This document shows, in pieces, positions 1 through 64,000 of a DNA stretch of 64,000 bases (position 1 is the first letter of the stretch; each line of letters opens with the position of its first letter). The notes beneath the pieces are model-generated. The model saw only the letters and a list, made by a program, of their open reading frames with translations, was not told the DNA's origin and searched no databases. The DNA lies in assembly GCF_025685625.1 (NCBI RefSeq), contig NZ_JAGSYI010000005.1, forward strand, positions 248,001 to 312,000, given 5' to 3'. The translations under genes and the position numbers were made by a program. This stretch comes from Acidicapsa acidisoli (GTDB lineage Bacteria; Acidobacteriota; Terriglobia; Terriglobales; Acidobacteriaceae).

Positions 1-2135
1 GTCATCCAGATCGGCAGCGCGGCCCTGGCTCCTGTCTCTTTCTCTCCCAGCGACTCGCGGCTGTCAAAGCCAACCCAGACCCCGCAAGTGACGGAAGGAG
101 AAAAGCCCAGAAACCATGCGTCCGTGTAGTCGCTCGTCGTACCTGTCTTGCCTCCAAGAGGGTGCTTGAGCTGCGCTGCGGCCGCTCCCGTTCCCGACCG
201 CGTCACCTCGCGCAAGAGTCGCATCATCGTGCGCGCGGTTTGCTGGCTGGTCACCTCGGTCACCGAGGGAGCCTGTTCCCACAGCGTAATCCCGTCCGCA
301 TTTGAAACCTTCTTGAGCAATCGCGGCGTCACCCGGACGCCGTCGTTCGGGAACACGGCATACGAAGCAACCTGCTCCTGAAGCGTGATCTCGACCGCGC
401 CCAACGCCACGGGCAGATATGCCGGGATATTCGAAGTCACTCCAAAGCGATGCGCCGTGTCGATGACCTTGTGGATGCCCACGCGCGCCGCCAGCTTGAG
501 TGCCGGAATATTCCGCGACTCGGCGAAAGCGTTCAGCACCGTCATCGCGCCCTTGTAGTCGCCCTCGTAGTTGTGCGGCGTGTAGCTGCCGAAGCTGACT
601 GGTCCGTCGACGATGATGTCTTCCGGTTTGACGCCGTCCTCAATCGCCGTCGTGTACACATAAGGCTTGAAGCTCGACCCCGTCTGCCGCTCCGATTGCG
701 TCGCACGATTGAACTGCGAAACCGCGTAATCGCGCCCTCCAACCATCGCCAGCACATCACCCGAGGTATTGTCGATGGCCATCAGCGAGCCTTCGGCCCC
801 TGAATCCTGCTCCAGCGTCGCCTTGTGCGCCGTCCCTTCCATGCCCGGCGCAAGCTGCACATAAATCACATCCCCCGGCTTGACCAGATCGTCTCCGTGC
901 GCCTGGCCTGTCCACTTCCAGTCCTCCGGAGTCATCACAATCGGCATATTCCCAACCCGCGCGCGAATCTCCAGCGGCAACACGGAAGTCACCAGCGCAT
1001 GCACGTAATCCCCATCCTTAACCTTCATCACCCAGTCTGGATGCCTATAGCTCTCGGTATCGATTCCCTGCGTAATCAGGTTCTGCTTCACGCCTTTCCA
1101 TCCGCGTCGGCGCTCGTAGGTTGCTACTCCGTCCTCCACGGCATGATTCGCCACCTGCTGCAGGTCGACATCGAGCGTAGTCTCAACCCGCAAACCGGCT
1201 TCGTGGACTTCCTCCGCGCCAAACTGCTTCTCCAGTTCGCGCCGCACCTCCTCCACAAACCACGGAGCCACCGACATCTCAGGCTGCGCGATGTGCAGCC
1301 CCAAAGGCGCCGAGCGCGCGGCATCCGCCTGCTGCTTCGTGATGACCCGGTCGTTCTCCATCTCGGTCAGCACCAGGTTTCTGCGCCGCAGCGCCTTTTC
1401 CGGATTGAGCAGCGGCGAATAGGCCACCGGCCCCTTCGGCAACCCGGCCAGGAGCGCAGCTTCCGTCAAATTCAGTTCGCTGGCATGTTTGGAAAAATAG
1501 AATTCAGAAGCAGCTTCGAAGCCGTACATCCCGTGGCCCAGGTAAATCTGGTTTCCGTAAAGCGTGAAGATCTGTTCCTTGGTAAAGGAGCGCTCGATCT
1601 GGATAGCCAGATACGCCTCCTGCACCTTGCGCGCCGTCGTCCGCTCGGCGGAGAGGAAGAGATTGCGCGCAAGTTGCATCGTCAACGTCGAAGCGCCCTG
1701 AGCGCGACCATGCGAAACAATATCGTGCCAGAGAGCCCCGCCGACGCGAAAGACATTGATGCCCCAGTGCGACGCGAAGTTCTTGTCCTCAATGGAGATA
1801 ACCGCCTGGCGCAAAACCGGTGAAAAATCCTCGTAATTGACGATGATGCGGCGCTCCAGCGCAAATGAGCCAAACGGCCGGCCCTTCTGATCATAGAGTT
1901 CCGTGGTTGTCGAGGGCCGGTAGCGCTCAAGATCGTGAATCTGCGGCAGGTCGACCGAGTAAACCAGAGTCAGCCCGGCCAGCGAACCGGCAATTGCGGC
2001 AAGCGAAAAAAGCACCGCGAAGGTCCATCGCCCAGTCAGCTTGCGCCGCTGCTGTTCCGGGGCCTTTTCCGACCGCAATCGCGGCGGCCGGAAGCCGCCC
2101 TTGGCCGGTAACTGCTGTGGGGAGGTGGAAGCCAA
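1..2135 (-). CDS. Class A penicillin-binding protein (PBP1A-like), 3' end cut by window edge
   Basis: Bifunctional peptidoglycan synthase: N-terminal membrane anchor, glycosyltransferase (GT51) and transpeptidase domains, acting in the periplasm. Translating the minus strand gives a single open frame with a short cytoplasmic tail, one membrane segment, the GT51 signatures EDKNFASHWG and GASTLTMQLARN, and the transpeptidase motifs SSFK (catalytic Ser), SRN and KTGT. The frame has no ATG; the best start is TTG at 2135, preceded by GAGG about 9 bases upstream. The C-terminus lies left of position 1, so the gene is partial here. It is followed upstream by an S41-like gene on the same strand but separated by a terminator. 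The family is certain; the start is inferred. Confidence 0.9.
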   Translation of the reverse strand, partial: MASTSPQQLPAKGGFRPPRLRSEKAPEQQRRKLTGRWTFAVLFSLAAIAGSLAGLTLVYSVDLPQIHDLERYRPSTTTELYDQKGRPFGSFALERRIIVNYEDFSPVLRQAVISIEDKNFASHWGINVFRVGGALWHDIVSHGRAQGASTLTMQLARNLFLSAERTTARKVQEAYLAIQIERSFTKEQIFTLYGNQIYLGHGMYGFEAASEFYFSKHASELNLTEAALLAGLPKGPVAYSPLLNPEKALRRRNLVLTEMENDRVITKQQADAARSAPLGLHIAQPEMSVAPWFVEEVRRELEKQFGAEEVHEAGLRVETTLDVDLQQVANHAVEDGVATYERRRGWKGVKQNLITQGIDTESYRHPDWVMKVKDGDYVHALVTSVLPLEIRARVGNMPIVMTPEDWKWTGQAHGDDLVKPGDVIYVQLAPGMEGTAHKATLEQDSGAEGSLMAIDNTSGDVLAMVGGRDYAVSQFNRATQSERQTGSSFKPYVYTTAIEDGVKPEDIIVDGPVSFGSYTPHNYEGDYKGAMTVLNAFAESRNIPALKLAARVGIHKVIDTAHRFGVTSNIPAYLPVALGAVEITLQEQVASYAVFPNDGVRVTPRLLKKVSNADGITLWEQAPSVTEVTSQQTARTMMRLLREVTRSGTGAAAAQLKHPLGGKTGTTSDYTDAWFLGFSPSVTCGVWVGFDSRESLGEKETGARAALPIWM

Positions 2136-2231
2136 AATCAGATGCCTCAGCCCGAGCCTACCACGCGGCAGAATATCTGGGTGTGAGCTTTTGACCGAGG
2201 GTACCAGTCCTTACAAGCCGGAAAAAGATTA

Positions 2232-2256
2232 GGGCGGCAGGAAAACCCTGCCGCCC
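2232..2256 (-). terminator. Intrinsic terminator after the S41-like gene
   Basis: A 10-bp perfect GC stem (2232-2241 with 2247-2256) closes a 5-base loop. On the minus strand it is followed by a short T-run (AATCTTTTTC). It lies about 30 bp past the stop of the S41-like gene and before the PBP start, so it probably separates the two transcripts. Confidence 0.8.
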
Positions 2257-2283
2257 CTAACCCTGCTTTCGTTCCAGATTAAG

Positions 2284-3483
2284 CTACGCGGCCTTGGCCT
2301 TCAGCAGCTCCAGCGCCTTATCCAGCGGAGCATCGGTCTTCGGCTGCGTGCCGGTTTCGTCCTCTTCCGCTTCCTGCTCCGGAGTCAGTCCGACCACAAC
2401 ACCAGGGGTCACGGCGTCTTCCAAAAATTTCTTGCCGCCTGGGCTGGAATACGTCGCCACCGTCAGAATCACCGCGGCGCCGTCAGGCAGTTCGATTGTC
2501 TTCTGCACAGAACCCTCGCCGAATGTGCGCTCGCCAACCAGATCAGCGCGCTTATCGTCCGCCAGCGCAGCAGCAGCCAGCTCAGCCGCGCCTGCCGTCC
2601 CGCGATTGACCAGCACCGCCAAAGGCGCATCGGTCACAAATTTGGATGGGTCCGCGCTAAAAGTTTGCGTCGGATACTTCTGTCCGCTCACCGTCGCCAG
2701 CGTGCCCTGCTTCAGGAAGAGGTTCGCCAGCCGCTCGCCCTGAGCTTCGTCGCCATCGCTCACGTCCCGCAGGTCCAACAGCACCTTCTTATTGCCGTTC
2801 TTCGCCATCGACTTCAGATGCGCGGCGATCTCGTCCACCCGCGCCGGCGTGAGCACCACCGGCTTCAGATACAGAATGCTCGCATTTTCATACTGCTGCT
2901 CGCCCAGCGCCGGAACAGAGACGATCGAGCGCGTCAGCGTGACCTTGTCTGGGTGATCCTGTTTATGCGGACGAATAAGCGAGAGCGTCACTTCCGAACC
3001 CGGCTTGCCTTCCAGCATCACCTTGATCATCGCCAGCGACATCTCCAGCGTGGACTTGCCTTCAATGGACTCGATCGCGTCGCCATCCGTAAAGTGCTCC
3101 TTCTCCGCCGGCGAGCCAGGCAAAACACTGACAACGACGGCGTAACCGAAGCGTTTTGAGACGGTTATGCCAATCTGCCCGTCCGCGCCAATGGGGTGGT
3201 CCTTGTAAATCTTGTATTCCGTCGGGGTCAGGTAGCTCGAGTCGGCGTCCAGCGTCTCCAGGAGGCCATGCAGCGCGCCCGACGTCACATCCGTCATGTT
3301 GGGCTCGGTCACATACTCGGCCTGGATATGTTTCAACACCTGCTGATACACGTTGATCTGCTTGTAAGCGCCATCGTCACTGGAGCCGGCGCGCACAGCC
3401 CGCAGGCCAAACTCTCCGGCGATGAGGGCCACGAGCAGACCCAGTGAAAGCACAAAGACAGAACGCTGAAAGAAACGGTTCAT
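2284..3483 (-). CDS. S41 C-terminal-processing-peptidase-like protein with lost catalytic dyad
   Basis: About 399 aa: an N-terminal membrane anchor (MNRFFQRS then a hydrophobic run), a PDZ domain (around residues 100-190) and an S41 tail-specific protease core. I chose ATG at 3483, with a GGGGTGG ribosome site, over an upstream in-frame start that would add 52 unlikely residues. CtpA/Prc enzymes use a Ser-Lys dyad spaced by 25 residues, in SASASE and TFGKG. Here the matching segments are TAGAAE and TFGEG, with Gly and Glu at exactly those two positions. The rest of the fold (RADLVGE, GSVQKTIELPDG) is well kept. It is therefore probably not a protease of the usual mechanism and may act as a PDZ scaffold. 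The loss is visible in the DNA; the function is unknown. Confidence 0.85.
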   Translation of the reverse strand: MNRFFQRSVFVLSLGLLVALIAGEFGLRAVRAGSSDDGAYKQINVYQQVLKHIQAEYVTEPNMTDVTSGALHGLLETLDADSSYLTPTEYKIYKDHPIGADGQIGITVSKRFGYAVVVSVLPGSPAEKEHFTDGDAIESIEGKSTLEMSLAMIKVMLEGKPGSEVTLSLIRPHKQDHPDKVTLTRSIVSVPALGEQQYENASILYLKPVVLTPARVDEIAAHLKSMAKNGNKKVLLDLRDVSDGDEAQGERLANLFLKQGTLATVSGQKYPTQTFSADPSKFVTDAPLAVLVNRGTAGAAELAAAALADDKRADLVGERTFGEGSVQKTIELPDGAAVILTVATYSSPGGKKFLEDAVTPGVVVGLTPEQEAEEDETGTQPKTDAPLDKALELLKAKAA

Positions 3484-3722
3484 TGCCACCCCGAAACTGG
3501 ACTCCGCGCCGCAAAGGCAGGGGAAATCCACACTACTAATAGACGCATGATACCGCAAACAGTATTCCAAAAGTGACGCGGCGCCATCCTGGCGGGTAAA
3601 TTCTCTTCCCAGATCGGCTTCAGGTCGGCCTCTTGCCATCCTTCAAGACCGAAGCGCGCTGCCGAACTCCGACAGAGGCTTGACTTCCGCATCGCTTGCC
3701 CGGCTCCCTCATCCAATGATCC

Positions 3723-4754
3723 ATGGAAAACAAAGGACTGGCAGTATCGGTTTTGGATCTGGTCGGCATGCGCTCCGGGGAGCCCGTGGGTAACGCCATC
3801 GCCCGCTCCGTCGATCTGGCGCAACACGTAGAGCAGTGGGGATATCGCCGCTTCTGGCTAGCCGAGCATCACTCCATCGCCGGCCTCGCCTGTTCCGCGA
3901 CGCCGGTCCTTATCGGCCAGGTAGCCGGGGCGACCAAGACGATCCGTGTCGGCAGCGGTGGGGTCATGCTGCCCAATCACGCGCCGCTCGTCGTCGCCGA
4001 GCAGTTTGGCACCCTCGACGCCATTTATCCTGGCCGAATCGATCTCGGCCTCGGACGCGCTCCCGGTGGCGATGCGTACACCATGCGCGCCCTGCGCCGA
4101 GACCTGGCCCAGACCGGCGAAGATTTCCCCGCACTTCTGGCCGAACTCCAGACCTACCTCGGCCCCGCCAAACCCGGCCAAGCCGTCAAAGCCATCCCGG
4201 GACAGGGCAGCAATGTCCCGATCACCCTTCTCGGGTCGAGCACCTTCAGCGCACGGCTGGCTGCGATGCAAGGGCTGCCCTTTGCATTCGCGGCCCACTT
4301 CGCTCCCGACCATCTCTACAATGCGGCCCGTATCTATCGCAATGATTTCCGGCCCAGCGCAACGTTGCAAGAGCCGCACCTGATGGTCGCCGTCCCAATC
4401 ATCGCCTCCGAAACCGATGCCGCTGCGCAAAGAATATTTACCTCCGCACAGCAGCGATTCCTCCGGCTGATCCGAAACCAGCCAGTCGAGCTGCTTCCGC
4501 CGGTCGATTCCATGGAGCCGCTCTGGCGCGAATTTGAAAGGGAAGCCGTAGACGCTCGCCTCGCCGAGGCGATTGTCGGGTCGGAGTCGACCGTGCAGGC
4601 CGGACTGGAACGCCTCGTAAGCGAGACAAACGCCGATGAAATCATTGTTGTGACCGACACCTACGAGCATCAGGACCGGCTCGACTCGTACCGGCGCGTC
4701 GCAGCCATCGCAAGCAGGACCAACTCTGGCGCCCGAAGCGCGCCCGTGCGCTGA
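3723..4754 (+). CDS. LLM-class flavin-dependent oxidoreductase (luciferase-like, YhbW type)
   Basis: A 343-aa protein of the bacterial-luciferase-like monooxygenase superfamily, a TIM barrel that uses reduced FMN or F420. Visible family features are the early WLAEHHS segment, the [10 protein letters not shown] strand-loop, the [10 protein letters not shown] loop and a C-terminal barrel half. The length is normal for the YhbW/MsnO8-like subgroup. The start ATG has only a weak ribosome site. It stands alone between a divergent S41-like gene and a convergent tRNA, so the context gives no substrate. Confidence 0.85.
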
Positions 4755-4765
4755 GGAAGGATTTC

Positions 4766-4842
4766 TGGTGGCGGAGGGCGGGATCGAACCGCCGACCTAC
4801 GGGTTATGAATCCGTCGCTCTAACCATCTGAGCTACTCCGCC
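4766..4842 (-). tRNA. tRNA-Met (CAT)
   Basis: The minus strand folds into a full cloverleaf. The acceptor GGCGGAG pairs with CTCCGCC, followed by discriminator A and an encoded CCA (4766-4768). The D-arm has GGTTAGAGC, the anticodon loop is TTCATAA, and the T-loop is TTCGATC. The anticodon CAT could also mark an Ile tRNA with lysidine, but the acceptor resembles elongator Met. One A-C mismatch closes the anticodon loop. Confidence 0.93.
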
Positions 4843-5157
4843 GGGAGGGTACTGCAAGGCAGGGGGGCGCAACGAGGCGCCTATATGATGATACGGACCC
4901 CCGGATTGCAGGTCAAACTTGACCAACCGCGACAACCGCCTAACGGACGCGGCATTGGCACGATCCGGCCAGCCGCAAATCCGGTTTCACTGGGCCGATC
5001 TTCCGTCGGACGACAAATAGTTCATACGTATTAATCAATACCCCCCCTCCTGAGCCGATACCTACCTTATGGGCGAGATTACCTGCCAATAGAACCACAA
5101 AAAAGCCAACATTCCGGCAAATCTCCCGACCGCCCATACGGACCGTGGAGCCATAGA
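4843..5157. other. Intergenic stretch with a short inverted repeat
   Basis: No convincing gene in this 315-bp gap between tRNA-Met and the GGDEF-EAL gene. It holds a perfect small inverted repeat, GGTCAA-AC-TTGACC (4911-4924), which could be an operator, and a C-run near 5042. The promoter of the downstream gene presumably lies here, but I cannot identify it with confidence. Confidence 0.4.
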
Positions 5158-7161
5158 GTGAAAAGCCGCGCCATACGATTTCTTCCCGTCGACTTGCAGG
5201 GCATAGCTTTGATCGCCGCCATGATCGTTCTCCTGGTGCTCGGAGCGGTGAAGCTCAGCAACGTCGTTGCCGCGAATATGTTGCGCGCGGATGCGCAATC
5301 GACCTCCGGCAGTGGGGCCGCTGCGATCGAGCGCAGCACAGATATTCCTGCCCTAATCGCCGGAGCGACGCCGTCCGAAGAGACAAAAAACCTCCTCGAA
5401 GATGCCTCTCAGGATGGCGACATCTATCGCCTCCTCATCTGGAGCAGCTCCGGCCGCGTGGTTTTCGTTTCCGGGCGAAAGAGTCCCGCATCGGAACAGG
5501 CGAACATTCCCGAGGTCCGCAAAGAGAGAGTTGCAGGCGCCGTGGCATCCGGCAAAGCGTATACCGAAGCTTATGCCGGACATCCACCAGCGAGCCCGAC
5601 GTATTTCGCCGATTCCTATATCCCGATCATGCGAAATGGATCTGTCGTCGGCGTGTTCGAGGTGTATCTCGATCAGACCGCCGACAAGGCGCTCTATGAG
5701 CGATCGCTTCTCCTCACGGAAAGCATCATTGCCATTGCGGTCCTGTTTGCAGGCGGGATCCCCGGATTTATGGTCTATCGCATGATGATGGCCCGCCGCG
5801 TGGCTCAGGCAGAGGCATTATTCCTGGCCGAGAACGACAATTTGACGCGCATCCCGAACCGAAAGGGGCTAGAAGAGGCGGCGGCAAGAGCCCTGTCATT
5901 GACCCGCCGCAATAAGACTCATGTCGCGGCCCTGTTCCTTGACCTGGATCGATTTAAAGATATCAATGACAGTTTTGGGCACGCTGCCGGCGATGAAGTG
6001 CTGCGGGCGCTTGCAAAACGTCTGGAGTCTGTCATTCGCAAAGAAGACATGGCGGCTCGGCTGGGAGGGGACGAATTCGTCATTCTGCAAGTGGGCATCG
6101 ATCAGCCCGCCGGAGCCAGCTCTCTCGCGGAGCGACTCAAGAGGATTCTTTCCGAACCGTACGATATCGGCGGTTACGAAGTAGTCTGTGGGGCGAGCAT
6201 CGGAGTTGCGATTGCTCCGACGGATGCCGAAACTTGGGATTCGCTGCTCTCCTGCGCAGACGTCGCTCTCTACAAGGCGAAGGCCGAGGGCCGCAATACC
6301 GTGCGCTTTTTTGAAGCTGGGATGGACGCTGCCTTCCGCGAACGCCGGCGGCTTGAGGCAGACCTGCGGCGCGCTCTGGAAACAAAAGCATTCCGAATGG
6401 AATATCAGCCGCTTGTCAGCTTTCGCGACGGCAACCTTCTTGGGTTTGAGGCCTTGCTACGCTGGCCAGAGGATTGGAAGCCGCAGCCACCAGCCGTATT
6501 TATTCCCGTTGCAGAAGAGTCTGGCCTGATCGTTCCCATCGGCGCCTTGGTGCTGGAGACCGCATGTAGAACGGCTGCCGCGTGGACGAAGCCTTTGAAG
6601 ATAGCGGTGAACCTGTCCCCGGTCCAATTCCGGCACGGAGATATCGTTGCCGTTGTCCAGGAGGCTTTGCATGTCTCTGGACTTGACCCCGCCCGCCTGG
6701 AGTTGGAAGTTACCGAAAGTCTGTGGCTTCAAAACACAGATGTGGTGCTTGACCAGCTTGCGCGGCTTCGTGGAATGGGGATATCGATCGCGCTGGATGA
6801 TTTTGGCACTGGCTATTCAAGTCTGACCTATCTCTGGAAGTTTCCGTTCGACAAGGTCAAGATCGATCGTTCGTTTGTGACTGAGATGGAGATAGACCTG
6901 AAGGCATCTGCCATCGTAAGCACGATTGTGGCGTTGGGCAGGACTCTCGATCTTACCGTCACCGCGGAAGGAGTGGAAACGCAGGCACAGGCGAATGCTC
7001 TCTGCGAGGCGGGTTGCGATCAAGCTCAAGGTTACTTGTTTGGCAGGCCGCTTTCTTTAAAGGCCGCTAACGAACTTGTCAACGCCGATCGGGCATCGAG
7101 CACGGGGCCACCGTGTAGCTGCTTCCCATCACCAATCAACTTCAAACCGACATCAGCCTGA
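5158..7161 (+). CDS. Membrane-bound GGDEF-EAL cyclic-di-GMP enzyme
   Basis: A 667-aa protein starting at GTG. It has a membrane segment near residues 15-40, a periplasmic sensor region (about 45-180), a second membrane segment (about 185-205), then GGDEF (about 225-390) and EAL (about 400-655) domains. The cyclase signature GGDEF is intact and is preceded by RKED five residues upstream, matching the inhibitory I-site RxxD. The phosphodiesterase signatures are also intact: FEALLRW, EVTES, DDFGTG, VKIDRSF and AEGVET. Both activities are thus possible; which dominates is unknown. Its stop overlaps the next ATG (TGATG), suggesting translational coupling to an outer-membrane-like protein. Confidence 0.92.
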   Translation: MKSRAIRFLPVDLQGIALIAAMIVLLVLGAVKLSNVVAANMLRADAQSTSGSGAAAIERSTDIPALIAGATPSEETKNLLEDASQDGDIYRLLIWSSSGRVVFVSGRKSPASEQANIPEVRKERVAGAVASGKAYTEAYAGHPPASPTYFADSYIPIMRNGSVVGVFEVYLDQTADKALYERSLLLTESIIAIAVLFAGGIPGFMVYRMMMARRVAQAEALFLAENDNLTRIPNRKGLEEAAARALSLTRRNKTHVAALFLDLDRFKDINDSFGHAAGDEVLRALAKRLESVIRKEDMAARLGGDEFVILQVGIDQPAGASSLAERLKRILSEPYDIGGYEVVCGASIGVAIAPTDAETWDSLLSCADVALYKAKAEGRNTVRFFEAGMDAAFRERRRLEADLRRALETKAFRMEYQPLVSFRDGNLLGFEALLRWPEDWKPQPPAVFIPVAEESGLIVPIGALVLETACRTAAAWTKPLKIAVNLSPVQFRHGDIVAVVQEALHVSGLDPARLELEVTESLWLQNTDVVLDQLARLRGMGISIALDDFGTGYSSLTYLWKFPFDKVKIDRSFVTEMEIDLKASAIVSTIVALGRTLDLTVTAEGVETQAQANALCEAGCDQAQGYLFGRPLSLKAANELVNADRASSTGPPCSCFPSPINFKPTSA

Positions 7162-8150
7162 TGCATCTCCACAGGAAGCCCGGCCAGGCATGCATTGGGA
7201 AGTCCGCGCAATCTATTACGCGTTTAACGCTCACTTACTCCGCTCGATCGGGAGTTTGCTCGAATCGTGAATGGCTTTATTTCTGTCGATTGCTTATCGT
7301 CCTCTCCCTGTTGGCCGGCGTAGCTCGTGCTCAGGCCGGGCCGCCGTTCCGAACAGACGATCCCGAGACGCCGGGCAGCAAGCAATGGGAGATCAACTTC
7401 GGCTGGCTGGGCGACCGCAATTCCACGGAAGGCTCTTATTCCATTCCGGACTTCGACATCAATTACGGCCTGGGGAACCGTATCCAGCTCAAGTACGAAC
7501 TGCCAATAGCCATTCATGAAGTGTTGGCAAACCCCGGAAATGAAACTGGGGCTCCCCCATCAATCGACATCGATCTCGGAGAGTCGCTGCTGGGCGTAAA
7601 GTGGCGATTCTATGAGCACATACCGGCATCTGTTGCTTCGGACACGGAAGATGAGGAAACACCCGAATCAAATTTCTCATTCTCGACCTATCCCCAGCTC
7701 TCGATTCAATATCCGACGACTCGGACTTCTCAGGATGGCCTGGTTGGTGGACCGCAATTTCTGCTCCCGCTGGAAGCAAACGCGCGCATCGGACCCTTCC
7801 GCGTCGACGGTGAGGCGGGCTATTGGTTCACCGACCGGAGCGTTCCGCAATCATGGATACGTGGCGTGATCGTTGGACGCGAGTTCACCAGGAAGACCGA
7901 AGCATACATCGAACTCTATGACCAACAGGATGCCAATCGCGTCAATGGCCTCGCAAAGAAACGAGAAGCTACTCTCGGCCCTGGTGGGCGCCATTCGCTC
8001 AACAGAAATAACACCGTCCTGCTCTTGTTGATGGCTGGGCGCAGCTTTCAGAAAATAGCGCCTGCAAATGCCCAACCGAACTGGATTGGATACGCCGGCC
8101 TTCAACTGCTTCTGGGACCGAGACAGAGGACTGGCCAGATCGAGAGATAA
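7161..8150 (+). CDS. Predicted outer-membrane beta-barrel/transporter-like protein
   Basis: About 329 aa. An N-terminal hydrophobic segment (CRLLIVLSLLAGVARAQ) ends in a signal-peptidase-like AxA site. It precedes a region with alternating polar and hydrophobic strands and many aromatic residues (FRTDDPETPGSKQWEINF and following), typical of acidobacterial outer-membrane transporter-like proteins of unknown cargo. The only good in-frame ATG overlaps the GGDEF-EAL stop and places about 40 residues ahead of the signal, so the true start may be later at a non-ATG codon. No substrate can be read from the sequence. Linkage to the c-di-GMP gene is by overlap only. Confidence 0.6.
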   Translation: MHLHRKPGQACIGKSAQSITRLTLTYSARSGVCSNREWLYFCRLLIVLSLLAGVARAQAGPPFRTDDPETPGSKQWEINFGWLGDRNSTEGSYSIPDFDINYGLGNRIQLKYELPIAIHEVLANPGNETGAPPSIDIDLGESLLGVKWRFYEHIPASVASDTEDEETPESNFSFSTYPQLSIQYPTTRTSQDGLVGGPQFLLPLEANARIGPFRVDGEAGYWFTDRSVPQSWIRGVIVGREFTRKTEAYIELYDQQDANRVNGLAKKREATLGPGGRHSLNRNNTVLLLLMAGRSFQKIAPANAQPNWIGYAGLQLLLGPRQRTGQIER

Positions 8151-8213
8151 CGACGCAGCGACCGGAAAACTGCCGTCGACTGGGGGATCCACATCCGCCG
8201 TTTAGACTCAAGG

Positions 8214-8969
8214 ATGATGAGTAGAGGAAAAATTCTTGGCGTCATTCCGGCGCGGCTCGCTTCCACCCGATTGCCCCGCAAAGTGCTTCGCGAAATCGCT
8301 GGCAAACCCATGGTGGAGTGGGTCTGGCGCGCCGCAGTCGCCAGCCGCCAGATGGACGAGGTTGTCGTCGCAACCGACTCCGCCGAAGTGGAAGAAGCTT
8401 GCCGGGAACGCGGAATTCCCGTGGCCATGACGTCGCCTGAATGCGCCAGCGGCAGCGACCGTGTCTACGAGGTTTCGCGGCAGATCGCCGCTGAGATCTA
8501 CGTCAACATTCAGGGCGACGAGCCTTTGCTGACTCCGGATCACTTCGCGCCCATGCTGGCTCTCTTTGCACGTACAGAAGTGCAGGTGAGCACTATCTCT
8601 GTTCCCTGCCCTGCGAGTGATTTCGCCAACCCCAACGCGGTGAAGGTCGTAACCGCCGCAGATGGCCGCGCGCTCTACTTTTCCCGCTCCACCATCCCCT
8701 TCGACCGTGACCGGATCGGCTTCACCGGCTATCGCAAGCATCTTGGCCTCTACGCCTACCGGAAAGCGGCGTTGGAGCAATTTGCCGCGCTCGCGCCATC
8801 TCCGCTCGAACAGATCGAGCGCCTTGAACAGTTAAGATTGCTCGAAAACGGCATTTCGATTTATGTAGGACAAGCCGAAGGCGACAGCATCGGTGTCGAC
8901 ACGGAAGACGATCTTCAGCGCGCCAATGAGATCCTGGGTGCAATTCTGCGCGGACGCCAGCAGCCTTAA
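8214..8969 (+). CDS. kdsB: 3-deoxy-manno-octulosonate cytidylyltransferase (CMP-KDO synthetase)
   Basis: A 251-aa cytosolic enzyme that activates KDO with CTP for lipopolysaccharide inner-core synthesis. Signature segments are IPARLASTRLPRKVL near the N-terminus (nucleotide binding), the SGSDRV region, NIQGDEP, and FSRSTIPFDRD. The length is normal for KdsB. Either of two adjacent ATGs (8214, 8217) could start it. It supports a Gram-negative, LPS-bearing host. Its stop overlaps, tail to tail, the stop of the HAD gene on the other strand. Confidence 0.95.
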   Translation: MMSRGKILGVIPARLASTRLPRKVLREIAGKPMVEWVWRAAVASRQMDEVVVATDSAEVEEACRERGIPVAMTSPECASGSDRVYEVSRQIAAEIYVNIQGDEPLLTPDHFAPMLALFARTEVQVSTISVPCPASDFANPNAVKVVTAADGRALYFSRSTIPFDRDRIGFTGYRKHLGLYAYRKAALEQFAALAPSPLEQIERLEQLRLLENGISIYVGQAEGDSIGVDTEDDLQRANEILGAILRGRQQP

Positions 8970-9670
8970 ATAGCTAACGGGACAAAGTGCAACAGAATCG
9001 TCTGATCTTCCGGCGCCAGTTCCACCTTGATCCCCGTAAGGTCGGTCACCAGGTAGTGGGCCGCGCTCAGTTCCTCGACGGAGTGAGAAAAGGTCGTTCC
9101 GATGACCGTGCATCCAGCCGCGCGCCCGGCTTTGGTTCCTGAAGCGGAGTCCTCAAAGACCACGCAGTCTCGCGGGTCTAGCTCCAGTATCTCCGCGCCG
9201 CGCAAATAGGGCTCCGGATGCGGTTTGCCATTCGTGACATGATCCGCCGTCGTAATGTGCTTGGGAACCGGAATGCCGCCCGCAGCCATGCGGACACGCG
9301 CCAGCCGTTCGGTCGCCGAGGTCACCACCGTCCAGCGATAGGCCGGTAAGGCGGCAAGCAGGTCCAGCACACCGGGAAGCACGGCAAGCCCTTCCTTATC
9401 CGCGATTTCCAGGTCTTCGATGAACTTCAACTCGGCCTCATCGTCCAGATCGGGTCGCAGCTTGCGGATGGTCTCGATGGCCCGGCAGCCGTGCGCGGTA
9501 TGAATCGCCGTGGTCGGGTCGATTCCGCGAGCGAGTCCCCAGGTACGCCAGCTTCGTTCCACCGATCCCAGCGAAGAGATGAGAATCCCATCCATGTCGA
9601 AGAGAACGCCTTTGCAGCGGACTGTTACAGGAGCCGAGATTACAGAAGCAGAAGAGGAAGAAGCCGTCAT
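8966..9670 (-). CDS. HAD-superfamily phosphatase (subfamily IA, sugar-phosphatase-like)
   Basis: A 234-aa haloacid-dehalogenase-type phosphatase. Motif I is FDMDGIL (nucleophile Asp and acid-base Asp), motif II TSATERL, motif III GKPHPEPYL (Lys) and motif IV VVFEDSASG. A helical cap sits between motifs I and II, typical of beta-phosphoglucomutase-like or sugar-phosphate phosphatases. The start lies 4 bp downstream of the AsmA stop, so it is probably the last gene of the rnc-lepB-asmA operon. The exact substrate cannot be assigned. Confidence 0.85.
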   Translation of the reverse strand: MTASSSSASVISAPVTVRCKGVLFDMDGILISSLGSVERSWRTWGLARGIDPTTAIHTAHGCRAIETIRKLRPDLDDEAELKFIEDLEIADKEGLAVLPGVLDLLAALPAYRWTVVTSATERLARVRMAAGGIPVPKHITTADHVTNGKPHPEPYLRGAEILELDPRDCVVFEDSASGTKAGRAAGCTVIGTTFSHSVEELSAAHYLVTDLTGIKVELAPEDQTILLHFVPLAI

Positions 9671-9674
9671 TCCT

Positions 9675-12581
9675 CTATTTTACGGCGGGCGTCCGATCCG
9701 GCTGACCGCGCCGAGTTGCGGACTTCGACGCGAATGCCAATTTGGCAGGCCCACCAAAGGGTATTTCACCAGCCATACTCAGAGTCCGTCGAGCGACGCG
9801 CATCGTATTCTCGCCCACTTGCACCGTTCCGCCGTGGATGGTCGCGACTCCCTTCCACTCGTCGAATTTCGTATCCGCAGGCTTCGATTCCTCAGATTTC
9901 GTTTCCCGAGGTTTTTCTTCCTCTGCTCGCTCCTTCGGCTCGTCCCCGGTTGTCGTCGAGATCGCGCCGTTCTGCCAGTCGAAGTTGAGATTCCCGGAGG
10001 CAGACGCCACCAAATCCTTGGGCGTCAATCCGGAAAGATGAATATTGCCACTACTGCTCACCGGTCCGCCTGTCCACTTGGCCTCGATCAATGCTCCGGT
10101 AGACGTCGCGCTGAGATGAGAAAAATTAGCATCGAACGTATAATCCGGCCTGTCGCTGGCCCACGCAAAGCGGCCGGTTCCCTTCGCCGAGCCGCCCAGC
10201 AAATCGGCTTCCCAATCCTCGAGAAGAATTTCGTTTTCCTTCAACCGCATGTGAATGACGGGCTTTTGCAACACTACCGCGCCAATCGCCAGGGCATCCG
10301 CCTGAACATTCACAGCAACTTCCGGCCATTTTGGCTTCTCGGAAGACCGCATCCGGTCAAGCAGCGGGGAAAGCAGCGATTTCTCCTCGGGAGTTCCGAC
10401 AAGGGCGGACTGCACCACCGCAGCGTCGAGCGATCCAAAACGCAATTGGACGGCGGGCACGCACTCGCCGGGAGATCCAGTCTTGCAGTTCGTAGGAGCA
10501 TTGACCTGTGCCGAGCCTCGAATCTGGTCTTTGCCAGCATCCTTGGCGCTTCCGTAAGTGAAGTCGGATGCAAAAGCCACGTCAGAGCCGGAAAATGTGA
10601 TCGTCGCCTGCAGCATGTCGACGGGACGGGCCAGATAAGCCGCCTTCCATTGCGCGTGGTGCAGTTGCACAGTTCCGGAGACGGAGTCGCGTCCCAGGAG
10701 ATCCGTGGGCGCCGCAGTCGAGGCCGACAGCCTCGATTTTCGCCCCGCACTCATCGAGGCTTTGGCGGAAGCTGACGTAGGCGAAGGAGCATTCGCAGCA
10801 CTTACCCCATCCTGCAGAGATGCTGCAACATCCGCTGCGGGAATCCACGGACCAGTCGCGGTAACATCAACATCCGCGGTTCCTCCGGTAAAGCCGTCCG
10901 CCGCGTCCAGGTGCGGCAAACCAAAGCCATAAGCCAGCTCGCGAACTCTCGCGGTCCCGGCAGTTCCGGTTAACGCAGCATCGAAGCCTCGCGCGCCGAC
11001 CCCGATCCGTACCGCAATCGCCTGCACCGGAGCCGCCGCTCCCCTGCTCGATTTGGGGTCGCCCGACGGGGCAGCAGTCTGCTGGACAGGAGTTTGTAGA
11101 ACAGGCGCTCCAGCCCCCAAAGCAATCGTGAACTTCGTCCCTAATCCCGCGCCATTCGCAAAACCGGGCACAAACGACGGAGTCCAGACCATCTTTGGCA
11201 GCACCACCGGCTCTTTCAACTCCCCGCCCTTGATCTGGCCGCCGTCGACCGTAATCGTTCCCTTCAATTTCGTTGGTACGGCCTCAATCCCCTTTGCAGA
11301 ATCCGCGAGCCTCTTTTGTTCCCGGCGATGCAATGTTCCCTTCGTCGTCCGGCTGTCCGGCTCCTCGGCAGGCTGGCTATAACTCAGGCTGCCGTTGGCA
11401 TTCCCTGCGACCGAAAGACCGGGCGCAAAGCCGCTGCGAATCGTGCGCAGCATATCCAGACCCGCCTGTAGCGGAACCTGCTGCACCTCCAGCGTCGCCT
11501 CCGGCTCGCCCGCATTCCCCGGCAGCTCTGCCTTCAGATGCAGCCGTCCATCGCCGATGGCTGTGTCACACCCCAGTTGGTGCAATGCGTTCTGCGAGTG
11601 CTGAAAACGAAAGTTGCAGTTGGCGTCGAAGTCCATCGGCACCGCAGGCGAAAACTCTTCGCGCCGCACCCCGGTCGCACGCAGCCGCGCTCTGGTCTGG
11701 GCGCTCTCGGGAGTGCCCTGCACGTCGATATCCGCCGTCACATCGCCGCGCCATCCGGCGTCTGATCCGAACAGCAGCCGCGAAAGCTGGCCGAGCTGCG
11801 CATTGCGCCACTCCATCTGAAGCTGAATCGGCATGGCGCGAAGCTCCGCTGCACTTTGCAGACGGGCCTCCATGCGTACTTCGCCCGTGTCCCCAAGGCT
11901 CATCTCGATATCCGTGCGCACCGGCTGTCCGCGCAGGCGCACACGCCACTTGCCCGGCTCATCCTGCCACAGCGAAAGATCCGCGCTGACCAGAGAATAT
12001 GGGCTCTTTTCGGCCCCATTCTTCAAGTTCACGCGAGAATTCGTCGCCTCAAGATAGGGAAAATGGGCCGACGCTCCCATCACCGGCGCACCTGTTGACC
12101 GGCTGCCTCCGCCGGTCAACGCAGGTTGAGCGCCCAACATCAGGGAGCTCAGATTCCAGCGCCCCCGGGCCGACCGCACAAGATTCAGGCTGGCCTCATC
12201 GACACTGACGCGGTAGATCTCAAGCTTGCCCCGCCACAACGACTGCAACCGCACCGAAGCGACAACCGTTCGCGCCGAGAGAATCGGCTCCGCGCCAAAC
12301 TCCGGGTCTTCGCTGACCGAGAGATCGTGCAGCACAAACCCCGGAAGCGGAAGCAAGCGAAGCTCCACGCTGGACATATGCACCGGCCGGCCGAGCGACT
12401 GCGTCATCAGCGCGGCAACCCTGCGCTGATACCGGCTGATATTGATGAGAGGCGGCAGCACCAGACCGGCGGCGAGCAGCGCGATCAGGCCCGCTGCCAC
12501 CGTGATACGGCGTCTCCAGCGGGTCTTGCTTTTCTCTTGGCCCGTCTGCGCTCTTTCCGCCCGAGCGCCTTGGTCCGTCAT
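9675..12581 (-). CDS. AsmA-family envelope protein
   Basis: A 968-aa protein with a short cytoplasmic basic N-terminus, a single membrane helix (around residues 25-50) and a very long periplasmic part. The N-terminal region after the helix (NISRYQRRVAALMTQSLGRP, then repeated beta-strand blocks on basement residues such as LSARTVVASVRL) is typical of AsmA proteins. The C-terminus repeats the AsmA-type FSHLSATSTGALIEAKWTGG pattern. AsmA-like proteins act in inner- to outer-membrane lipid transport or envelope homeostasis. A low-complexity Glu/Lys-rich stretch (KPRETKSEESKP) interrupts the C-terminal domain. The gene sits 2 bp after a lepB stop, within a tight operon. Confidence 0.85.
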   Translation of the reverse strand: MTDQGARAERAQTGQEKSKTRWRRRITVAAGLIALLAAGLVLPPLINISRYQRRVAALMTQSLGRPVHMSSVELRLLPLPGFVLHDLSVSEDPEFGAEPILSARTVVASVRLQSLWRGKLEIYRVSVDEASLNLVRSARGRWNLSSLMLGAQPALTGGGSRSTGAPVMGASAHFPYLEATNSRVNLKNGAEKSPYSLVSADLSLWQDEPGKWRVRLRGQPVRTDIEMSLGDTGEVRMEARLQSAAELRAMPIQLQMEWRNAQLGQLSRLLFGSDAGWRGDVTADIDVQGTPESAQTRARLRATGVRREEFSPAVPMDFDANCNFRFQHSQNALHQLGCDTAIGDGRLHLKAELPGNAGEPEATLEVQQVPLQAGLDMLRTIRSGFAPGLSVAGNANGSLSYSQPAEEPDSRTTKGTLHRREQKRLADSAKGIEAVPTKLKGTITVDGGQIKGGELKEPVVLPKMVWTPSFVPGFANGAGLGTKFTIALGAGAPVLQTPVQQTAAPSGDPKSSRGAAAPVQAIAVRIGVGARGFDAALTGTAGTARVRELAYGFGLPHLDAADGFTGGTADVDVTATGPWIPAADVAASLQDGVSAANAPSPTSASAKASMSAGRKSRLSASTAAPTDLLGRDSVSGTVQLHHAQWKAAYLARPVDMLQATITFSGSDVAFASDFTYGSAKDAGKDQIRGSAQVNAPTNCKTGSPGECVPAVQLRFGSLDAAVVQSALVGTPEEKSLLSPLLDRMRSSEKPKWPEVAVNVQADALAIGAVVLQKPVIHMRLKENEILLEDWEADLLGGSAKGTGRFAWASDRPDYTFDANFSHLSATSTGALIEAKWTGGPVSSSGNIHLSGLTPKDLVASASGNLNFDWQNGAISTTTGDEPKERAEEEKPRETKSEESKPADTKFDEWKGVATIHGGTVQVGENTMRVARRTLSMAGEIPFGGPAKLAFASKSATRRGQPDRTPAVK

Positions 12582-12583
12582 GG

Positions 12584-13408
12584 TCAGTTCACCATGTGCA
12601 GGGTACGCTTCCAGCGGGTATCGGTGAAGAAATGCAGCACCACATGCCCCATCCAGGAGATGCGGTCGCCAATCCCTGTCTTGTCCATCTGGTCATCCGG
12701 TGTCTTAAAGGACCAGTAGTTGAACAGAGGCCGTCCAACAATGTTGGCGCGCGGCACAAATCCCCAGAAGCGCGAATCGAGACTGTTATGCCGATGATCT
12801 CCCATCATGAAAAACATCCCGGGCGGCACAACCAGATCGTTGCCCTGAATATGATTCGGCAGATCGACCGCCCACTCCTCGGTGACATCGTTCGCTTCCG
12901 TTGGCGAAACCGAAGGAAAATCATCGATATACGGGTAATAGGTGTCGCCTGGCCAGAGCGCGGCCTTAGGCTCATTCTGTGCCACGCCGTTCAGGATCAC
13001 GACTCCGTTGCGCAGATGAATATGATCTCCGGGAACACCAATCAGCCGCTTCACCAGAAACATATCCGGATTGCCAGGCTTGAGAAACACGACAATATCG
13101 CCCCGTTTTGGCTCGCGATAATGAACCAGCGGCATCCACGAAGCCGTGGGAGCGAGGGTAATGCGATCCACCAGCAGGTGATCGCCAACCAGCAGCGTCT
13201 TCTCCATCGACCCGGAGGGAATCACAAAATTCTGCGCCAGAAATGTGAGGATGAAAAGACCGATGACCAACACGGAACAGATGCTCGCAAGCGCCTCAAA
13301 CGGCGTCTCCTCAACACGTTCCCCTGCGTTGGAATTCACCTTCGCGTCGGTCTCCGCGATCTCGCCGGGTGCGGGCTTTTCCATTACAAGTCTGTCTGCC
13401 TTGGCCAT
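12584..13408 (-). CDS. lepB: Signal peptidase I, paralogue 1
   Basis: A 274-aa membrane serine protease that removes signal peptides from exported proteins. One N-terminal membrane segment (about residues 40-62) precedes box B with the catalytic Ser (IPSGSMEKTLLVGD) and box D with the catalytic Lys (VKRLIGVPGD). Box E (MGDHRHNSLDSR) is intact. The start ATG has a good AAAGGAAAC site. It is the third of three consecutive lepB copies behind rnc. It is closely similar to the neighbouring copy (13468-14298), which suggests a recent duplication, and differs mainly in the N-terminal tail. Confidence 0.93.
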   Translation of the reverse strand: MAKADRLVMEKPAPGEIAETDAKVNSNAGERVEETPFEALASICSVLVIGLFILTFLAQNFVIPSGSMEKTLLVGDHLLVDRITLAPTASWMPLVHYREPKRGDIVVFLKPGNPDMFLVKRLIGVPGDHIHLRNGVVILNGVAQNEPKAALWPGDTYYPYIDDFPSVSPTEANDVTEEWAVDLPNHIQGNDLVVPPGMFFMMGDHRHNSLDSRFWGFVPRANIVGRPLFNYWSFKTPDDQMDKTGIGDRISWMGHVVLHFFTDTRWKRTLHMVN

Positions 13409-13467
13409 GTTTCCTTTATTCCGTAGCCCCGTTTGCGCGACTTTTCAGACTACCAACTATCCTCATG

Positions 13468-14298
13468 CTACCTCACCGGATTAAGAGTGCGCTTCCAGCG
13501 GGTATCGGTAAAGAAATGAAGCACCACGTTCCCCATCCAGGCAATCTGGTTCGCAAGCCCCGTCTTGTACATCTGGTCGTCGGGAGTTTTGAAGGACCAG
13601 TAATTGAACAGAGGCCGTCCTACGATGTTGGCGCGAGGCGTAAATCCCCAGAAGCGCCCGTCATTGCTGTTGTGCCGATTGTCGCCCATCATGAAGTACA
13701 TGCCGGGCGGAACCACGAGGTCGTTGCCCTGAATGTGATTGGGCAGATCCACCGCCCACTCGGCGGTAACGCCACTGGCCTCCGAAGTCGGGACCGATGG
13801 GAAATCGTCGATGTAGGGAGAGTAAACATCTTCTGGCCGGGGTTTCACGTACGGCTCGTTCTGAGCCACGCCGTTGAGAATGACTATGCCATTGCGCAGG
13901 TGAATATGATCGCCGGGTACGCCGATCAATCGCTTCACAAGGTGCGTATCCGGCTGCCCCGGCCCGAAAAAGACCACTATATCGCCACGCTTCGGCTCAC
14001 GATAATGCACCAGCGGCATCCAACTCGGCCGCGGAGCGATCGTAATGCGGTCGACCAGCAGGTGATCTCCAACCAGCAGGGCATCCAACATCGATCCGGA
14101 CGGAATTAAGAAATTCTGCGCTAAAAAAGTGAGGATGAACATGCCAATTACCAGCACGGAACAGATGCTGGCCAGCGCTTCGAAAGGCGTCTCCTTCACC
14201 TCTGAAACAGCTTGAGAGCCGATCTCACCGTCTGCCCCTTTTGCCCCAATGAGGCGCGGAACAGGTCCATTGATCACCAGCTTGTCTTCCGTGGCCAT
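13468..14298 (-). CDS. lepB: Signal peptidase I, paralogue 2
   Basis: About 276 aa from ATG 14298, chosen because it has an AAGGGG ribosome site; an upstream in-frame ATG would add 17 residues. It has one membrane anchor, box B with Ser (IPSGSMLDALLVGD), box D with Lys (VKRLIGVPGD) and box E (MGDNRHNSNDGR), so it should be active. The sequence around the active site is nearly identical to paralogue 1, but the residues after the nucleophile (LDA against EKT) differ, which could shift substrate choice. It lies in the middle of the three-gene lepB run. Confidence 0.93.
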   Translation of the reverse strand: MATEDKLVINGPVPRLIGAKGADGEIGSQAVSEVKETPFEALASICSVLVIGMFILTFLAQNFLIPSGSMLDALLVGDHLLVDRITIAPRPSWMPLVHYREPKRGDIVVFFGPGQPDTHLVKRLIGVPGDHIHLRNGIVILNGVAQNEPYVKPRPEDVYSPYIDDFPSVPTSEASGVTAEWAVDLPNHIQGNDLVVPPGMYFMMGDNRHNSNDGRFWGFTPRANIVGRPLFNYWSFKTPDDQMYKTGLANQIAWMGNVVLHFFTDTRWKRTLNPVR

Positions 14299-14357
14299 GA
14301 TCCCCTTGTCCCGTAGCCGATTTAGCCATTCACTTCGGTTCCCAAGCAAACCACGCG

Positions 14358-15284
14358 CTAATGAACTACCCGAAAAATACGCTTCCAGCGCGCAAACCCT
14401 TTCAGATGCGCCGAAACATCGCTTTCGTGCCCAAGTCTATCATCCGACGCCTGTTGAATATCTGTTCGCGACGGCCGCGTCAGCGAGAAGTAAATTACCA
14501 GCGGCCGGGCAATAATTTCGTCGCGCGACACAAACCCCCAGTACCGCGAATCTCGGCTGTGATTGCGATTATCCCCAAGCATGAAATACTTGCCCGGCGG
14601 AATCACCAGCTCGCCATTTTTCGTCGACTGCTGCAACTGCTTCCACCAGCCCGGCTCCACGCCCGGGTCGCTGTAGATGTTGGTCGGAAAATGATCGAGA
14701 TAGGGGTTGTCCGAAGTCGGCTCAAAGGCCGCATACGGCTCGTCCAGCACCTGCCCGTTGATCGAAACCTGCCCATTATCGATCCGCAGACGGTCGCCAG
14801 GCAGCCCAATCACGCGCTTCACCAGATACTCCCTTGGGTCCAGCGGCGAATGGAAGGTGACGATCTCGCCGCGCTGCACTCCGGCATAGGGCAAAATGCG
14901 CTTCCAGATTCCAGCCGGCGCCAAAGCGGAGCGATTCATCAGCAGAAAATCCCCCACCAGCAGCGTATGCTCCATGCTCTCGGACGGGATCACCATCGGC
15001 TGCGCCAGAAATGTCAGCACAAAGAGCGCAACGATGATCGTTTTCAGCAAAGACGATACCGCCTCGGGCAAGCCATGCCGCACATCGTGCGCAATTGCCT
15101 GACGGATGCCAAAGACCGGATGACCATTGCCTTGCGAGACCTGATTTGTAGGAACGGGACCTGTCGAGACCGTGCCTGACGACACAGCGCCAAGCGCAAC
15201 CGCCTCACCCGGCGCGAAAGAGCCAGAGCTGGCCCCGGAGCGCTCCCGCTCCATCTCCGCCGGAAAAGTGGGCGTCCTGTTCAT
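14358..15284 (-). CDS. lepB: Signal peptidase I, paralogue 3 (divergent)
   Basis: A 308-aa signal peptidase I with a longer, Gly/Ser/Pro-rich N-terminal tail (about 65 residues) before the membrane helix. The catalytic Ser lies in IPSESMEHTLLVGD and the catalytic Lys in VKRVIGLPGD; box E is LGDNRNHSRDSR. It is clearly more distant from the other two copies than they are from each other. Its ATG overlaps the rnc stop (ATGA-type overlap at 15281-15284), so it is translationally coupled to rnc. Gene order rnc next to lepB is common in bacteria. Confidence 0.93.
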   Translation of the reverse strand: MNRTPTFPAEMERERSGASSGSFAPGEAVALGAVSSGTVSTGPVPTNQVSQGNGHPVFGIRQAIAHDVRHGLPEAVSSLLKTIIVALFVLTFLAQPMVIPSESMEHTLLVGDFLLMNRSALAPAGIWKRILPYAGVQRGEIVTFHSPLDPREYLVKRVIGLPGDRLRIDNGQVSINGQVLDEPYAAFEPTSDNPYLDHFPTNIYSDPGVEPGWWKQLQQSTKNGELVIPPGKYFMLGDNRNHSRDSRYWGFVSRDEIIARPLVIYFSLTRPSRTDIQQASDDRLGHESDVSAHLKGFARWKRIFRVVH

Positions 15285-16114
15285 ACCTGCGCTGGCTCCT
15301 GCATGACCAGCAAAGCCAGGGCGCGCCGCGCGGCCTCCTGCTCTGCCTTTTTCTTGGTGGTCCCAATTCCGCTTGCCAGCGAATCACCCATCTGACCGTC
15401 CGCCGTTCTCAGCCGCACTTCCACCTGAAATCGCTTGCGGTGGTCCGGGCCGCTTTCGCTTTCGACAAGATACACCGGAACTCCCGCTCGCGTCGCCTGT
15501 AAGTGCTCCTGCAGCGCAGACTTGTGATCGCCAAGAGCCGCACCGGAGAGCAGTTCCCGCGCGAGATCGTCCGCAGCCGGACCCAGAATATGCATGCGGG
15601 CAAAGCGGCGCACCGGCTCCAGAGCGCCATCTCTTTTCGCGTCCTGTCCGGCATCCAGATACATCGCTGCAATCACCGCTTCCATGGCGTTGGCGAGAAT
15701 CGCCACCTTCTTCCGTCCGCCGGATCGCTCTTCGCCCTTACCCAGACGCAGATGTTCGCCCAACCCGATGGCCAGGGCGACCTCCGCCATGTGGCGGCGG
15801 CTCACCAGTTGCGCGCGGATGCGAGTCAGCTCCCCCTCCTGCCAATCCGGATGAGCCTGGTACAGCGCCTCGGCGACCACCACTCCGAGCACCGCATCCC
15901 CCAGGAACTCAAGCCGCTCGTTGTCGCCGCGCTCGGTCAGACCACCCGCAAGTCCAACGTCGTCGGGCTTGCCCGTCGACTCCATCGACAGCTCATACGC
16001 CTGCGAACGGTGCGTTAACGCATGCAACAGCAGCTCCGGACGCGCAAATATATGCCCCAGTGCCGCCTCCAGCCGGGCCAACTCCGCGGATTGGGCGATA
16101 ACCGCCTGTTCCAT
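15281..16114 (-). CDS. rnc: Ribonuclease III
   Basis: A 277-aa double-strand-specific endoribonuclease used in rRNA and mRNA processing. The N-terminal RNase III domain carries the signature NERLEFLGDAVLGVVV with its acidic metal ligands. A C-terminal double-stranded RNA-binding domain (about residues 195-270) ends with the GTTKKKAEQEAARRAL helix. It is slightly longer than the usual 220-240 aa, owing to an insertion near GKPDDVGLAGGLTERGD before the signature. It is the first gene of the minus-strand operon with the three lepB copies. Confidence 0.95.
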   Translation of the reverse strand: MEQAVIAQSAELARLEAALGHIFARPELLLHALTHRSQAYELSMESTGKPDDVGLAGGLTERGDNERLEFLGDAVLGVVVAEALYQAHPDWQEGELTRIRAQLVSRRHMAEVALAIGLGEHLRLGKGEERSGGRKKVAILANAMEAVIAAMYLDAGQDAKRDGALEPVRRFARMHILGPAADDLARELLSGAALGDHKSALQEHLQATRAGVPVYLVESESGPDHRKRFQVEVRLRTADGQMGDSLASGIGTTKKKAEQEAARRALALLVMQEPAQV

Positions 16115-16173
16115 CTCTTTATGGTAGACGCAATTCCCCTTAGAAGAGATCCTTGCCCGCGAAAGCGATGCCT

Positions 16174-18024
16174 TTACTTTGGCGCCGTGACAGACGGCGG
16201 GGGTGCTGTAGGAAGGTTCGGCGCCGGCTTGCCGCCCGAATTATCCGTATCGTCATCCGCACCGTCCGTGTCCGCATTTTCCTCACAACTATGACCCTTC
16301 ACCGCATACGCCGCCTTGACTCCACGCTCTGCCGCCAGCCGCGTATCCTGCTGCCCGTCGCGTACCGCCAGGGCCTCCTTGTATTGCGCGAGCGCCTCAT
16401 CCCGTTTGCAATCCAGGTCCATCATCCGCCCGAGGTAGATGTGCGACCAGGCCAGTATCCGGGTCTCCTTGGCCGTCGACGCCGCCTTTTCAAATTCAGT
16501 CATCGCGTCCTGCGGATGCCCGGTAAGAATCGCCGCGCGCGCCAGAATGAAATTCGCTCGTCCCGTATCGACTGTCTCGCCGCCGGATACCATCGTCAGC
16601 GACTGGCGCGCCATCGCCGACGCCGTCGCATAGTCGCCCGCTGCCAGCCGCGCTTCCGCAAGATCCAGCCCTGTCAGCTTGCGCGGAGCCGAGCGCCGCA
16701 GAACATCGTCGTCCGCCTCTTTGTCAAACGTCACATCCCGGGCCCGATGAATCTCGTGATCCACATCCATGCTGTAGACCAGTTCGCCGATCGTGTCCTT
16801 GAGGCTCGCCGGGTCCTTCTCGAAAATGCCCAACTGCTCGTAAAAATATGCGGTCAGAACGTATCCCTGGGCCATGTCGTGGCGCACCTGAGCGATGCGC
16901 ACCTGCTCCATCTTCTGGTTTACGGCATTTCGTTCGCTTTCGATCCGCTCAAAATCGGAGCGCTTTTCATCCTTCGGGGCGACGTACGGCTTGATCCCTG
17001 TATCCATCGTCCGCGCCTCGACCGCCTTGATAAGACACTCGATTGTCAGGTCCACAATGTCCGATCGAAGCCGGTAATCCAGTGGAGCGTCTCGTACTTC
17101 CTTCATAATCGGCAGAAAACGGTCCGTTGCGCTTGAACGCGAATATAAAAGCGGCTCGATCAGGTAGTGCAGGTACGTGTGCCGCACATCACTCATGCGA
17201 ATCTGCCCGTTGACCGGCGAAACAACGTCGACGAAATCCGTCCCATAAACGCGCGCATTGATGGTGTGCGGGTTAAGTTGCGGCTCGACCACCACCAGAA
17301 AACGCCGACCGTCGTACGTGGAAGCGGGCATCTTAAGGTAGTAGTTGGTCGAGAGAATCATCTGCGTCAGGCCGTCATGCAGGCGGTTAACGATCTCGTC
17401 GTACCCATGGTGGTGGGTCAGCCAGATTCCGTGCAGATCGACAGCTGCAGCGAAATCCTTCAAGAGCGGAAGAATCTCCACCACCTGCGTCGAATCCGGC
17501 GGCATCTCAGGAAGTTCGACCGATGTCTCCAAATCCGGCGGCGGAGTGAGATAAAGCGCCAGCGAGATGTACTGAGAAATGTCCTTGATCGTCCCCGTCA
17601 TGCGGTGCTGTGCGATGTACAGGCAAACCTTGTCTCTCTTGTCACGCGCATCCTCGCTCGCCGCCAGCGCCTGATTCACCTCATTGCGCACCTCTTGCCG
17701 GACCGGATCGCTTTCCGCGAGCCCTTCGTCATAACCGCAGGCATTCAGCGTAGCGGCCATGAAAAACAGCTGCTCGGAGTTCACCAGCTCAATCGCCGGA
17801 CCTGCCGGGTCCACGAGCGACGGCGCCTTCTCCTGCGCAAATGCCGGCCCCGAAGAGGATGAGGACGAAGCACTCTGACCCGAATTGGCAGAACTGGAAG
17901 AGGCGGAATCAGGCCTCTTCGCTTGGGCCAGAACGAGAGCCGGGACAGCCAGCAGCCCTAGAGCAACGACAAACGAAGAGACAGCCGGCGGAACAATTCG
18001 AGAATTTCTACGGTTCAACATCAT
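16174..18024 (-). CDS. Exported TPR-containing protein of unknown function
   Basis: A 616-aa protein with a clear signal peptide (FVVALGLLAVPALVLAQA) followed by a Ser-rich linker. The middle part (about residues 70-430) has no family I recognise. The C-terminal third (about 440-560) shows TPR-like helical repeats (LAEARLAAGDYATASAMARQ, LARAAILTGHPQDAMTEF, LGRMMDLDCKRDEALAQY). It ends in an Asp- and Pro-rich tail. It is probably a periplasmic adaptor. It lies about 60 bp upstream of rnc on the same strand but need not share its operon. Confidence 0.75.
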   Translation of the reverse strand: MMLNRRNSRIVPPAVSSFVVALGLLAVPALVLAQAKRPDSASSSSANSGQSASSSSSSGPAFAQEKAPSLVDPAGPAIELVNSEQLFFMAATLNACGYDEGLAESDPVRQEVRNEVNQALAASEDARDKRDKVCLYIAQHRMTGTIKDISQYISLALYLTPPPDLETSVELPEMPPDSTQVVEILPLLKDFAAAVDLHGIWLTHHHGYDEIVNRLHDGLTQMILSTNYYLKMPASTYDGRRFLVVVEPQLNPHTINARVYGTDFVDVVSPVNGQIRMSDVRHTYLHYLIEPLLYSRSSATDRFLPIMKEVRDAPLDYRLRSDIVDLTIECLIKAVEARTMDTGIKPYVAPKDEKRSDFERIESERNAVNQKMEQVRIAQVRHDMAQGYVLTAYFYEQLGIFEKDPASLKDTIGELVYSMDVDHEIHRARDVTFDKEADDDVLRRSAPRKLTGLDLAEARLAAGDYATASAMARQSLTMVSGGETVDTGRANFILARAAILTGHPQDAMTEFEKAASTAKETRILAWSHIYLGRMMDLDCKRDEALAQYKEALAVRDGQQDTRLAAERGVKAAYAVKGHSCEENADTDGADDDTDNSGGKPAPNLPTAPPPSVTAPK

Positions 18025-18154
18025 CCTGAAGTCTAGCCCATTTCTCCCGGCGCTGTGGAGTCTCGCCAGACCTGAATCAAGTCCGATTCGAGCCGGAGGT
18101 GAGACTCAAACAGTCCGGCAAACGTGAGCTTCACCCTTGATATCCTCGTGAGTG

Positions 18155-18176
18155 GACATAGCGCCGGCGCTATGTC
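18155..18176. repeat. Perfect 22-bp palindrome
   Basis: Two 11-base arms (left arm GACATAGCGCC) meet with no spacer in the gap between the TPR gene and the beta-helix gene. It could be a hairpin or a protein-binding site. There is no T-run, so a terminator role is not supported. Confidence 0.6.
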
Positions 18177-18299
18177 TTCGAAAGGCTGCCAGAGACCATG
18201 CATAAATGTCCCGAATTCTAGGCAAACTCAAACCCAGGAAAACCAACCACATCCAGTAAAGATGACTTGACAGTTTCTGGGCGTCGCGCTCGCCCAAAA

Positions 18300-18317
18300 T
18301 TGTTCCACGTGGAACAA
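18300..18317. promoter_or_regulatory. parS-like centromere site
   Basis: The 18-bp perfect palindrome TTGTTCCACGTGGAACAA contains TGTTCCACGTGGAACA. This differs from the consensus ParB binding site TGTTTCACGTGAAACA only at two symmetric positions and, from memory, matches the GTTCCACGTGGAAC core of pseudomonad parS. Sixteen matched bases are unlikely by chance. A degenerate half-like copy (GTTCCACGGTG) follows at about 18323. It lies in non-coding DNA, whereas many parS sites lie in genes, and suggests the region may be in the origin half of the chromosome. ParB binding itself is inference. Confidence 0.75.
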
Positions 18318-18568
18318 CGCAGCGTTCCACGGTGCTCCAAACTCGATGGCCGCGAGTCATCCCGACGCAAACTTCGCCCAATCCATCGAAATGGGCCGGA
18401 ACTATCGCTGTTTGCCGGGCAACGGAATATACTACCGATCAACCCATATATTGCATATCTCACAGACCCGGATCGGTTTGCGACACAAATTCAGATAGAA
18501 AAAGCAACAAGGCTTTAGCTCAGAGGCAGGAGATTGTGACAAGGAATCAGACCGAAGGCAAAATTCTG

Positions 18569-20179
18569 ATGAACAGACGCGGCTTCGTTCTGAAGGCCGG
18601 CTTATTCGCGGCGGGTTCGGCGTTCGGCTCTTCCCTCGTTGGCTGCGGAAGCGGAGAGCTTTATATCCCGTGTCTGGGTCCAGCCGCTGAGCCTGCGCCG
18701 GTCCCGGGAATGACCTATATTCGGGCCTCGCAGATTGGCTGCGCCCTCGACTGCAATCTTGAAAACGGGCGCAACAAGTACTCGGGCGGCGCTGCGACCG
18801 ATGACGCGCCTCGGATCAATGCGGCGATGGCTGCCGCGTCCGCGAGCAATCCGATCACGCTCATCCTCGACGGGAGTGCGCTCATCTCCGGACTGTACAT
18901 GCCGGCCGGCGGTTATTGGAGCATTGCGGGACTAGGCTGCGGAACGGGGTTCTTTATCAAGTCGGGCTCCAACAGCGATGGCATCCACAACGGCGGCCCG
19001 AATGCAGCCAATCCTTCCGATCCGGGACCGCCAGCCCCGCCGCGTGGTGCAAACGTCTCGCTCAGCAACTTCACCCTAAATGGCAACCAGGGAAACGGCC
19101 GCAACGGAGACTCCTCGACCGGTACGCGTCAGGGAAACGTGGCGAACGATTGGTACTTCGGAATCAACCTGATGAATCTGGACAACATCAGTATTCAAAA
19201 TGTGGTTGTGGTAAATACCCCTGCTTACCACGTACGGCTCTCAAACGTCGGCCATGTCACGATCTCAGGGTGCGTGCTCAGAAGCAGCGGTGAAAACACG
19301 GACGGACTGCACTTCGACGGCCCGGCGAACGACATTGCGATTTCGAACTGCAGCTTCACCACCGGAGACGATGCGATTGCGCTGAATTGCCCAGAGGGTT
19401 ACACCGGCAACATATCGCGTGTAACCGTCACCAACTGTACATTTAACAGCCTCACCCTGATGAGACTTTACACGGTCTCTCCGGACTGGGGGCCGATGTT
19501 CTATATCGACGATGTTAAAGTCACGAATTGCAGTGGTACAGTTTCGAATTGCGCTTTTCTGATTGGTACATGCCGGTACAGCAACCCAAACTCTGTCAAT
19601 GGCTTGATTATCTCGGATTGCAGCCTTACAACCCCTGTGGTGCTGGATCTTGCAGCAAACTGGGGGACAATTGTGCTCACCAAGGTTTCCCATGTACCGC
19701 TCAATATCAATCAGGCTCCTGGGTTCGCCTTCGTGCGGACCTCACCGGTCTTCGCAGGAATGACCTACCTTGGCTCAAGTCTCTCCATCAACAATTGCAC
19801 AATTACCAATAGCGAAGACTTCCCCGTCGCGGCCCTGATCCTGGAAAATGGCTCGACGATCAATAATTTGGAATTCAATGGATTTGCGGTGCAGGATGCA
19901 TCTGGGACCTCTTTCTCCACCGCGCCCCAACTGCTCAACATCATGTCGGGATCAATCGGGCAATTGGCGCTCAGCTCTCTCAATAGTGCACACATCGCAG
20001 TTCCCGTATCCGCGGGCGGATTCTCGAGCATCGGATCTATTAGTGGGTCTGGCGTGCTGGCTACCGGCTGGGAATTTCCGGATTCTGTAATGGCAAATAA
20101 TGTACCGTATATTTCGGCGAGCACACACCAGCCGTCGATCAAGATCGACGGCGTGGTTGAGTCCTATACGGGAGCTTGA
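18569..20179 (+). CDS. Tat-exported right-handed beta-helix protein (GH28/pectate-lyase-like)
   Basis: About 536 aa from ATG 18569, which follows AAGG and starts the twin-arginine signal NRRGFVLKAG. A lipobox-like LVGC follows at about residue 26, so it may be a Tat lipoprotein. The rest is a parallel beta-helix with many short N- and S-rich turns. Segments ENTDGLHFDG and TGDDAIAL resemble the NTD and DD catalytic motifs of glycoside hydrolase family 28 (polygalacturonase). The GHG motif of that family is not evident, so the activity is uncertain. A plant-polysaccharide role is plausible for a soil acidobacterium. The longer upstream extension of the frame has no support. Confidence 0.8.
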   Translation: MNRRGFVLKAGLFAAGSAFGSSLVGCGSGELYIPCLGPAAEPAPVPGMTYIRASQIGCALDCNLENGRNKYSGGAATDDAPRINAAMAAASASNPITLILDGSALISGLYMPAGGYWSIAGLGCGTGFFIKSGSNSDGIHNGGPNAANPSDPGPPAPPRGANVSLSNFTLNGNQGNGRNGDSSTGTRQGNVANDWYFGINLMNLDNISIQNVVVVNTPAYHVRLSNVGHVTISGCVLRSSGENTDGLHFDGPANDIAISNCSFTTGDDAIALNCPEGYTGNISRVTVTNCTFNSLTLMRLYTVSPDWGPMFYIDDVKVTNCSGTVSNCAFLIGTCRYSNPNSVNGLIISDCSLTTPVVLDLAANWGTIVLTKVSHVPLNINQAPGFAFVRTSPVFAGMTYLGSSLSINNCTITNSEDFPVAALILENGSTINNLEFNGFAVQDASGTSFSTAPQLLNIMSGSIGQLALSSLNSAHIAVPVSAGGFSSIGSISGSGVLATGWEFPDSVMANNVPYISASTHQPSIKIDGVVESYTGA

Positions 20180-20187
20180 GCTGGCCG

Positions 20188-21480
20188 CTATCCCTGCGCA
20201 AACGGCTCTTCGAGGGAGTGGCTCTGAGGGGTAAACAGGACAGCGCCATCGGGTGTAATGTGCATGTCGTCTTCGAGCCGGATGCCGAACTCGCCGCGCA
20301 GGTAAATTCCGGGCTCGTCCGAAAAGCACATCCCTGCTTCCAGCAGTTGCGAATTTCCTCGAACCAGGTATGGCCACTCGTGACCATCCATGCCGATGCC
20401 GTGACCGACACGATGGGTAAAATGTGCGTAATCCGGCCCGAATCCGGCGTCGTCGATCACTTTGCGCGCTGCTGCATCGACTGATCCGCAGGTTACGCCG
20501 GGCTTTGCCGCAGCGAGTGCCGCAGCCTGGGCGCGATGGACGACGTCAAAGACCTGTTTCATTTTGTCGGTCGCCTTGCCCACGGTAAAGCTTCGGCTGA
20601 TGTCGGATTGATAGCCTTCCACGACGCAGCCATCGTCAATCAGGACCAGACTGCCCTCTTTCAGTACCTGCGGCTGGATCGAGCCGTGGGGTAACGCAGA
20701 GTAAGCATCCACCTGGCAGCTTGCATCGCCCGGGAAGCCGGTGAGTTGATACGCCGCGCCGATCCACTCGCTGACCTGCCGGTTTGTGATCCCGGGCCGA
20801 ACCGACTTCCACGCAGCCTCGTAGACCGATAGCGTCACGTCATTGGCCAGTTGCATCAGCTTGAGTTCCGCTGTGCTCTTGATGGCCCGGCATCCTGCTG
20901 TCACAGGGGTGGCGCTGACGGTCTCGAAGCCCGGATTGGCTTTACGAACCCCGTCGGAAAAGACGAATGTGACGCGCTCTTCGATACCCAATTTTCCTGT
21001 GGTCAGGCCAAGGTCTTTGAGACCCTGCGCCACCAGCGCATAGGGATTCTCGTCTTCCTGCCATGTGTAGACTTTGGATGCTGCGCCTGCTGGAGCCTCG
21101 CGCATCTGTTCGCGGGCGCGCTCCTCTTCAAAGGCCGGGCAGACGTAAAACGGGGCGCCCTTTTGCGGCAAAATGGCGACGAAGAGGCGCTCGCTGTTCC
21201 ACCAGCGGATGCCGGTGAAATAGACGAGGGAAGTTCCGCCGATGAGGGCAATGGCGTCGATTTGCTGGGCACGCATCAGTTCGCGGGCGCGCTCGAAGCG
21301 CTGTTCGCGTTCGGCGGCCGAGATGGGTTTTGCTTCCGCGCGGCGATCTTTCAACGCAGCGAGCGCGGGCGGCAGGCTGCTGGCGCTGGAGGCGAACTGG
21401 GCGACGCCTTTGGTTGCTGTGAGGACAGGCAGCGTGGCGGCTGCTGCGGAGGCAGAGAGGAAGCGGCGGCGGCTAAGCAT
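20188..21480 (-). CDS. Tat-exported M24 metallopeptidase (Xaa-Pro aminopeptidase-like)
   Basis: About 430 aa from ATG 21480, chosen because it begins the Tat signal LSRRRFLSASAAAATLP; an upstream in-frame ATG would place 22 residues before it. An N-terminal creatinase-like domain (about residues 60-190) precedes the pita-bread M24 domain. The five metal ligands are visible: LIDDGC (Asp), SDISRS (Asp), GHGIGM (His), DEPGIY (Glu) and RLEDDM (Glu). It is thus likely an active dinuclear-metal exopeptidase working outside the cytoplasm. It is convergent with the beta-helix gene, 8 bp apart. Confidence 0.9.
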   Translation of the reverse strand: MLSRRRFLSASAAAATLPVLTATKGVAQFASSASSLPPALAALKDRRAEAKPISAAEREQRFERARELMRAQQIDAIALIGGTSLVYFTGIRWWNSERLFVAILPQKGAPFYVCPAFEEERAREQMREAPAGAASKVYTWQEDENPYALVAQGLKDLGLTTGKLGIEERVTFVFSDGVRKANPGFETVSATPVTAGCRAIKSTAELKLMQLANDVTLSVYEAAWKSVRPGITNRQVSEWIGAAYQLTGFPGDASCQVDAYSALPHGSIQPQVLKEGSLVLIDDGCVVEGYQSDISRSFTVGKATDKMKQVFDVVHRAQAAALAAAKPGVTCGSVDAAARKVIDDAGFGPDYAHFTHRVGHGIGMDGHEWPYLVRGNSQLLEAGMCFSDEPGIYLRGEFGIRLEDDMHITPDGAVLFTPQSHSLEEPFAQG

Positions 21481-21655
21481 ATGTTTTCCAATGTACCGCG
21501 TCCGGATCGCGGGTGGGCTTGCGGGTGGTGGGTTAGTTTGAAACAAGACCCACCCTCGGGGGCTGAAGCCCTTTTATATTGCTGGACTGAATGTACGGGC
21601 TAAGGCCCGTACTCTTCAAACTGACCCACACCCGCTTCCGTATACTGCGAGCACG

Positions 21656-23710
21656 ATGAAGCTGCTCTCTCGAATGCTCCTGTCTTTCGTATTTTTCTGG
21701 CTTGCGACGAACGTGCAAGCCCGCGTTGTCAACGTGGAAGTGCTGTCGCGTACTCCGATTGCGTCCAATGGCTCCGGAATGCCGGCGTACGAAAAGATCG
21801 TCGCGCGGGTGCACTTCGCGGTCAGCCCGGAGAATATTCATAATCGGCCTATTGTCGATTTGGAGAAAGCGGTTAGAAATCCTCAAGGTGAGGTCGAATT
21901 CTCCTCTGATCTGTTTCTGCTGCGCCCCGTTCTTGACGGAAACGGCCACGGAAACGGCGAGATGCTGCTGGAGATTCCGAATCGCGGCGGCAAGGGGATT
22001 TTGCCGCTGGTGGACGGCGGCAAGGCCGACCCGGGAAGCGCGGCCGATCTGGGCGATGCGTGGCTGCTGCGGCAGGGGTTCACCTTTGCGTCGCTGGGCT
22101 GGCAGTGGGATGTTGTGGACACTCCGGACAGACTGCGGCTCTATGCGCCGATCGCGTATGACAGCGGCGGGAAACACATTTCGGGATTGCTTCGCGACGA
22201 CTTCACTCCGACGGAAGCCTCCGTTGAAGTTCCGCTGGGCCACATCACGGGCAGCGGGCTGGGAGGGACGGAGTATCCTGCTGCTGCGCCCGACGATCCC
22301 CGGAACGTACTGACGGTCCGTGACAGGCCGCATGGCGAACGCCAGGTAATTCCGCGGTCGCAATGGGCCTTTGCACACACGGTTGACGGCAAAACGATCC
22401 CCAGCGATCGATTCCTGCACTTAAATTCAGGGTTTGTTCCAGGCAGAATTTATGAACTGGTGTACGTTGTGCAGGACCCGGTGGTGGCAGGTCTTGGCTT
22501 TGCCGCCGTGCGGGATTTCGTGGCGTGGATGAAGCATTCTCCGGATGCGATTGCGCCGGTGCGGTTCAGCTATGCGGCTGGGATTTCGCAGTGCGGGCGA
22601 TTTCTGCGCGATTTTCTTTACGAGGGTTTCAACGCGGACGAATCCGGCGGGATGGTGCTGGATGGGGTGCTGGCACACGTGGGCGGCGCGGGGCGCGGCA
22701 GCTTCAATTACCGATTTGCGCAGCCTTCGCGCGATGGGCAGCCTACGTCTTCGATTGACTGGCCGACGGACATCTTTCCGTTCACTGACATGCCGGAACT
22801 AGACCCGGCACATCCTTCCAGTAAAGCCGCCGGGCTGCTGGATGCGGCCGGCAAAGAACGCGTTGCGCCCAGGATCTTCCTTTCGCACACTTCGTATGAG
22901 TACTGGGGGCGCGCTGCTTCGCTGATCCATACGACGGCGGACGGCAAGGCGGATGCGCCAATCGGCTCGAATGTCCGCATTTACTATTACTCGGGGTTGC
23001 AACACTTTTCGGTGCCGTTTCCGCCACAAATGGGAACAGGCAACTGGGCTAGTCAGCAGTTGCCCAGTCCGTTGCCGATCAAGTGGTTCTGGCGGGCGAT
23101 GATCGCGAATATGGATGCGTGGGTTCGCGCGGGCACAGCTCCTCCACCGAGCCGGTATCCGAAGATCGCGGATGGAACGCTTGTTCCTGTCGATAAGCTG
23201 GCTTTTCCGGCTGTCGTCCCAGGTCTGAAACCGCCCGCCGATCATGCCGGAGGCTGGGATCTCGACTTCGGACCGGACTGGCACGACGGCATTCTGAGCA
23301 AGCAGCCGCCTATCGTCGGGTTTGCTTATCCGGCGCTTGTGCCGCAGGTGGATGCGGATGGAAATGACCTCGGAGGGATCCGGTTGCCGGAGATTGCTGT
23401 GCCGCTGGCCACGTACACCGGCTGGAATCTGCGCGCGGCGGCGATGGGCGCGCCGGATGAGCGCATTGCGTTCCTTGGCTCGTTTGTGCCGTTTCACCGC
23501 ACGGCTGTCGAGGCGGCAGCGGCGCATGACCCACGGGTCGCCATTGCGGATCGCTATAAGGACTACGACGATTACCGGGCGCGTTTCCAGAAGGCGCTGG
23601 AGGAACTTGTTCACGAGCGTTACATTCTTGCCGAAGACGCACCGCAACTTGCGGGCCGATCTCAGGAAGAGTGGGATTGGATTACGCGATATTGGGAGAA
23701 GAACAAATAG
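21656..23710 (+). CDS. Secreted alpha/beta-hydrolase-domain protein (Abhydrolase_10 type)
   Basis: A 684-aa protein with an N-terminal signal peptide (LLSFVFFWLATNVQA). Residues from about 25 onward (VNVEVLSRTPIASNGSGMPAYEKI) match the large Abhydrolase_10 (PF20091) proteins common in Acidobacteria. The nucleophile elbow is probably the Ser in YAAGISQCGRFL. A late His in the GLQHFSVPF segment may belong to the triad. Function in the family is unproven; a carboxylesterase role is a guess. The start ATG follows a weak purine stretch. It is divergent from the M24 gene and convergent with the anti-sigma gene. Confidence 0.8.
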   Translation: MKLLSRMLLSFVFFWLATNVQARVVNVEVLSRTPIASNGSGMPAYEKIVARVHFAVSPENIHNRPIVDLEKAVRNPQGEVEFSSDLFLLRPVLDGNGHGNGEMLLEIPNRGGKGILPLVDGGKADPGSAADLGDAWLLRQGFTFASLGWQWDVVDTPDRLRLYAPIAYDSGGKHISGLLRDDFTPTEASVEVPLGHITGSGLGGTEYPAAAPDDPRNVLTVRDRPHGERQVIPRSQWAFAHTVDGKTIPSDRFLHLNSGFVPGRIYELVYVVQDPVVAGLGFAAVRDFVAWMKHSPDAIAPVRFSYAAGISQCGRFLRDFLYEGFNADESGGMVLDGVLAHVGGAGRGSFNYRFAQPSRDGQPTSSIDWPTDIFPFTDMPELDPAHPSSKAAGLLDAAGKERVAPRIFLSHTSYEYWGRAASLIHTTADGKADAPIGSNVRIYYYSGLQHFSVPFPPQMGTGNWASQQLPSPLPIKWFWRAMIANMDAWVRAGTAPPPSRYPKIADGTLVPVDKLAFPAVVPGLKPPADHAGGWDLDFGPDWHDGILSKQPPIVGFAYPALVPQVDADGNDLGGIRLPEIAVPLATYTGWNLRAAAMGAPDERIAFLGSFVPFHRTAVEAAAAHDPRVAIADRYKDYDDYRARFQKALEELVHERYILAEDAPQLAGRSQEEWDWITRYWEKNK

Positions 23711-23725
23711 CCGAAGCGGCCTAAC

Positions 23726-24448
23726 TCAGCCGCGGACTGAGACGCCGGAGAATGACAGCACGGCGAGTCCGCGAACGGGCTGACCGAAGAAGCGGGCAGG
23801 CTCGAAGACGCTGAAAAGCAGTAGATTTTCGACTTCGGCGCGGGTCTGCTGGTCGGTGGGGCCGCTCACGATGCGGTAGTCGTAGACGCGGCCTGAACCG
23901 TTGACATAGGCCTCGACGACCACGGGGCCGTTCACCGTTCCGATCTGCTCCTCATCCGGGGTTACTCCCGAGTTGTACAGGAATTTCGGAGCGGTCGCCA
24001 TGCCAAGAGGCTCGTCCTGCGCTGCGGCGTGTTCAGGATGAGCAAACATGCCCACAACAAGCCCAACCGTCCCGAGCAGCAGTACGGCGCTGGCGAAACC
24101 GGCGGAAAGCTGCAACAGGAACGGCCCTACAGTATTGCGCCATGCCAGTTCCCAACCGGCCAGTCGCCCGCGACGACGTTGCGCGCGCTCCTGCGAGATT
24201 GCTACGCGAATTCGGAGCAACAGATCATCTGGTTCTTTTGCCGCGCCGGAGACCGGTCCAAGCGAGGACAGGACGCGCAGCATTCTGCGCTCTGCCTCAA
24301 ACTCGGTGGCGCAGTTGGCGCAGCTTTCAAGATGGGTAGCCATGCGCTGCATTTCGCGACCGGTGAGGCGACTGTCAAGATACTCCGCGAACCGGGCGCG
24401 AACTGAGGAGCAGCTGGGCGCTGCGATCTTGGGGAAGATGGAGATCAT
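23726..24448 (-). CDS. Membrane anti-sigma factor with zinc finger and TonB-C-like periplasmic domain
   Basis: 240 aa. The N-terminal cytoplasmic part carries the zinc-binding anti-sigma motif HLESCANC (H-x3-C-x2-C). A single membrane segment follows at about residues 115-140 (SAGFASAVLLLGTVGLVVGMF). The periplasmic C-terminus (VVVEAYVNGSGRVYDYRIVSG, then FEPARFFGQPVRG) looks like a TonB C-terminal or energy-transducer fold. Its ATG overlaps the sigma gene stop by 4 bp, so the pair is coupled. It likely holds the partner sigma factor at the membrane until an envelope signal arrives. Confidence 0.82.
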   Translation of the reverse strand: MISIFPKIAAPSCSSVRARFAEYLDSRLTGREMQRMATHLESCANCATEFEAERRMLRVLSSLGPVSGAAKEPDDLLLRIRVAISQERAQRRRGRLAGWELAWRNTVGPFLLQLSAGFASAVLLLGTVGLVVGMFAHPEHAAAQDEPLGMATAPKFLYNSGVTPDEEQIGTVNGPVVVEAYVNGSGRVYDYRIVSGPTDQQTRAEVENLLLFSVFEPARFFGQPVRGLAVLSFSGVSVRG

Positions 24449-25158
24449 TACGCCTCCTCACCCTGGGACACCTGCGCCTGATACGGACCATTGGCGAGGG
24501 TTGCGCTGGCATTTTTGGTTCGCTCGGCATCGTCGGCCAGGAGGAATTGCCGCAAACAGGCTCTGCCTCGCACCAGACGGGATTTGACTGTGCCGAGGTT
24601 TACGCCGAGCATTTCCGCTACTTCCTCGTAGACGAATCCCTCTATGTCGCGCAGGATCAGTGTCATACGGAACGGCTCGGGGACTTGCCGCAGGGCGGCT
24701 TCGACGCGCTCGCGAGCCTCAGTGTGCGTGGCCATCTCGTATGGCGACTCACCTGGATCGACGAGCATTTCTTTGAGCCGCGCCGGCTCGCCGTTTTCGC
24801 TGTCGACGGTTTCCGTCTCGATCGTAACTTCCTGCTGCTTATGCCGCCGCCACCAGCGCCGCTGGTTCAATCCTTCATGCAGGGCGATGCGGTAGATCCA
24901 GGTACGCAGGGAGGACTCGCCATGGAAGGACCCAATTCCGCGAAAAACCTTGACGAAAACGTCCTGGGTAAGATCGGCGGCGTCTGAGGGGTCTCGAACG
25001 GTACGCGCGAGGAGGCTGTAGATGGGTTGATGGTAGCGAGTGATGAGCCACGAGAATGCTTCCTCTGATCCTGCCTTCAATTCGGCGATCAGGGCTGCTT
25101 CTTCCGTGTGAATTGTGAGTGCACTGGCGATGTTTCCCAAGGTTATGTCCGCCTGCAA
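24448..25158 (-). CDS. ECF sigma-70 factor (RpoE-like)
   Basis: About 236 aa. Region 2 (FSWLITRYHQPIYSLLARTV, then DLTQDVFVKVFRGIGSF and RTWIYRIALH) and region 4 (LRQVPEPFRMTLILRDIEGF, then EEVAEMLGVNLGTVKSRLVRGR) are intact. Several starts are possible; TTG at 25158 has the best ribosome site (GGAGG, 8-base spacing), while a GTG at 25173 and an ATG at 25251 lack one. The Glu/Asp-rich linker between regions 2 and 4 is longer than average. It is co-transcribed with the membrane anti-sigma gene just downstream. Confidence 0.88.
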   Translation of the reverse strand: MQADITLGNIASALTIHTEEAALIAELKAGSEEAFSWLITRYHQPIYSLLARTVRDPSDAADLTQDVFVKVFRGIGSFHGESSLRTWIYRIALHEGLNQRRWWRRHKQQEVTIETETVDSENGEPARLKEMLVDPGESPYEMATHTEARERVEAALRQVPEPFRMTLILRDIEGFVYEEVAEMLGVNLGTVKSRLVRGRACLRQFLLADDAERTKNASATLANGPYQAQVSQGEEA

Positions 25159-25355
25159 GTCCGTGCCCTCCACATTAACGCAAAAGACGTACCCTTTGCA
25201 TCTGCGTGGTGATCTTTCGTGGTCCAGATCACATCCGCCGCATCTGCTCAAACGCCCTGGTTGCCGGCAGATCTTTTCAGCGCCTGCTCGACTCGTCCTG
25301 ATAACTTAGACACCGGAAGAGGTTGGAATTGTTCCCGACCTCGTTGCCGGTTCCA

Positions 25356-25375
25356 GATCGATCCTGGGATCGATC
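25356..25375. repeat. Inverted repeat GATCGATCC-TG-GGATCGATC
   Basis: Perfect 9-bp arms with a 2-bp spacer, between the sigma gene and the decayed oxidoreductase. It could act as an operator for the sigma operon or a hairpin; no T-run supports termination. Confidence 0.5.
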
Positions 25376-25390
25376 CGGAGTGATACCTAC

Positions 25391-26405
25391 CTATCTGTAT
25401 GAATCGAAAAGACGATCCGCTTTCCTTTTTCCACCGCGCTCCAGGCTTTTTCCACATCCGCGAGGGGAATCGATTCGACCGCGACGCTGGCCTGCGGCGG
25501 CGAGCGAGAGCAGAGTGGGGACGTCGTTAAAGATCTGGTCGAGCAGAACGCTGCCTAATCCGCTGCCCATGAGAGTGAGATCGGTACTGCGGAGAAGCGC
25601 GCCGGGAAGGGAGATGGCCTTTCCGGCGCTCTCGCCGACCTCCACGAGACGGGTACGGCGGGTTGCCGTGGAACGGAAGCCTTTGGCGAGCGCAGCTAAC
25701 AGGAGTTCTGTCGGGCGCCCCAGAGATAATCGATCACGACGTCGATTCCCCGGTCGCGAATCTGTGCGGCAAAGGATTCGCTGACCTGCTCCTCCGGATC
25801 GGAGAGGACGACGACTGCGTCGACACGAGGGATTCGAGCGCTTCGCGGCTTCGGCCGGCGGCGATGATTTTTCCGGCACCCAGGTAGCGCGGACTGGATG
25901 GCGAGTTGGCCGGCGACTCCTGTTGCGCCCATGATCAGAACTGTTTCTCCTGCAGCAACACCGGCGCGGAGCTTGAGCGAAAGCCACGCTGACATGCCCG
26001 GATTGACGATTGCGGCGGCCTGCGCCGGATCCAGACCGGAGGGCAACGGAATGCATTTTGCCGGCACGACGACTGTTCGCTCAGCCATGGTGCCGAAGGG
26101 AGGTCGAGCGGCGAAGCAGTAGACAAGGCTGCCGTCCGGGAGTTCTCCGACGCCGTCGATGCCTGCGACTACAGGAACCTCTGGCCGCGGCTGGAATAAT
26201 GCTGCCCGTTGGCGATGGCTTTGACGACGGGATGCAGGCCGGCGGCGTGCATTTGAATGATGGCCTCGCCGTCGCCGGCGACCGGTTCCAGGAAATCCTG
26301 AAATTCGAGCGCGTGACCCAGGATGTTGACGACGGCTGCTTTCGTGCTGGCGACCTCTTTGTCCATCAGTATGACTGGCTCGAACTTTGCGATTGCAAGA
26401 GGCAA
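25391..26405 (-). pseudogene. Decayed zinc-independent quinone oxidoreductase (MDR family)
   Basis: Three minus-strand frames contribute successive pieces of one medium-chain dehydrogenase/reductase. The N-terminus is MPLAIAKFEPVILMDKEVAS in the first frame. The second frame gives VVAGIDGVGELPDGSLVYCF, CIPLPSGLDPAQAAAIVNPG and the cofactor strand VLIMGATGVAG. After further shifts come RDRGIDVVIDYLWG and the C-terminus ending SIHTDR. At least three frameshifts are needed, so no intact product is made. It lies immediately beside the tRNA-Ala insertion hotspot. Confidence 0.85.
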
Positions 26406-26525
26406 CTTCCCCGGCTGGTTTGCATTCTGCCATTAGTAAAAGTGGTTTACCGCGCTTCGGCGGTCGGGGGTTTGACGAATCGAGCCTGAGCGGCGAAAAT
26501 AGAAAAGTTGTTCCCACCGTATCGT

Positions 26526-26601
26526 GGGCCTGTGGCGCAGCTGGGAGCGCGCTTCCATGGCATGGAAGAGGTCATCGGTTCGATCCCGATCAGGTCCACC
26601 A
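26526..26601 (+). tRNA. tRNA-Ala (GGC), integration target
   Basis: A complete cloverleaf. The acceptor GGGCCTG pairs with CAGGTCC (one G-T), with discriminator A and an encoded CCA. The anticodon stem CTTCC/GGAAG closes loop ATGGCAT with anticodon GGC. The T-loop is TTCGATC. The last 45 bases are repeated 5.7 kb away at 32273, which marks this tRNA as the attachment target of the adjoining element; the tRNA itself is intact. Confidence 0.95.
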
Positions 26602-26602
26602 A
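26557..26602 (+). repeat. attL: 46-bp tRNA-Ala 3' end repeat
   Basis: From the anticodon loop through CCA plus one base. It is identical over 46 bases to 32273-32318. A partly conserved tail follows at both ends, including CAACAACTTAGCGGA (26609-26623 and 32325-32339). Confidence 0.92.
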
Positions 26603-26637
26603 TAAACCCAACAACTTAGCGGATTCGCAGAAAAAAC

Positions 26638-26656
26638 GCGATACGCTTTCGATACG
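26638..26656 (+). promoter_or_regulatory. Left pair of integrase arm-type repeats
   Basis: GCGATACG-CTT-TCGATACG, followed by TTGGTTCT. The right-end counterpart at 32168 is GCGATACG-TTTA-GCGATACG followed by TCGGTTCC. The matched arrangement at both ends suggests recombinase or excisionase binding; binding is inferred. Confidence 0.6.
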
Positions 26657-26663
26657 TTGGTTC

Positions 26664-27860
26664 TCATGCTGCATCCTCCGCAGCACTTTCTACGACATTT
26701 CTTGAACGGTCCAGAAGAACATCGACCACCCGGCTCTGCGCTTCTCGCTTTGCTGAAGTCAGGGCCTTCGTGTAAATGTTCATCGTCGTGGAGATGTTGG
26801 CGTGGCGCATCAACTCCTGCACCACTTTGACATCTTCCCCGTTAGCTTTGAGCAGCGTTGAGTAGGTGTGCCGGAAGGTATGGAAACCGACCCACTTTGT
26901 GATTCCGGCCCGCTTTGCGGCTGGCTGCAGGAAGCGATCCAGAAGCGTATCGGCCCAGGGCGGCATTTTGCCCTGAACTCGTTCGCTGGCGAAGACCCAG
27001 TCATCCGGCTCGGCGTAGCAGGTTTCCTTCCTCCAAGCCAGCAACTCTGCAGTGGTGAGCTCATCGATGGGAACCGGCCTGCGGGAGGTCTCCGTTTTGC
27101 ACTTCCCGACAATGCCGTCCACGACCGACCGGCTAACATCCATTTGCAATGTTTTCCAGTCGATGTCCATCCACTTGAGGCCCAGGACTTCGCTGATGCG
27201 CAGCCCGGTTGTTGCCGCCACGATGCCAATGACGCGCATCTTCTGCGGCAACTCCAGCATGAGCGCACGGAACTCGGTCACTTCCAGCGGTTCCGTAACC
27301 CGCTTCCGCTTGGTACTCTGGCGGACGGCAAAGATGGGGTTCTCCCCATCGTTGAGCCAGCCATAGCGGATTGCGTGTTGAAAGACTTCGCTCATGATGC
27401 CCTTGATCTTCGCTTTGGTTCCATTCGCTAAATCGTCGATGGAGCCAAGCCACCGCTCTACTGCCACTGCCTTGATCTCCCGAAGACGGTAATGTCCCCA
27501 ACGCGGAACGATTCTTGCCTTCAGATAAACAGCGTAGGTCTGCTTTGTCTGTACGACCTTCCGCTCGGATTCTTTTTCCAGATCCAACTCGATCAACCGG
27601 TAGTGTTCTACCAATTGCTCAAATGTTTCTGGCAAACCTTCAGGACGGGAGGTGTGATGGTTAACGTCGAGGCGCAGTGTGGAAACGGCTTTCCATGCCG
27701 CCGTTTCCGTTGGGTACTGCTTCACTGAACCAATTACAAGAGCACGCATTTTGGGTTTGCCTTTGGCGTCAATATCCCGCCATCGATAAACCCAGACTTC
27801 TGGCCCCTTCTTGCGCTGATGACGGCTGAAAAAGCCGTGTTGATACCGTGGTCGATTCAA
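26664..27860 (-). CDS. Tyrosine-type site-specific integrase (element 1)
   Basis: 398 aa: an N-terminal arm-binding part, a SAM-like core-binding domain (about residues 75-180) and a C-terminal catalytic domain. The catalytic residues are all visible: Arg in TGLRISEVLGL, the HxxR box in HTFRHTYSTLL, a His in MRHANIS and the nucleophile Tyr in MNIYTKAL. It lies directly beside attL with its 3' end toward the tRNA, the standard layout, and the excisionase-like gene is 12 bp upstream. It should be functional. Confidence 0.93.
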   Translation of the reverse strand: MNRPRYQHGFFSRHQRKKGPEVWVYRWRDIDAKGKPKMRALVIGSVKQYPTETAAWKAVSTLRLDVNHHTSRPEGLPETFEQLVEHYRLIELDLEKESERKVVQTKQTYAVYLKARIVPRWGHYRLREIKAVAVERWLGSIDDLANGTKAKIKGIMSEVFQHAIRYGWLNDGENPIFAVRQSTKRKRVTEPLEVTEFRALMLELPQKMRVIGIVAATTGLRISEVLGLKWMDIDWKTLQMDVSRSVVDGIVGKCKTETSRRPVPIDELTTAELLAWRKETCYAEPDDWVFASERVQGKMPPWADTLLDRFLQPAAKRAGITKWVGFHTFRHTYSTLLKANGEDVKVVQELMRHANISTTMNIYTKALTSAKREAQSRVVDVLLDRSRNVVESAAEDAA

Positions 27861-27872
27861 GAGACATTCCTC

Positions 27873-28106
27873 TCATTCCGACCCCGATGGCTGGTCCAAT
27901 TTTACCGCTTCACACTCCAACCATCGAGAGAGTTCCGAGAGGCGAAATCGCCACATCTGGCGCACTCCTCGACCTACGGGATGCGCCGGCAGGTCGCCTC
28001 TCCGGGCCAGTTTGAGCACAGTCTTCCGTGACAGGGCCAGGAAAGCCGCAGCACGTTCAGGAGCGACAAACGGCTCGTGCGTCGTGGGCGTATTCAGGAG
28101 TTCCAT
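27873..28106 (-). CDS. Excisionase-like helix-turn-helix protein
   Basis: 77 aa. The segment FVAPERAAAFLALSRKTVLKLA, followed by GDLPAHPVGRG and WRFRLSELSRWLE, matches the short MerR-like HTH_17/excisionase fold. It is 12 bp upstream of the integrase and in the same direction, so it is probably the recombination directionality factor or an integrase regulator. Confidence 0.8.
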   Translation of the reverse strand: MELLNTPTTHEPFVAPERAAAFLALSRKTVLKLARRGDLPAHPVGRGVRQMWRFRLSELSRWLECEAVKLDQPSGSE

Positions 28107-28170
28107 CTCTCACCTCATCTGGACATTTGCAACGCGAACAACACTGCTTCCTTGGCTTTCAAGAGTTCGA

Positions 28171-28686
28171 TCATTCCTCATGTCTACTCTCGAACGGCGT
28201 AGGCCTAAAAAGCTTCGGTCGACTGAGCTGGGCATCCCTGGCCCGGTTCTCCTCGGCGAGGCGATCCAATCTCGCCATTTCTTCTTCTCTTCGGATTTGC
28301 CATTCGGGTTTGTTATTTTGCCCGGTACCCTGATTCGCTATGGACGCTGCGGCGGGCTGTGGATGCTTTTCTGCGGTCGGCGCCGGAAGGTTCTTGGTCT
28401 TGGTTCTGGTCCGTCTAGGTTTACCCGTTAGCCGATTCGCCATCGCCACAAACTGCCGGTATGTCCCTTGGTACCCCACCTCCCGCAATATCCGCCAAAC
28501 CGCTTTCCAGGGCAGACCGACTTCAGAGATGGCGTTCAACTCAACAGCAAATCTCCTAAGTCCCCTGGCCTTGAGCGGAAGGAGATCCTTTCTTGCTCGG
28601 AGCCGTTCAACGAGTGCGCTCACCTCGATCACCTCGTTATTTATTGACGAGTACATTTCAATAAGAGTTTGCCATTGGATTTTCAT
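28171..28686 (-). CDS. Hypothetical protein with weak TraK-like segment
   Basis: 171 aa (or 161 aa from an internal ATG at 28656). Residues 50-90 (ISEVGLPWKAVWRILREVGY, then GTYRQF) recall TraK/DUF5338-type DNA-binding proteins of plasmid transfer systems. The C-terminal half is a Pro/Thr/Lys-rich linker and a charged coiled-coil-like helix (REEEMARLDRLAEENRARD). It is upstream of the excisionase gene on the same strand. A cluster of CCCTCA repeats lies right before its start. A mobilisation or DNA-binding role is suggested, not shown. Confidence 0.5.
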   Translation of the reverse strand: MKIQWQTLIEMYSSINNEVIEVSALVERLRARKDLLPLKARGLRRFAVELNAISEVGLPWKAVWRILREVGYQGTYRQFVAMANRLTGKPRRTRTKTKNLPAPTAEKHPQPAAASIANQGTGQNNKPEWQIRREEEMARLDRLAEENRARDAQLSRPKLFRPTPFESRHEE

Positions 28687-28720
28687 TCATGCAAGGCGGT
28701 CGTCCATTTATCTCTTTGAC

Positions 28721-28797
28721 TGCCCTCACTTGCCCTCACTTTGCAGCACAAGGCAGCATTTGATAGCACTTTCCCTCATCGTCAAGGGCGGTGAGGG
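28721..28797. repeat. Cluster of CCCTCA-type repeats
   Basis: TGCCCTCACT occurs twice in tandem (28721-28730, 28731-28740). A CCCTCA follows at 28773 and an inverted GGTGAGGG at 28790. It lies just upstream of the possible TraK-like gene and may be its operator or a transfer/replication site. Confidence 0.5.
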
Positions 28798-29200
28798 TGA
28801 ATGAGACTTTGTCTGCCAGAGTGCGGCTTTTGTTGCGGTCGAAGACCGCGCTTTCTGAGGCTCAGAGAGCGGTGGAGGAACGCTTTGGTTCGAGATGTCT
28901 TTCAGGGAAAGAGCGGTAGTGGAACATAAAGCGCAGACGCACTTTGAGGGTTTCGCTCTTCTATCCAGTTTGTTTTGTGGGAGATATCTTGCCGCACATA
29001 TGTACCTTTAAAAGGGCAATGTGCGTCACATCCAAATGGCTCATTTCGGTGCGAAATCGCAGGCTTCGAGTCTGCTTGCCCGGACCACCAAACCCTTCCA
29101 TTCGCGCGGTCACGGTGATCTGAACGCGTGCGCACCCAATCGGTGCCGCTGAGCTTGTTCAAACTCGTCTTGGAGATTGATACCGAAAGTGTTGGGAACA
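28798..29200. other. Non-coding stretch with a tRNA 3'-end-like sequence
   Basis: No supported gene. Around 29055-29090, a hairpin GCAGG-CTTCGAG-TCTGC followed by a CCGGACCACCA end looks like the T-arm and CCA terminus of a tRNA, but it does not fold into a canonical T-arm with the right spacing. It may be a decayed attachment site. Confidence 0.3.
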
Positions 29201-29247
29201 CAGATTTACCCCCAGATTTACCTAGCATTTATTCCGTGTTGTGGAAT
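29201..29247 (+). promoter_or_regulatory. Direct and inverted repeats ahead of the ATPase gene
   Basis: CAGATTTACC is repeated at 29201-29210 and 29213-29222 (12-bp period). An inverted repeat ATTCC-GTGTTGT-GGAAT (29231-29247) lies 11 bp before the ATG. Together they look like an operator and could keep the gene under element control. Confidence 0.45.
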
Positions 29248-29258
29248 AATTGCAAGGT

Positions 29259-30449
29259 ATGATTCAACGTGCAGCCAAAACCCGGCTCCTTCAGCTTCTA
29301 GGTCAGTTTCCCGCCGTTGCTTTGCTCGGGCCCAGGCAGGTTGGCAAAACAACGCTTGCACTCAGTCTCACCAGCGATGCTGACAATTCAGCGTTGTACC
29401 TCGACTTAGAGCTTCCTTCAGATCGTGCCAAGCTTGCGGACCCAGAACTCTACCTATCCGATTACGAAGATCGGCTCGTGATCCTGGACGAGATCCACCG
29501 TCTTCCAGGAATCTTTCAAACTCTGCGTAGCTTGATCGACCGGAGAAAGCGAAAAGGGAAACGCACCGGGCAATTCCTTTTGCTCGGTTCGGCCTCTATT
29601 GATCTCTTGCAGCAATCTGCAGAGACGCTTGCGGGCAGAATCGCCTATATGGAGCTAACCCCATTCCTGGAAAGCGAAGTAGTTGGTTTCTCGCCCAATG
29701 CCAGCCAGGCTCTTTGGGTGCGTGGCGGCTTCCCAGACAGCTTTCTCGCGGAAACCGAAGTTCGGAGCTTCGAATGGCGCGCGGCCTTCATCCAGACCTA
29801 TCTGGAACGAGACGTTCCCTCGTTAGGTCCACGCGTTCCAGCCGAGACGCTTCACCGCTTTTGGCAGATGCTCGCACACAATCAGGGCCAGATGCTGAAC
29901 GCGGCGCAGCTTGCGGCGGGCTTGGGAATCAGCGGCCAAACGGTAGGCAGATATCTCGACATCATGGTTGACCTCCTGCTTGTGCGTCGTCTGCAGCCAT
30001 GGGCTTCCAATGTCGGCAAGCGTCTTGTCCGTTCCCCAAAGGTCTATGTGCGGGATAGCGGACTACTGCATACGCTGTTAGGGATTCGCGATCAGGAGAC
30101 CTTATTGGGGCATCCCGTGGTCGGATCAAGCTGGGAGGGAATGATCATAGAGAACATCTTGGACACGGTACCGGCCAACACACAGGCATGGTTTTACCGC
30201 ACCTCAGTCGGAGCCGAGATTGACCTAGTTCTGGAAACCGCTCCAAATGAGCGGTGGGCAATCGAGATGAAGCGTTCGCTTAGCGATCCGAAGCCTAGTA
30301 AAGGCTTTTATATTGGCTGCGCCGACATCAAAGCCAACCATCAGATCGTCGTTTATCCGGGGCAGGAGAGTTACAAGCACGACGCAAGGACTGAGATCAT
30401 GCCTCTGGACACATTACTCAAAAGGTTATCGCAGCAAGAGACTCAATGA
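29259..30449 (+). CDS. AAA-family ATPase with DUF4143 C-terminal domain
   Basis: About 396 aa from ATG 29259; a TTG three codons earlier is the alternative. The N-terminal AAA_14 domain has Walker A GPRQVGKTT and Walker B LVILDEIH. The DUF4143 part (about residues 200-370) has the nuclease-like strand pattern TSVGAEIDLVLE followed by AIEMKRS, resembling the E-x-K core of PD-(D/E)XK enzymes (Asp, then Glu-x-Lys). This family is widespread and often carried on mobile DNA, with unproven roles in defence or toxin-like functions. It is transcribed away from the integrase module, with its own promoter region. Confidence 0.9.
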   Translation: MIQRAAKTRLLQLLGQFPAVALLGPRQVGKTTLALSLTSDADNSALYLDLELPSDRAKLADPELYLSDYEDRLVILDEIHRLPGIFQTLRSLIDRRKRKGKRTGQFLLLGSASIDLLQQSAETLAGRIAYMELTPFLESEVVGFSPNASQALWVRGGFPDSFLAETEVRSFEWRAAFIQTYLERDVPSLGPRVPAETLHRFWQMLAHNQGQMLNAAQLAAGLGISGQTVGRYLDIMVDLLLVRRLQPWASNVGKRLVRSPKVYVRDSGLLHTLLGIRDQETLLGHPVVGSSWEGMIIENILDTVPANTQAWFYRTSVGAEIDLVLETAPNERWAIEMKRSLSDPKPSKGFYIGCADIKANHQIVVYPGQESYKHDARTEIMPLDTLLKRLSQQETQ

Positions 30450-30536
30450 GTCTTAACCAGACCCTTTCAGAGTGACGTAAGCCTCGACTCTGCAGATCTA
30501 TACTCTGCGGGTGCGGTGTCAGGTTCATGAACGCAA

Positions 30537-31289
30537 CTACGACTTAAAAATATGGTCGTGGTGATATTGCAAGAACAATGGGTCTGGGGCAAAGCGACTA
30601 GGCACGATTATCTTGGCCCGATCATATTTGTGAATGAACGAATCTAATCCAGGTCCTTTCGAACCTGTCATCTTCGTTGAAAGCTTGACTTCGTACTCGG
30701 GGGTTATGGTCAATAACCCCCGATCAAATGCGCGGTCATGAAAGGCATTTAGGCAAAGGCCATTTCGAGGATTTGTGCGATTTTTGATGTCCTGGCTCCA
30801 CGGAACGATGTGGCTAGCGCAGAGCAACTCACCGACCGCAATTCCCGTAATACAGCATTTCGCGCTATGCGCGGCCAGAACCGCGGCACGGAAAAATCCT
30901 TGGTTCACCCGCGTCCGCACAATAGCATCACGAGTTTTCCCCTCAGGGAAAAGCTGTTCGTCTTCGCCTAGCGGAGAGAGACCAGACATTTCGAGTCGAA
31001 GTGCTTCGCTTTCGAATGCCAATCGCTCCCAGTTTTCATTGAATTCTTCCCAAATTTCTCTTTCTAGCCCGCTCCCATGTGTTGCGCCGGATATATTGCG
31101 TTTTTTCAATGACGGATCGAGACTAGCAAAGTTTGCCAACTTCCATGAAAGAGAGGAAGGCGTTCGGCCCAGAACCCCGGCGAGTTCTATCACGTCTGGA
31201 TTTTTGTTGTGAATTTTGCCGAAAGGAATCTTGCAATAGAGGTTGAAGGCGACTATCAATTCCTTTCTTGTCCAATTGACTCTAGCCAT
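30537..31289 (-). CDS. HNH endonuclease
   Basis: 250 aa. The C-terminal half is an HNH_2-type nuclease: KCCITGI, then CASHIVPWSQD, then RNGLCLNAFHDRAFDRGLL, which supplies the His, Asn and His ligands. The N-terminal half (WTRKELIVAFNLYCKIPFGK, VLGRTPSSLSWKLANF) resembles the DNA-reading domain of solitary restriction-like HNH proteins. No methyltransferase is adjacent, so it may be a modification-dependent restriction enzyme or a homing-like nuclease. It faces the ATPase gene tail to tail, 87 bp apart. Confidence 0.88.
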   Translation of the reverse strand: MARVNWTRKELIVAFNLYCKIPFGKIHNKNPDVIELAGVLGRTPSSLSWKLANFASLDPSLKKRNISGATHGSGLEREIWEEFNENWERLAFESEALRLEMSGLSPLGEDEQLFPEGKTRDAIVRTRVNQGFFRAAVLAAHSAKCCITGIAVGELLCASHIVPWSQDIKNRTNPRNGLCLNAFHDRAFDRGLLTITPEYEVKLSTKMTGSKGPGLDSFIHKYDRAKIIVPSRFAPDPLFLQYHHDHIFKS

Positions 31290-31756
31290 TCAACGTCTCC
31301 TGAAGCAGATTCAGATTGCGACTTCCGTATCGATCATTTTGCGCAGAACCGATAAGGTCAAGTCTAGCCAAGTTCCAAAACAAGGCCCCGTGATAATTCA
31401 TCATGAGTCAGCCTTTTCAGAAGGCGAACACCTACCTTTCGTTCCGGTGGATGGCTCGACATGAGAAGCATGCGCTTCTCTATTCTCAAGAGAACCGAAT
31501 TTCAGAGCGTTTACGCGGGCAGCATAGGACTCTACAGCGGGTAGGAAAGGAAACCGCAGCGGTATTTTGATAGCTTCGGGTGGAGGCAAGGCTCTGCTTC
31601 TTTACGCTAGAATTGAGTCGGCTTTTGAAAGTTTCATTTCAATACGAACGGAGCGATCGTTCGCGGCGAGGGTCTGGAACAGACCATTTCTTTGCGGAGC
31701 ACTTCAACTTGGGCAGAAAGACAGATGCCTTGATAAAACATAAGACAGGTAGGAAC
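31290..31756. other. Non-coding gap in the element
   Basis: No gene with codon logic or a ribosome site is evident. The DNA is noticeably less GC-rich than the core genes, as in the neighbouring HNH gene. Confidence 0.4.
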
Positions 31757-32149
31757 GTGAACCGCGAAGGGCAGCGGTGGACGGAAGACCGCGCTGGTAT
31801 GACTCTGCGCCTCCCCATCGATCTCCGAGAAGCGGTCACGGAGGAGGCGCGGGTGGCCGGTGATCTTTCGAGGGTGGTTCTTTTCGCCCTCCGCAATGTC
31901 GAACGGAAGGATGTAACGATCACGCAGACTCGGAAAGCTGGGCTTCCGCTATCCAAGCCTCAACTTTTGCACGTTGGAGCCGAAGCTCGTTCCGTAATCC
32001 GAGCTTGGGCCGAAGAGGAAGGCGTCAGCGTGAACGCGATTATGGTGAGTGTGCTGGAAGAGTTCTTCAAGCGGCTCAAGAAGAGCAAAGCGCTTCGCGA
32101 GGAGCTACGTTTGGAGATTCGGGCGCGACGTGGCTTTCTGCCGAGCTAA
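31757..32149 (+). CDS. Small possible DNA-binding/ribbon-helix-helix-like protein
   Basis: About 130 aa from GTG 31757, which has AGGT/AGGA just upstream; ATG 31799 is the alternative, and a longer upstream frame is not credible. Two similar helical parts are seen: MTLRLPIDLREAVTEEAR and, later, EEEGVSVNAIMVSVLEEFF. Both recall the beta-strand plus two-helix pattern of ribbon-helix-helix repressors. It is the last gene before attR and could be a regulator of the element. I do not recognise a named family. Confidence 0.5.
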   Translation: MNREGQRWTEDRAGMTLRLPIDLREAVTEEARVAGDLSRVVLFALRNVERKDVTITQTRKAGLPLSKPQLLHVGAEARSVIRAWAEEEGVSVNAIMVSVLEEFFKRLKKSKALREELRLEIRARRGFLPS

Positions 32150-32167
32150 GAAATTAGTCGCGTAAAC

Positions 32168-32187
32168 GCGATACGTTTAGCGATACG
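32168..32187 (+). promoter_or_regulatory. Right pair of integrase arm-type repeats
   Basis: GCGATACG-TTTA-GCGATACG, the counterpart of 26638-26656, about 85 bp inside attR and in the same orientation. Confidence 0.6.
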
Positions 32188-32272
32188 TCGGTTCCTGACG
32201 TGGTACCAGCTTACAAGGACTTAGGGAGCCACGGGGGTCTTGTAAGTTATTGAAAATACTAATGTTGGGACT

Positions 32273-32318
32273 ATGGCATGGAAGAGGTCATCGGTTCGAT
32301 CCCGATCAGGTCCACCAA
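32273..32318 (+). repeat. attR: 46-bp copy of the tRNA-Ala 3' end
   Basis: Identical to 26557-26602 but not preceded by the 5' half of a tRNA, so it is a duplicated attachment core and not a gene. It abuts the 3' end of the second integrase. Confidence 0.92.
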
Positions 32319-32331
32319 ATATCTCAACAAC

Positions 32332-33681
32332 TTAGCGGAACCCCTGCCAAACGTTTGGCAGCAAATTGGCAGCAAATTTCAAACTGCCGTGCAGCCAAGC
32401 CATGTCGGTCGTCTCCGTCTCCTCTCTGAAGCGCCACGCTTCGGCTGTTCTGCGAAGAATTTGTTCATGCTCAGTGCACGGTTGCGGAACTCCTGTCAGC
32501 TTTGCCATCGTCGTGTGCAGTTCGTCATGAATGGAGTCCACCGTAGCGCGTACTCCCTCTGGCAACTCCTGCATGTAGACATCTGTGGTCGTTGCGACAC
32601 GTGAATGCCGCATGACCCCTTGTACGTCTTTGACGGTGCCCTTCTTCTGAGCCAGGGTTGCGATCGTGCGGCGGATGACCTGGAATGTGAGCTTCGGTAG
32701 TTCCAGTTCTTCTGCCAGCTTGTGCAACACCCGTTTCCGATAGTTGCTCGGGTCCATGAAGCCACCGAATCGGCCGCGGAACATAAACGCTTCCGGATCC
32801 TCGGGCGACGGGCCGCGCTTACGTCTGCTCTTGTCATACCGTTCCTGGGAAACCTGTCTCCAGAGAAGCAAGTTCTCGGAGACATCCTGCGGGATGGGTA
32901 TTTCCTTGAGGCTTCCTTTTGTCTTGCCGAACGATCTGATCTTGCCCTTGTAGATCGTCTCCACAATAGTGAGCGAGAGCGTCTCGGGTCGATGACACTT
33001 CCATCGAAACGCAAACAGTTCCCCTGGGCGAAGAGCGTTGGTCATATCGAGTTTCATCAAAACCCGATCTCGCAGTTCCAACCTGGCAAGCGCTGCGGCA
33101 AGTTGCTCCCAGGTGAGCACGGTCTTGTCGCTCTCCCGCAGGTTCGCGGGAGTCTTCAGCTTGCGGGCTGGATCTGTTGCGAGAAAGCCTTGATCGACTG
33201 TCTCGGCAAAGATCGATTTGACGTAGGAACGAATCTGCAACACCGTGTCCCTTGCTCGCGTTTTCGCAATCTTGTTGAGATGGGTCTGGAGAATGAACTT
33301 GTCGAAGTTTTCTAGCCTGACTTCTCCGAGGTCTTCGAGGATGTCGGTCTCGATCAAGTGTTTCTTGACCTTGGCCGTCTCCTCTCTCCATTCCGACTCT
33401 TTCAACGGAAGAAAGCGATTTTGAACGAACCATCTGAGAGTGACAGCTCCATTGATCATGGACTTGTCACCGTTGAGTGGTTGTTTTCCCAGCTTGGCGA
33501 TTTCGCTTTCCAGCTTTTGTCTGGCTTGCGATTTCGACATCTCGCTCTTGAATCCGAGGATCACTTGAGCGACAGCCGGTTGGGGTTCGTTGGTGGATGG
33601 ATCGATTTCGGTTCGCCGGAAATATCCGTACCACTTCTTTCCGCGTAGCCTGACCCACCCCTTCTGATAGGAGGTTCCCAT
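32332..33681 (-). CDS. Second tyrosine-family integrase, unusual HxxR box
   Basis: 449 aa, unrelated in detail to the first integrase. The C-terminal catalytic region has Arg in NALRPGELFAFRW, then FQVIRRTIATLAQ where the usual His-x-x-Arg box reads Gln-x-x-Arg, then His in MRHSRVATTT and Tyr in TDVYMQ. The Gln may be a clade trait of acidobacterial integrases rather than decay. The gene ends 14 bp beyond attR, pointing at the tRNA-Ala fragment, which suggests a second element integrated in tandem. No second right-hand attachment copy was seen in the window. Confidence 0.85.
   Translation of the reverse strand: MGTSYQKGWVRLRGKKWYGYFRRTEIDPSTNEPQPAVAQVILGFKSEMSKSQARQKLESEIAKLGKQPLNGDKSMINGAVTLRWFVQNRFLPLKESEWREETAKVKKHLIETDILEDLGEVRLENFDKFILQTHLNKIAKTRARDTVLQIRSYVKSIFAETVDQGFLATDPARKLKTPANLRESDKTVLTWEQLAAALARLELRDRVLMKLDMTNALRPGELFAFRWKCHRPETLSLTIVETIYKGKIRSFGKTKGSLKEIPIPQDVSENLLLWRQVSQERYDKSRRKRGPSPEDPEAFMFRGRFGGFMDPSNYRKRVLHKLAEELELPKLTFQVIRRTIATLAQKKGTVKDVQGVMRHSRVATTTDVYMQELPEGVRATVDSIHDELHTTMAKLTGVPQPCTEHEQILRRTAEAWRFREETETTDMAWLHGSLKFAANLLPNVWQGFR
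32345..32378. promoter_or_regulatory. Palindrome and direct repeats at the second integrase end
   Basis: TGCCAAACGTTTGGCA (32345-32360) is a perfect 16-bp palindrome. It overlaps two adjacent copies of GGCAGCAAATT (32357-32367 and 32368-32378). Both lie inside the last codons of integrase 2, next to attR, so they may be recombinase binding sites of the second element. Confidence 0.5.
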
Positions 33682-33816
33682 GTATTCCTCAATTTCTGTG
33701 GGCGGAATAACGGGCTATGCCCATTCTAGCCTTTGTTTACGCGGATTTCCGACATATATCGACGGGCCTCAACAACTAGCAGGGCCGCCGCACAGAGCGG
33801 TTTCGAAAGTCTGCAA

Positions 33817-33918
33817 TTATGCTCTGCGACGCAATGCCGACCTGCGTTCCTGTTCATCTACGAATGCTTCGATCCCGCTAGGCCTATAACGCAAAGTGCC
33901 GTCTCCCATCCGTACCAT
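33817..33918 (-). pseudogene. Possible excisionase C-terminal remnant
   Basis: A 33-codon piece (MVRMGDGTLRYRPSGIEAF, then VDEQERR) resembles the end of short HTH_17/AlpA-like proteins that accompany integrases. The N-terminal helix-turn-helix is not found upstream in any frame. It sits behind integrase 2, where an excisionase would be expected. Confidence 0.35.
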
Positions 33919-34252
33919 CGGCGTCCAAGAAGGCCCTGACCGCGAACCTTAGATCCCTTGAAAAAGCACAGCTGATCTTGCGACGAGATCTGAGCAAGTC
34001 TGTCCTCTACGTGGAATATGAAATCGCTGAGCCCGCGCGAGCGCCACTTGTGGCGCTGGTCGACCAGCTTTCGCAATTTCAGGACCATCTGCCAGTTCGC
34101 TCTGCGGCTCCTTGAAAATTCTCATTAGCGTTCCACGGTCGCCTGAAGCGTTGCGTGGCCCGCCACTACCCCGGTGCATGTCAAGCAGATCTTGAGATTG
34201 GGAAACCAGGTTGCAAGGTGGCTTTCGCCTTGAAGAATTGAAAGGAGTCCAA
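33919..34252. other. Non-coding or degraded stretch
   Basis: No supported gene on either strand. A plus-strand frame ending near 34114 (DLSKSVLYVEYEIAEPARAP) is open, but it has no start and no family I can name. Confidence 0.3.
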
Positions 34253-34414
34253 ATGATCATCGAAGCGAAAAAGACCAGGATGGCACCTGCTGCAGTCGCG
34301 GAGATGGTCCTCTCCTTCTTCTCCGGATTATGCATTGAGCACAACCTGAAATACGGCAAAGGTTCGTCGACCCGCAAGATCAAGGCCTTCATGACAGCGC
34401 TTCGCGGTATCTGA
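34253..34414 (+). pseudogene. Possible TetR C-terminal remnant (53 codons)
   Basis: A strong ribosome site (AAAGGAG, 7-base spacing) precedes ATG 34253. The 53-aa product (AAVAEMVLSFFSGLCIEHNL, then RKIKAFMTALRGI) resembles the last helices of TetR-type repressors. It may be a broken regulator or a real small protein; the DNA-binding half is absent. Confidence 0.4.
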
Positions 34415-34586
34415 TCGAACGCCCTGTTCCCCTGAATTCAGCCGAAAATCAGGTCGACGCCGACTTCAACCATTGATTTCGCGCCGTCATCCCATTCAGC
34501 CTTTCCTCTAGGGCACAACCGACAGCCGTCTGAACTGTTAACCATCCGGTAAGATCAGACATTAGAATCCTAATTCTGGGAAGATT

Positions 34587-35498
34587 ATGGCCGATCTAAA
34601 TTCACTCGTCGTGTTCGCGCACGTTGTGGAAGCAAATAGTTTTTCGGGTGCAGCTCGCGTTCTTAAGATGCCGACCTCGACTGTCAGCCGCCGCATCGCG
34701 GAGTTGGAGGATCAGCTCGGAGTGCGTTTGATCGAACGTTCGACGCGGCGACTGCGGCTGACTGACGCCGGGTCGGAGGTCCTCGAACATGCGCGGCGGA
34801 TGGTTGAACTCAGCGATGCCGTCGACAACGCGGCCTCCAATCTCTTGTCGCATGTCTCAGGCACCCTGCGACTTGCATCTCCACCCAGCATTTCCGACAC
34901 GTTGCTGGCCCCGATCGTAGGGGCGTTCCAGGAAGCTTATCCCGAGGTTCGCGCTCACATTTTCATCACCGATCGAATCGTCGACCATGTTTCCGAAGGT
35001 GTTGATCTAACCGTTAGGGTCGGGGATCTTGAAGATTCCTCTCTTGTCGCCCGGAGAATCCTCAAATATCGACATCAGCTTGTTGCGAGTCCGGCGTATA
35101 TGAAGAAGCACAAACCGCCAAGGAATCCAAAAGATCTCCTTCAGCACAAGCTGCTGGCGTTTTCTTTCTGGAAGCCGAAATGCCAGTGGAACTTCATTCA
35201 TGTAAACGGCAAAGACCGGGAAGCCCTGACGTTTCAGCCGTATTTTTCAATGAACGATTATGCCGGGCTTGCTACGGCACTTCTGGCGGGTGTCGGCATC
35301 GGCGATCTTCCGCCCGTGGTGGAGCCAAGCCTGTTGCGCGATGGCCGGCTAGTCGAGATCATGCCAAAGTGGAAGTTTCGGAACTTTGATCTTTCCCTGG
35401 TACATGCTGGAAATCGGCACATGCCTCGAGTGGTGCGCGTGTTCAAGGATTTTGCAGCCAAAATGGCTCCGCAGCTCTTTCCCAGATTGCCTGTTTAG
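34587..35498 (+). CDS. LysR-type transcriptional regulator
   Basis: 303 aa. The N-terminal winged helix-turn-helix (FAHVVEANSFSGAARVLKMP, then STVSRRIAELEDQLG) and a periplasmic-binding-like effector domain (about residues 90-300) are complete. It belongs to the subgroup near DsdC/AaeR-like regulators of small-molecule genes. It is the first gene of a same-strand cluster of enzymes. The 125 bp after it contain an inverted repeat that could be its operator. Confidence 0.92.
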   Translation: MADLNSLVVFAHVVEANSFSGAARVLKMPTSTVSRRIAELEDQLGVRLIERSTRRLRLTDAGSEVLEHARRMVELSDAVDNAASNLLSHVSGTLRLASPPSISDTLLAPIVGAFQEAYPEVRAHIFITDRIVDHVSEGVDLTVRVGDLEDSSLVARRILKYRHQLVASPAYMKKHKPPRNPKDLLQHKLLAFSFWKPKCQWNFIHVNGKDREALTFQPYFSMNDYAGLATALLAGVGIGDLPPVVEPSLLRDGRLVEIMPKWKFRNFDLSLVHAGNRHMPRVVRVFKDFAAKMAPQLFPRLPV

Positions 35499-35527
35499 TC
35501 GAGTCTTCCGGCAAATTATCCCATATT

Positions 35528-35544
35528 TGGAAAATACATTTCCA
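35528..35544. promoter_or_regulatory. Inverted repeat TGGAAA-ATACA-TTTCCA
   Basis: Perfect 6-bp arms, 5-bp spacer, in the AT-rich gap between the LysR gene and the NTF2-like gene. It is a candidate LysR binding site for the downstream cluster; no footprint data. Confidence 0.5.
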
Positions 35545-35623
35545 TTTATTCGCCTACCTGAATCAAGCCGGAAACACCTATATTCGTGTGCAAGGAAGAC
35601 TCGGAAATTTTGAGGACAGACGA

Positions 35624-36025
35624 ATGAGTGCAACCAAAGAAGCGATAACCGCCCTGTTGGCGAGATACAACGATGCGCTGAATGCATCGAGTACCGACGC
35701 GGTGATGTCCCTATATCTTGAAGGCGGCGTATTCATGCCTCCGTATAGTCCGTCTGCGGTCGGCGCGGATGCGCTGAGGAGAGCCTACGACGCGGTCTTC
35801 AAGGCGATTACGCTGAACGTCAAGTTCACCATCGCAGAGATCGTCGACTTGGCGCCCGAGTGGGCCTTTGCACGCACCAATTCTGCGGGGACAACATTAG
35901 ACCACGCGACGGGAAACAGCAGCGCCGAAGCGAATCAGGAGCTCTTCATTTTCCGGAAGGACAGTGATGGTTCCTGGAAGATCGCGCGATATAGCTTTTC
36001 CTCTATAAATCCGCCGCGCCATTAA
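35624..36025 (+). CDS. NTF2-like protein (SgcJ/EcaC, DUF4440 type)
   Basis: About 133 aa from ATG 35624 (GAGGACAGACGA just upstream). It has the cone-shaped NTF2 fold pattern: [20 protein letters not shown], then [10 protein letters not shown] and the C-terminal [11 protein letters not shown]. The family binds small hydrophobic molecules; some members are isomerases. It begins the enzyme cluster behind the LysR gene and ends 19 bp before the next start. Confidence 0.8.
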
Positions 36026-36044
36026 ATCTGGAAGGAGAAGGCTC

Positions 36045-37022
36045 ATGCCCGAGATGAAAGCTGTAGTGATCTACGAGGCGGGCGGACCAGAGGTCCTGAA
36101 GTTGGAGAATCGTCCCATACCGGCTCCGAACTACGGACAGGTCCTGATTCGTGTTAAAGCGTTCGGAGTGAATCGCTCCGAACTCTTCACGAGGCAGGGC
36201 CACTCGCCGGGAGTGAAATTCCCGCGAGTGCTTGGGATTGAAGCTGTCGGCGTCGTGGAAGAAGCTCCCGGCGGCGAGTTCCAAAAGGGCGACGTAGTGG
36301 CGAGCGCGATGGGCGGCATGGGCCGCGATTTCGACGGAGGGTACGCGGAATACACATGCCCGCCGGCAAGCCAGGTGCAGAAGATCGATGTGAACCTGCC
36401 GTGGGAAACGCTGGGCGCGATGCCGGAGATGCTGGAGACCGCATGGGGTTCACTGTTCCGGTCACTGCGGCTGGCAAAGGGCGAGCGGCTTCTGATCCGC
36501 GGCGGCACAACTTCGGTCGGGCTTGCTGCAGCGGCCATCGCCAAGAACAGCGGAGCTTTCGTCGTATCCACGACGCGCAATCCCGACCGCGCCAAACTGC
36601 TGCACTCAGGCGGCGCCGAAGATGTCATCGTGGATACTGGTTCCATCGCCGGCGAGGTTCACCGCAAATATCCCGGAGGCACCGATAAGGTGCTGGAAAT
36701 GATCGGCACGACAACGCTGGAGGATTCACTCCGCTGTGCCAAGCAGGGCGGCGTTGTCTGCATGACCGGCATCGTCGGAAACAAGTGGTCCTTCGACCAG
36801 TTTGCGCCGATGGACATAATCCCCACAGGGGTTTGTCTGACCGTCTACGCCGGCGAATCGGAAGACTTCATGCGGACGCCGCTCAACGCCCTTGCCCGAC
36901 AGATTGAGGCTGGCACCCTGCGCATTCAGGTGGGCAAGACTTTCCATCTGGACGAGATTGTCGAGGCTCATCGCGTGATGGAGGAGAACAAGGCTGGCGG
37001 AAAGATTGTAGTCCTCACCTGA
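36045..37022 (+). CDS. Zinc-independent MDR oxidoreductase (quinone-reductase-like)
   Basis: A 325-aa NADPH-dependent medium-chain reductase. GroES-like N-terminus ([20 protein letters not shown]), catalytic-domain cofactor loop [14 protein letters not shown], and C-terminal end [20 protein letters not shown]. The zinc ligands of alcohol dehydrogenases are absent. The GGTTSVG loop fits NADP binding in the quinone oxidoreductase group. It is the same family as the pseudogene at 25.4-26.4 kb. It likely reduces quinones or enones. Confidence 0.9.
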
Positions 37023-37078
37023 ATATCTCGCCTGAAATCGTCACCGCACCAGCAGGAACAACTACAGGAGTCATAGCC

Positions 37079-38083
37079 ATGGATCGCTGGCACAACGAAG
37101 AACCGATCACACTGGCAGGCATCGCGGAAACGAACCCGATGCAACGAAGAGAATTCTTCAAGCTCGGAATTGGCGTTGCCGGCGTCGTGGGCACGCACGT
37201 CAGCTTCAGCTCGATTGCTGCTGCCGCCCAGCGCAGCGAACTGACTTCGGGACCTCTCGATACGGCGAGCGCAGCGAAGAAGATCGCATTCGACCGAATC
37301 GGGAACGGAGAGAAGGTCCTCCTGATATCCGGCTTTCCCCAAACACGTAGATCGTGGAACAGGTTAATTCCGTTATTGTCTGCGAAATTTCAGTTGATAC
37401 CGGCCGACTTGCCAAGCTTCGGGGACTCGGAAATCCTTTCGGCACCGGCGACCACCGAAAACGTCGCCAGAGTTTTTCATGAGTTCGTCGGGAATCTCGG
37501 GGCGCCCCTCCACGTCGTCGCTCACGATTTTGGTGCATGGTGCGCGTACAGCTGGGCGCTTCTCTTTCCGGACGATTTCAAGTCTCTCACTCTCATCGAG
37601 GCTGGAATTCCCGGCATTACTTTGCTAAACGACATTCAGCTCTCTGACTACAAGAGGAAGTGGAACTTCATCTTCCAAATGCTTCCCGATTTGCCTGCCG
37701 AACTGACCAAAGGGAAGGAGGATATCTATGTTGGATGGTGGTTCAAGAACAAGGTGTACAAGCCAGGAGCGGTACCTCCGCGCGATATAGCAGCCTATGT
37801 CGCGGCCTATGCCCGGGAAGGGCGCATGGACGCGGCCTTCGACTACTGCCGCAGGATTGTCGATGATATGGAATTCAATAAGAAGCAGTTCACCGGCAAA
37901 CTCCCAATCCGTCTCCTCGCGGTCGGCGGGCAATACTCCATTCCCACAATGGGCGAATCGCTTCAGCCTTATTTCCAAAGCGCCATTTCCCTTGTGATTC
38001 CAGATGCAGGCCATTTTGTTCCTGAAGAGCAACCTGAGGCGTTAGCCAAGGCGCTCGTTGCATTTCTCTCGGCGAAAGGGTAG
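37079..38083 (+). CDS. Tat-exported alpha/beta hydrolase, epoxide-hydrolase-like
   Basis: 334 aa from ATG 37079 (AGGAG site). A twin-arginine signal MQRREFFKLGIGVAGVVG lies at residues 21-38. The nucleophile elbow is VAHDFGAWCAY, with Asp as in epoxide hydrolases and haloalkane dehalogenases. The His lies in DAGHFVPEEQP. The oxyanion strand is LLISGFPQTRRSW. A secreted or periplasmic epoxide or ester hydrolase is likely; the substrate is unknown. Spacing of 56 bp to the previous gene suggests one operon. Confidence 0.87.
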   Translation: MDRWHNEEPITLAGIAETNPMQRREFFKLGIGVAGVVGTHVSFSSIAAAAQRSELTSGPLDTASAAKKIAFDRIGNGEKVLLISGFPQTRRSWNRLIPLLSAKFQLIPADLPSFGDSEILSAPATTENVARVFHEFVGNLGAPLHVVAHDFGAWCAYSWALLFPDDFKSLTLIEAGIPGITLLNDIQLSDYKRKWNFIFQMLPDLPAELTKGKEDIYVGWWFKNKVYKPGAVPPRDIAAYVAAYAREGRMDAAFDYCRRIVDDMEFNKKQFTGKLPIRLLAVGGQYSIPTMGESLQPYFQSAISLVIPDAGHFVPEEQPEALAKALVAFLSAKG

Positions 38084-38152
38084 TCGCACCACCTTGTGCT
38101 TCCGCTCCGGAAACAACTGCCTTGCAAACGATCGCTCGGAAAGGAGAAAGTC

Positions 38153-38644
38153 GTGTCCACCTCATTGAGCCAGGCACTTCCGGAGTCATTGAAGAGCTTG
38201 CAAACGCGCCCGCTGTTCGTCCTGCGCGAGCAGGTGCCACCTCTGTTTGTCGTCGGTCAAACTCCCAACGGATTCCGACGCATCGGCATTGTTCCGGGAG
38301 GGGTATTCGAGGGTGAGCGCCTTTCCGGCGAAGTCGTCAGCGGCAATGACTGGCAGTCTGTGCGTACGGATTCGTGCATCAAACTCGATGTTCAGATTTT
38401 GCTCAAAACGACGGACGGGGCACTGATCGTGATGACGTACACCTGCCTGCGCGCTGGGCCACCCGACATTATCGAAAAGCTCGACAAGGGCCAAGCTGTC
38501 GAACCCGGCGCCTACTACTTCCGCATGACTCCGATCTTCGAGACCGCCGCGCCGCAATATGATTGGATCAACAGGATCGTTGCTGTTGGCGTTGGTCACA
38601 GGTTTGCAGACGGCCCACTCTACAGCATCTTCGAGGTTCTCTGA
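38153..38644 (+). CDS. DUF3237 protein
   Basis: About 163 aa from GTG 38153, chosen for AAAGGAG with 6-base spacing. The pattern GQTPNGFRRIGIVPGGVFEG, then WQSVRTDSCIKLDVQILLKT and MTPIFETAAPQYDWIN, is typical of DUF3237, a small beta-barrel-like family of unknown activity found near catabolic genes. The stop overlaps the next ATG (TGATG). Confidence 0.85.
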   Translation: MSTSLSQALPESLKSLQTRPLFVLREQVPPLFVVGQTPNGFRRIGIVPGGVFEGERLSGEVVSGNDWQSVRTDSCIKLDVQILLKTTDGALIVMTYTCLRAGPPDIIEKLDKGQAVEPGAYYFRMTPIFETAAPQYDWINRIVAVGVGHRFADGPLYSIFEVL

Positions 38645-38895
38645 TGGCAAAACTGACAAGCTTTCAAAACGACATCCTCCCCTTCTTCACTGAGCGCGAC
38701 ATTCGCGCCATGAGCAAGGCATTTAACCTGGCAAGCTACGACGATGTGAAGGCTCACGCGGCCGTTATCTACGACCGTATCCGCGGCATCGGAGGCGCAG
38801 TAATGCCGCCACCTCCGCCAAGAGGCGAGGGTCCATGGCCTCAGACACGCATCGATCTCTTCGCTCAGTGGATCGCGGACGGATACCAACTGTAG
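38644..38895 (+). CDS. Small hypothetical protein
   Basis: 83 aa, coupled to DUF3237 by a TGATG overlap. It has FFTERDIRAMSKAFNLASYD, then a Gly/Pro-rich loop (MPPPPPRGEGPWPQ) and an Ile-Trp-rich end (IDLFAQWIADGYQL). The end recalls the last helix of cytochrome-c-like domains, but there is no heme CxxCH. Function unknown. Confidence 0.75.
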   Translation: MAKLTSFQNDILPFFTERDIRAMSKAFNLASYDDVKAHAAVIYDRIRGIGGAVMPPPPPRGEGPWPQTRIDLFAQWIADGYQL

Positions 38896-38955
38896 AGCAG
38901 TTTAAGATCGTGCTCTGAGGGCCGTTAGCCAAGTTTGCAGAAGAAGGAGGCAGAT

Positions 38956-39885
38956 GTGCCGACTCAAGTGGATGACATCTGGCCGGCCCTGCCCCAGAGT
39001 GCATGGAGCGAGACATGCATAACGCTGCAACTCTGGATGCAGATCGTCGGTAAGGTTCGGCTCGCGCTCATGCCGGCGATCAATCATACCTGGGCCGTGA
39101 CCCTGTATCCGAGCATACACGGCGTCAGCACGTCGATCATGCCCTACGGCACCCGCACACTGCAGATCGACTTCGATTTTCGCGACCATGTGCTGCGGTT
39201 AGAAACCAGCGAAGGCCGCTGCAAGACTATTCCTCTGCAGCCGACGACCGTCGCGTCATTTTACGAGAAGGTGAAGGCCGCACTCGATGCTCTCGATACT
39301 CCGGTGCGCATCTGGCCTGTACCGGTTGAGGTATCTGACCCTATCCCATTTGAACGGGATCACATTCACCAAGCATATGACCCGGAATGTGCCCGGCGCT
39401 TCTGGACCATTCTGCTGCAAACGACGCGGGTTTTCACTATCTTTCGTGCCCGCTACATTGGGAAAGTCAGCCCAGTCCATCTTTTCTGGGGAGCGCTCGA
39501 TCTTGCGTGCACGCGCTTCTCGGGACGCATCGCGCCCGAACATCCGGGCGTGCCGGGCTTGCCTGACCGGATAACCCGTGATGCCTATTCGCATGAAGTT
39601 AGCAGCTGCGGATTCTGGCCAGGAGCACCGGGAATTCCGCCATTTTTTTACAGCTACGCATATCCTGAACCGCCCGGGTATCGGGAATGTTCGATTGCGC
39701 CTGTACAGGCCGCCTTCGACACCAAGTTGGGTGAGTTTGTGCTGCCCTATGAGGCGATGCGTCTTTCGGCTGATCCCGATTCCACCCTGCTTGAGTTTAT
39801 TGAGACCACTTACGATGCGGCAGCAAGGTGCGGGCACTGGGACCGGCGCGCTCTTGAAGCCGCAACAAAAACTGTTGCTCCTTAG
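38956..39885 (+). CDS. DUF5996 family protein
   Basis: About 309 aa from GTG 38956, preceded by AAGGAGG with 5-base spacing. The layout WPALPQSAWSETCITLQLWM, then LYPSIHGVSTSIMPYG, then FRARYIGKVSPVHLFWGALD and a C-terminal SHEVSSCGFWPG is characteristic of DUF5996, a soluble family of unknown function. It is the last gene of the first sub-operon; a gap of more than 300 bp follows. Confidence 0.85.
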   Translation: MPTQVDDIWPALPQSAWSETCITLQLWMQIVGKVRLALMPAINHTWAVTLYPSIHGVSTSIMPYGTRTLQIDFDFRDHVLRLETSEGRCKTIPLQPTTVASFYEKVKAALDALDTPVRIWPVPVEVSDPIPFERDHIHQAYDPECARRFWTILLQTTRVFTIFRARYIGKVSPVHLFWGALDLACTRFSGRIAPEHPGVPGLPDRITRDAYSHEVSSCGFWPGAPGIPPFFYSYAYPEPPGYRECSIAPVQAAFDTKLGEFVLPYEAMRLSADPDSTLLEFIETTYDAAARCGHWDRRALEAATKTVAP

Positions 39886-40199
39886 GCGTTTCCGAAACAA
39901 GGCTCGCTTGGGCTGAGAATACATGACTCGGAAACACGGCTCGAAAGCGCATTTGATCTCCGATCCGTCTCGATGAGTGCCTCGGCCCGTTGTCGCCAAT
40001 TGAGTCTGGCATCGGCAAGCAGAAGCCGACGTTTCGTTACTGATCCGGTTCGAAGTGCGCGTTTACGATTTTTGCTCAAGCGCATTCCTTCCTGCCTGCG
40101 CTCGCGGAAACACTTTTTCTTGCAGATTCGATCCGTTTGAATACTCGAAATCGTCTTCATGATGTCGACACAGAAATCCGCATTCCTGAGGAGAACACC
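39886..40199. other. Intergenic stretch with a weak small minus-strand ORF
   Basis: A minus-strand ORF (39882-40085, 67 aa, Arg-rich) has AGGAAGGA directly before its ATG but no recognisable family; I give it low weight. A promoter for the 40.2-kb genes is presumably here. Confidence 0.25.
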
Positions 40200-40523
40200 A
40201 TGACCACAACAATTGCAGTGACGAAGAGCATCACCACTCTTGTCAACGTTCTGACCGTTGAGCCGGAGAATCAACAGAAGCTCATCCACTTGCTGCGTGA
40301 GAGTACCGAGGGCGTCGTCAGCAAGCTTGATGGCTGGATTTCGACCAGCTTTATCGCGGCTAAGGATGGGAGCCGCGTAGTCATCTACTCGCAGTGGCGC
40401 GACCTCGCGTCAGTGCAAGCGATGCAAGCCGATCCCAAGATGATTGCTTACTTCCCGAAGGTTGCATCCCTGGCAGCGTTCGACAGCCTCGCTGGCGAGG
40501 TTGTCTACAATCACCACGCCTGA
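40200..40523 (+). CDS. Antibiotic-biosynthesis-monooxygenase-like (ABM) protein
   Basis: About 107 aa from ATG 40200 (GAGGAG site). It has the dimeric alpha-beta-barrel pattern of the ABM/YgiN superfamily: TLVNVLTVEPENQQKLIHLL, then DGWISTSFIAAKDGSR and VIYSQWRDLASV. These small cofactor-free proteins oxidise quinone-like or polyketide substrates, or serve as non-enzymatic members. It is 22 bp from the next start. Confidence 0.85.
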   Translation: MTTTIAVTKSITTLVNVLTVEPENQQKLIHLLRESTEGVVSKLDGWISTSFIAAKDGSRVVIYSQWRDLASVQAMQADPKMIAYFPKVASLAAFDSLAGEVVYNHHA

Positions 40524-40545
40524 TGCGCGGAGACAGGAGAGCACC

Positions 40546-41223
40546 ATGAACATCACAACCAATACACACCGGATAATCAATGCAAACCGGTGCATCGGCC
40601 GAATGCTCGTCAACAAGACAGTGCGGCGCGGAGCGACGAAGAACTTCTATATCGCTTTTGTACTTTGTGCAATGGGCTTGGCCCATGGCGCGTTATTTGT
40701 TCAAGCCAACCAGGCCTCCGTTGGCCTGCAATCGCCCGCGGTCAGCCCAGCACCCAGTGGGCAGCACGATTTTGACTTCCACTTTGGTAGCTGGAAAGCT
40801 CACAATCGAATCCTCTTGCATCCGCTATCCGGTTCCACTGCCTGGATTGAACTCGACGGTACTGTGACGGTCCAGAAGATCTGGGATGGACGCGCCAATC
40901 TGGAGGAGATCGAGTCCGGTAACACTGCGACCCATTTCCAGGGACTGTCCCTATTTCTCTACAATCCCGCATCGCATCAATGGAGTCAGACATTCGTCAA
41001 TAGCGACGATGGCACGTTAGGCCAACCACTGATTGGCGAGTTCAAGAATGAACGAGGGGAGTTCTTCGGCCGGGAGCTGCTCCAAGGACGATCCATTCTG
41101 GTGCGGTTTGTCTGGTCCGATATCAGACCGGATTCTCATCGCGTGGAACAGTCGTATTCCGATGACGGAGGCAAGACGTGGGAGCCAAACTTTGTTGCAA
41201 CGCTGACGAGAGTAAACAAGTAG
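40546..41223 (+). CDS. Exported lipocalin-like hypothetical protein
   Basis: About 225 aa from ATG 40546 (ACAGGAG site). Hydrophobic signal segment FYIAFVLCAMGLAHGALFV after a basic start, then a beta-rich body (DFDFHFGSWKAHNRILLHPL, LFLYNPASHQWSQTFVN, SYSDDGGKTWEPNF). The body resembles DUF1579-like lipocalin folds that bind small hydrophobic ligands. No catalytic residues can be named. Confidence 0.65.
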   Translation: MNITTNTHRIINANRCIGRMLVNKTVRRGATKNFYIAFVLCAMGLAHGALFVQANQASVGLQSPAVSPAPSGQHDFDFHFGSWKAHNRILLHPLSGSTAWIELDGTVTVQKIWDGRANLEEIESGNTATHFQGLSLFLYNPASHQWSQTFVNSDDGTLGQPLIGEFKNERGEFFGRELLQGRSILVRFVWSDIRPDSHRVEQSYSDDGGKTWEPNFVATLTRVNK

Positions 41224-41384
41224 CTGTCGGATCAGGCGGACGACACAACCAGCGTGGATCAAGATCCGTGTGTGCGATTGAAACAATCCGCCTGGCACTG
41301 ATGAAATTGAAGTAATACGCCAGCCTCTCAGTAGGGAGACAAGATTAGGCCGGCCTGTGTGGCAGCCCCAAAAGGAGAATGAAG

Positions 41385-42188
41385 ATGCAGAACCTGACCG
41401 GAAAACGTGTGGTCATCACTGGCGGCAGCCAGGGACTGGGGCTCGCGATGGTCGAGGCGCTCACTGCCTGCGGCGCGAATGTGATCGCAATGAGTCGCGA
41501 TCGAGCAAACCTCTCTTCCGCCGAACGTGCCGGCGCCGCGGTGATTGCCGGAGACGCAACCGACGCCACGCTTATGAACAAGGTGGTTCGTGAAGAGGTG
41601 CCCGACGTGTTGATCCTCAACGCTGGTGCGCGGCTGCCGATTAAGCCGATCGACGAGCAGAACTGGGACGAGTTCTCGACCGTCTGGAATACTGATGTGA
41701 AGGCGGGGCTGGTCGGAATTCAGGCCGCACTCTGCACGCCGATGAAACGAGGTAGCCGAGTTCTGGTCATGTCGAGCGGAGCAGCGATGGTACTTGCGGT
41801 ACCTTTCATCGAGCCCGACGACTTAAGCCTTTCTGGCGGCTATGTCGGGGCCAAGCGGATGTTGTGGTTCATGGCCCATAGTGCAAACAAAGTATCGCGC
41901 GACCGCGATCTTGGAATACTTTTCCAGGTGCTAGCGCCAATGCAACTGATTCCCGGTACAACCATTGGCCATGAGGTTGCAGCTGTCTGCGCGGCGATCG
42001 AGGGTGTCAGTATTGAGAAGTTTGTCCTGCAACGTTATGGCTCTGTCCTGCGCCCAGCGCAGATAGGAGAACAGGTTGTTGAACTACTCAGCAATCCGCT
42101 ATACAGGCAGGGCGTCGCCTATGGCTTTCGCAATAATTGTGACCTCCAGCTTCTCGACGTATCATTTTCAAAAGCGCTGGCCTTCTGA
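41385..42188 (+). CDS. Short-chain dehydrogenase/reductase
   Basis: About 267 aa from ATG 41385 (AAGGAG with 8-base spacing). Rossmann motif TGGSQGLG, NAG motif LNAGA, catalytic YVGAK and a Ser in VMSSGAA. NAD(P)-dependent reduction or oxidation of a small alcohol or ketone is expected. The SigJ-like sigma gene begins 12 bp after its stop. Confidence 0.9.
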   Translation: MQNLTGKRVVITGGSQGLGLAMVEALTACGANVIAMSRDRANLSSAERAGAAVIAGDATDATLMNKVVREEVPDVLILNAGARLPIKPIDEQNWDEFSTVWNTDVKAGLVGIQAALCTPMKRGSRVLVMSSGAAMVLAVPFIEPDDLSLSGGYVGAKRMLWFMAHSANKVSRDRDLGILFQVLAPMQLIPGTTIGHEVAAVCAAIEGVSIEKFVLQRYGSVLRPAQIGEQVVELLSNPLYRQGVAYGFRNNCDLQLLDVSFSKALAF

Positions 42189-42199
42189 GGAGACGACAC

Positions 42200-43099
42200 C
42201 TGATCACCGATAACGCGCGCGTTGAGTTCGAAAGGCTGGTGGGCGACGTCCGCCCAAAGCTCCATCGCTATTGCGCGCGCATGGCGGGCACTGCCGTGGA
42301 TGGAGAGGATATTGTCCAGGACGCGCTGATGAAGGCTCTTGTCACGTTGCCGAAGACGGGCATCCTCGACAACCCCGAAGGCTGGCTGTTCCGCATCGCC
42401 CATAACACCGCGCTCGATTTCCTGCGCCGCCGCGCCCGCAGTCCAATAATGCTGGATGACGAGGCCCTTGACATGATTGCCGCTCCGGGTTGCTCCGACC
42501 AGGACCACGAGATTACCGCGACCAGTCTGCGCACCTTCATGCAGCTTCCGACGCTCCAGCGAAGCGCGGTCATTTTGAAGGATGTGCTTGGCCACTCACT
42601 GGAAGAGGTTGCTTCGATTACTGGAGCGAGCGAGGCCGCGGCGAAATCCGCCCTGCAGCGAGGGCGCACCCGCTTGCGCGAGATTGCCAGGGAGCCCGCA
42701 GATATATCGCTTCCAATTCTGTCGGATGCGATGCGTGCCCGGCTGATTCGCTATGTAGAGGGCTTCAAGACCGGCGACTTCGACGCGGTCCGAGCGATGC
42801 TGGCAGATGACGTGAAGCTCGACCTTGTCGCGACGCTACGCAAGCAAGGAAAGCGCGAAGGCGGGGAATATTATTCTGCCTATGCAGCCGCCAAACGGTG
42901 GGCCTACGCGGCGGGCATCGTAGATGGCAGGACTGCCATGATCGTTTACGACCGCGAGGTCTCGCTCGATAGGCCTGCGTATTTTGTTGCAATAGATTTC
43001 GATGGCGATCGCGTGGTTTCAGTCCATGACTTCCTGTATGCGCGATATGCGATGGACGGCATCGACTTGTTCCTGCTCTATCCCGAGCTCCGATCCTAG
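42200..43099 (+). CDS. SigJ-like ECF sigma factor with NTF2-like C-terminal domain, probable CTG start
   Basis: About 299 aa if it starts at CTG 42200, which has GAGGAG 7 bases upstream and gives a natural N-terminus (ITDNARVEFERLVGDVRPKL). The first GTG (42239) would remove part of region 2. Region 2 (DGEDIVQDALMKALVTLPKT) and region 4 (LPTLQRSAVILKDVLGHSLE, then SEAAAKSALQRGRTRL) are present. The C-terminal 120 residues (RYVEGFKTGDFDAVRAMLAD) form a SnoaL/NTF2-like domain as in SigJ/ECF41 factors, where it controls activity in cis. No anti-sigma gene is adjacent. Confidence 0.82.
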   Translation: MITDNARVEFERLVGDVRPKLHRYCARMAGTAVDGEDIVQDALMKALVTLPKTGILDNPEGWLFRIAHNTALDFLRRRARSPIMLDDEALDMIAAPGCSDQDHEITATSLRTFMQLPTLQRSAVILKDVLGHSLEEVASITGASEAAAKSALQRGRTRLREIAREPADISLPILSDAMRARLIRYVEGFKTGDFDAVRAMLADDVKLDLVATLRKQGKREGGEYYSAYAAAKRWAYAAGIVDGRTAMIVYDREVSLDRPAYFVAIDFDGDRVVSVHDFLYARYAMDGIDLFLLYPELRS

Positions 43100-43247
43100 T
43101 AAGGTTCCGCATGAGGCATGCGGCGATTCAGAGGATTCGTAAGATTTCGTTTTGCGTCTGTGATTCGCCTTGGACTGCTGCAAAGACGGTCGAATAGACA
43201 ATAGAGTTGCTGAGCAGCTTTCAGCAATTTAGTAAGCCCAATCTCAG

Positions 43248-43609
43248 TTATCGCATTTCGGCAAACCGTTCAGTGCCGAAGTAGTTCGTATCGAAGAGGC
43301 CGCGGATTTGCTCATCGCTTGCTTCCTCTGTAACCGCGAACAGGCTCGCGCCGGCATTGTTGACAAGGATATCCAGTCGGCCGACGTGCGCGTATGCCTG
43401 ATGAACTGCCTGCTGCACCTGCGCAGAGTCGGTGACGTCGAGGGCAAGGGGCCGCACCGCGTCGCCAAAGCTTCCCGCGAGATCGGCTACGTCTGCCAGT
43501 TTGCGGGCGGTCGCTGTAACCCGATCACCGCGCTTAAGAGCAGCCTCAGCCCAGATGCGGCCGAACCCTCAAGTGCCGTGCAGACAAGTGTGTCGTCACC
43601 TGTCTTCAC
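43248..43609 (-). pseudogene. SDR fragment missing both ends
   Basis: An open piece starting at GTG 43609 reads into SDR sequence: GRIWAEAALKRGDRVTATAR, then PLALDVTDSAQVQQAVHQAY and VNNAGASLFAV, and stops at FAEMR. The N-terminal TGxxxGxG motif and the catalytic YxxxK are both lost. The GTG overlaps the stop of the truncated DJ-1-like gene, consistent with an internal deletion that joined two genes. Confidence 0.8.
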
Positions 43610-44001
43610 ACGAGCCCGCCGGCGGCGCCACATAGCAGAACCCCGGTACAGACAGAAAAGACAAGCTTTTCCTTCCGTTCATGCTCGCGGATGAGAGCAG
43701 GCACTTCTTGATCGCGCATCAGCGCTTGCTGCCTATAACCGCCGGGCACCACCAGAACATCGAAGAGCTCTGCTTCTGCTATCCTCGCGTCCGGCGAAAG
43801 TCGAAATCCCTGCACGTCACGGACCGGCGCAATCTCTTTGCCAATGATTAGGATCGATGTATCCGGCATGCGTGAGAGAACTTCAAACGGCCCTGTTAGG
43901 TCCATCTGATCCATTTGCTCGTAGATCAGGCAGCCCACAGAGAGCCGTTGTGTTGTGATCTTTGGCTTCGATCTCTCGCTTACAAACAGAGGAACGCTCA
44001 T
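43606..44001 (-). pseudogene. Truncated DJ-1/PfpI-family protein
   Basis: 131 aa of a family usually near 200-230 aa. The N-terminal Rossmann-like part (FEVLSRMPDTSILIIGK, then FDVLVVPGGYRQQAL) and the nucleophile elbow VFSVCTGVLLCG with Cys are present. The product then ends in GAAGGLV, right after the elbow, so the second half is missing. Its ATG overlaps the XRE stop (ATGA), so it was the co-regulated partner of that regulator. Confidence 0.78.
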
Positions 44002-44783
44002 AGTGCTCTCTCCTCAACACCTGTCGGGAACATGCACTCCACGCGCAGTTCCTGGGCCGTGATGCACTGTGGCGTGCCGACCGTCGTGATCAGCGAGAAA
44101 TAAGAGAAGCGCTCATCTCCTCGCCGGAAGGTGATGGGCAGTACGGGACTCTGAGGCACCAACGGGGTCTTCAGTCCTGCAGCTCCTGGGTACTGACGCA
44201 GCCGCTTCAGCAGCTCTTGGAGTTTCGCGTCCAGTACCTGACCCACTGCCTCCCGCCGGACCCGTTGTAGCAGGCCGCCCGCTACCTTCTCCCACTCCTC
44301 AACGAAAGGCCGCATCCCCGCCGGATCGAACATTAGGTCGAGAAGATTGCGCGGCTTTGGTCTTTTCTCCAGATCCACAAATGATCCGAAGAATCGCGGC
44401 GCGGCTTCATTGGTCCGAATCACATTCCAGTACCGATCGAGCACCAGCGCCGGATGCGGCTCGTGCTGTAGCAGCATCCGGTCGATGGCCCGCGTCACGA
44501 TCGCCATCTGATCGGCATCGATGGGTTGCTCGCTGAACTGAGGAGCGAATCCCGACGCGAGCAGGAGAACATTCCTTTCGCGGAGAGGAATGTTCAATGC
44601 ATCCGACACGATGGAAAGGAAATCACGGCTGGGACTGCTCCGCCCGCTCTCCACAAAGCTCAGGTGGCGCTGCGAGATGCCGGTGTCGAGCGAGAGATCG
44701 AGCTGGCTTTTGCCACGCTCCTGTCTCCAATATCGCAGCAACTCGCCGAGCTGAGGAACTGGGGATATAGATTGCGTTGCCAT
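43998..44783 (-). CDS. XRE-family regulator with MmyB-type ligand domain
   Basis: 261 aa. The N-terminal helix-turn-helix (LLRYWRQERGKSQLDLSLDT, then QRHLSFVESGRSSPSRD) is followed by an MmyB-like PAS-fold ligand domain (LLQHEPHPALVLDRYWNVI, then NLLDLMFDPAGMRPFV), which in relatives binds a fatty-acid-like ligand. Such regulators often sit beside SDR genes, as here before the deletion. The start ATG follows GGAGGAGATCGAA. Confidence 0.88.
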   Translation of the reverse strand: MATQSISPVPQLGELLRYWRQERGKSQLDLSLDTGISQRHLSFVESGRSSPSRDFLSIVSDALNIPLRERNVLLLASGFAPQFSEQPIDADQMAIVTRAIDRMLLQHEPHPALVLDRYWNVIRTNEAAPRFFGSFVDLEKRPKPRNLLDLMFDPAGMRPFVEEWEKVAGGLLQRVRREAVGQVLDAKLQELLKRLRQYPGAAGLKTPLVPQSPVLPITFRRGDERFSYFSLITTVGTPQCITAQELRVECMFPTGVEERAL

Positions 44784-44857
44784 TTCGATCTCCTCCTGTC
44801 AGACATGGACTCCGACGAAGCATGAGCCGCGGATTCGACGGCTTGCATTCTGCACCT

Positions 44858-45406
44858 TTAGCCACGCCATGCGTGCTGCCGGAAGGCATCGTCCAACGGC
44901 GGATTCGCGATGGTCCCGGTGTAGTTGGTGATCGTCGAGGCCGCCACTGTGGCGATAACCTCGAGGACCTGTTCCTTCGTGAAGCCGGCAGTGTTGAACG
45001 AATCAAGTTCCGGCTCGGTCAGGTGGCCGCGTTTTTCAATGAGCGCCTTCGCCAGTGCTGAAAGCGCCGCAAATCGCTTGTCCGTGGGTAAGCGCCGCTC
45101 ACGAATTGCGGTTGTCTCTTCAGAACTGATTCCCTGTTGGAGAGCCAAGGCGGTGTGGAACGCCACTGCATACGTGCTGGAGTTCGTGACTGCGTCTGTC
45201 AGCAGAACGATCTGATTCTCCGCCTCGGTGAGGCCTGGGCTATGCACCTGCCCAAACAGGCCAACGAGGGAGTTGATAAGTTTCGGTGAATTCGCAATAG
45301 CGCCGACGATGTTGGGTACGACACCGAAAGCCTTCCTGAGCTGTTCGAGCGCCGACTTCGAACCCGCGGGCGCAGAAGCGATCGTTTGAACTGGATAGTT
45401 CGGCAT
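44858..45406 (-). CDS. AhpD/carboxymuconolactone-decarboxylase-like protein lacking the CxxC pair
   Basis: 182 aa, all-helical AhpD-like fold with LRKAFGVVPNIVGAIANSPK and ALAKALIEKRGHLTEPELDS. In peroxidase members the active helix reads C-x-x-C-x-x-x-H; here it is SSTYAVAFH, with Ser and Ala in place of the cysteines, although His is kept. A thiol peroxidase role is thus unlikely. Its start has AAAGGAG. The upstream promoter-operator cassette (45453-45510) is nearly identical to that of the VOC gene at 51.5 kb, so the two are probably co-regulated. Confidence 0.82.
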   Translation of the reverse strand: MPNYPVQTIASAPAGSKSALEQLRKAFGVVPNIVGAIANSPKLINSLVGLFGQVHSPGLTEAENQIVLLTDAVTNSSTYAVAFHTALALQQGISSEETTAIRERRLPTDKRFAALSALAKALIEKRGHLTEPELDSFNTAGFTKEQVLEVIATVAASTITNYTGTIANPPLDDAFRQHAWRG

Positions 45407-45452
45407 GTGATTCTCCTTTGTGATCCGCAGCCTTACAGGAAATCCTGTTCGA

Positions 45453-45510
45453 CTACTTCCCTAATATCGGACGGATCAAGGATCGCAGCAATTACCTCGC
45501 AGGTAATCGT
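45453..45510 (-). promoter_or_regulatory. Promoter-operator cassette of the AhpD-like gene
   Basis: Reading the minus strand: a palindrome ATTACCTGCGAGGTAAT (45491-45507) overlaps a -35-like TTGCTG; 17 bases later is a -10-like GATATT. The gene starts about 55 bp further. A near copy occurs upstream of the VOC gene at 51404-51453 in the same relation to its gene, with the 17-bp spacer length kept even where bases differ. This is strong evidence for a real shared operator. Confidence 0.75.
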
Positions 45511-45918
45511 TTGATGCGAATCCACCCATTGAGGGCTTCGCAGAAACGTTCCTGCATTTCTCGCCTTGGCGAGAGGTGAAAGGCAAACCAGCGACTCCAT
45601 GGAGCGAACTGCATGGGATTGGCAGTGGCATCAATGAGCCCGTCTCGGCGAGCATCAATCCCAAAGCAGGGAGTCTGGAAATGCGCTAAGACCTGAATTC
45701 GTCAATCGAGATTAGGGCGGGCCAGGAGGCCAACACAAGCTGACATCACGGTCCCAATCTCGGGCCCACACCGAGACACGAGCCATTGCAGGAAGGAATC
45801 TTCTCTTACGTCTGGTTGGACAGTTGGCCGTCTCGATGCCCTGTGTCGCTCAAAATGAAGGACTCCTGAGCTTTCTCAGACGCAGCGAGCCTCCTCCGCC
45901 TAGGGCGTTGCGCGGGCT
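45511..45918. other. Non-coding stretch
   Basis: About 400 bp between the operator and the GNAT gene. I see no gene with a ribosome site or a recognisable product on either strand, and no clear repeats. Confidence 0.4.
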
Positions 45919-46440
45919 TCAGAGGGGCATCTGCATGAAGACGTTGGCGCGGGCGTAGGGATTGGGCGGGAGGGAAGCGGGCGGCACGTGGCGGAAGCCG
46001 ACGGACTCGTAGAGATGAACGGCGTCCGCGAGGCGGGTGTTGCTGCCGAGGAAGAGCGACGTGGCTCCGAGGAGGCGGGCCTGGGCGATGGCGTGGAGGA
46101 GGAGGCGACGGCCAAGGCCACGACCGCGGAGTTGCGGCGTGACGGCCATCTTCGAGAGCTCATAGACTCCCTGGTCGAGGGGAATGAGAGCGACGCAGCC
46201 GACCGGAAGACTATCTGCGTAGACCATGAAAATCGATCCGCCTTTGTGTAGGATCGTGGTTTCTGGGTCGCCGAGGGTTTCGATGTCGGGGGCTTCGAGG
46301 CTGAAGTAACGCGCGATCCATTCTTCGTTAAGGGTGCGGAAGGCGATCGCGTCGTCGCCGGGCAGCAGGGCGCGAATCTCGATTGTTGGGGCGGAGGTCG
46401 GCGAGACCGTGGATGCTGTAAGAGCGTTGCTGACGGACAT
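45919..46440 (-). CDS. GNAT-family N-acetyltransferase
   Basis: About 173 aa from ATG 46440. The acetyl-CoA loop is LRGRGLGRRLL (Q/RxxGxG/A), preceded by the strand ELSKMAVTPQ and followed by LYESVGFRHV. The substrate is unknown. Its coding DNA is rich in GAG/CGG repeats. It is followed downstream by the non-coding stretch and preceded by the frameshifted epoxide hydrolase on the same strand. Confidence 0.87.
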   Translation of the reverse strand: MSVSNALTASTVSPTSAPTIEIRALLPGDDAIAFRTLNEEWIARYFSLEAPDIETLGDPETTILHKGGSIFMVYADSLPVGCVALIPLDQGVYELSKMAVTPQLRGRGLGRRLLLHAIAQARLLGATSLFLGSNTRLADAVHLYESVGFRHVPPASLPPNPYARANVFMQMPL

Positions 46441-46524
46441 AGGAGGTTCCCTTCCTGAACTACAGTTTGCCAATCAAGGTGTTGTGACGTCCAATATCTT
46501 GTTCCTTTAGAGGCCCGTTGGCTT

Positions 46525-47707
46525 TTACTGTCGCAGTGGTCTGAAGAAGGCACGGATGTCCGCTGCCAGGAGATCCGGTCGTTCGGCAGCTGCGAAGTGC
46601 CCGCCCTTTGGCATCTCTGTCCAGCGCTGCACGTTGTAGCCACGTTCAACCCATTCTTGCGGCGGGAATACGATCTCTTTCGGAAAATGTGCTATAGCAC
46701 ATGGAACATGAACAAAATCGTCGGCGGCGAAGCGGAGCGGGGCCTTTCTGCCCGCGTGATACATAAGAAAAGAGGAAAAAATGGTCTGCGTCATCCAGTA
46801 GAGCGTGACGTTTGCGAGCAGCTCATCGCGTGTAAAGCTGCGGTAAACATTCCCTTCGCAATCGGACCATTCGCGGAATTTCTCTACAATCCACGCAGCC
46901 AAGCCAGCGGGCGAGTCGTTGAGCGCGTAGGCCGGGGTATCCGGGCGCGTTCCCTGGAGATGCGCGTATGCCCCGTTTTCGTCGAACCAGCTTGCAGCGC
47001 TCGCCAAGAAGCGCTCCTCGGTTGCAGTTAGGGTTGCACCATCTGGCAAGTGAGGCCGATAAGATCCGGGGATGTAATTGAGATGGACACCAATGATTCG
47101 GTGGCTGTAGCGCAGACCCAATGCCGTGCTCACGCCGGCTCCGAGGTCTCCACCCTGTACAGCAAACCGCTCATACCCGAGAGCGCTCATTCAATTCCGC
47201 CCAGATCTCCGCGACCCGAAAAAAGTTCATCCCGGGCTGTGCGGGCTTGTCGGAGTATCCGAAACCGGGAAGCGATGGGATGACGACGTCGAACGCATCA
47301 GCCGCATCGTGACCGTAAGCCGCGGGATCCGTCAGAAGCGGCAGAATCTTGAGCATCTCCAGAAACGATCCGGGCCAACCGTGCGTGAGAATCAACGGTA
47401 ACTGGGATGGACCTTTCCCTTTCTCATGGATGAAATGGATGTGCCCTTCCCTAGCCTGGTAACGATTGTGATTGAGAGTTGCAACACGGTCCAGTTGCGA
47501 TTTCCAGTTAAATGTATTCATCCAGTAGCCGCATAAATCCTGGAGGAACCCACGATCCACGCCCGTAGACGAGTCGGCGCCAGAAACAATCTCCGGCCAT
47601 CGTGTTTGCCTCAGGCGATGGCGCAGATCATCCACTGCGGGTTGCGAGAAGGGCGGGAGGAATGGCCTGATCATATGAAAATCGTCAATTGGCTTCGGTG
47701 CCGTCAT
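46525..47707 (-). pseudogene. Epoxide hydrolase split by a single frameshift
   Basis: The N-terminal part (47707 to about 47171) has the EHN lid-type domain and RPFLPPFSQPAVDDLRHRLR, then LILTHGWPGSFLEMLKIL. It runs into nonsense after FFRVAEIWAEL. The second frame resumes exactly with MSALGYERFAVQGGDLGAG, which holds the nucleophile Asp, and continues to the catalytic His in MPKGGHFAAAERP. One extra A near 47190 explains it. It is either a very young pseudogene or an assembly error; the rest of the sequence is intact. Confidence 0.85.
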
Positions 47708-47737
47708 CGGCTGTAAAGATGATCGTACGGGGTCTGT

Positions 47738-48271
47738 TCATGGCATGTGTGGATTTGACGAATAGGTTATTGCGGCTATCCTCCAGCCATCGGTTCCTTT
47801 AACCAACACCCAAGTCTCGCTCCCACGATTTTGTTCCTTTCCGTTTACTAGGAATACGAAGTCAAAGTATACCGACGCAATCGTCCCGTCGCTGTTCTCC
47901 TCGAGATGTGTGTGAGTCGGATTGAAGCTGGCCTTTGAGGTCGAGACCACCTTCGCGAAATCTCTGTAGCTTCCAACACGAATCTTCACCGCATCCGGCG
48001 ATTTTGCTTTAGCACGAGCATAAGCTTCATCGGAAAGCACGTTGAGCCACATACTTCCTTGAGGAATGAATAAACTGGCCAGTCGAGATCCATCGTGGGT
48101 AAGAACGGCTTCGTGGTAGGCGTCGATCACATGCTGAACGTCAACAGTGTCCGACGCGGTGCTGGCAGGGGTAGCCTCGTTGCTCTCAGCAGGTGGGGGG
48201 CTTTGAGCAAAGCTTGCAGTGGCGGTGAGAATCGTGAGAGTAAAGACGACGCTGCTGATGAAACGCTTCAT
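47738..48271 (-). CDS. Exported NTF2-like protein (DUF4440/SnoaL type)
   Basis: About 177 aa from ATG 48271 (GGAG site). Signal peptide FISSVVFTLTILTATASFAQ, a Ser/Thr/Ala-rich linker, then an NTF2 fold: VQHVIDAYHEAVLTHDGSRL, FIPQGSMWLNV, and the end GWRIAAITYSSNP. The ligand is unknown. It lies between the decayed hydrolase and the reductase on the same strand. Confidence 0.78.
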   Translation of the reverse strand: MKRFISSVVFTLTILTATASFAQSPPPAESNEATPASTASDTVDVQHVIDAYHEAVLTHDGSRLASLFIPQGSMWLNVLSDEAYARAKAKSPDAVKIRVGSYRDFAKVVSTSKASFNPTHTHLEENSDGTIASVYFDFVFLVNGKEQNRGSETWVLVKGTDGWRIAAITYSSNPHMP

Positions 48272-48328
48272 GTGATATCTCCGGGAAAGCGAAGGTATAA
48301 AGGTCATATTTGGATGTAAGAGCAGGAA

Positions 48329-48952
48329 TCACCGAAGCCGACGGACGAAGTGGAGATCGAGCCCGGATAGTGGAGCGCCGACCTCATGCATTGCACCACC
48401 TGTTGCGAGAGACCCGAGATCAATCGCGGCTAATCCGGTGCTGTTGACCAACTCGATCACTAGCTGTTTGGCTTCGGCGTCGTCGCCGGATGTAAAGATG
48501 ACGGTACGGGGCTTGTTCGGCGAGAAGTCCTGTATCCAGATCATCGGGATGTTGCTGATCGATTTCACAAGCCGTGCGCCAACTGCCATCTCGACGACTA
48601 TTTCGCTAGAGGTGCGCCCCTTCAATGCCGCTCTTGATCTGGTCACGCCAGCCAGACTGATATCTGGAGGGTCCAGATGTGCGTTCGTAGCATCGATCAG
48701 GATGCGGCCTCGCCAATCAATGCCCTTGAGAGCGTCAGCTACTCTGATCCAATGAGTGGCAAGAATGACGACGTCGCACTCGGCTGCCTGCTGCTTCGTG
48801 CCGGCGATGGCGCCTGGACCGAGATCAGCGACAAAATCAGCCAGTGTCTCCGGCCCTCTGGAATTGGATACAACGATGGTGTGACCAGCGTTGATCAAGT
48901 GACGACCGAAAGTACCCGTTACTCTACCAGCACCTATAAACCCTACTTTCAT
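48329..48952 (-). CDS. NADP-binding F420-dependent-oxidoreductase-like protein
   Basis: About 207 aa from ATG 48952 (AAGGAG, 7-base spacing). N-terminal Rossmann motif VGFIGAGRVTGTFG, then SNSRGPETLADFV and VVILATHWIRVADAL, as in the F420_oxidored/NADP-reductase family. Many family members in organisms without F420 act as NADPH-dependent ferric or quinone reductases. The partner cofactor here is not known. Confidence 0.87.
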   Translation of the reverse strand: MKVGFIGAGRVTGTFGRHLINAGHTIVVSNSRGPETLADFVADLGPGAIAGTKQQAAECDVVILATHWIRVADALKGIDWRGRILIDATNAHLDPPDISLAGVTRSRAALKGRTSSEIVVEMAVGARLVKSISNIPMIWIQDFSPNKPRTVIFTSGDDAEAKQLVIELVNSTGLAAIDLGSLATGGAMHEVGAPLSGLDLHFVRRLR

Positions 48953-49013
48953 GACGAATCTCCTTTTTCGGTTGGAATCGCGAATGAGTTCGCCTTTCAA
49001 TTGATTGCTGCGA

Positions 49014-49973
49014 TCAGCCGAGTTTCACCAGATTCAGGCGATCAACCAGAAACCGGCCGATCTGATCGAGTGCCTGCTTGGAGGCGGCCAGCGAACCGAT
49101 GCCGGAGAGAAAGCCGTGCGGCATGCCTTCCCACACGTCAACGCGAGCATCCACCCCGGCCGCAACAGCCCGTTCAACGTAACGGAGCGAGTCATCGAGC
49201 AGCACCTCATCGTCGCCGACATGGACGCGGATCGGCGGTAGCCCGGCGAGTTTGCCGTACAGCGGAGAGGCCAATGGATCAGCCGGGTCATGACCGCCCA
49301 GATAGGAGCGTACAAGCTCGGCTGCCTGCGAACGGAGGAAGTAAGGATCGGCGGAGGCGCGAGTTTCCCAGCTCGCTCCAGTCAGCGACAGATCAGTTAC
49401 GGGCGAGAGCACGACTGCTCCTACGGGCGCCACTGCGCCTGAGGGGCTGTTGGCCGAGAGATAAACAAGAAGGCCAAGGGCGAGATTGCCCCCGGCCGAG
49501 TCGCCCATGACGGCGATCTTCGAATAGCCGCGTTCGACAAGACCAAAGTACGTTGCGCGGACATCTTCTGAAGCTGCCGGAAAGGGATGCTCGGGGGCGA
49601 GCCGATAGTCCGGCACGAATGCTGCCACACCAGTGCGAGCAGCCATATGGCCAACGAGATGCCGGAAGGCCTGCGCCGAACCCCAGTTGAACCAACCGCC
49701 ATGGATGTGCAGGATGGCGTCGCCGGACTTAGGATCTTCCGGTCGGCACCACCAGCCAGAGAGGCCTCCCACGGTTCCAGCCTCGTAGGTAACGCCAGCT
49801 GGCGCGGCCACCCGCTCCATGATGGCGTCGAAGGGGACGCGAGCGGCCGTTCCTTGCAGGCGCCCTTTGTTGGGTTCAACGATGGCGCGCATGGCGGTCA
49901 TCGCAGTTTTATCTTCCGCACTGATCCGATGGGTGGTTGACCAGATGCGGTTCTCTTGAATTGTCGTGTTCAT
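49014..49973 (-). CDS. Alpha/beta hydrolase, hormone-sensitive-lipase-type esterase
   Basis: About 319 aa from ATG 49973. The oxyanion motif HIHGGWFNWGS, the nucleophile elbow GDSAGGN with Ser, the acid in VGDDEVLLDD and the His in MPHGFLS form a complete family-IV esterase set. Hydrolysis of small acyl esters is expected. It is divergent from the TetR gene at 50088, which probably represses it through the shared 114-bp intergenic region. Confidence 0.92.
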   Translation of the reverse strand: MNTTIQENRIWSTTHRISAEDKTAMTAMRAIVEPNKGRLQGTAARVPFDAIMERVAAPAGVTYEAGTVGGLSGWWCRPEDPKSGDAILHIHGGWFNWGSAQAFRHLVGHMAARTGVAAFVPDYRLAPEHPFPAASEDVRATYFGLVERGYSKIAVMGDSAGGNLALGLLVYLSANSPSGAVAPVGAVVLSPVTDLSLTGASWETRASADPYFLRSQAAELVRSYLGGHDPADPLASPLYGKLAGLPPIRVHVGDDEVLLDDSLRYVERAVAAGVDARVDVWEGMPHGFLSGIGSLAASKQALDQIGRFLVDRLNLVKLG

Positions 49974-50018
49974 GGGCATTTCCCCTGCGCGATCCGCTTT
50001 CCACAAATCGCACTTATA

Positions 50019-50033
50019 TTTACTAGACGTAAA
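50019..50033. promoter_or_regulatory. Candidate TetR operator TTTAC-TAGAC-GTAAA
   Basis: A 5-5-5 inverted repeat in the AT-rich gap between the divergent esterase and TetR genes, which is where a self-regulating TetR repressor usually binds. Binding is inference. Confidence 0.5.
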
Positions 50034-50087
50034 GAAAACAAATGAGATGCAACTTTATTTTTCTTGCCGTTCAGGTAATATAAAGGC

Positions 50088-50786
50088 GTGCCCGGATCAG
50101 CCCATAAATCTGTGCGTCTCGGCAGGCCGCGCGGCGAGGCGGCGGTGTCCCACGCAGCGATCATGGATGCCGTCTATGAGTTGCTGCAGGAGAAGCCTGC
50201 ACGCGAGCTCACGATGGAAGCGGTCGCGAAGCGCGCAAATGTAGGTAAGCCGACCTTATATAAATGGTGGCCATCCAAAGCCGCGCTCATCATGGCCATG
50301 TTCCATGAGAGGCTTGACCAACCTTTGGAGATCCCGGCCACGGTAACGGCAGAAGGGGCAATTCGCGCAAGGATGCGAAGGCTTATTAAGGTGGTTAACG
50401 GCCTCTTTGGAAAAGTGGTCGGCGACCTTATCGCGGAAGGTCAAAGCGATCCCGATATCCTGCGGGAATTCTACGAGCGGCACGTCAGTCTGCGGAGAGC
50501 GTCCGTTGTTGCGGAAATTGAGCGAGGCAAGGCAACAGGTGAGTTCTCCACTGATACGGATGCCGAGCTACTGGTCGATGCAATTTTCGCGCCTGTGTAT
50601 TACCGGCTCCTGCTTCGGTTCGCGCCTTTAACGGAGAAGTATGGCAATGACCTGATTGATCAGGTCCTGCTCGGAGTGCGGATGAAACAAAAGCTCTCTT
50701 CTCCCAAAGGTCGTCTTGGGTTGCGCAGGAAATCTCGTAGTGCTATGGCCGAAACCCCGAGTACGTCGATGCGGTCACGATTGTGA
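50088..50786 (+). CDS. TetR-family regulator
   Basis: 232 aa from GTG 50088 (AAAGG). Helix-turn-helix AIMDAVYELLQEKPARELTM, then EAVAKRANVGKPTLYKWWPS and KAALIMAMF. The C-terminal ligand domain resembles the TetR_C_16 group (VVAEIERGKATGEFSTDTDA). Its last codons overlap the end of the interrupted AraC gene on the other strand. Confidence 0.9.
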   Translation: MPGSAHKSVRLGRPRGEAAVSHAAIMDAVYELLQEKPARELTMEAVAKRANVGKPTLYKWWPSKAALIMAMFHERLDQPLEIPATVTAEGAIRARMRRLIKVVNGLFGKVVGDLIAEGQSDPDILREFYERHVSLRRASVVAEIERGKATGEFSTDTDAELLVDAIFAPVYYRLLLRFAPLTEKYGNDLIDQVLLGVRMKQKLSSPKGRLGLRRKSRSAMAETPSTSMRSRL

Positions 50787-51296
50787 GGATCGAAACTCCA
50801 GCGGGGAGACGCCAGCTTCACGACGGAATGTATTTCTGAAATGTTTGGCGTCCAGGTACCCGACGCGGATACCGATTTCCAACACACTCATGCTTGACCG
50901 CTTCAGCAGATCTTTCGCCCGCTCGATGCGGCGCATGATCACGTGTTTATGCGGACTGAAACCCACAGAGTTCTTAAACAGACGCGCAAAGTAAAAGGTG
51001 CTCATCGATGCTGTTTCAGCGAGATCAGAGAGATGAGTTTGCTGATCTAAATGAGCTTCGATGTAGTCGAAAACCTGCTTTAATCGCGCCGGGGCAATGC
51101 GCCCACCGACTCCATACAGGCCGGGCAAGCGAAACGACCGATTCAATCGCTTGGTGTCGAAGATGCCACGGAAATATGCGATCGACTCGTGGGATTCGAC
51201 AAGCCATCTTCACGGGTCGTCGGCGTCTGCGCCGTTCAGACTGATTTCGTTCCCGGCAATTGAAAGATTACGCAAGAATCCCCCCGGCGAAGACAA
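50775..51296 (-). pseudogene. AraC-family regulator interrupted by an in-frame TGA
   Basis: A 174-codon frame from TTG 51296 (GGGAG site) contains one stop, TGA at 51210-51212. Sequence homologous in style continues on both sides: GFLRNLSIAGNEISLNGADA, stop, then RWLVESHESIAYFRGIFDTK, with no shift. The C-terminal AraC DNA-binding domain (LSDLAETASMSTFYFARLF, then IGIRVGYLDAKHFRNTFRRE) is intact and could be made alone from TTG 51146. It is divergent from the VOC gene. Confidence 0.7.
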
Positions 51297-51403
51297 GTTC
51301 TCTCCCTCATTTCCCTTTAGCGGATGAATCTAGTCCTCTGTAAGTCAAAACGTCTGACCCTGCGATCGAATACGAGCCGTATCAGAGCGAGTGAATCGCG
51401 CCT

Positions 51404-51453
51404 AACGATTACCTGCGAGGTAATTGCTGCACCTTACGATCCGTCCGATATTA
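51404..51453 (+). promoter_or_regulatory. Promoter-operator cassette of the VOC gene
   Basis: The palindrome ATTACCTGCGAGGTAAT (51408-51424) overlaps the -35-like TTGCTG (51424-51429). A 17-bp spacer leads to GATATT (51447-51452), about 57 bp before the GTG start. It matches the cassette at 45453-45510, differing mainly within a 7-base stretch of the spacer. Confidence 0.75.
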
Positions 51454-51508
51454 AGCCAGTAGCCGTGCAGAATTGCTTGCCACGCTACAAGAACAGGAGA
51501 ACACGATA

Positions 51509-52048
51509 GTGGCACAAACTTTGAATGCTTCGCACACCACCTTGAACGGCGTTGAGGAATTGTTGGCCAAGGAGGCTTCCACGGAGAAGCAAGGTGTCCG
51601 ACAGGACACCGGTATCGGCCACATTGGATTACGCGCCACAAACCTGGCAGCGTCCGTGGAATTCTACAAAGACGTTTTTGGCATGGAGATCGCGGGCGGG
51701 AGCGCGCCCGACCATCCACTCGGAGCGACTGCCTTTTTGAGCAGCCGTCCCGATGTGCAATCGCACGAAATAGCCTTGTTCGCCAACCCTGTTTTCGCCC
51801 ATATCGCCTTCAAGGTCTCTTCACTTGCCAAGCTCCAATCTTTGCACGCGCGCGTTGTGGAGAAGAAGATCCCGATCAAGTTTGTCTTCAACCACCACGA
51901 GTCCTTCGCCTTCTATTTCGACGACCCTGACGGCAACATGATCGAAGTCTACTGGCCCACCGGAAATCTGAGTCGGAGACAGCCTTACGTGGAACCCCTC
52001 GATCTGTCGCAGCCGGACGAGGTGCTGCTTGAGAAGATAACGGCGTAA
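51509..52048 (+). CDS. VOC-superfamily (glyoxalase/dioxygenase-like) protein
   Basis: About 179 aa from GTG 51509 (CAGGAG with 9-base spacing). After a 35-residue N-terminal extension the VOC fold begins: GIGHIGLRATNLAASVEFYK, then FAHIAFKV and DPDGNMIEVYW. These supply the His, His and Glu metal ligands. It may be an extradiol dioxygenase or glyoxalase-like enzyme for an electrophile. It is preceded by the shared operator cassette. Confidence 0.88.
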   Translation: MAQTLNASHTTLNGVEELLAKEASTEKQGVRQDTGIGHIGLRATNLAASVEFYKDVFGMEIAGGSAPDHPLGATAFLSSRPDVQSHEIALFANPVFAHIAFKVSSLAKLQSLHARVVEKKIPIKFVFNHHESFAFYFDDPDGNMIEVYWPTGNLSRRQPYVEPLDLSQPDEVLLEKITA

Positions 52049-52139
52049 GATTGACGGATTTCTGTCGGAACTGGCCGTACAAACCGAGCATTGAATAACG
52101 GCTGAGAATGCTCCCAACAAAAACAGAGGTACCTGAACC

Positions 52140-52601
52140 ATGGAAAATTCATTTGTACTGATCGTTCTATTGTTAGCCTCGCTCGCAACCGGCGGATTGA
52201 TCGTGAACTGGATTGGACTGGGATGTGCGATGTCCCGGCTTTCAGCCTCTTCCTACGTTGAATTCCATCAGCATACGAATTGTACTTTTGATCCTTACAT
52301 GCCGATCGTGGTCATCGGCGCTTTGGCAGGAGGCGTAGCCCTCGCTGTGATCTATGGTGTCCATTCTATTTCCGGACGACTTGCCGCTGCAGGTGCTGTC
52401 TGCTACGCGCTCGTAATCATCATCGGCGTCCCTACATGTGTCCGCATCAACCATCAAATCGCATCCTGGTCTATTCAGAACCCTCCGTCCCATTGGGCCC
52501 AAACGCGTGTGCGATGGATTCGGTTTCATGTGATCCGCACTCTTTTCTCAGTTCCGGCGTTTGCTCTTTACGCAGCAACCATGATTTGGCGAGCTACTTA
52601 A
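52140..52601 (+). CDS. DUF1772-like integral membrane protein
   Basis: 153 aa with about four hydrophobic segments (FVLIVLLLASLATGGLIVNW, MPIVVIGALAGGVALAVIYG, AGAVCYALVIIIGVPTCV and a last one near the end) and SASSYVEFHQHTN between the first two. The pattern fits the DUF1772/anthrone-oxygenase-like family, which is linked to quinone-type substrates. It may form a unit with the VOC gene 90 bp upstream. Confidence 0.75.
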   Translation: MENSFVLIVLLLASLATGGLIVNWIGLGCAMSRLSASSYVEFHQHTNCTFDPYMPIVVIGALAGGVALAVIYGVHSISGRLAAAGAVCYALVIIIGVPTCVRINHQIASWSIQNPPSHWAQTRVRWIRFHVIRTLFSVPAFALYAATMIWRAT

Positions 52602-52637
52602 AGTTTGCCCTCAACTTAACTCGGAGTAACTTCACGT

Positions 52638-53036
52638 GCCTTGATTCAGTTCTGCACTGCCCATCCACAGCAGTTTCGTAACGTCTTCTTCGAGCCGGAG
52701 AACCGCAACGGCGTCCGCGATGGACAATACATCAACGACATTGGCACGCCTTTGTTCCAAGGTTTCGTACAGCTCTTTGTCGATGTTGCCAAGGGTGAAG
52801 GATTGCCAAGTAGCGAGGACATAGTGGTAGCCCACACCTGGTGGTACGCGATCTTCGGGCCTCGCCACGCTCATGGTCATCCAAGGGGTTGTGCCTGACT
52901 TGCCTGACCAGACTCTCGTGGTCGAGCAAACGATCGCCACGCTTTGGGCGGGCGTCCGGGCTGTTCCGCGATTGCCCAAGAGCGCAATCACTATGCGATC
53001 CGGCCGATCCAGTGCCTCAAAGCACTAACAGCTTCT
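52638..53036 (+). pseudogene. TetR C-terminal fragment, duplicate of the gene at 57.4 kb
   Basis: From CTTGATTCAGTTCTGCACT on, the DNA matches the second half of the TetR gene at 57745-58141 at about 90% or better, beyond its stop codon. Here the helix-turn-helix half is missing and an extra base near 52857 shifts the frame after HTWWYAIFG. It is therefore dead. It ends 13 bp before tRNA-Asp. Confidence 0.88.
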
Positions 53037-53049
53037 GTTTGAAATGCTG

Positions 53050-53126
53050 GCGGGAGCGACGGGACTCGAACCCGCGGCCTCCTGCGTGACAGGCAGGCGT
53101 TCTAATCAGCTGAACCACGCCCCCGC
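53050..53126 (-). tRNA. tRNA-Asp (GTC)
   Basis: Minus-strand cloverleaf: the acceptor GCGGGGG pairs with CTCCCGC, D-arm GTTCAGCTGATTAGAAC, anticodon loop CTGTCAC with GTC, T-arm GCGGGTTCGAGTCCCGT. No CCA is encoded (next bases CAGC). Confidence 0.92.
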
Positions 53127-53197
53127 ATAAAACCCCAAATTCCCCACCCTTCCTTCTCGTGCCCTAGACTTCCCGAAAGGGTCCGAGAAGTTGCCGT

Positions 53198-53333
53198 GAC
53201 AGCGAAAAGGAAGGTCGTAACTTACAGAAAACAAGCGTCACGGATGGCTCCTTTTGGCGCTGTAAGATACGATCGGGAACCATTATCGAACCCATATCAA
53301 ACCCGCGACCTCTGCCCTGTAAACCTCTGCCCG
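53198..53333. repeat. 136-bp dispersed repeat, copy 1
   Basis: Same length and about 90% identical (13 differences by my count) to 55510-55645, in the same orientation. It contains GGCGCTGTAAG and TTATCGAACCC, and ends in CTCTGCCCTGTAAACCTCTG. It overlaps the 3' end of the histidine kinase frame. A third partial copy is at 55292-55345. Confidence 0.8.
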
Positions 53334-54173
53334 CCTCCGCAAAAATCGATCCCGCCTAAGATCGACTCTCGAGTTCTCGACTCTGTGCAGAGCCTTGAAC
53401 GTTTGAGGCTGACGGTGGCCGCAAGGGGAACGAGATGCGGAAGGCCGTTCCCTCCTGCCGACCTGCGTGCTAGTCCGACTTCTGATCCTGCCCCCATGGC
53501 GCTCAACAATCGTTTTGGTAATAGCCAGCCCGAGCCCCGTCCCCCCGCTCTTTTTGGTACTGAAGAACGGTTCGAACATCCTGGGCCGGACTGCAGCGGG
53601 AATTCCGTGCCCGTTATCGGCAAAAAGGACATGCGCTTCTCCATCAGTGCGGCGAGCGCGAATCTGCAGAGTGCCTTGACGGGCCAGCGCCTCCACGGCG
53701 TTGGAAATCAGATTTGAAAACACCTGGAGCATTGCTCCCGGATTGCCCTCCACAATGACACCGCTGGGCAGCTTCTTCAGCAGCCGAATCTCCTTGGCGG
53801 CAATCTTCTTATGGTGGATGCGGAGAGCTGCTTCAGCCAGTGGCGCAATCCGGACCGGTTCCACCGTCTCCTTGGAGTGGTAGAAGCTCAGCGTCTGACG
53901 CGATATCGAGGTCAGTAAATAGATCTGCTCCTCGATGAGGCCAGAGTAGTTCCGCACTTGAGCGCCATCATCTGAATTGGTTTGAAGAAGATAGTTCAAG
54001 TTAGAAATGGCTTCGAGAGGGCCATTGACCTCATGCATCGTGGCCGCGGCGAATTCGCCTGCCAAAGCGAAGGCTTGGCTCTCGCGCAAAGCTTCTTCCA
54101 ACTGCTGGACTCTGTCGATCTTGGCAACAGGCTCATCCATGACGCAGTTCCAGTCGGCTGGAGAGGATGCCAT
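53283..54173 (-). CDS. Soluble histidine kinase with a shifted C-terminal end
   Basis: About 296 aa from ATG 54173 (54140 is a second option). Dimerisation/H-box MHEVNGPLEAISNLNYLL with the phospho-His, then HATPase boxes NLISNAVEAL (N), DNGHGIP (G1) and GGTGLGLAI (G2). There is no sensor domain or membrane segment. After GGRIRSRTSTQVGRR the usual ending GTAFRISFP appears in another frame (which would stop at 53356), so a late frameshift replaced the last strand with Arg-rich sequence derived partly from the 136-bp repeat. Activity is uncertain. It is divergent from a pseudo-receiver gene. Confidence 0.75.
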   Translation of the reverse strand: MASSPADWNCVMDEPVAKIDRVQQLEEALRESQAFALAGEFAAATMHEVNGPLEAISNLNYLLQTNSDDGAQVRNYSGLIEEQIYLLTSISRQTLSFYHSKETVEPVRIAPLAEAALRIHHKKIAAKEIRLLKKLPSGVIVEGNPGAMLQVFSNLISNAVEALARQGTLQIRARRTDGEAHVLFADNGHGIPAAVRPRMFEPFFSTKKSGGTGLGLAITKTIVERHGGRIRSRTSTQVGRRERPSASRSPCGHRQPQTFKALHRVENSRVDLRRDRFLRRRAEVYRAEVAGLIWVR

Positions 54174-54427
54174 TGCTAAGGCATCTCGGTGGAGGGAAGT
54201 TCCTCCTCGGGCCAGTGGTGAGTCTTTACCGACATTGCGGAACGAACCGTGTAAGCAGCCGCAATGTACGGTATTCAAATGCTTGGATTCCATTGAGTTC
54301 AAATAAGATGCCACGTCGCTGGTTGCGGGCGGTGTCTGCTGGTCGCATAGGACATCGGATATGTTCGCTACCCGACTTGAAAAAACGCTCCGGTGAATAC
54401 TAAAATTTGCAGTTCAGGAGAAGGATT

Positions 54428-54850
54428 ATGGCTTGTCTACCGACAATCCTTTGCCTGGGCGAGGACCGGGATTTGCTCGGGACCCGAGCGATGTTGCTCG
54501 AGAGACTGGGTGCCGAAGTGAAACGGGCAACGAGCATTGCCGAGGCTTTGGAACAAGTGGCCAGCGAGAACTTCGATCTGATTGTTCTCTGCCACAGCTT
54601 GAAACAGTGTGACTCTGTTGCTATTTGTAATGCGATCCGCGACCGAAACCCGCCGCCACTTATTCTTAAGATCACTAAATCTTTCGGTTTCGAAGAAGAG
54701 CTAGCACAACTCTTCTGCGACGCAATAGTTGATGCCCACCCCGCCACGTTAACGGACTGTGCTAGAGAACTCCTTTTCAGAAGATCAGTATCGTTTTCGC
54801 GTTCCGAATCACGGTTCGACGATTCGAGATCCAGCACTGCGCATCACTGA
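54428..54850 (+). CDS. Receiver-like protein lacking the phospho-acceptor Asp
   Basis: About 140 aa from ATG 54428 (AGGAGAAGG site). It has a CheY-like fold (TILCLGEDRDLLGTRAMLLE, then ALEQVASENFDLIVLCHSL). At the end of strand 3, where Asp is expected, the sequence reads LIVLCHSL, so Cys replaces it. The later Lys (ILKITKS) is kept. It probably does not accept phosphate in the usual way. It is divergent from the kinase and may share its promoter region. Confidence 0.78.
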   Translation: MACLPTILCLGEDRDLLGTRAMLLERLGAEVKRATSIAEALEQVASENFDLIVLCHSLKQCDSVAICNAIRDRNPPPLILKITKSFGFEEELAQLFCDAIVDAHPATLTDCARELLFRRSVSFSRSESRFDDSRSSTAHH

Positions 54851-55046
54851 AGCTCAGGCTTTCCAAGAAGTGCAAGGCCAACCGCGTCCTTCGGCGCCTC
54901 TGCTCAGCCGGTCTTCTTGCCCGCAAGGCAGACTGTAATTCCAGAAAAGAACAACCAACAATGAATGCCGGCGCACATTGCGTGCAAAGCAAATTCCGTT
55001 CGAGTCGTCGCGGTGGCGATGGTAATGTTAGACCTGAGGTTAAAGG
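54851..55046. other. Short non-coding gap
   Basis: Nothing recognised between the receiver-like gene and the small ORF at 55047. Confidence 0.4.
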
Positions 55047-55256
55047 GTGTCCTGCGAAGAAAAGGCTCGGTTGGCTATGGAATACGACACGGCCACTTCG
55101 AGATTTTCTGAAGCGGTCAGGGAACTACGCCGAAAGATGGGAACATCGCCAATGGACGAATACGATCGCCTGGAACGAGCGAGTAACGAGGCTAGAATGA
55201 GATCCGAACAGGCGCGATTGTCACTTGAGCAACCTGTGGCGGCCCATCGTTGCTAA
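55047..55256 (+). CDS. Small conserved-style acidobacterial protein
   Basis: 69 aa from GTG 55047 (AAAGG very close upstream). Highly charged and helical: MSCEEKARLAMEYDTATSRF, then RKMGTSPMDEYDRLERASNE and an end in HRC. I recall similar short helical proteins in acidobacterial genomes, but their function is unknown. It has Cys near both ends. Confidence 0.6.
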   Translation: MSCEEKARLAMEYDTATSRFSEAVRELRRKMGTSPMDEYDRLERASNEARMRSEQARLSLEQPVAAHRC

Positions 55257-55779
55257 GAACAAAGTCTGGGGATTATGAATCGCGCATCCGCCGCTGTAAG
55301 GAACGATCCGGCACCCTTATCGAACCCGCGACCTCTGCGCTTCTGATCTCTGCCGCAAATTCTGAATTTGGCTTCAATGAGCGAATCAACCGCATGTTCG
55401 CGACAGTTGATGCCCGGAAGGGCTGCTGTCCGCTGAACATAAGCTTGTTACGCAATCCGAATGACAACGGAATGCCGTCCCTTCTTCACCTTCCAAACGA
55501 GACTCCACGGACAGCGAAAAGGAAGATTCTAACTTACAGAAAACAAGCGTCACGGATGGCTTCTTTTGGCGCTGTAAGGAACAATCGGGAGCCGTTATCG
55601 AACCCTTACCACACCCACGACCTCTGCCCTGTAAACCTCTGCCCGATGCGGAACTTGGCTCGATAAGCACGTTGCCCTGTTAACCGACGTTTAGGGCTTC
55701 GGATGAGTGGCGGGCCGCGCCCTCGTTGGGCCTCCGCGACGTGCCTGGAAAATGTAAATCTGCCCGCCGAGTGCGTCCT
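55257..55779. other. Repeat-bearing non-coding stretch
   Basis: Contains a partial copy (55292-55345, CGCTGTAAGGAAC and TTATCGAACCC) and a full copy (55510-55645) of the 136-bp repeat. No gene is supported. Confidence 0.6.
55510..55645. repeat. 136-bp dispersed repeat, copy 2
   Basis: Partner of 53198-53333, same orientation, about 2.3 kb apart. Confidence 0.8.
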
Positions 55780-56199
55780 TCATATCGACCACCTCTTCGC
55801 GTGCATGAAGCGTCTCAATACATACGAAGCAAAGACGAACGCCATGACGAGAATCGGATCAAATTTATCCCAGGTACTGTCACCGCCATTCAGTTGTGAA
55901 TAGAACGCGAGTAAAAGATCGATCACAATGCCGGCATAAACCCACTCAGTCAATCGAGGCAGATTGGGAATCAGAAGGCCCACGCCACCAAGGATGTGGG
56001 TCACGCCAATCAGAGGGATGATATAGAGCGGGTATCCCAGCTGCTGATTGGCGATCCGCCATTCGCCGGGATCGTGGATTAGATATAACCGTCCGAAGTA
56101 CACCCAGATGAAGGCAACGAGGCCGGTTATTGCCATCTCGGCTATTTGAGTTGCTCGGCCGGCCCGTGCGGGTTTTTCGATTGTGTGTTCAGTTTTCAT
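55780..56199 (-). CDS. DoxX-like membrane protein
   Basis: About 139 aa from ATG 56199. Four hydrophobic segments: MAITGLVAFIWVYFGRLYLI, PLYIIPLIGVTHILGGVGLL, VYAGIVIDLLLAFY and ILVMAFVFASYVL. The pattern matches the DoxX/DoxX-like family often next to NmrA-type reductases, as here. The redox partner is unknown. The ribosome site is weak. Confidence 0.78.
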   Translation of the reverse strand: MKTEHTIEKPARAGRATQIAEMAITGLVAFIWVYFGRLYLIHDPGEWRIANQQLGYPLYIIPLIGVTHILGGVGLLIPNLPRLTEWVYAGIVIDLLLAFYSQLNGGDSTWDKFDPILVMAFVFASYVLRRFMHAKRWSI

Positions 56200-56363
56200 A
56201 TCTAAAGTGATCCTCTTCTTGCCGGTTAAATGGTTTAAATCGTTCTGCAATAAGTCGGCCAGGGCTGAGCAGCAAAGGCAGGAACAGCCGGTCGAACACC
56301 AAGTCGTCGTGGCCACGGCTGGCTGTCCCGGCCCTTAGAGCGCTGATGCTGCTTGCCCCGGAT

Positions 56364-57236
56364 CTACGCCTTGACGGCGTTCTGTGCAGCCGCAAACACA
56401 TCGCGTGCGGACGTCGTACCCGCTACGTGCTCCGTATCCGTTATTCCGAGGTCCATCCATCCCGCGTTTACGCTCTCGAACATTTCTTCGGCAGGCCCAG
56501 TGTGGCCCTTCGGGATGCCGAACTGCTGGAACGCTTCCGCCCACCCTGCACGTGGGACCGCAAAGGCTTTTACGTCGAGTGCCAGGACCTCACCCAATTG
56601 TCCGGCCACTTCATCCGCGCTTACCATCGAACCCAGCTCGATGACGCGATGCCCTGACCACGCCGGCCCGGTCAGAAGGGTTGCCACTTCTGCGCCGATG
56701 TCGTCTGACGCGACCATCGTCGATTTCCGGTTTGTAGGATTGTAGAAGACCGGTAGTGTTCCGCCCTGGGCGGCCTGTAAACCGTAAAGAAAGTTTTCGA
56801 AAAAGCCGCCGGCGCGCAAAAATGCGACCGGAGACCGCAGGCTGCGGAGACCCCGCTCCAAGAGTGATAATGCCGTGACGTTCCCCACTCCGCTTGTTCG
56901 ATTCGCACCCATCGACGAGAGCGCTACCACCCGCGGGGGCGCTACCTTGGTCAGCGCCTCGACATAGTTCGCAATCACGCCCTTTGCTTCTCTGTAATCA
57001 GGCGAGGGTGCCCATACAGCCGGCAACATAACAAACGCGCCCTCAACACCTTTGAGCGCAGCCGTTATGGCTGTCGCATCGTTCCAGTCTCCATCCACCA
57101 ACTCCACGCCCTGGTCTGCCCACTTCGCCGCTTTCTCGCGATTGCGCACAAGTGCTCGCACCTGTTTGCCTTGCTTCAGCAGATGCCGCGCAGCGGCGCC
57201 CCCAACTTTTCCAGTAATGCCCATGACTAAATACAT
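56364..57236 (-). CDS. NmrA-family NAD(P)-binding reductase
   Basis: About 290 aa from ATG 57236 (AAGGAG with 9-base spacing). N-terminal Rossmann motif YLVMGITGKVGGAAARHLLK, then RALVRNREKAAKWA, and FLRAGGFFENFLYGL. Such atypical SDR proteins reduce quinones or sense NADP/NAD balance. It is divergent from a TetR gene and has two palindromic candidate operators in the gap, so it is probably TetR-controlled. The DoxX-like gene lies downstream on the same strand. Confidence 0.9.
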   Translation of the reverse strand: MYLVMGITGKVGGAAARHLLKQGKQVRALVRNREKAAKWADQGVELVDGDWNDATAITAALKGVEGAFVMLPAVWAPSPDYREAKGVIANYVEALTKVAPPRVVALSSMGANRTSGVGNVTALSLLERGLRSLRSPVAFLRAGGFFENFLYGLQAAQGGTLPVFYNPTNRKSTMVASDDIGAEVATLLTGPAWSGHRVIELGSMVSADEVAGQLGEVLALDVKAFAVPRAGWAEAFQQFGIPKGHTGPAEEMFESVNAGWMDLGITDTEHVAGTTSARDVFAAAQNAVKA

Positions 57237-57309
57237 GCTCGTGTTCTCCTTTTGCCTCGTATTTGGCCGCCGATCCAAATGCGCGACCTGACGATTAGAG
57301 ACCAAAAAT

Positions 57310-57398
57310 AACCATTGGTTGCAAATTAATCAGTGGTTACACATTGTGAACACATCAACCAAGGCGCCTTGGGAGGCAGCGCGTTGCAACCATTGGTT
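57310..57398. promoter_or_regulatory. Two AACCATTGGTT operator copies
   Basis: AACCATTGGTT is an 11-bp palindrome found at 57310-57320 and 57388-57398. The flanks extend the match in opposite orientation (TTGCAACCA at one, TGGTTGCAA at the other). Both lie between the divergent NmrA and TetR starts, so they are likely the TetR binding sites. Confidence 0.65.
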
Positions 57399-57449
57399 AT
57401 AAATCAACAATCGGTCGCAAAAGCCGTCAAAAGGGACTAAGCTATTGAA

Positions 57450-58130
57450 GTGACATCCACATCACCAAGTCGCCGGCTGGAGCGAAAGGAGAGGTTACGG
57501 GGCGAAATCCTTGCGGCTGCCAGCAAAATGTTTGCCAATCACGGCTACGAAGCCGTGACGCTTCGCGCGATCGCTAAAGAGATCGGCTACACGCACGCCG
57601 TGATTTATCAGCATTTCCCCGACAAAGCGCATATCCTTGCCGAACTGAGCAGCGAGACGATCGGGCTGCTGATTCAGAACTTCGACGCGATTGCCGCTAA
57701 ACATCTTCGACCGAAGGAGCGCCTCTTTGCGACCTCACGTGGCTTAATTCAGTTCTGCACTTCCCATCCACAGCAGTTTCGCAACGTCTTCTTCGGGCCT
57801 GAGAACCGCAACGGCATTCGCGCTGGACAATACATCAACGACATTGGCACGCCGTTGTTCGGACGTTTCGTGCAGCTCTTTTTCGATGTTGCCAAGGATG
57901 AAGGATTGCCAAGTCGGAATGACATAGTGGTAGCCCACACCTGGTGGTACACGATCTTTGGCCTCGCCACACTCATGGTCATCCAAGGGGTTGTGCCTGA
58001 CTTGCCTGACCAGACTCTCGTGGTCGAGCAAACGATCGCCACGCTTTGGGCGGGCGTCCAAGCTGTTCCGCGATTGCCCAAGAGCGCAATCCCTAAGCAA
58101 TCCGGCCGATCTCGTACCTCAAACCAATGA
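57450..58130 (+). CDS. TetR-family regulator
   Basis: 226 aa from GTG 57450. Helix-turn-helix ILAAASKMFANHGYEAVTLR, then AIAKEIGYTHAVIYQHFPDK. The C-terminal half (FCTSHPQQFRNVFFGPENRN, then HTWWYTIFG) is a TetR_C_WHG-like ligand domain. The second half is duplicated as a pseudogene at 52638-53036. It is divergent from the NmrA reductase. Confidence 0.92.
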   Translation: MTSTSPSRRLERKERLRGEILAAASKMFANHGYEAVTLRAIAKEIGYTHAVIYQHFPDKAHILAELSSETIGLLIQNFDAIAAKHLRPKERLFATSRGLIQFCTSHPQQFRNVFFGPENRNGIRAGQYINDIGTPLFGRFVQLFFDVAKDEGLPSRNDIVVAHTWWYTIFGLATLMVIQGVVPDLPDQTLVVEQTIATLWAGVQAVPRLPKSAIPKQSGRSRTSNQ

Positions 58131-58215
58131 CAGCTTCTGTCTACTTAGGAGTCGTTGAAGGTACGTTCTTGTTGCCGGAATGAGTTTCGAACGGGATGAA
58201 CTGTGCCACAAAAGC

Positions 58216-58917
58216 CTACCTGTTGTCACTACGCGGGATCTGCGTTTCTATTGTGCTTGGGCCGCCGATGACGACGGCGGCCCAAGACTTCGATGGCTCC
58301 CAGTGAAGGCGACCTTCACCTCGCTGGATTTCAGATTGCATCAGTGGCATTACGAACTTCCGAATAGACGTGGTGACACTCTCAAGGGACGATGGTTGAA
58401 TGTAGAACTTGTTTTTCTCAACGAATGCGTTCCACTGAGCCGCTTTGGTTCTATCTGCGGAGAACTCCTCTGTGAGAGCTATTGGCGGTTCACCAACCGG
58501 AAGGGCGGTTTTGCAGCGCTCGAAGGTGTGCTGAATCGCGGTGACAAGCGGCTCACTCTCGAAGTGGAAGAGTTCCGATAGAGTCTTCAGATCGTGGAAG
58601 TCCTTCATACACGTATTCGCCATTCCGAGCTTGACCATGGCTTCAAATTTCTCTGCAATGACCGTCTCGCGCGGATAGGAAAGCAACCGCGGAGCGGGGC
58701 TTTGCAGCAATGTCGGAAAGTCCGTTTCAATCGGACCCGGCGTTACGGCATCACCAAACCCAATATCGATCTGCACTGGTAGACGAGCAGCCTCCATAAA
58801 ACCGGTGAATGTCACCCGGAGACCTTCGTAATCCTGGTCCTCTTTGATCTTTTCGACCTTGACAGTGCTCCGGTCAAAACGAACTCCATCGTCCTCGACA
58901 TCCAGATTACAAATCAA
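58216..58917 (-). pseudogene. N-terminally truncated AbiEii-type nucleotidyltransferase toxin
   Basis: 233 aa that match the middle and end of AbiEii/AbiGii (DUF1814) proteins: EDDGVRFDRSTVKVEKIKED, QIDIGFGDAVTPGP, PRETVIAEKFEAMVKLGM, then MKDFHDLKTLSELFHF. Relatives are near 300 aa and begin with a KGG/GSxxD nucleotidyltransferase site, which is missing here. The common NTRMKDF reads NTCMKDF. No AbiEi antitoxin gene is adjacent. It is probably a dead remnant of a type IV toxin-antitoxin or abortive-infection pair. Confidence 0.75.
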
Positions 58918-59129
58918 CGAAGGTCGTCCAAGTGGAAAATCCCCGACTGAAAATCAGCGAATACTACGGCGTTTTCCGCTATTAACCCCCAGAGGGAGGG
59001 CTCAATCAAAGCTCAATGAGCGCCTTGGGCTGCTCCGATATCTACGAACTGGGTCCCGACGGGGGCTTCGTTTGTCAGACGCGCGGCCGGGGACGAACAG
59101 CGTCGACTGGTCTGTGCAAGTGAGGTTGG

Positions 59130-62100
59130 TCATCCGGTGGCTGCCGAGGCGGTGGTGGGCAGAGTGAACTGAAGCGTAGCGCCGTACGGAAAGTTGTCGG
59201 CAGCCCACAAGCGGCCGCCATGCGACTCAATGATGGATCGGCTGATGCGAAGTCCCATGCCTGTACCGTGAGTCTTGGTCGTAAAAAATGCATTGAAGAT
59301 CTGCTCCGCCTGCTGTGGGGGGAGTCCTATGCCGGTATCGCTGACGGACACCTGTAGTTGCTCGTTTTCGGTTCGCTGCGACTTGATGGTCAGCTCACGC
59401 CTTCCGTCCACCTCTTTCATCGCATCGATGCTGTTGACGATCAGATTCATGGTGACCTGCTGCAATTGCACGCGATCTCCGATGATGTGAGGAAGATCCG
59501 CTGCCAGCTCCGTCCGGACTGATATGTTGTATCGCATCACCTCGCTGCGCAGCAGGGCAATCATCTCTCGAATGATCTCGTTTAGATCAACAACCTCTCG
59601 TTTCAAATTGCCCTTCTCGAACTGCGAACGGATTCTGTTGATAATTTCGCCGGCACGTCTGCCATCTCTTACGATTCTCGTGGCAGCCGCGCGCGCTTCT
59701 TCCAGATTGGGTTGATCGCGTTCGAGCCATTGCAAGCAGGCTCCTGCGTTGGTGACAGTGGCGTTGATCGGCTGATTCACTTCATGTGCCAGGGAAGCCG
59801 CCAACTCTCCCATCGTTGTCACCCGATTAGCGTGTGCAAGATCGATCTGTGCTTGGCGCAACGCCTCTTCGGCCCGTGTGCGCTCGGTGACGTCTGTCGA
59901 ACTACCCATGAATTCGATCAAATCCCCGGATGTCCCGAAAACAGGATGACCAAGGGCCTGGAGGTATTTCACCGTTCCGTCCGGAAAGAGGAGTCGAAAC
60001 TCCACTTCGTAGTCTGATTTCTCCTCGATTGCTCGATCGATTGCCTCCTCCCACTTGGCTCGATCCTCCGGATGAATGCGTTGCATTAGTTCGCTCCAAG
60101 TTGGCATGCCACCATTGGGATCGAAGCCGTATATGCGATACCATTCTTCGGAAATATGCACGGCCTCTCTTCCATGAACCCGCCAAGCCCAGCTGCTCGT
60201 GTGTGCGAGCCGCTGTGCCTCCGCTAGATACGCTTCACTTCGACGCAACGCTTCTTCCGCCAACTTGCGCTCGGTCACGTCAGTCACGGTACCCACAAAT
60301 TCGAGGTCGCCGGAGGAAGGTTCCAATGCGCGAGCTACAACATCGAGATACTTAACCGAACCGTCCGGCCTCAGCAGACGATATTCAATTTGATAACCTG
60401 TTCGCTCATGAGCCGCGTATTCGATCGTCTGCTGTACAAGAACTCTATCCTCGGGATGAATTTTCTCAAGTGCTGATTCCAACGTTAGCTTAACGGATCG
60501 ATCGTGTTCAAAAATCCTGTAGGTTTCTTCCGAGAAGTAGATTTCTCCGGTGAGAACATTCCTGCCGAAGCTGCCTGTGTGGCTGATGGCCTGTCCTTGA
60601 GCCAGGTAAGCCTCGCTGCGCTTCAGTCCTGCATAGAGGTTTGCGTTCTCCAGTGAAATTGCGGCTTGCGAAGCCAGCATCTCCAGCACCGCGATCCGGT
60701 CCGACGTGAAGGCGCGCGGAGTGAGATTGTTTTCGAGATAGAGTGCGCCAATCAGCTTCGTTTGTTTGACGATGGGCAGACAAAGAACTGACCTGGGGCG
60801 CTTCTGCTGCACATACACGTCCTCCGAATACAGGTTCCTGACCGTAGCGTCATCAAGGACCACGCGCTCCCCTGTCCGAATGGCATACTGAATCGCAGAT
60901 TTGGGAAGATCGAACGGCGAGGGGACTGTCTGTCGGACGTTTACCTCAACCTCGCTTTGGCCGGAGACAGCCTCTGCCTCGATCCGCGGCTCATCCCCGC
61001 GCAGAAGGATGAGCAGACCCCGCTCGGCCCCTGCGTGCTCCACCGCGATTCGCATGAGCTTCTCGATCAACTTGTTAAGGACAATCTCGCTGGAGAGCGC
61101 CTGCGAGGCCTTGACGACCGTCTCCACGTCCAGCTCACTAACCTGCGCGCCGATTGTGGCGTTCGTAGAGGCAGGAAGCCGTTCCTGGTGCAGGCTCGGG
61201 TAGAGTTTGTCGAGTTGCTTCACCTTGCCGTGCGCTTTCCAGCGCTCATAACAGTACCGTGCGTTGCGTAAGTAGGTGTAGGCAATCGTCTCGAAGCCAC
61301 ATGCTAAATAGAACCGCGCCGCCATCTCATGGGCCAGCGCTTCGTTCTGAACGAAGCCGTTCTCGTGAGCCGACTGAATGGCCTGCTCGTACAAGTGCAT
61401 CGCGTCGAAGCTGCGGCCTTCGAGGCGGGCGACTTCGGCTGACACCAGCGCGTGCTTATCGGCGAACGTGGGTGGGTAGTTTTCGGCCCACTCGCGCAGC
61501 TGTTCCCGGTGCTCTGCCAGCAGCTCGCGCGACTTGGTTCGCTCGTCGGCGGAAGCGTTCTCATATAGCGCCGCCACAATCAGCGCGGTGTAGCAATAGT
61601 AGTCGAGCAACACGATATGGCCGAGCCCGCTCCAAAGCAGCTCTTTTGCCTTGTCGGCTGCCGTGAGAGCTTCGTCGTAATCCCCGGACAGGAACCGTGC
61701 CTTCAATTTGAGTATCCAGTAAAAGCAGACCATCGTGTGCATCCGGTTCTCCGTGATCAGTTGCGTCTCGAACGCCGTCTCGTCAAACAGGGCGTCGCTG
61801 AACGTGGAGAAGGTTGCGGTCCGGCCCTGCATCGTCGCGATGAAGCGTTGCTCGCTCACAATGGCATCCGCCTGGTCGCGGAAACGCGCCTTTCGGGCGA
61901 AGTCCAGGGCTGTCTCCGATTCCCGCCATGCTTCGTCAAGCGGATCGTTTCGCAGGAGGAGGATCGTGACGGATTCGTAAACGCTGTAGCAGGCGTAGGT
62001 CAGAGCGCCCGTCTCGATCGCAGTGCGAAAGACCGCCCGGTTGAAATCGAGGGCGGTTGTGATGGGCTGTGTCCAGAGGGCAGCCAGTCCCATTACGTAG

Positions 62101-64000
62101 TGGACCTTTGCCTGACTCGCGATGAAGCCGTGCTTCTCGACCAGATCGCATGCAAGCTTGGCGAGACGATAACCATCGCTGTAACGGCGAAACACCGGCC
62201 CAAGGATGGTTCCGAGCCAGCAACAGCCGATCGCGGACGCGCCGCTGGTCCCGTGCTGCAAGCTGAAGTTCACCCCGAGGCACAGGTGCAAGCAAAACAA
62301 ATGGAGGTCGGTATAGTAAGCGGGGACCAGTAGAGCCTCAAGCGCCTGCATCGTGGCCTGCTGTTCCGGATCGGTCATCAGCGGCATGTCGATCAAATCT
62401 TCAATCGGGCGCCCTTTGAGATTCCGCCAGAACATTTCGTATTCGGCCTGGGCCTGCTCCCAGGTCGGCTGCGGCGGGATGTCGATGCCGAACAGACGCA
62501 GGCATGCGAGCGCGCTCTCAACGGCTTGCGGATACTCCCCCTTCACGATTTGCAAGTGAACTCTGAGATGATAAACGGCCGCCTTGTCGACTTTCGAGGT
62601 GCCTCGCCGTAATAACTCCATAATCAGTTGCTCGGCTTTGTCGACGTTACCGCTCAGAAACTCGCACTCTGCGCGTTCTAGCCATAGGCTGAACATCAAT
62701 GCGTACTGGCTGTCCCAGTCCCTTTCATCGAGCAGGCCCATGGCGGTCGCAAAATACACGCACGCCGGCGCGTAGGCCGACGACGCCTTGGCTTTTCGCC
62801 CGGCACGCAGGTCGATCGTCGCGACTCGCGCCTTCTCGTCCTGGTCGACCAGCAGTGCGGCGCCCCGATTGAACTGATTCGCGACCTCGTATAGATGCTC
62901 GACGAGCTCGTCCGCCGTCATGCAGGCTAGCAGCACGCGGCCTATGCGTAGGTGCACATCGGCACGATGTGCTTTGGGAATCAAGGAATACGCCGCCTCC
63001 TGGATCCGGTCGTGAAGGAATTTGTAGGCGTTCTCGAGACGAAAGATCAGCCCAGCATGTAGGCCTTCCCAAAATGCCGTGTCAATCTCTTCCTCTGTTT
63101 TCCCTTGAACCAGGATCAGAGCCGCGATCTCGGCAACATTGCCCAGGCAGGCAAGATCTTTCATGGCTTCCTGCGTCATCGCGGACAACCGCTTCAGCTT
63201 TCCTGCCATGAGATCCACCACGTTGTCCGTGTAGCTCCTGGCGCGGATGCGATCGATATCCCATTGCCAGGCTCGCGTCACCGGGCCGAATGTGAGTAGC
63301 CCTTCGTCGGCCAGCGCGGTAAAGAACTGAATCGCAAAGAATGGATTGCCTCCAGTCTTTTCATGTACCAGCTCCGCCAAGGGTCGCGCGCGCTCAGGCT
63401 CGCAATGAAGGGCATCGGCGACGAGCCGTCCGACATCGTCGATCCGGAGAGGTGCCAGCACAATCTCATGCAGCCCCGAACCCACTTCACGGATCGCTTC
63501 AAGAGTCCGCATCAGCGGATGCGCCGGGCCGACTTCGTTGTCCCTGTAGGCTCCGACCAGCAGTAGATGCTGCACCTCAGAGTGTGTGACCAGGTGCTCG
63601 AGAAGGTCGAGCGTCGCGGTATCCAACCATTGCAAATCGTCAAGAAACAGCGCAAGGGGGTGTTCCTTTCGCGCAAACACGCCGAGGAAGTGCCGGAAAA
63701 CCATCTGGAATCGGTTCTGCGCGTCCTGTGGCGGTAACTGAGCGACGGGCGGCTGTTTTCCGATCACCAGCTCCAGTTCGGGAACGAGGTTCACGATGAG
63801 CTGGCCGTTTGAGCCCAGCGCCTCGTTCAGGGCATCCTGCCACCGGCCAAGCTCCGCCTCACTCTGGCCCAGAAGTGGAAGTACAACGCTCTGGAATGCC
63901 TGGGCTAGCGTTGTGTACGGGATGTCACGTTTGTACTGGTCGAATTTGCCGGAAGCAAAGAGGCCACGCGGCGGGACGAGCACCCTGTGCAGCTCATTCA
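59130..64000 (-). CDS. Large AAA-TPR-GAF-PAS histidine kinase, 5' end outside the window
   Basis: At least 1620 residues, still open at the right edge (the frame continues upstream of the GTG at 63983 as ELHR). Order: AAA/STAND ATPase core (GLFASGKFDQYKRDIPYTTL, Walker B ALFLDDLQWLD), long TPR-like region (about residues 300-900), GAF (about 960-1110), two PAS domains (RTGYQIEYRLLRPDGS and SDYEVEFRLLFPDGTVKY), then HisKA (SLAHEVNQPINATVTNAGA) and HATPase (VSDTGIGLPP, HGTGMGLRISRS). Such proteins usually begin with a Ser/Thr protein kinase domain and Walker A loop, which would lie just beyond the window. The C-terminus is complete. Confidence 0.9.
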   Translation of the reverse strand, partial: NELHRVLVPPRGLFASGKFDQYKRDIPYTTLAQAFQSVVLPLLGQSEAELGRWQDALNEALGSNGQLIVNLVPELELVIGKQPPVAQLPPQDAQNRFQMVFRHFLGVFARKEHPLALFLDDLQWLDTATLDLLEHLVTHSEVQHLLLVGAYRDNEVGPAHPLMRTLEAIREVGSGLHEIVLAPLRIDDVGRLVADALHCEPERARPLAELVHEKTGGNPFFAIQFFTALADEGLLTFGPVTRAWQWDIDRIRARSYTDNVVDLMAGKLKRLSAMTQEAMKDLACLGNVAEIAALILVQGKTEEEIDTAFWEGLHAGLIFRLENAYKFLHDRIQEAAYSLIPKAHRADVHLRIGRVLLACMTADELVEHLYEVANQFNRGAALLVDQDEKARVATIDLRAGRKAKASSAYAPACVYFATAMGLLDERDWDSQYALMFSLWLERAECEFLSGNVDKAEQLIMELLRRGTSKVDKAAVYHLRVHLQIVKGEYPQAVESALACLRLFGIDIPPQPTWEQAQAEYEMFWRNLKGRPIEDLIDMPLMTDPEQQATMQALEALLVPAYYTDLHLFCLHLCLGVNFSLQHGTSGASAIGCCWLGTILGPVFRRYSDGYRLAKLACDLVEKHGFIASQAKVHYVMGLAALWTQPITTALDFNRAVFRTAIETGALTYACYSVYESVTILLLRNDPLDEAWRESETALDFARKARFRDQADAIVSEQRFIATMQGRTATFSTFSDALFDETAFETQLITENRMHTMVCFYWILKLKARFLSGDYDEALTAADKAKELLWSGLGHIVLLDYYCYTALIVAALYENASADERTKSRELLAEHREQLREWAENYPPTFADKHALVSAEVARLEGRSFDAMHLYEQAIQSAHENGFVQNEALAHEMAARFYLACGFETIAYTYLRNARYCYERWKAHGKVKQLDKLYPSLHQERLPASTNATIGAQVSELDVETVVKASQALSSEIVLNKLIEKLMRIAVEHAGAERGLLILLRGDEPRIEAEAVSGQSEVEVNVRQTVPSPFDLPKSAIQYAIRTGERVVLDDATVRNLYSEDVYVQQKRPRSVLCLPIVKQTKLIGALYLENNLTPRAFTSDRIAVLEMLASQAAISLENANLYAGLKRSEAYLAQGQAISHTGSFGRNVLTGEIYFSEETYRIFEHDRSVKLTLESALEKIHPEDRVLVQQTIEYAAHERTGYQIEYRLLRPDGSVKYLDVVARALEPSSGDLEFVGTVTDVTERKLAEEALRRSEAYLAEAQRLAHTSSWAWRVHGREAVHISEEWYRIYGFDPNGGMPTWSELMQRIHPEDRAKWEEAIDRAIEEKSDYEVEFRLLFPDGTVKYLQALGHPVFGTSGDLIEFMGSSTDVTERTRAEEALRQAQIDLAHANRVTTMGELAASLAHEVNQPINATVTNAGACLQWLERDQPNLEEARAAATRIVRDGRRAGEIINRIRSQFEKGNLKREVVDLNEIIREMIALLRSEVMRYNISVRTELAADLPHIIGDRVQLQQVTMNLIVNSIDAMKEVDGRRELTIKSQRTENEQLQVSVSDTGIGLPPQQAEQIFNAFFTTKTHGTGMGLRISRSIIESHGGRLWAADNFPYGATLQFTLPTTASAATG

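Follow-up and report, generated by a model that had tools for sequence, protein, structure and literature searches.

A palindromic operator shared by two promoters of Acidicapsa acidisoli points to an XRE-MLTR regulator and to probable capture of a promoter by a VOC gene

Two promoters located about 6 kb apart and pointing in opposite directions carry the same cassette, which raises the question of which protein reads it and how two dissimilar genes came to share it. The window (the whole 64-kb stretch of DNA analysed) includes one copy on the minus strand, in front of an AhpD-like gene encoding a CMD-domain protein (44858-45406), and one on the plus strand, in front of a gene of the VOC (glyoxalase/dioxygenase) superfamily. 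Both contain an identical 17-bp palindrome, ATTACCTGCGAGGTAAT (pattern ATTACCT-N3-AGGTAAT, exact at both promoters): operator A (45491-45507, minus strand) and operator B (51408-51424, plus strand). In the CMD promoter, a TTGCTG -35 element (45486-45491, minus strand) overlaps operator A by one base, and a GATATT -10 element (45463-45468) follows after 17 bp; the VOC promoter shows the same elements (51424-51429 and 51447-51452, plus strand) and the same spacing. A comparison anchored at the palindrome gave 27 identical bases (AACG, the palindrome and TGCTGC), followed by seven bases without a single identity but of equal length, and by 16 identical bases (GATCCGTCCGATATTA); a fainter likeness continues to about +66. 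The shared promoter-operator cassette described in the initial annotation was borne out, as was its divergent seven-base stretch of conserved length; the block of 27 bases stood, and the outer block given as 15 bases measured 16. The proposal of a binding site under selection with fixed promoter phasing is also supported. Besides selection on the site, common descent of the promoters accounts for much of the likeness.

The shared cassette is real and not a product of chance. The exact palindrome occurs at two sites in the 7.1 Mb genome, both inside the window, so it is not randomly spread, a result that supports the small regulon proposed earlier. Allowing up to two mismatches, there were 12 genomic sites (two exact, none with one mismatch and ten with two) compared to five for a reversed-pattern control. 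The ten two-mismatch sites look like chance occurrences and not like additional regulon members: nine lie inside mechanical open reading frames of at least 80 amino acids, and TGC followed the palindrome in none of the ten when both strands were examined.

Operator A precedes a putative operon encoding, in this order, the CMD-domain protein, an XRE-MLTR (MmyB-like) regulator (43998-44783, minus strand) and a DJ-1/PfpI-like protein (43606-44001, minus strand). The latter, with 131 amino acids, looks truncated compared to the open reading frames of about 245-270 amino acids found in three relatives. The XRE protein combines an HTH_3 domain (45.4 bits, cut-off 23) with a PAS-like ligand domain, MLTR_LBD (94.6 bits, cut-off 26.3), and its gene is the sole MLTR_LBD match in the genome (E up to 0.001). 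Its structure was predicted with a pLDDT of 89.4, and the top Foldseek match of the model was MltR (3pxp; E 9.5e-12, TM 0.53).

This regulator is linked to the palindrome throughout the family. The PF17765 cut-off was passed at 31 places among 200 family genomes, and 29 of the 200 have an MLTR match (E up to 0.001). The exact palindrome was present in 11 of the 200 genomes (12 sites; the reversed control gave none in every genome listed), and 10 of these 11 have an MLTR gene compared to 29 of 200 overall (hypergeometric 9e-9, a value that ignores relatedness); considering Phe/Tyr-type MLTR proteins alone (see below), the figures are 9 of 11 and 15 of 200 (2e-10, likewise ignoring relatedness). 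An MLTR gene lies less than 1.2 kb away from nine of the 12 exact sites. The remaining three are the VOC site, a site in genome G212, and a site in genome G190 that sits inside an open reading frame, in a genome 67% complete in which no MLTR was found. Taking the MLTR loci as the starting point, 13 of 24 (the present one included) carry the palindrome in exact or one-mismatch form; for 150 control half-sites of permuted letters the corresponding count averaged 0.02 and never exceeded two.

The linkage extends beyond the family. A DNA scan of a public genome collection, in which TGC had to follow the palindrome, returned at least 116 loci, and the 80 titles available among the 116 listed include Cyanobacteria, Alpha-, Beta- and Gammaproteobacteria, Mycobacterium, Verrucomicrobiota and Acidobacteria. 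A profile built from 20 acidobacterial XRE-MLTR proteins matched 86 of the 116 listed loci at E up to 1e-5; at E below 1e-15, XRE-MLTR proteins are encoded in 85, and 31 showed none within the stretch examined. The XRE-MLTR gene is less than 60 bp from the site in 66 of the 85 linked loci and less than 1.5 kb in 84, the exception being L158 (6.4 kb). These sequence comparisons indicate that the palindrome tracks XRE-MLTR across phyla. Among 47 hand-picked putative target proteins from the 116 loci (41 from MLTR-linked loci and six from unlinked ones), DUF2834 was found in 14, CMD in five and Abhydrolase_1 in three, and at least 18 had no Pfam match.

The protein and its site also vary together. 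The recognition helix carries the motif SxRH-x-S-[X]-x-E, whose position X changes with the type of site: motif-bearing proteins paired with an ATTACCT site (no more than one mismatch) all have Phe, Tyr or Trp there, and those paired with an ATGACCT site have Cys. The count covers the 31 PF17765 places from the 200 family genomes (the 24 loci mentioned above and the remaining seven). An ATTACCT site accompanies all 15 Phe/Tyr proteins, with no more than one mismatch for 14 of them and with two for the last. Of the four Cys proteins, three are paired with a perfect ATGACCT palindrome, and ATTACCT sites are absent from all four. Neither site was found with any of the 12 motif-less proteins, which include broken or partial genes (L036 yielded no open reading frame). 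At L021 and L025, two of the three Cys loci that have a site, it lies past the stop of the XRE gene and not in front of it. This likely one-residue protein-DNA code is a strong lead and not proof, the Cys group being small (four loci) and the proteins related. The pattern ATGACCT-N3-AGGTCAT was rejected as a general MLTR marker; taken alone it is mostly chance, with six exact sites in 299 class genomes and an XRE-MLTR protein in the locus of one (L181).

Three candidate regulators had been named in the initial annotation: AraC, TetR and XRE proteins. The sole genomic MLTR, the linkage to the palindrome and the residue covariation argue strongly for XRE, and very probably the regulator is the product of 43998-44783 and not AraC or TetR. 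The genes for AraC (50775-51146) and TetR (50088-50786) both lie less than 6 kb from the operators, and an open reading frame of 320 amino acids with an AraC HTH precedes the nearest relative found of the VOC gene, in genome G180; but the AraC protein here is only an HTH remnant of 123 amino acids, the G180 locus has its AraC and no palindrome, and it is XRE-MLTR that the palindrome follows across phyla, so that either of these proteins being the regulator is highly improbable.

We propose that a dimer of the XRE-MLTR protein would bind ATTACCT-N3-AGGTAAT at both promoters, controlling its own CMD-XRE-(DJ-1) operon and acting in trans on the VOC gene 6 kb away, which would have taken over operator, promoter and leader together as one unit of CMD-operon type. 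To this reading, in which XRE-MLTR governs both promoters through the shared operator and the VOC gene joined by capture, we assign a probability of roughly 0.86.

The capture concerns the VOC gene (51509-52048, plus strand), whose probable start is the GTG at 51509; together with a likely ribosome-binding site (AGGAG, 51495-51499, plus strand), located in a leader that CMD-type promoters also have, this start fits better than 51473. The protein matches PF00903 (51.6 bits, cut-off 20.6), and the 25 NCBIfam models listed all stayed under their cut-offs. Residues H38, H98 and E146, which we take to be a His/His/Glu metal triad, are invariant in the three aligned proteins. With the VOC promoter as reference, we compared 55 positions outside the palindrome: 39 are identical in the local CMD promoter; 39, 38, 37, 37, 36, 34 and 33 in the CMD promoters of L166, L026, L027, L099, L014, L058 and L029, respectively; 36 in the G212 cassette; and 24, 17 and 16 in the verrucomicrobial-type CMD promoters of L103, L093 and L141. 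The VOC promoter, leader and ribosome-binding site included, is by these comparisons of acidobacterial CMD type by descent. A fresh copy of the local promoter is not favoured, the VOC promoter being equally near the local CMD promoter and that of L166. Since orthologous CMD-operon promoters differ among themselves as much as the VOC promoter differs from them, we infer that the gene likely acquired it by capture.

For the VOC gene itself, matches were found in two of 200 family genomes (own included, E up to 1e-15) and in one of 396 phylum genomes (own only, E up to 1e-25); the G180 protein is 71% identical, and the pairing of VOC and operator was seen in this genome alone. On plasmids, the best among the 12 records listed, out of 56 matching ones, is 47% identical, and all 56 are below 60%. 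G212 carries a cassette of the same type as that of the VOC gene, outside any CMD operon and ahead of a short stub and a gene for a GH30 glycosidase. The sole MLTR match of G212 is of another type, without the recognition motif and with an internal stop, and its cassette therefore seems to be orphaned, the cognate regulator apparently missing. Such an orphan lends some weight to the idea that the VOC cassette is a leftover of promoter duplication whose regulation has been lost, as do the homology running beyond the operator into the leader and the broken appearance of several genes nearby. We consider this improbable: the operator, the -35, the -10 and their 17-bp spacing are intact in the VOC promoter while 16 of the 55 flanking positions differ, and the reading frame and metal triad are also intact.

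Returning to control by XRE-MLTR, the sites keep a fixed register to their promoters. In 85 non-redundant MLTR-linked sites (a set selected for TGC), A at position 41 and T at position 45, indicative of a -10 hexamer spaced 17 bp from TTGC, were each present in 76%, compared to 46% (A41) and 54% (T45) in 34 unlinked sites. Among 15 sites not selected for TGC (13 MLTR loci, VOC and G212, each read toward its presumed target), TGC was found in 14, A41 in 13 and T45 in 14. Outside these 15, both L194 and L195 have TGC, and the -10 fits by eye in L194 only. The -35 points away from a divergent XRE gene in 70 of 90 oriented linked sites. The operator adjoins the -35 in fixed register to a sigma70-like -10, and its centre is placed at about -43 when the start is assumed about 7 bp past the -10; this geometry, from which the sign is read, argues for ligand-dependent class II activation somewhat more than for repression. 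The -35 element TTGCTG matches the consensus poorly, as in activated promoters, which also speaks against a repressor. Phage lambda cI at PRM, an XRE/HTH_3-type dimer just upstream of a weak -35, offers a likeness of geometry only, activation being a prediction here.

The same regulator and sites could instead work by ligand-relieved repression, blocking RNA polymerase at the -35 of the operon and of the VOC gene, a serious though less favoured reading. According to the available text of PMC7532634, the XRE regulator MsrR acts as a repressor of the operon that encodes it and of a divergent gene, and in many cyanobacterial and mycobacterial sites a third half-site occupies the -35/-10 spacer, a position that suits blocking; this half-site is not evident at the CMD-XRE operon here, the operator stands upstream of the -35 with just the one-base overlap, and MmyB is described as turning its genes on (portions of PMC3406030 and PMC10717218).

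Like MltR (Caur_2278; PDB 3pxp) and the MmyB-like XRE regulators (PF17765), the regulator has an N-terminal XRE HTH and a PAS-like MLTR_LBD, with 22% identity to chain 3pxp_B in the Foldseek alignment. Genes of this family commonly have a promoter region in common with a target, as the available text of PMC3406030 describes; MmyB of Streptomyces, likened here by description, is of the same family, with pseudo-palindromic sites (B-boxes) and regulated genes nearby. There are differences: the HTH signature is SxRHxSFxE, whereas five of the seven PF17765 places examined later have the RRTPGLRREEV type; the predicted targets are CMD and VOC genes and not antibiotic genes; and, unlike Streptomyces MmyB, no methylenomycin-type cluster was seen. 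A catalogue of XRE palindromic motifs (223 clusters, PMC12565409) likewise describes autoregulatory XRE proteins with palindromic sites; neither ATTACCT nor TTACC appears in its main text, and its supplementary table may list the motif. The small P. aeruginosa XRE regulator LfsT was discarded as a precedent, its motif being different in the text available (PMC9769523). No operator for the XRE-MLTR subfamily was found in the literature searched, which included the accessible parts of PMC3406030, PMC7532634, PMC10717218 and PMC9769523.

MLTR proteins are widespread, and with a shared operator, a likely code and a fixed register the regulons of many of them would become predictable; the cassette pair would be a clean example of promoter capture bringing a gene into a regulon. 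More tentatively, the operator-promoter-leader of XRE-MLTR operons might be a portable unit, with one operator for the whole subfamily, a one-residue code and a position locked at about -43, taken whole by unrelated genes (VOC, and perhaps the G212 GH30 gene). We hold this less likely than not, the more so as the MLTR gene of G212 is motif-less and interrupted by a stop. If true, control of new genes would be gained in one step, and many MLTR regulons could be read from sequence.

As to the signal, the electrophile or quinone proposed at first did not find support. The CMD protein passes PF02627 (29 bits, cut-off 23) and falls under the cut-off of TIGR01926 (48.1 bits, cut-off 81.8). The redox CxxC pair is the motif of AhpD-type alkylhydroperoxidases; it is absent in all 12 aligned CMD proteins (that of the window and 11 relatives, three of which keep the first Cys), and because the pair is missing a redox reading is unsupported. 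The crystal of MltR, the closest relative with a solved structure, held a fatty-acid-like molecule (available text of PMC3406030), and the likeliest ligand of the XRE-MLTR protein, proposed with low confidence, may be a lipid-like or hydrophobic metabolite.

The DUF2834 family was the most frequent Pfam match among the hand-picked targets scanned (14 of the 47 proteins, including those at loci L061, L070, L095 and L110). DUF2834 proteins are small membrane proteins of unknown function; judged by eye, their genes mostly lie divergently from the gene for the XRE regulator carrying an MLTR_LBD domain (XRE-MLTR), in Cyanobacteria and Proteobacteria. Many cyanobacterial and mycobacterial MLTR-linked sites carry an extra, third half-site (ATTATCT or ATTACCT) inside the -35/-10 spacer, at positions 25-31 of the site; none was evident in the spacer of the CMD-XRE operon of the window.

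A variant palindrome, ATTACAT-N3-ATGTAAT, accompanies a CMD-XRE operon like that of the window on two Burkholderiales plasmids (L186:2303-2319 and L187:2290-2306), and the ATTACAT form is also found in one half of a site (L029:494) of G001, a relative from the same genus as the window. In G001, CMD-type promoter layouts flank the operator (L171:6700) on both sides, and an apparent tRNA gene, recognised by eye, lies to its left. At three Bacteroidota loci the palindrome stands about 1 kb ahead of an apparent heme A synthase gene, also identified by eye (L114:1671, L123:3728, L127:1456); a search of these stretches found no XRE-MLTR gene within them.

Three apparently broken genes are close to the cassettes of the window: a short DJ-1-like gene (43606-44001), an epoxide hydrolase gene split across two frames (46525-47707) and an AraC gene retaining the HTH part only (50775-51146). 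The C-terminus of a sigma-70-type factor (42239-43099) matches a SnoaL-like domain at 22.1 bits, under the domain cut-off of 27. Immediately to the right of the patch of enzyme and regulator genes there is a tRNA-Asp gene (53048-53124), a placement resembling the boundary of an acquired island.
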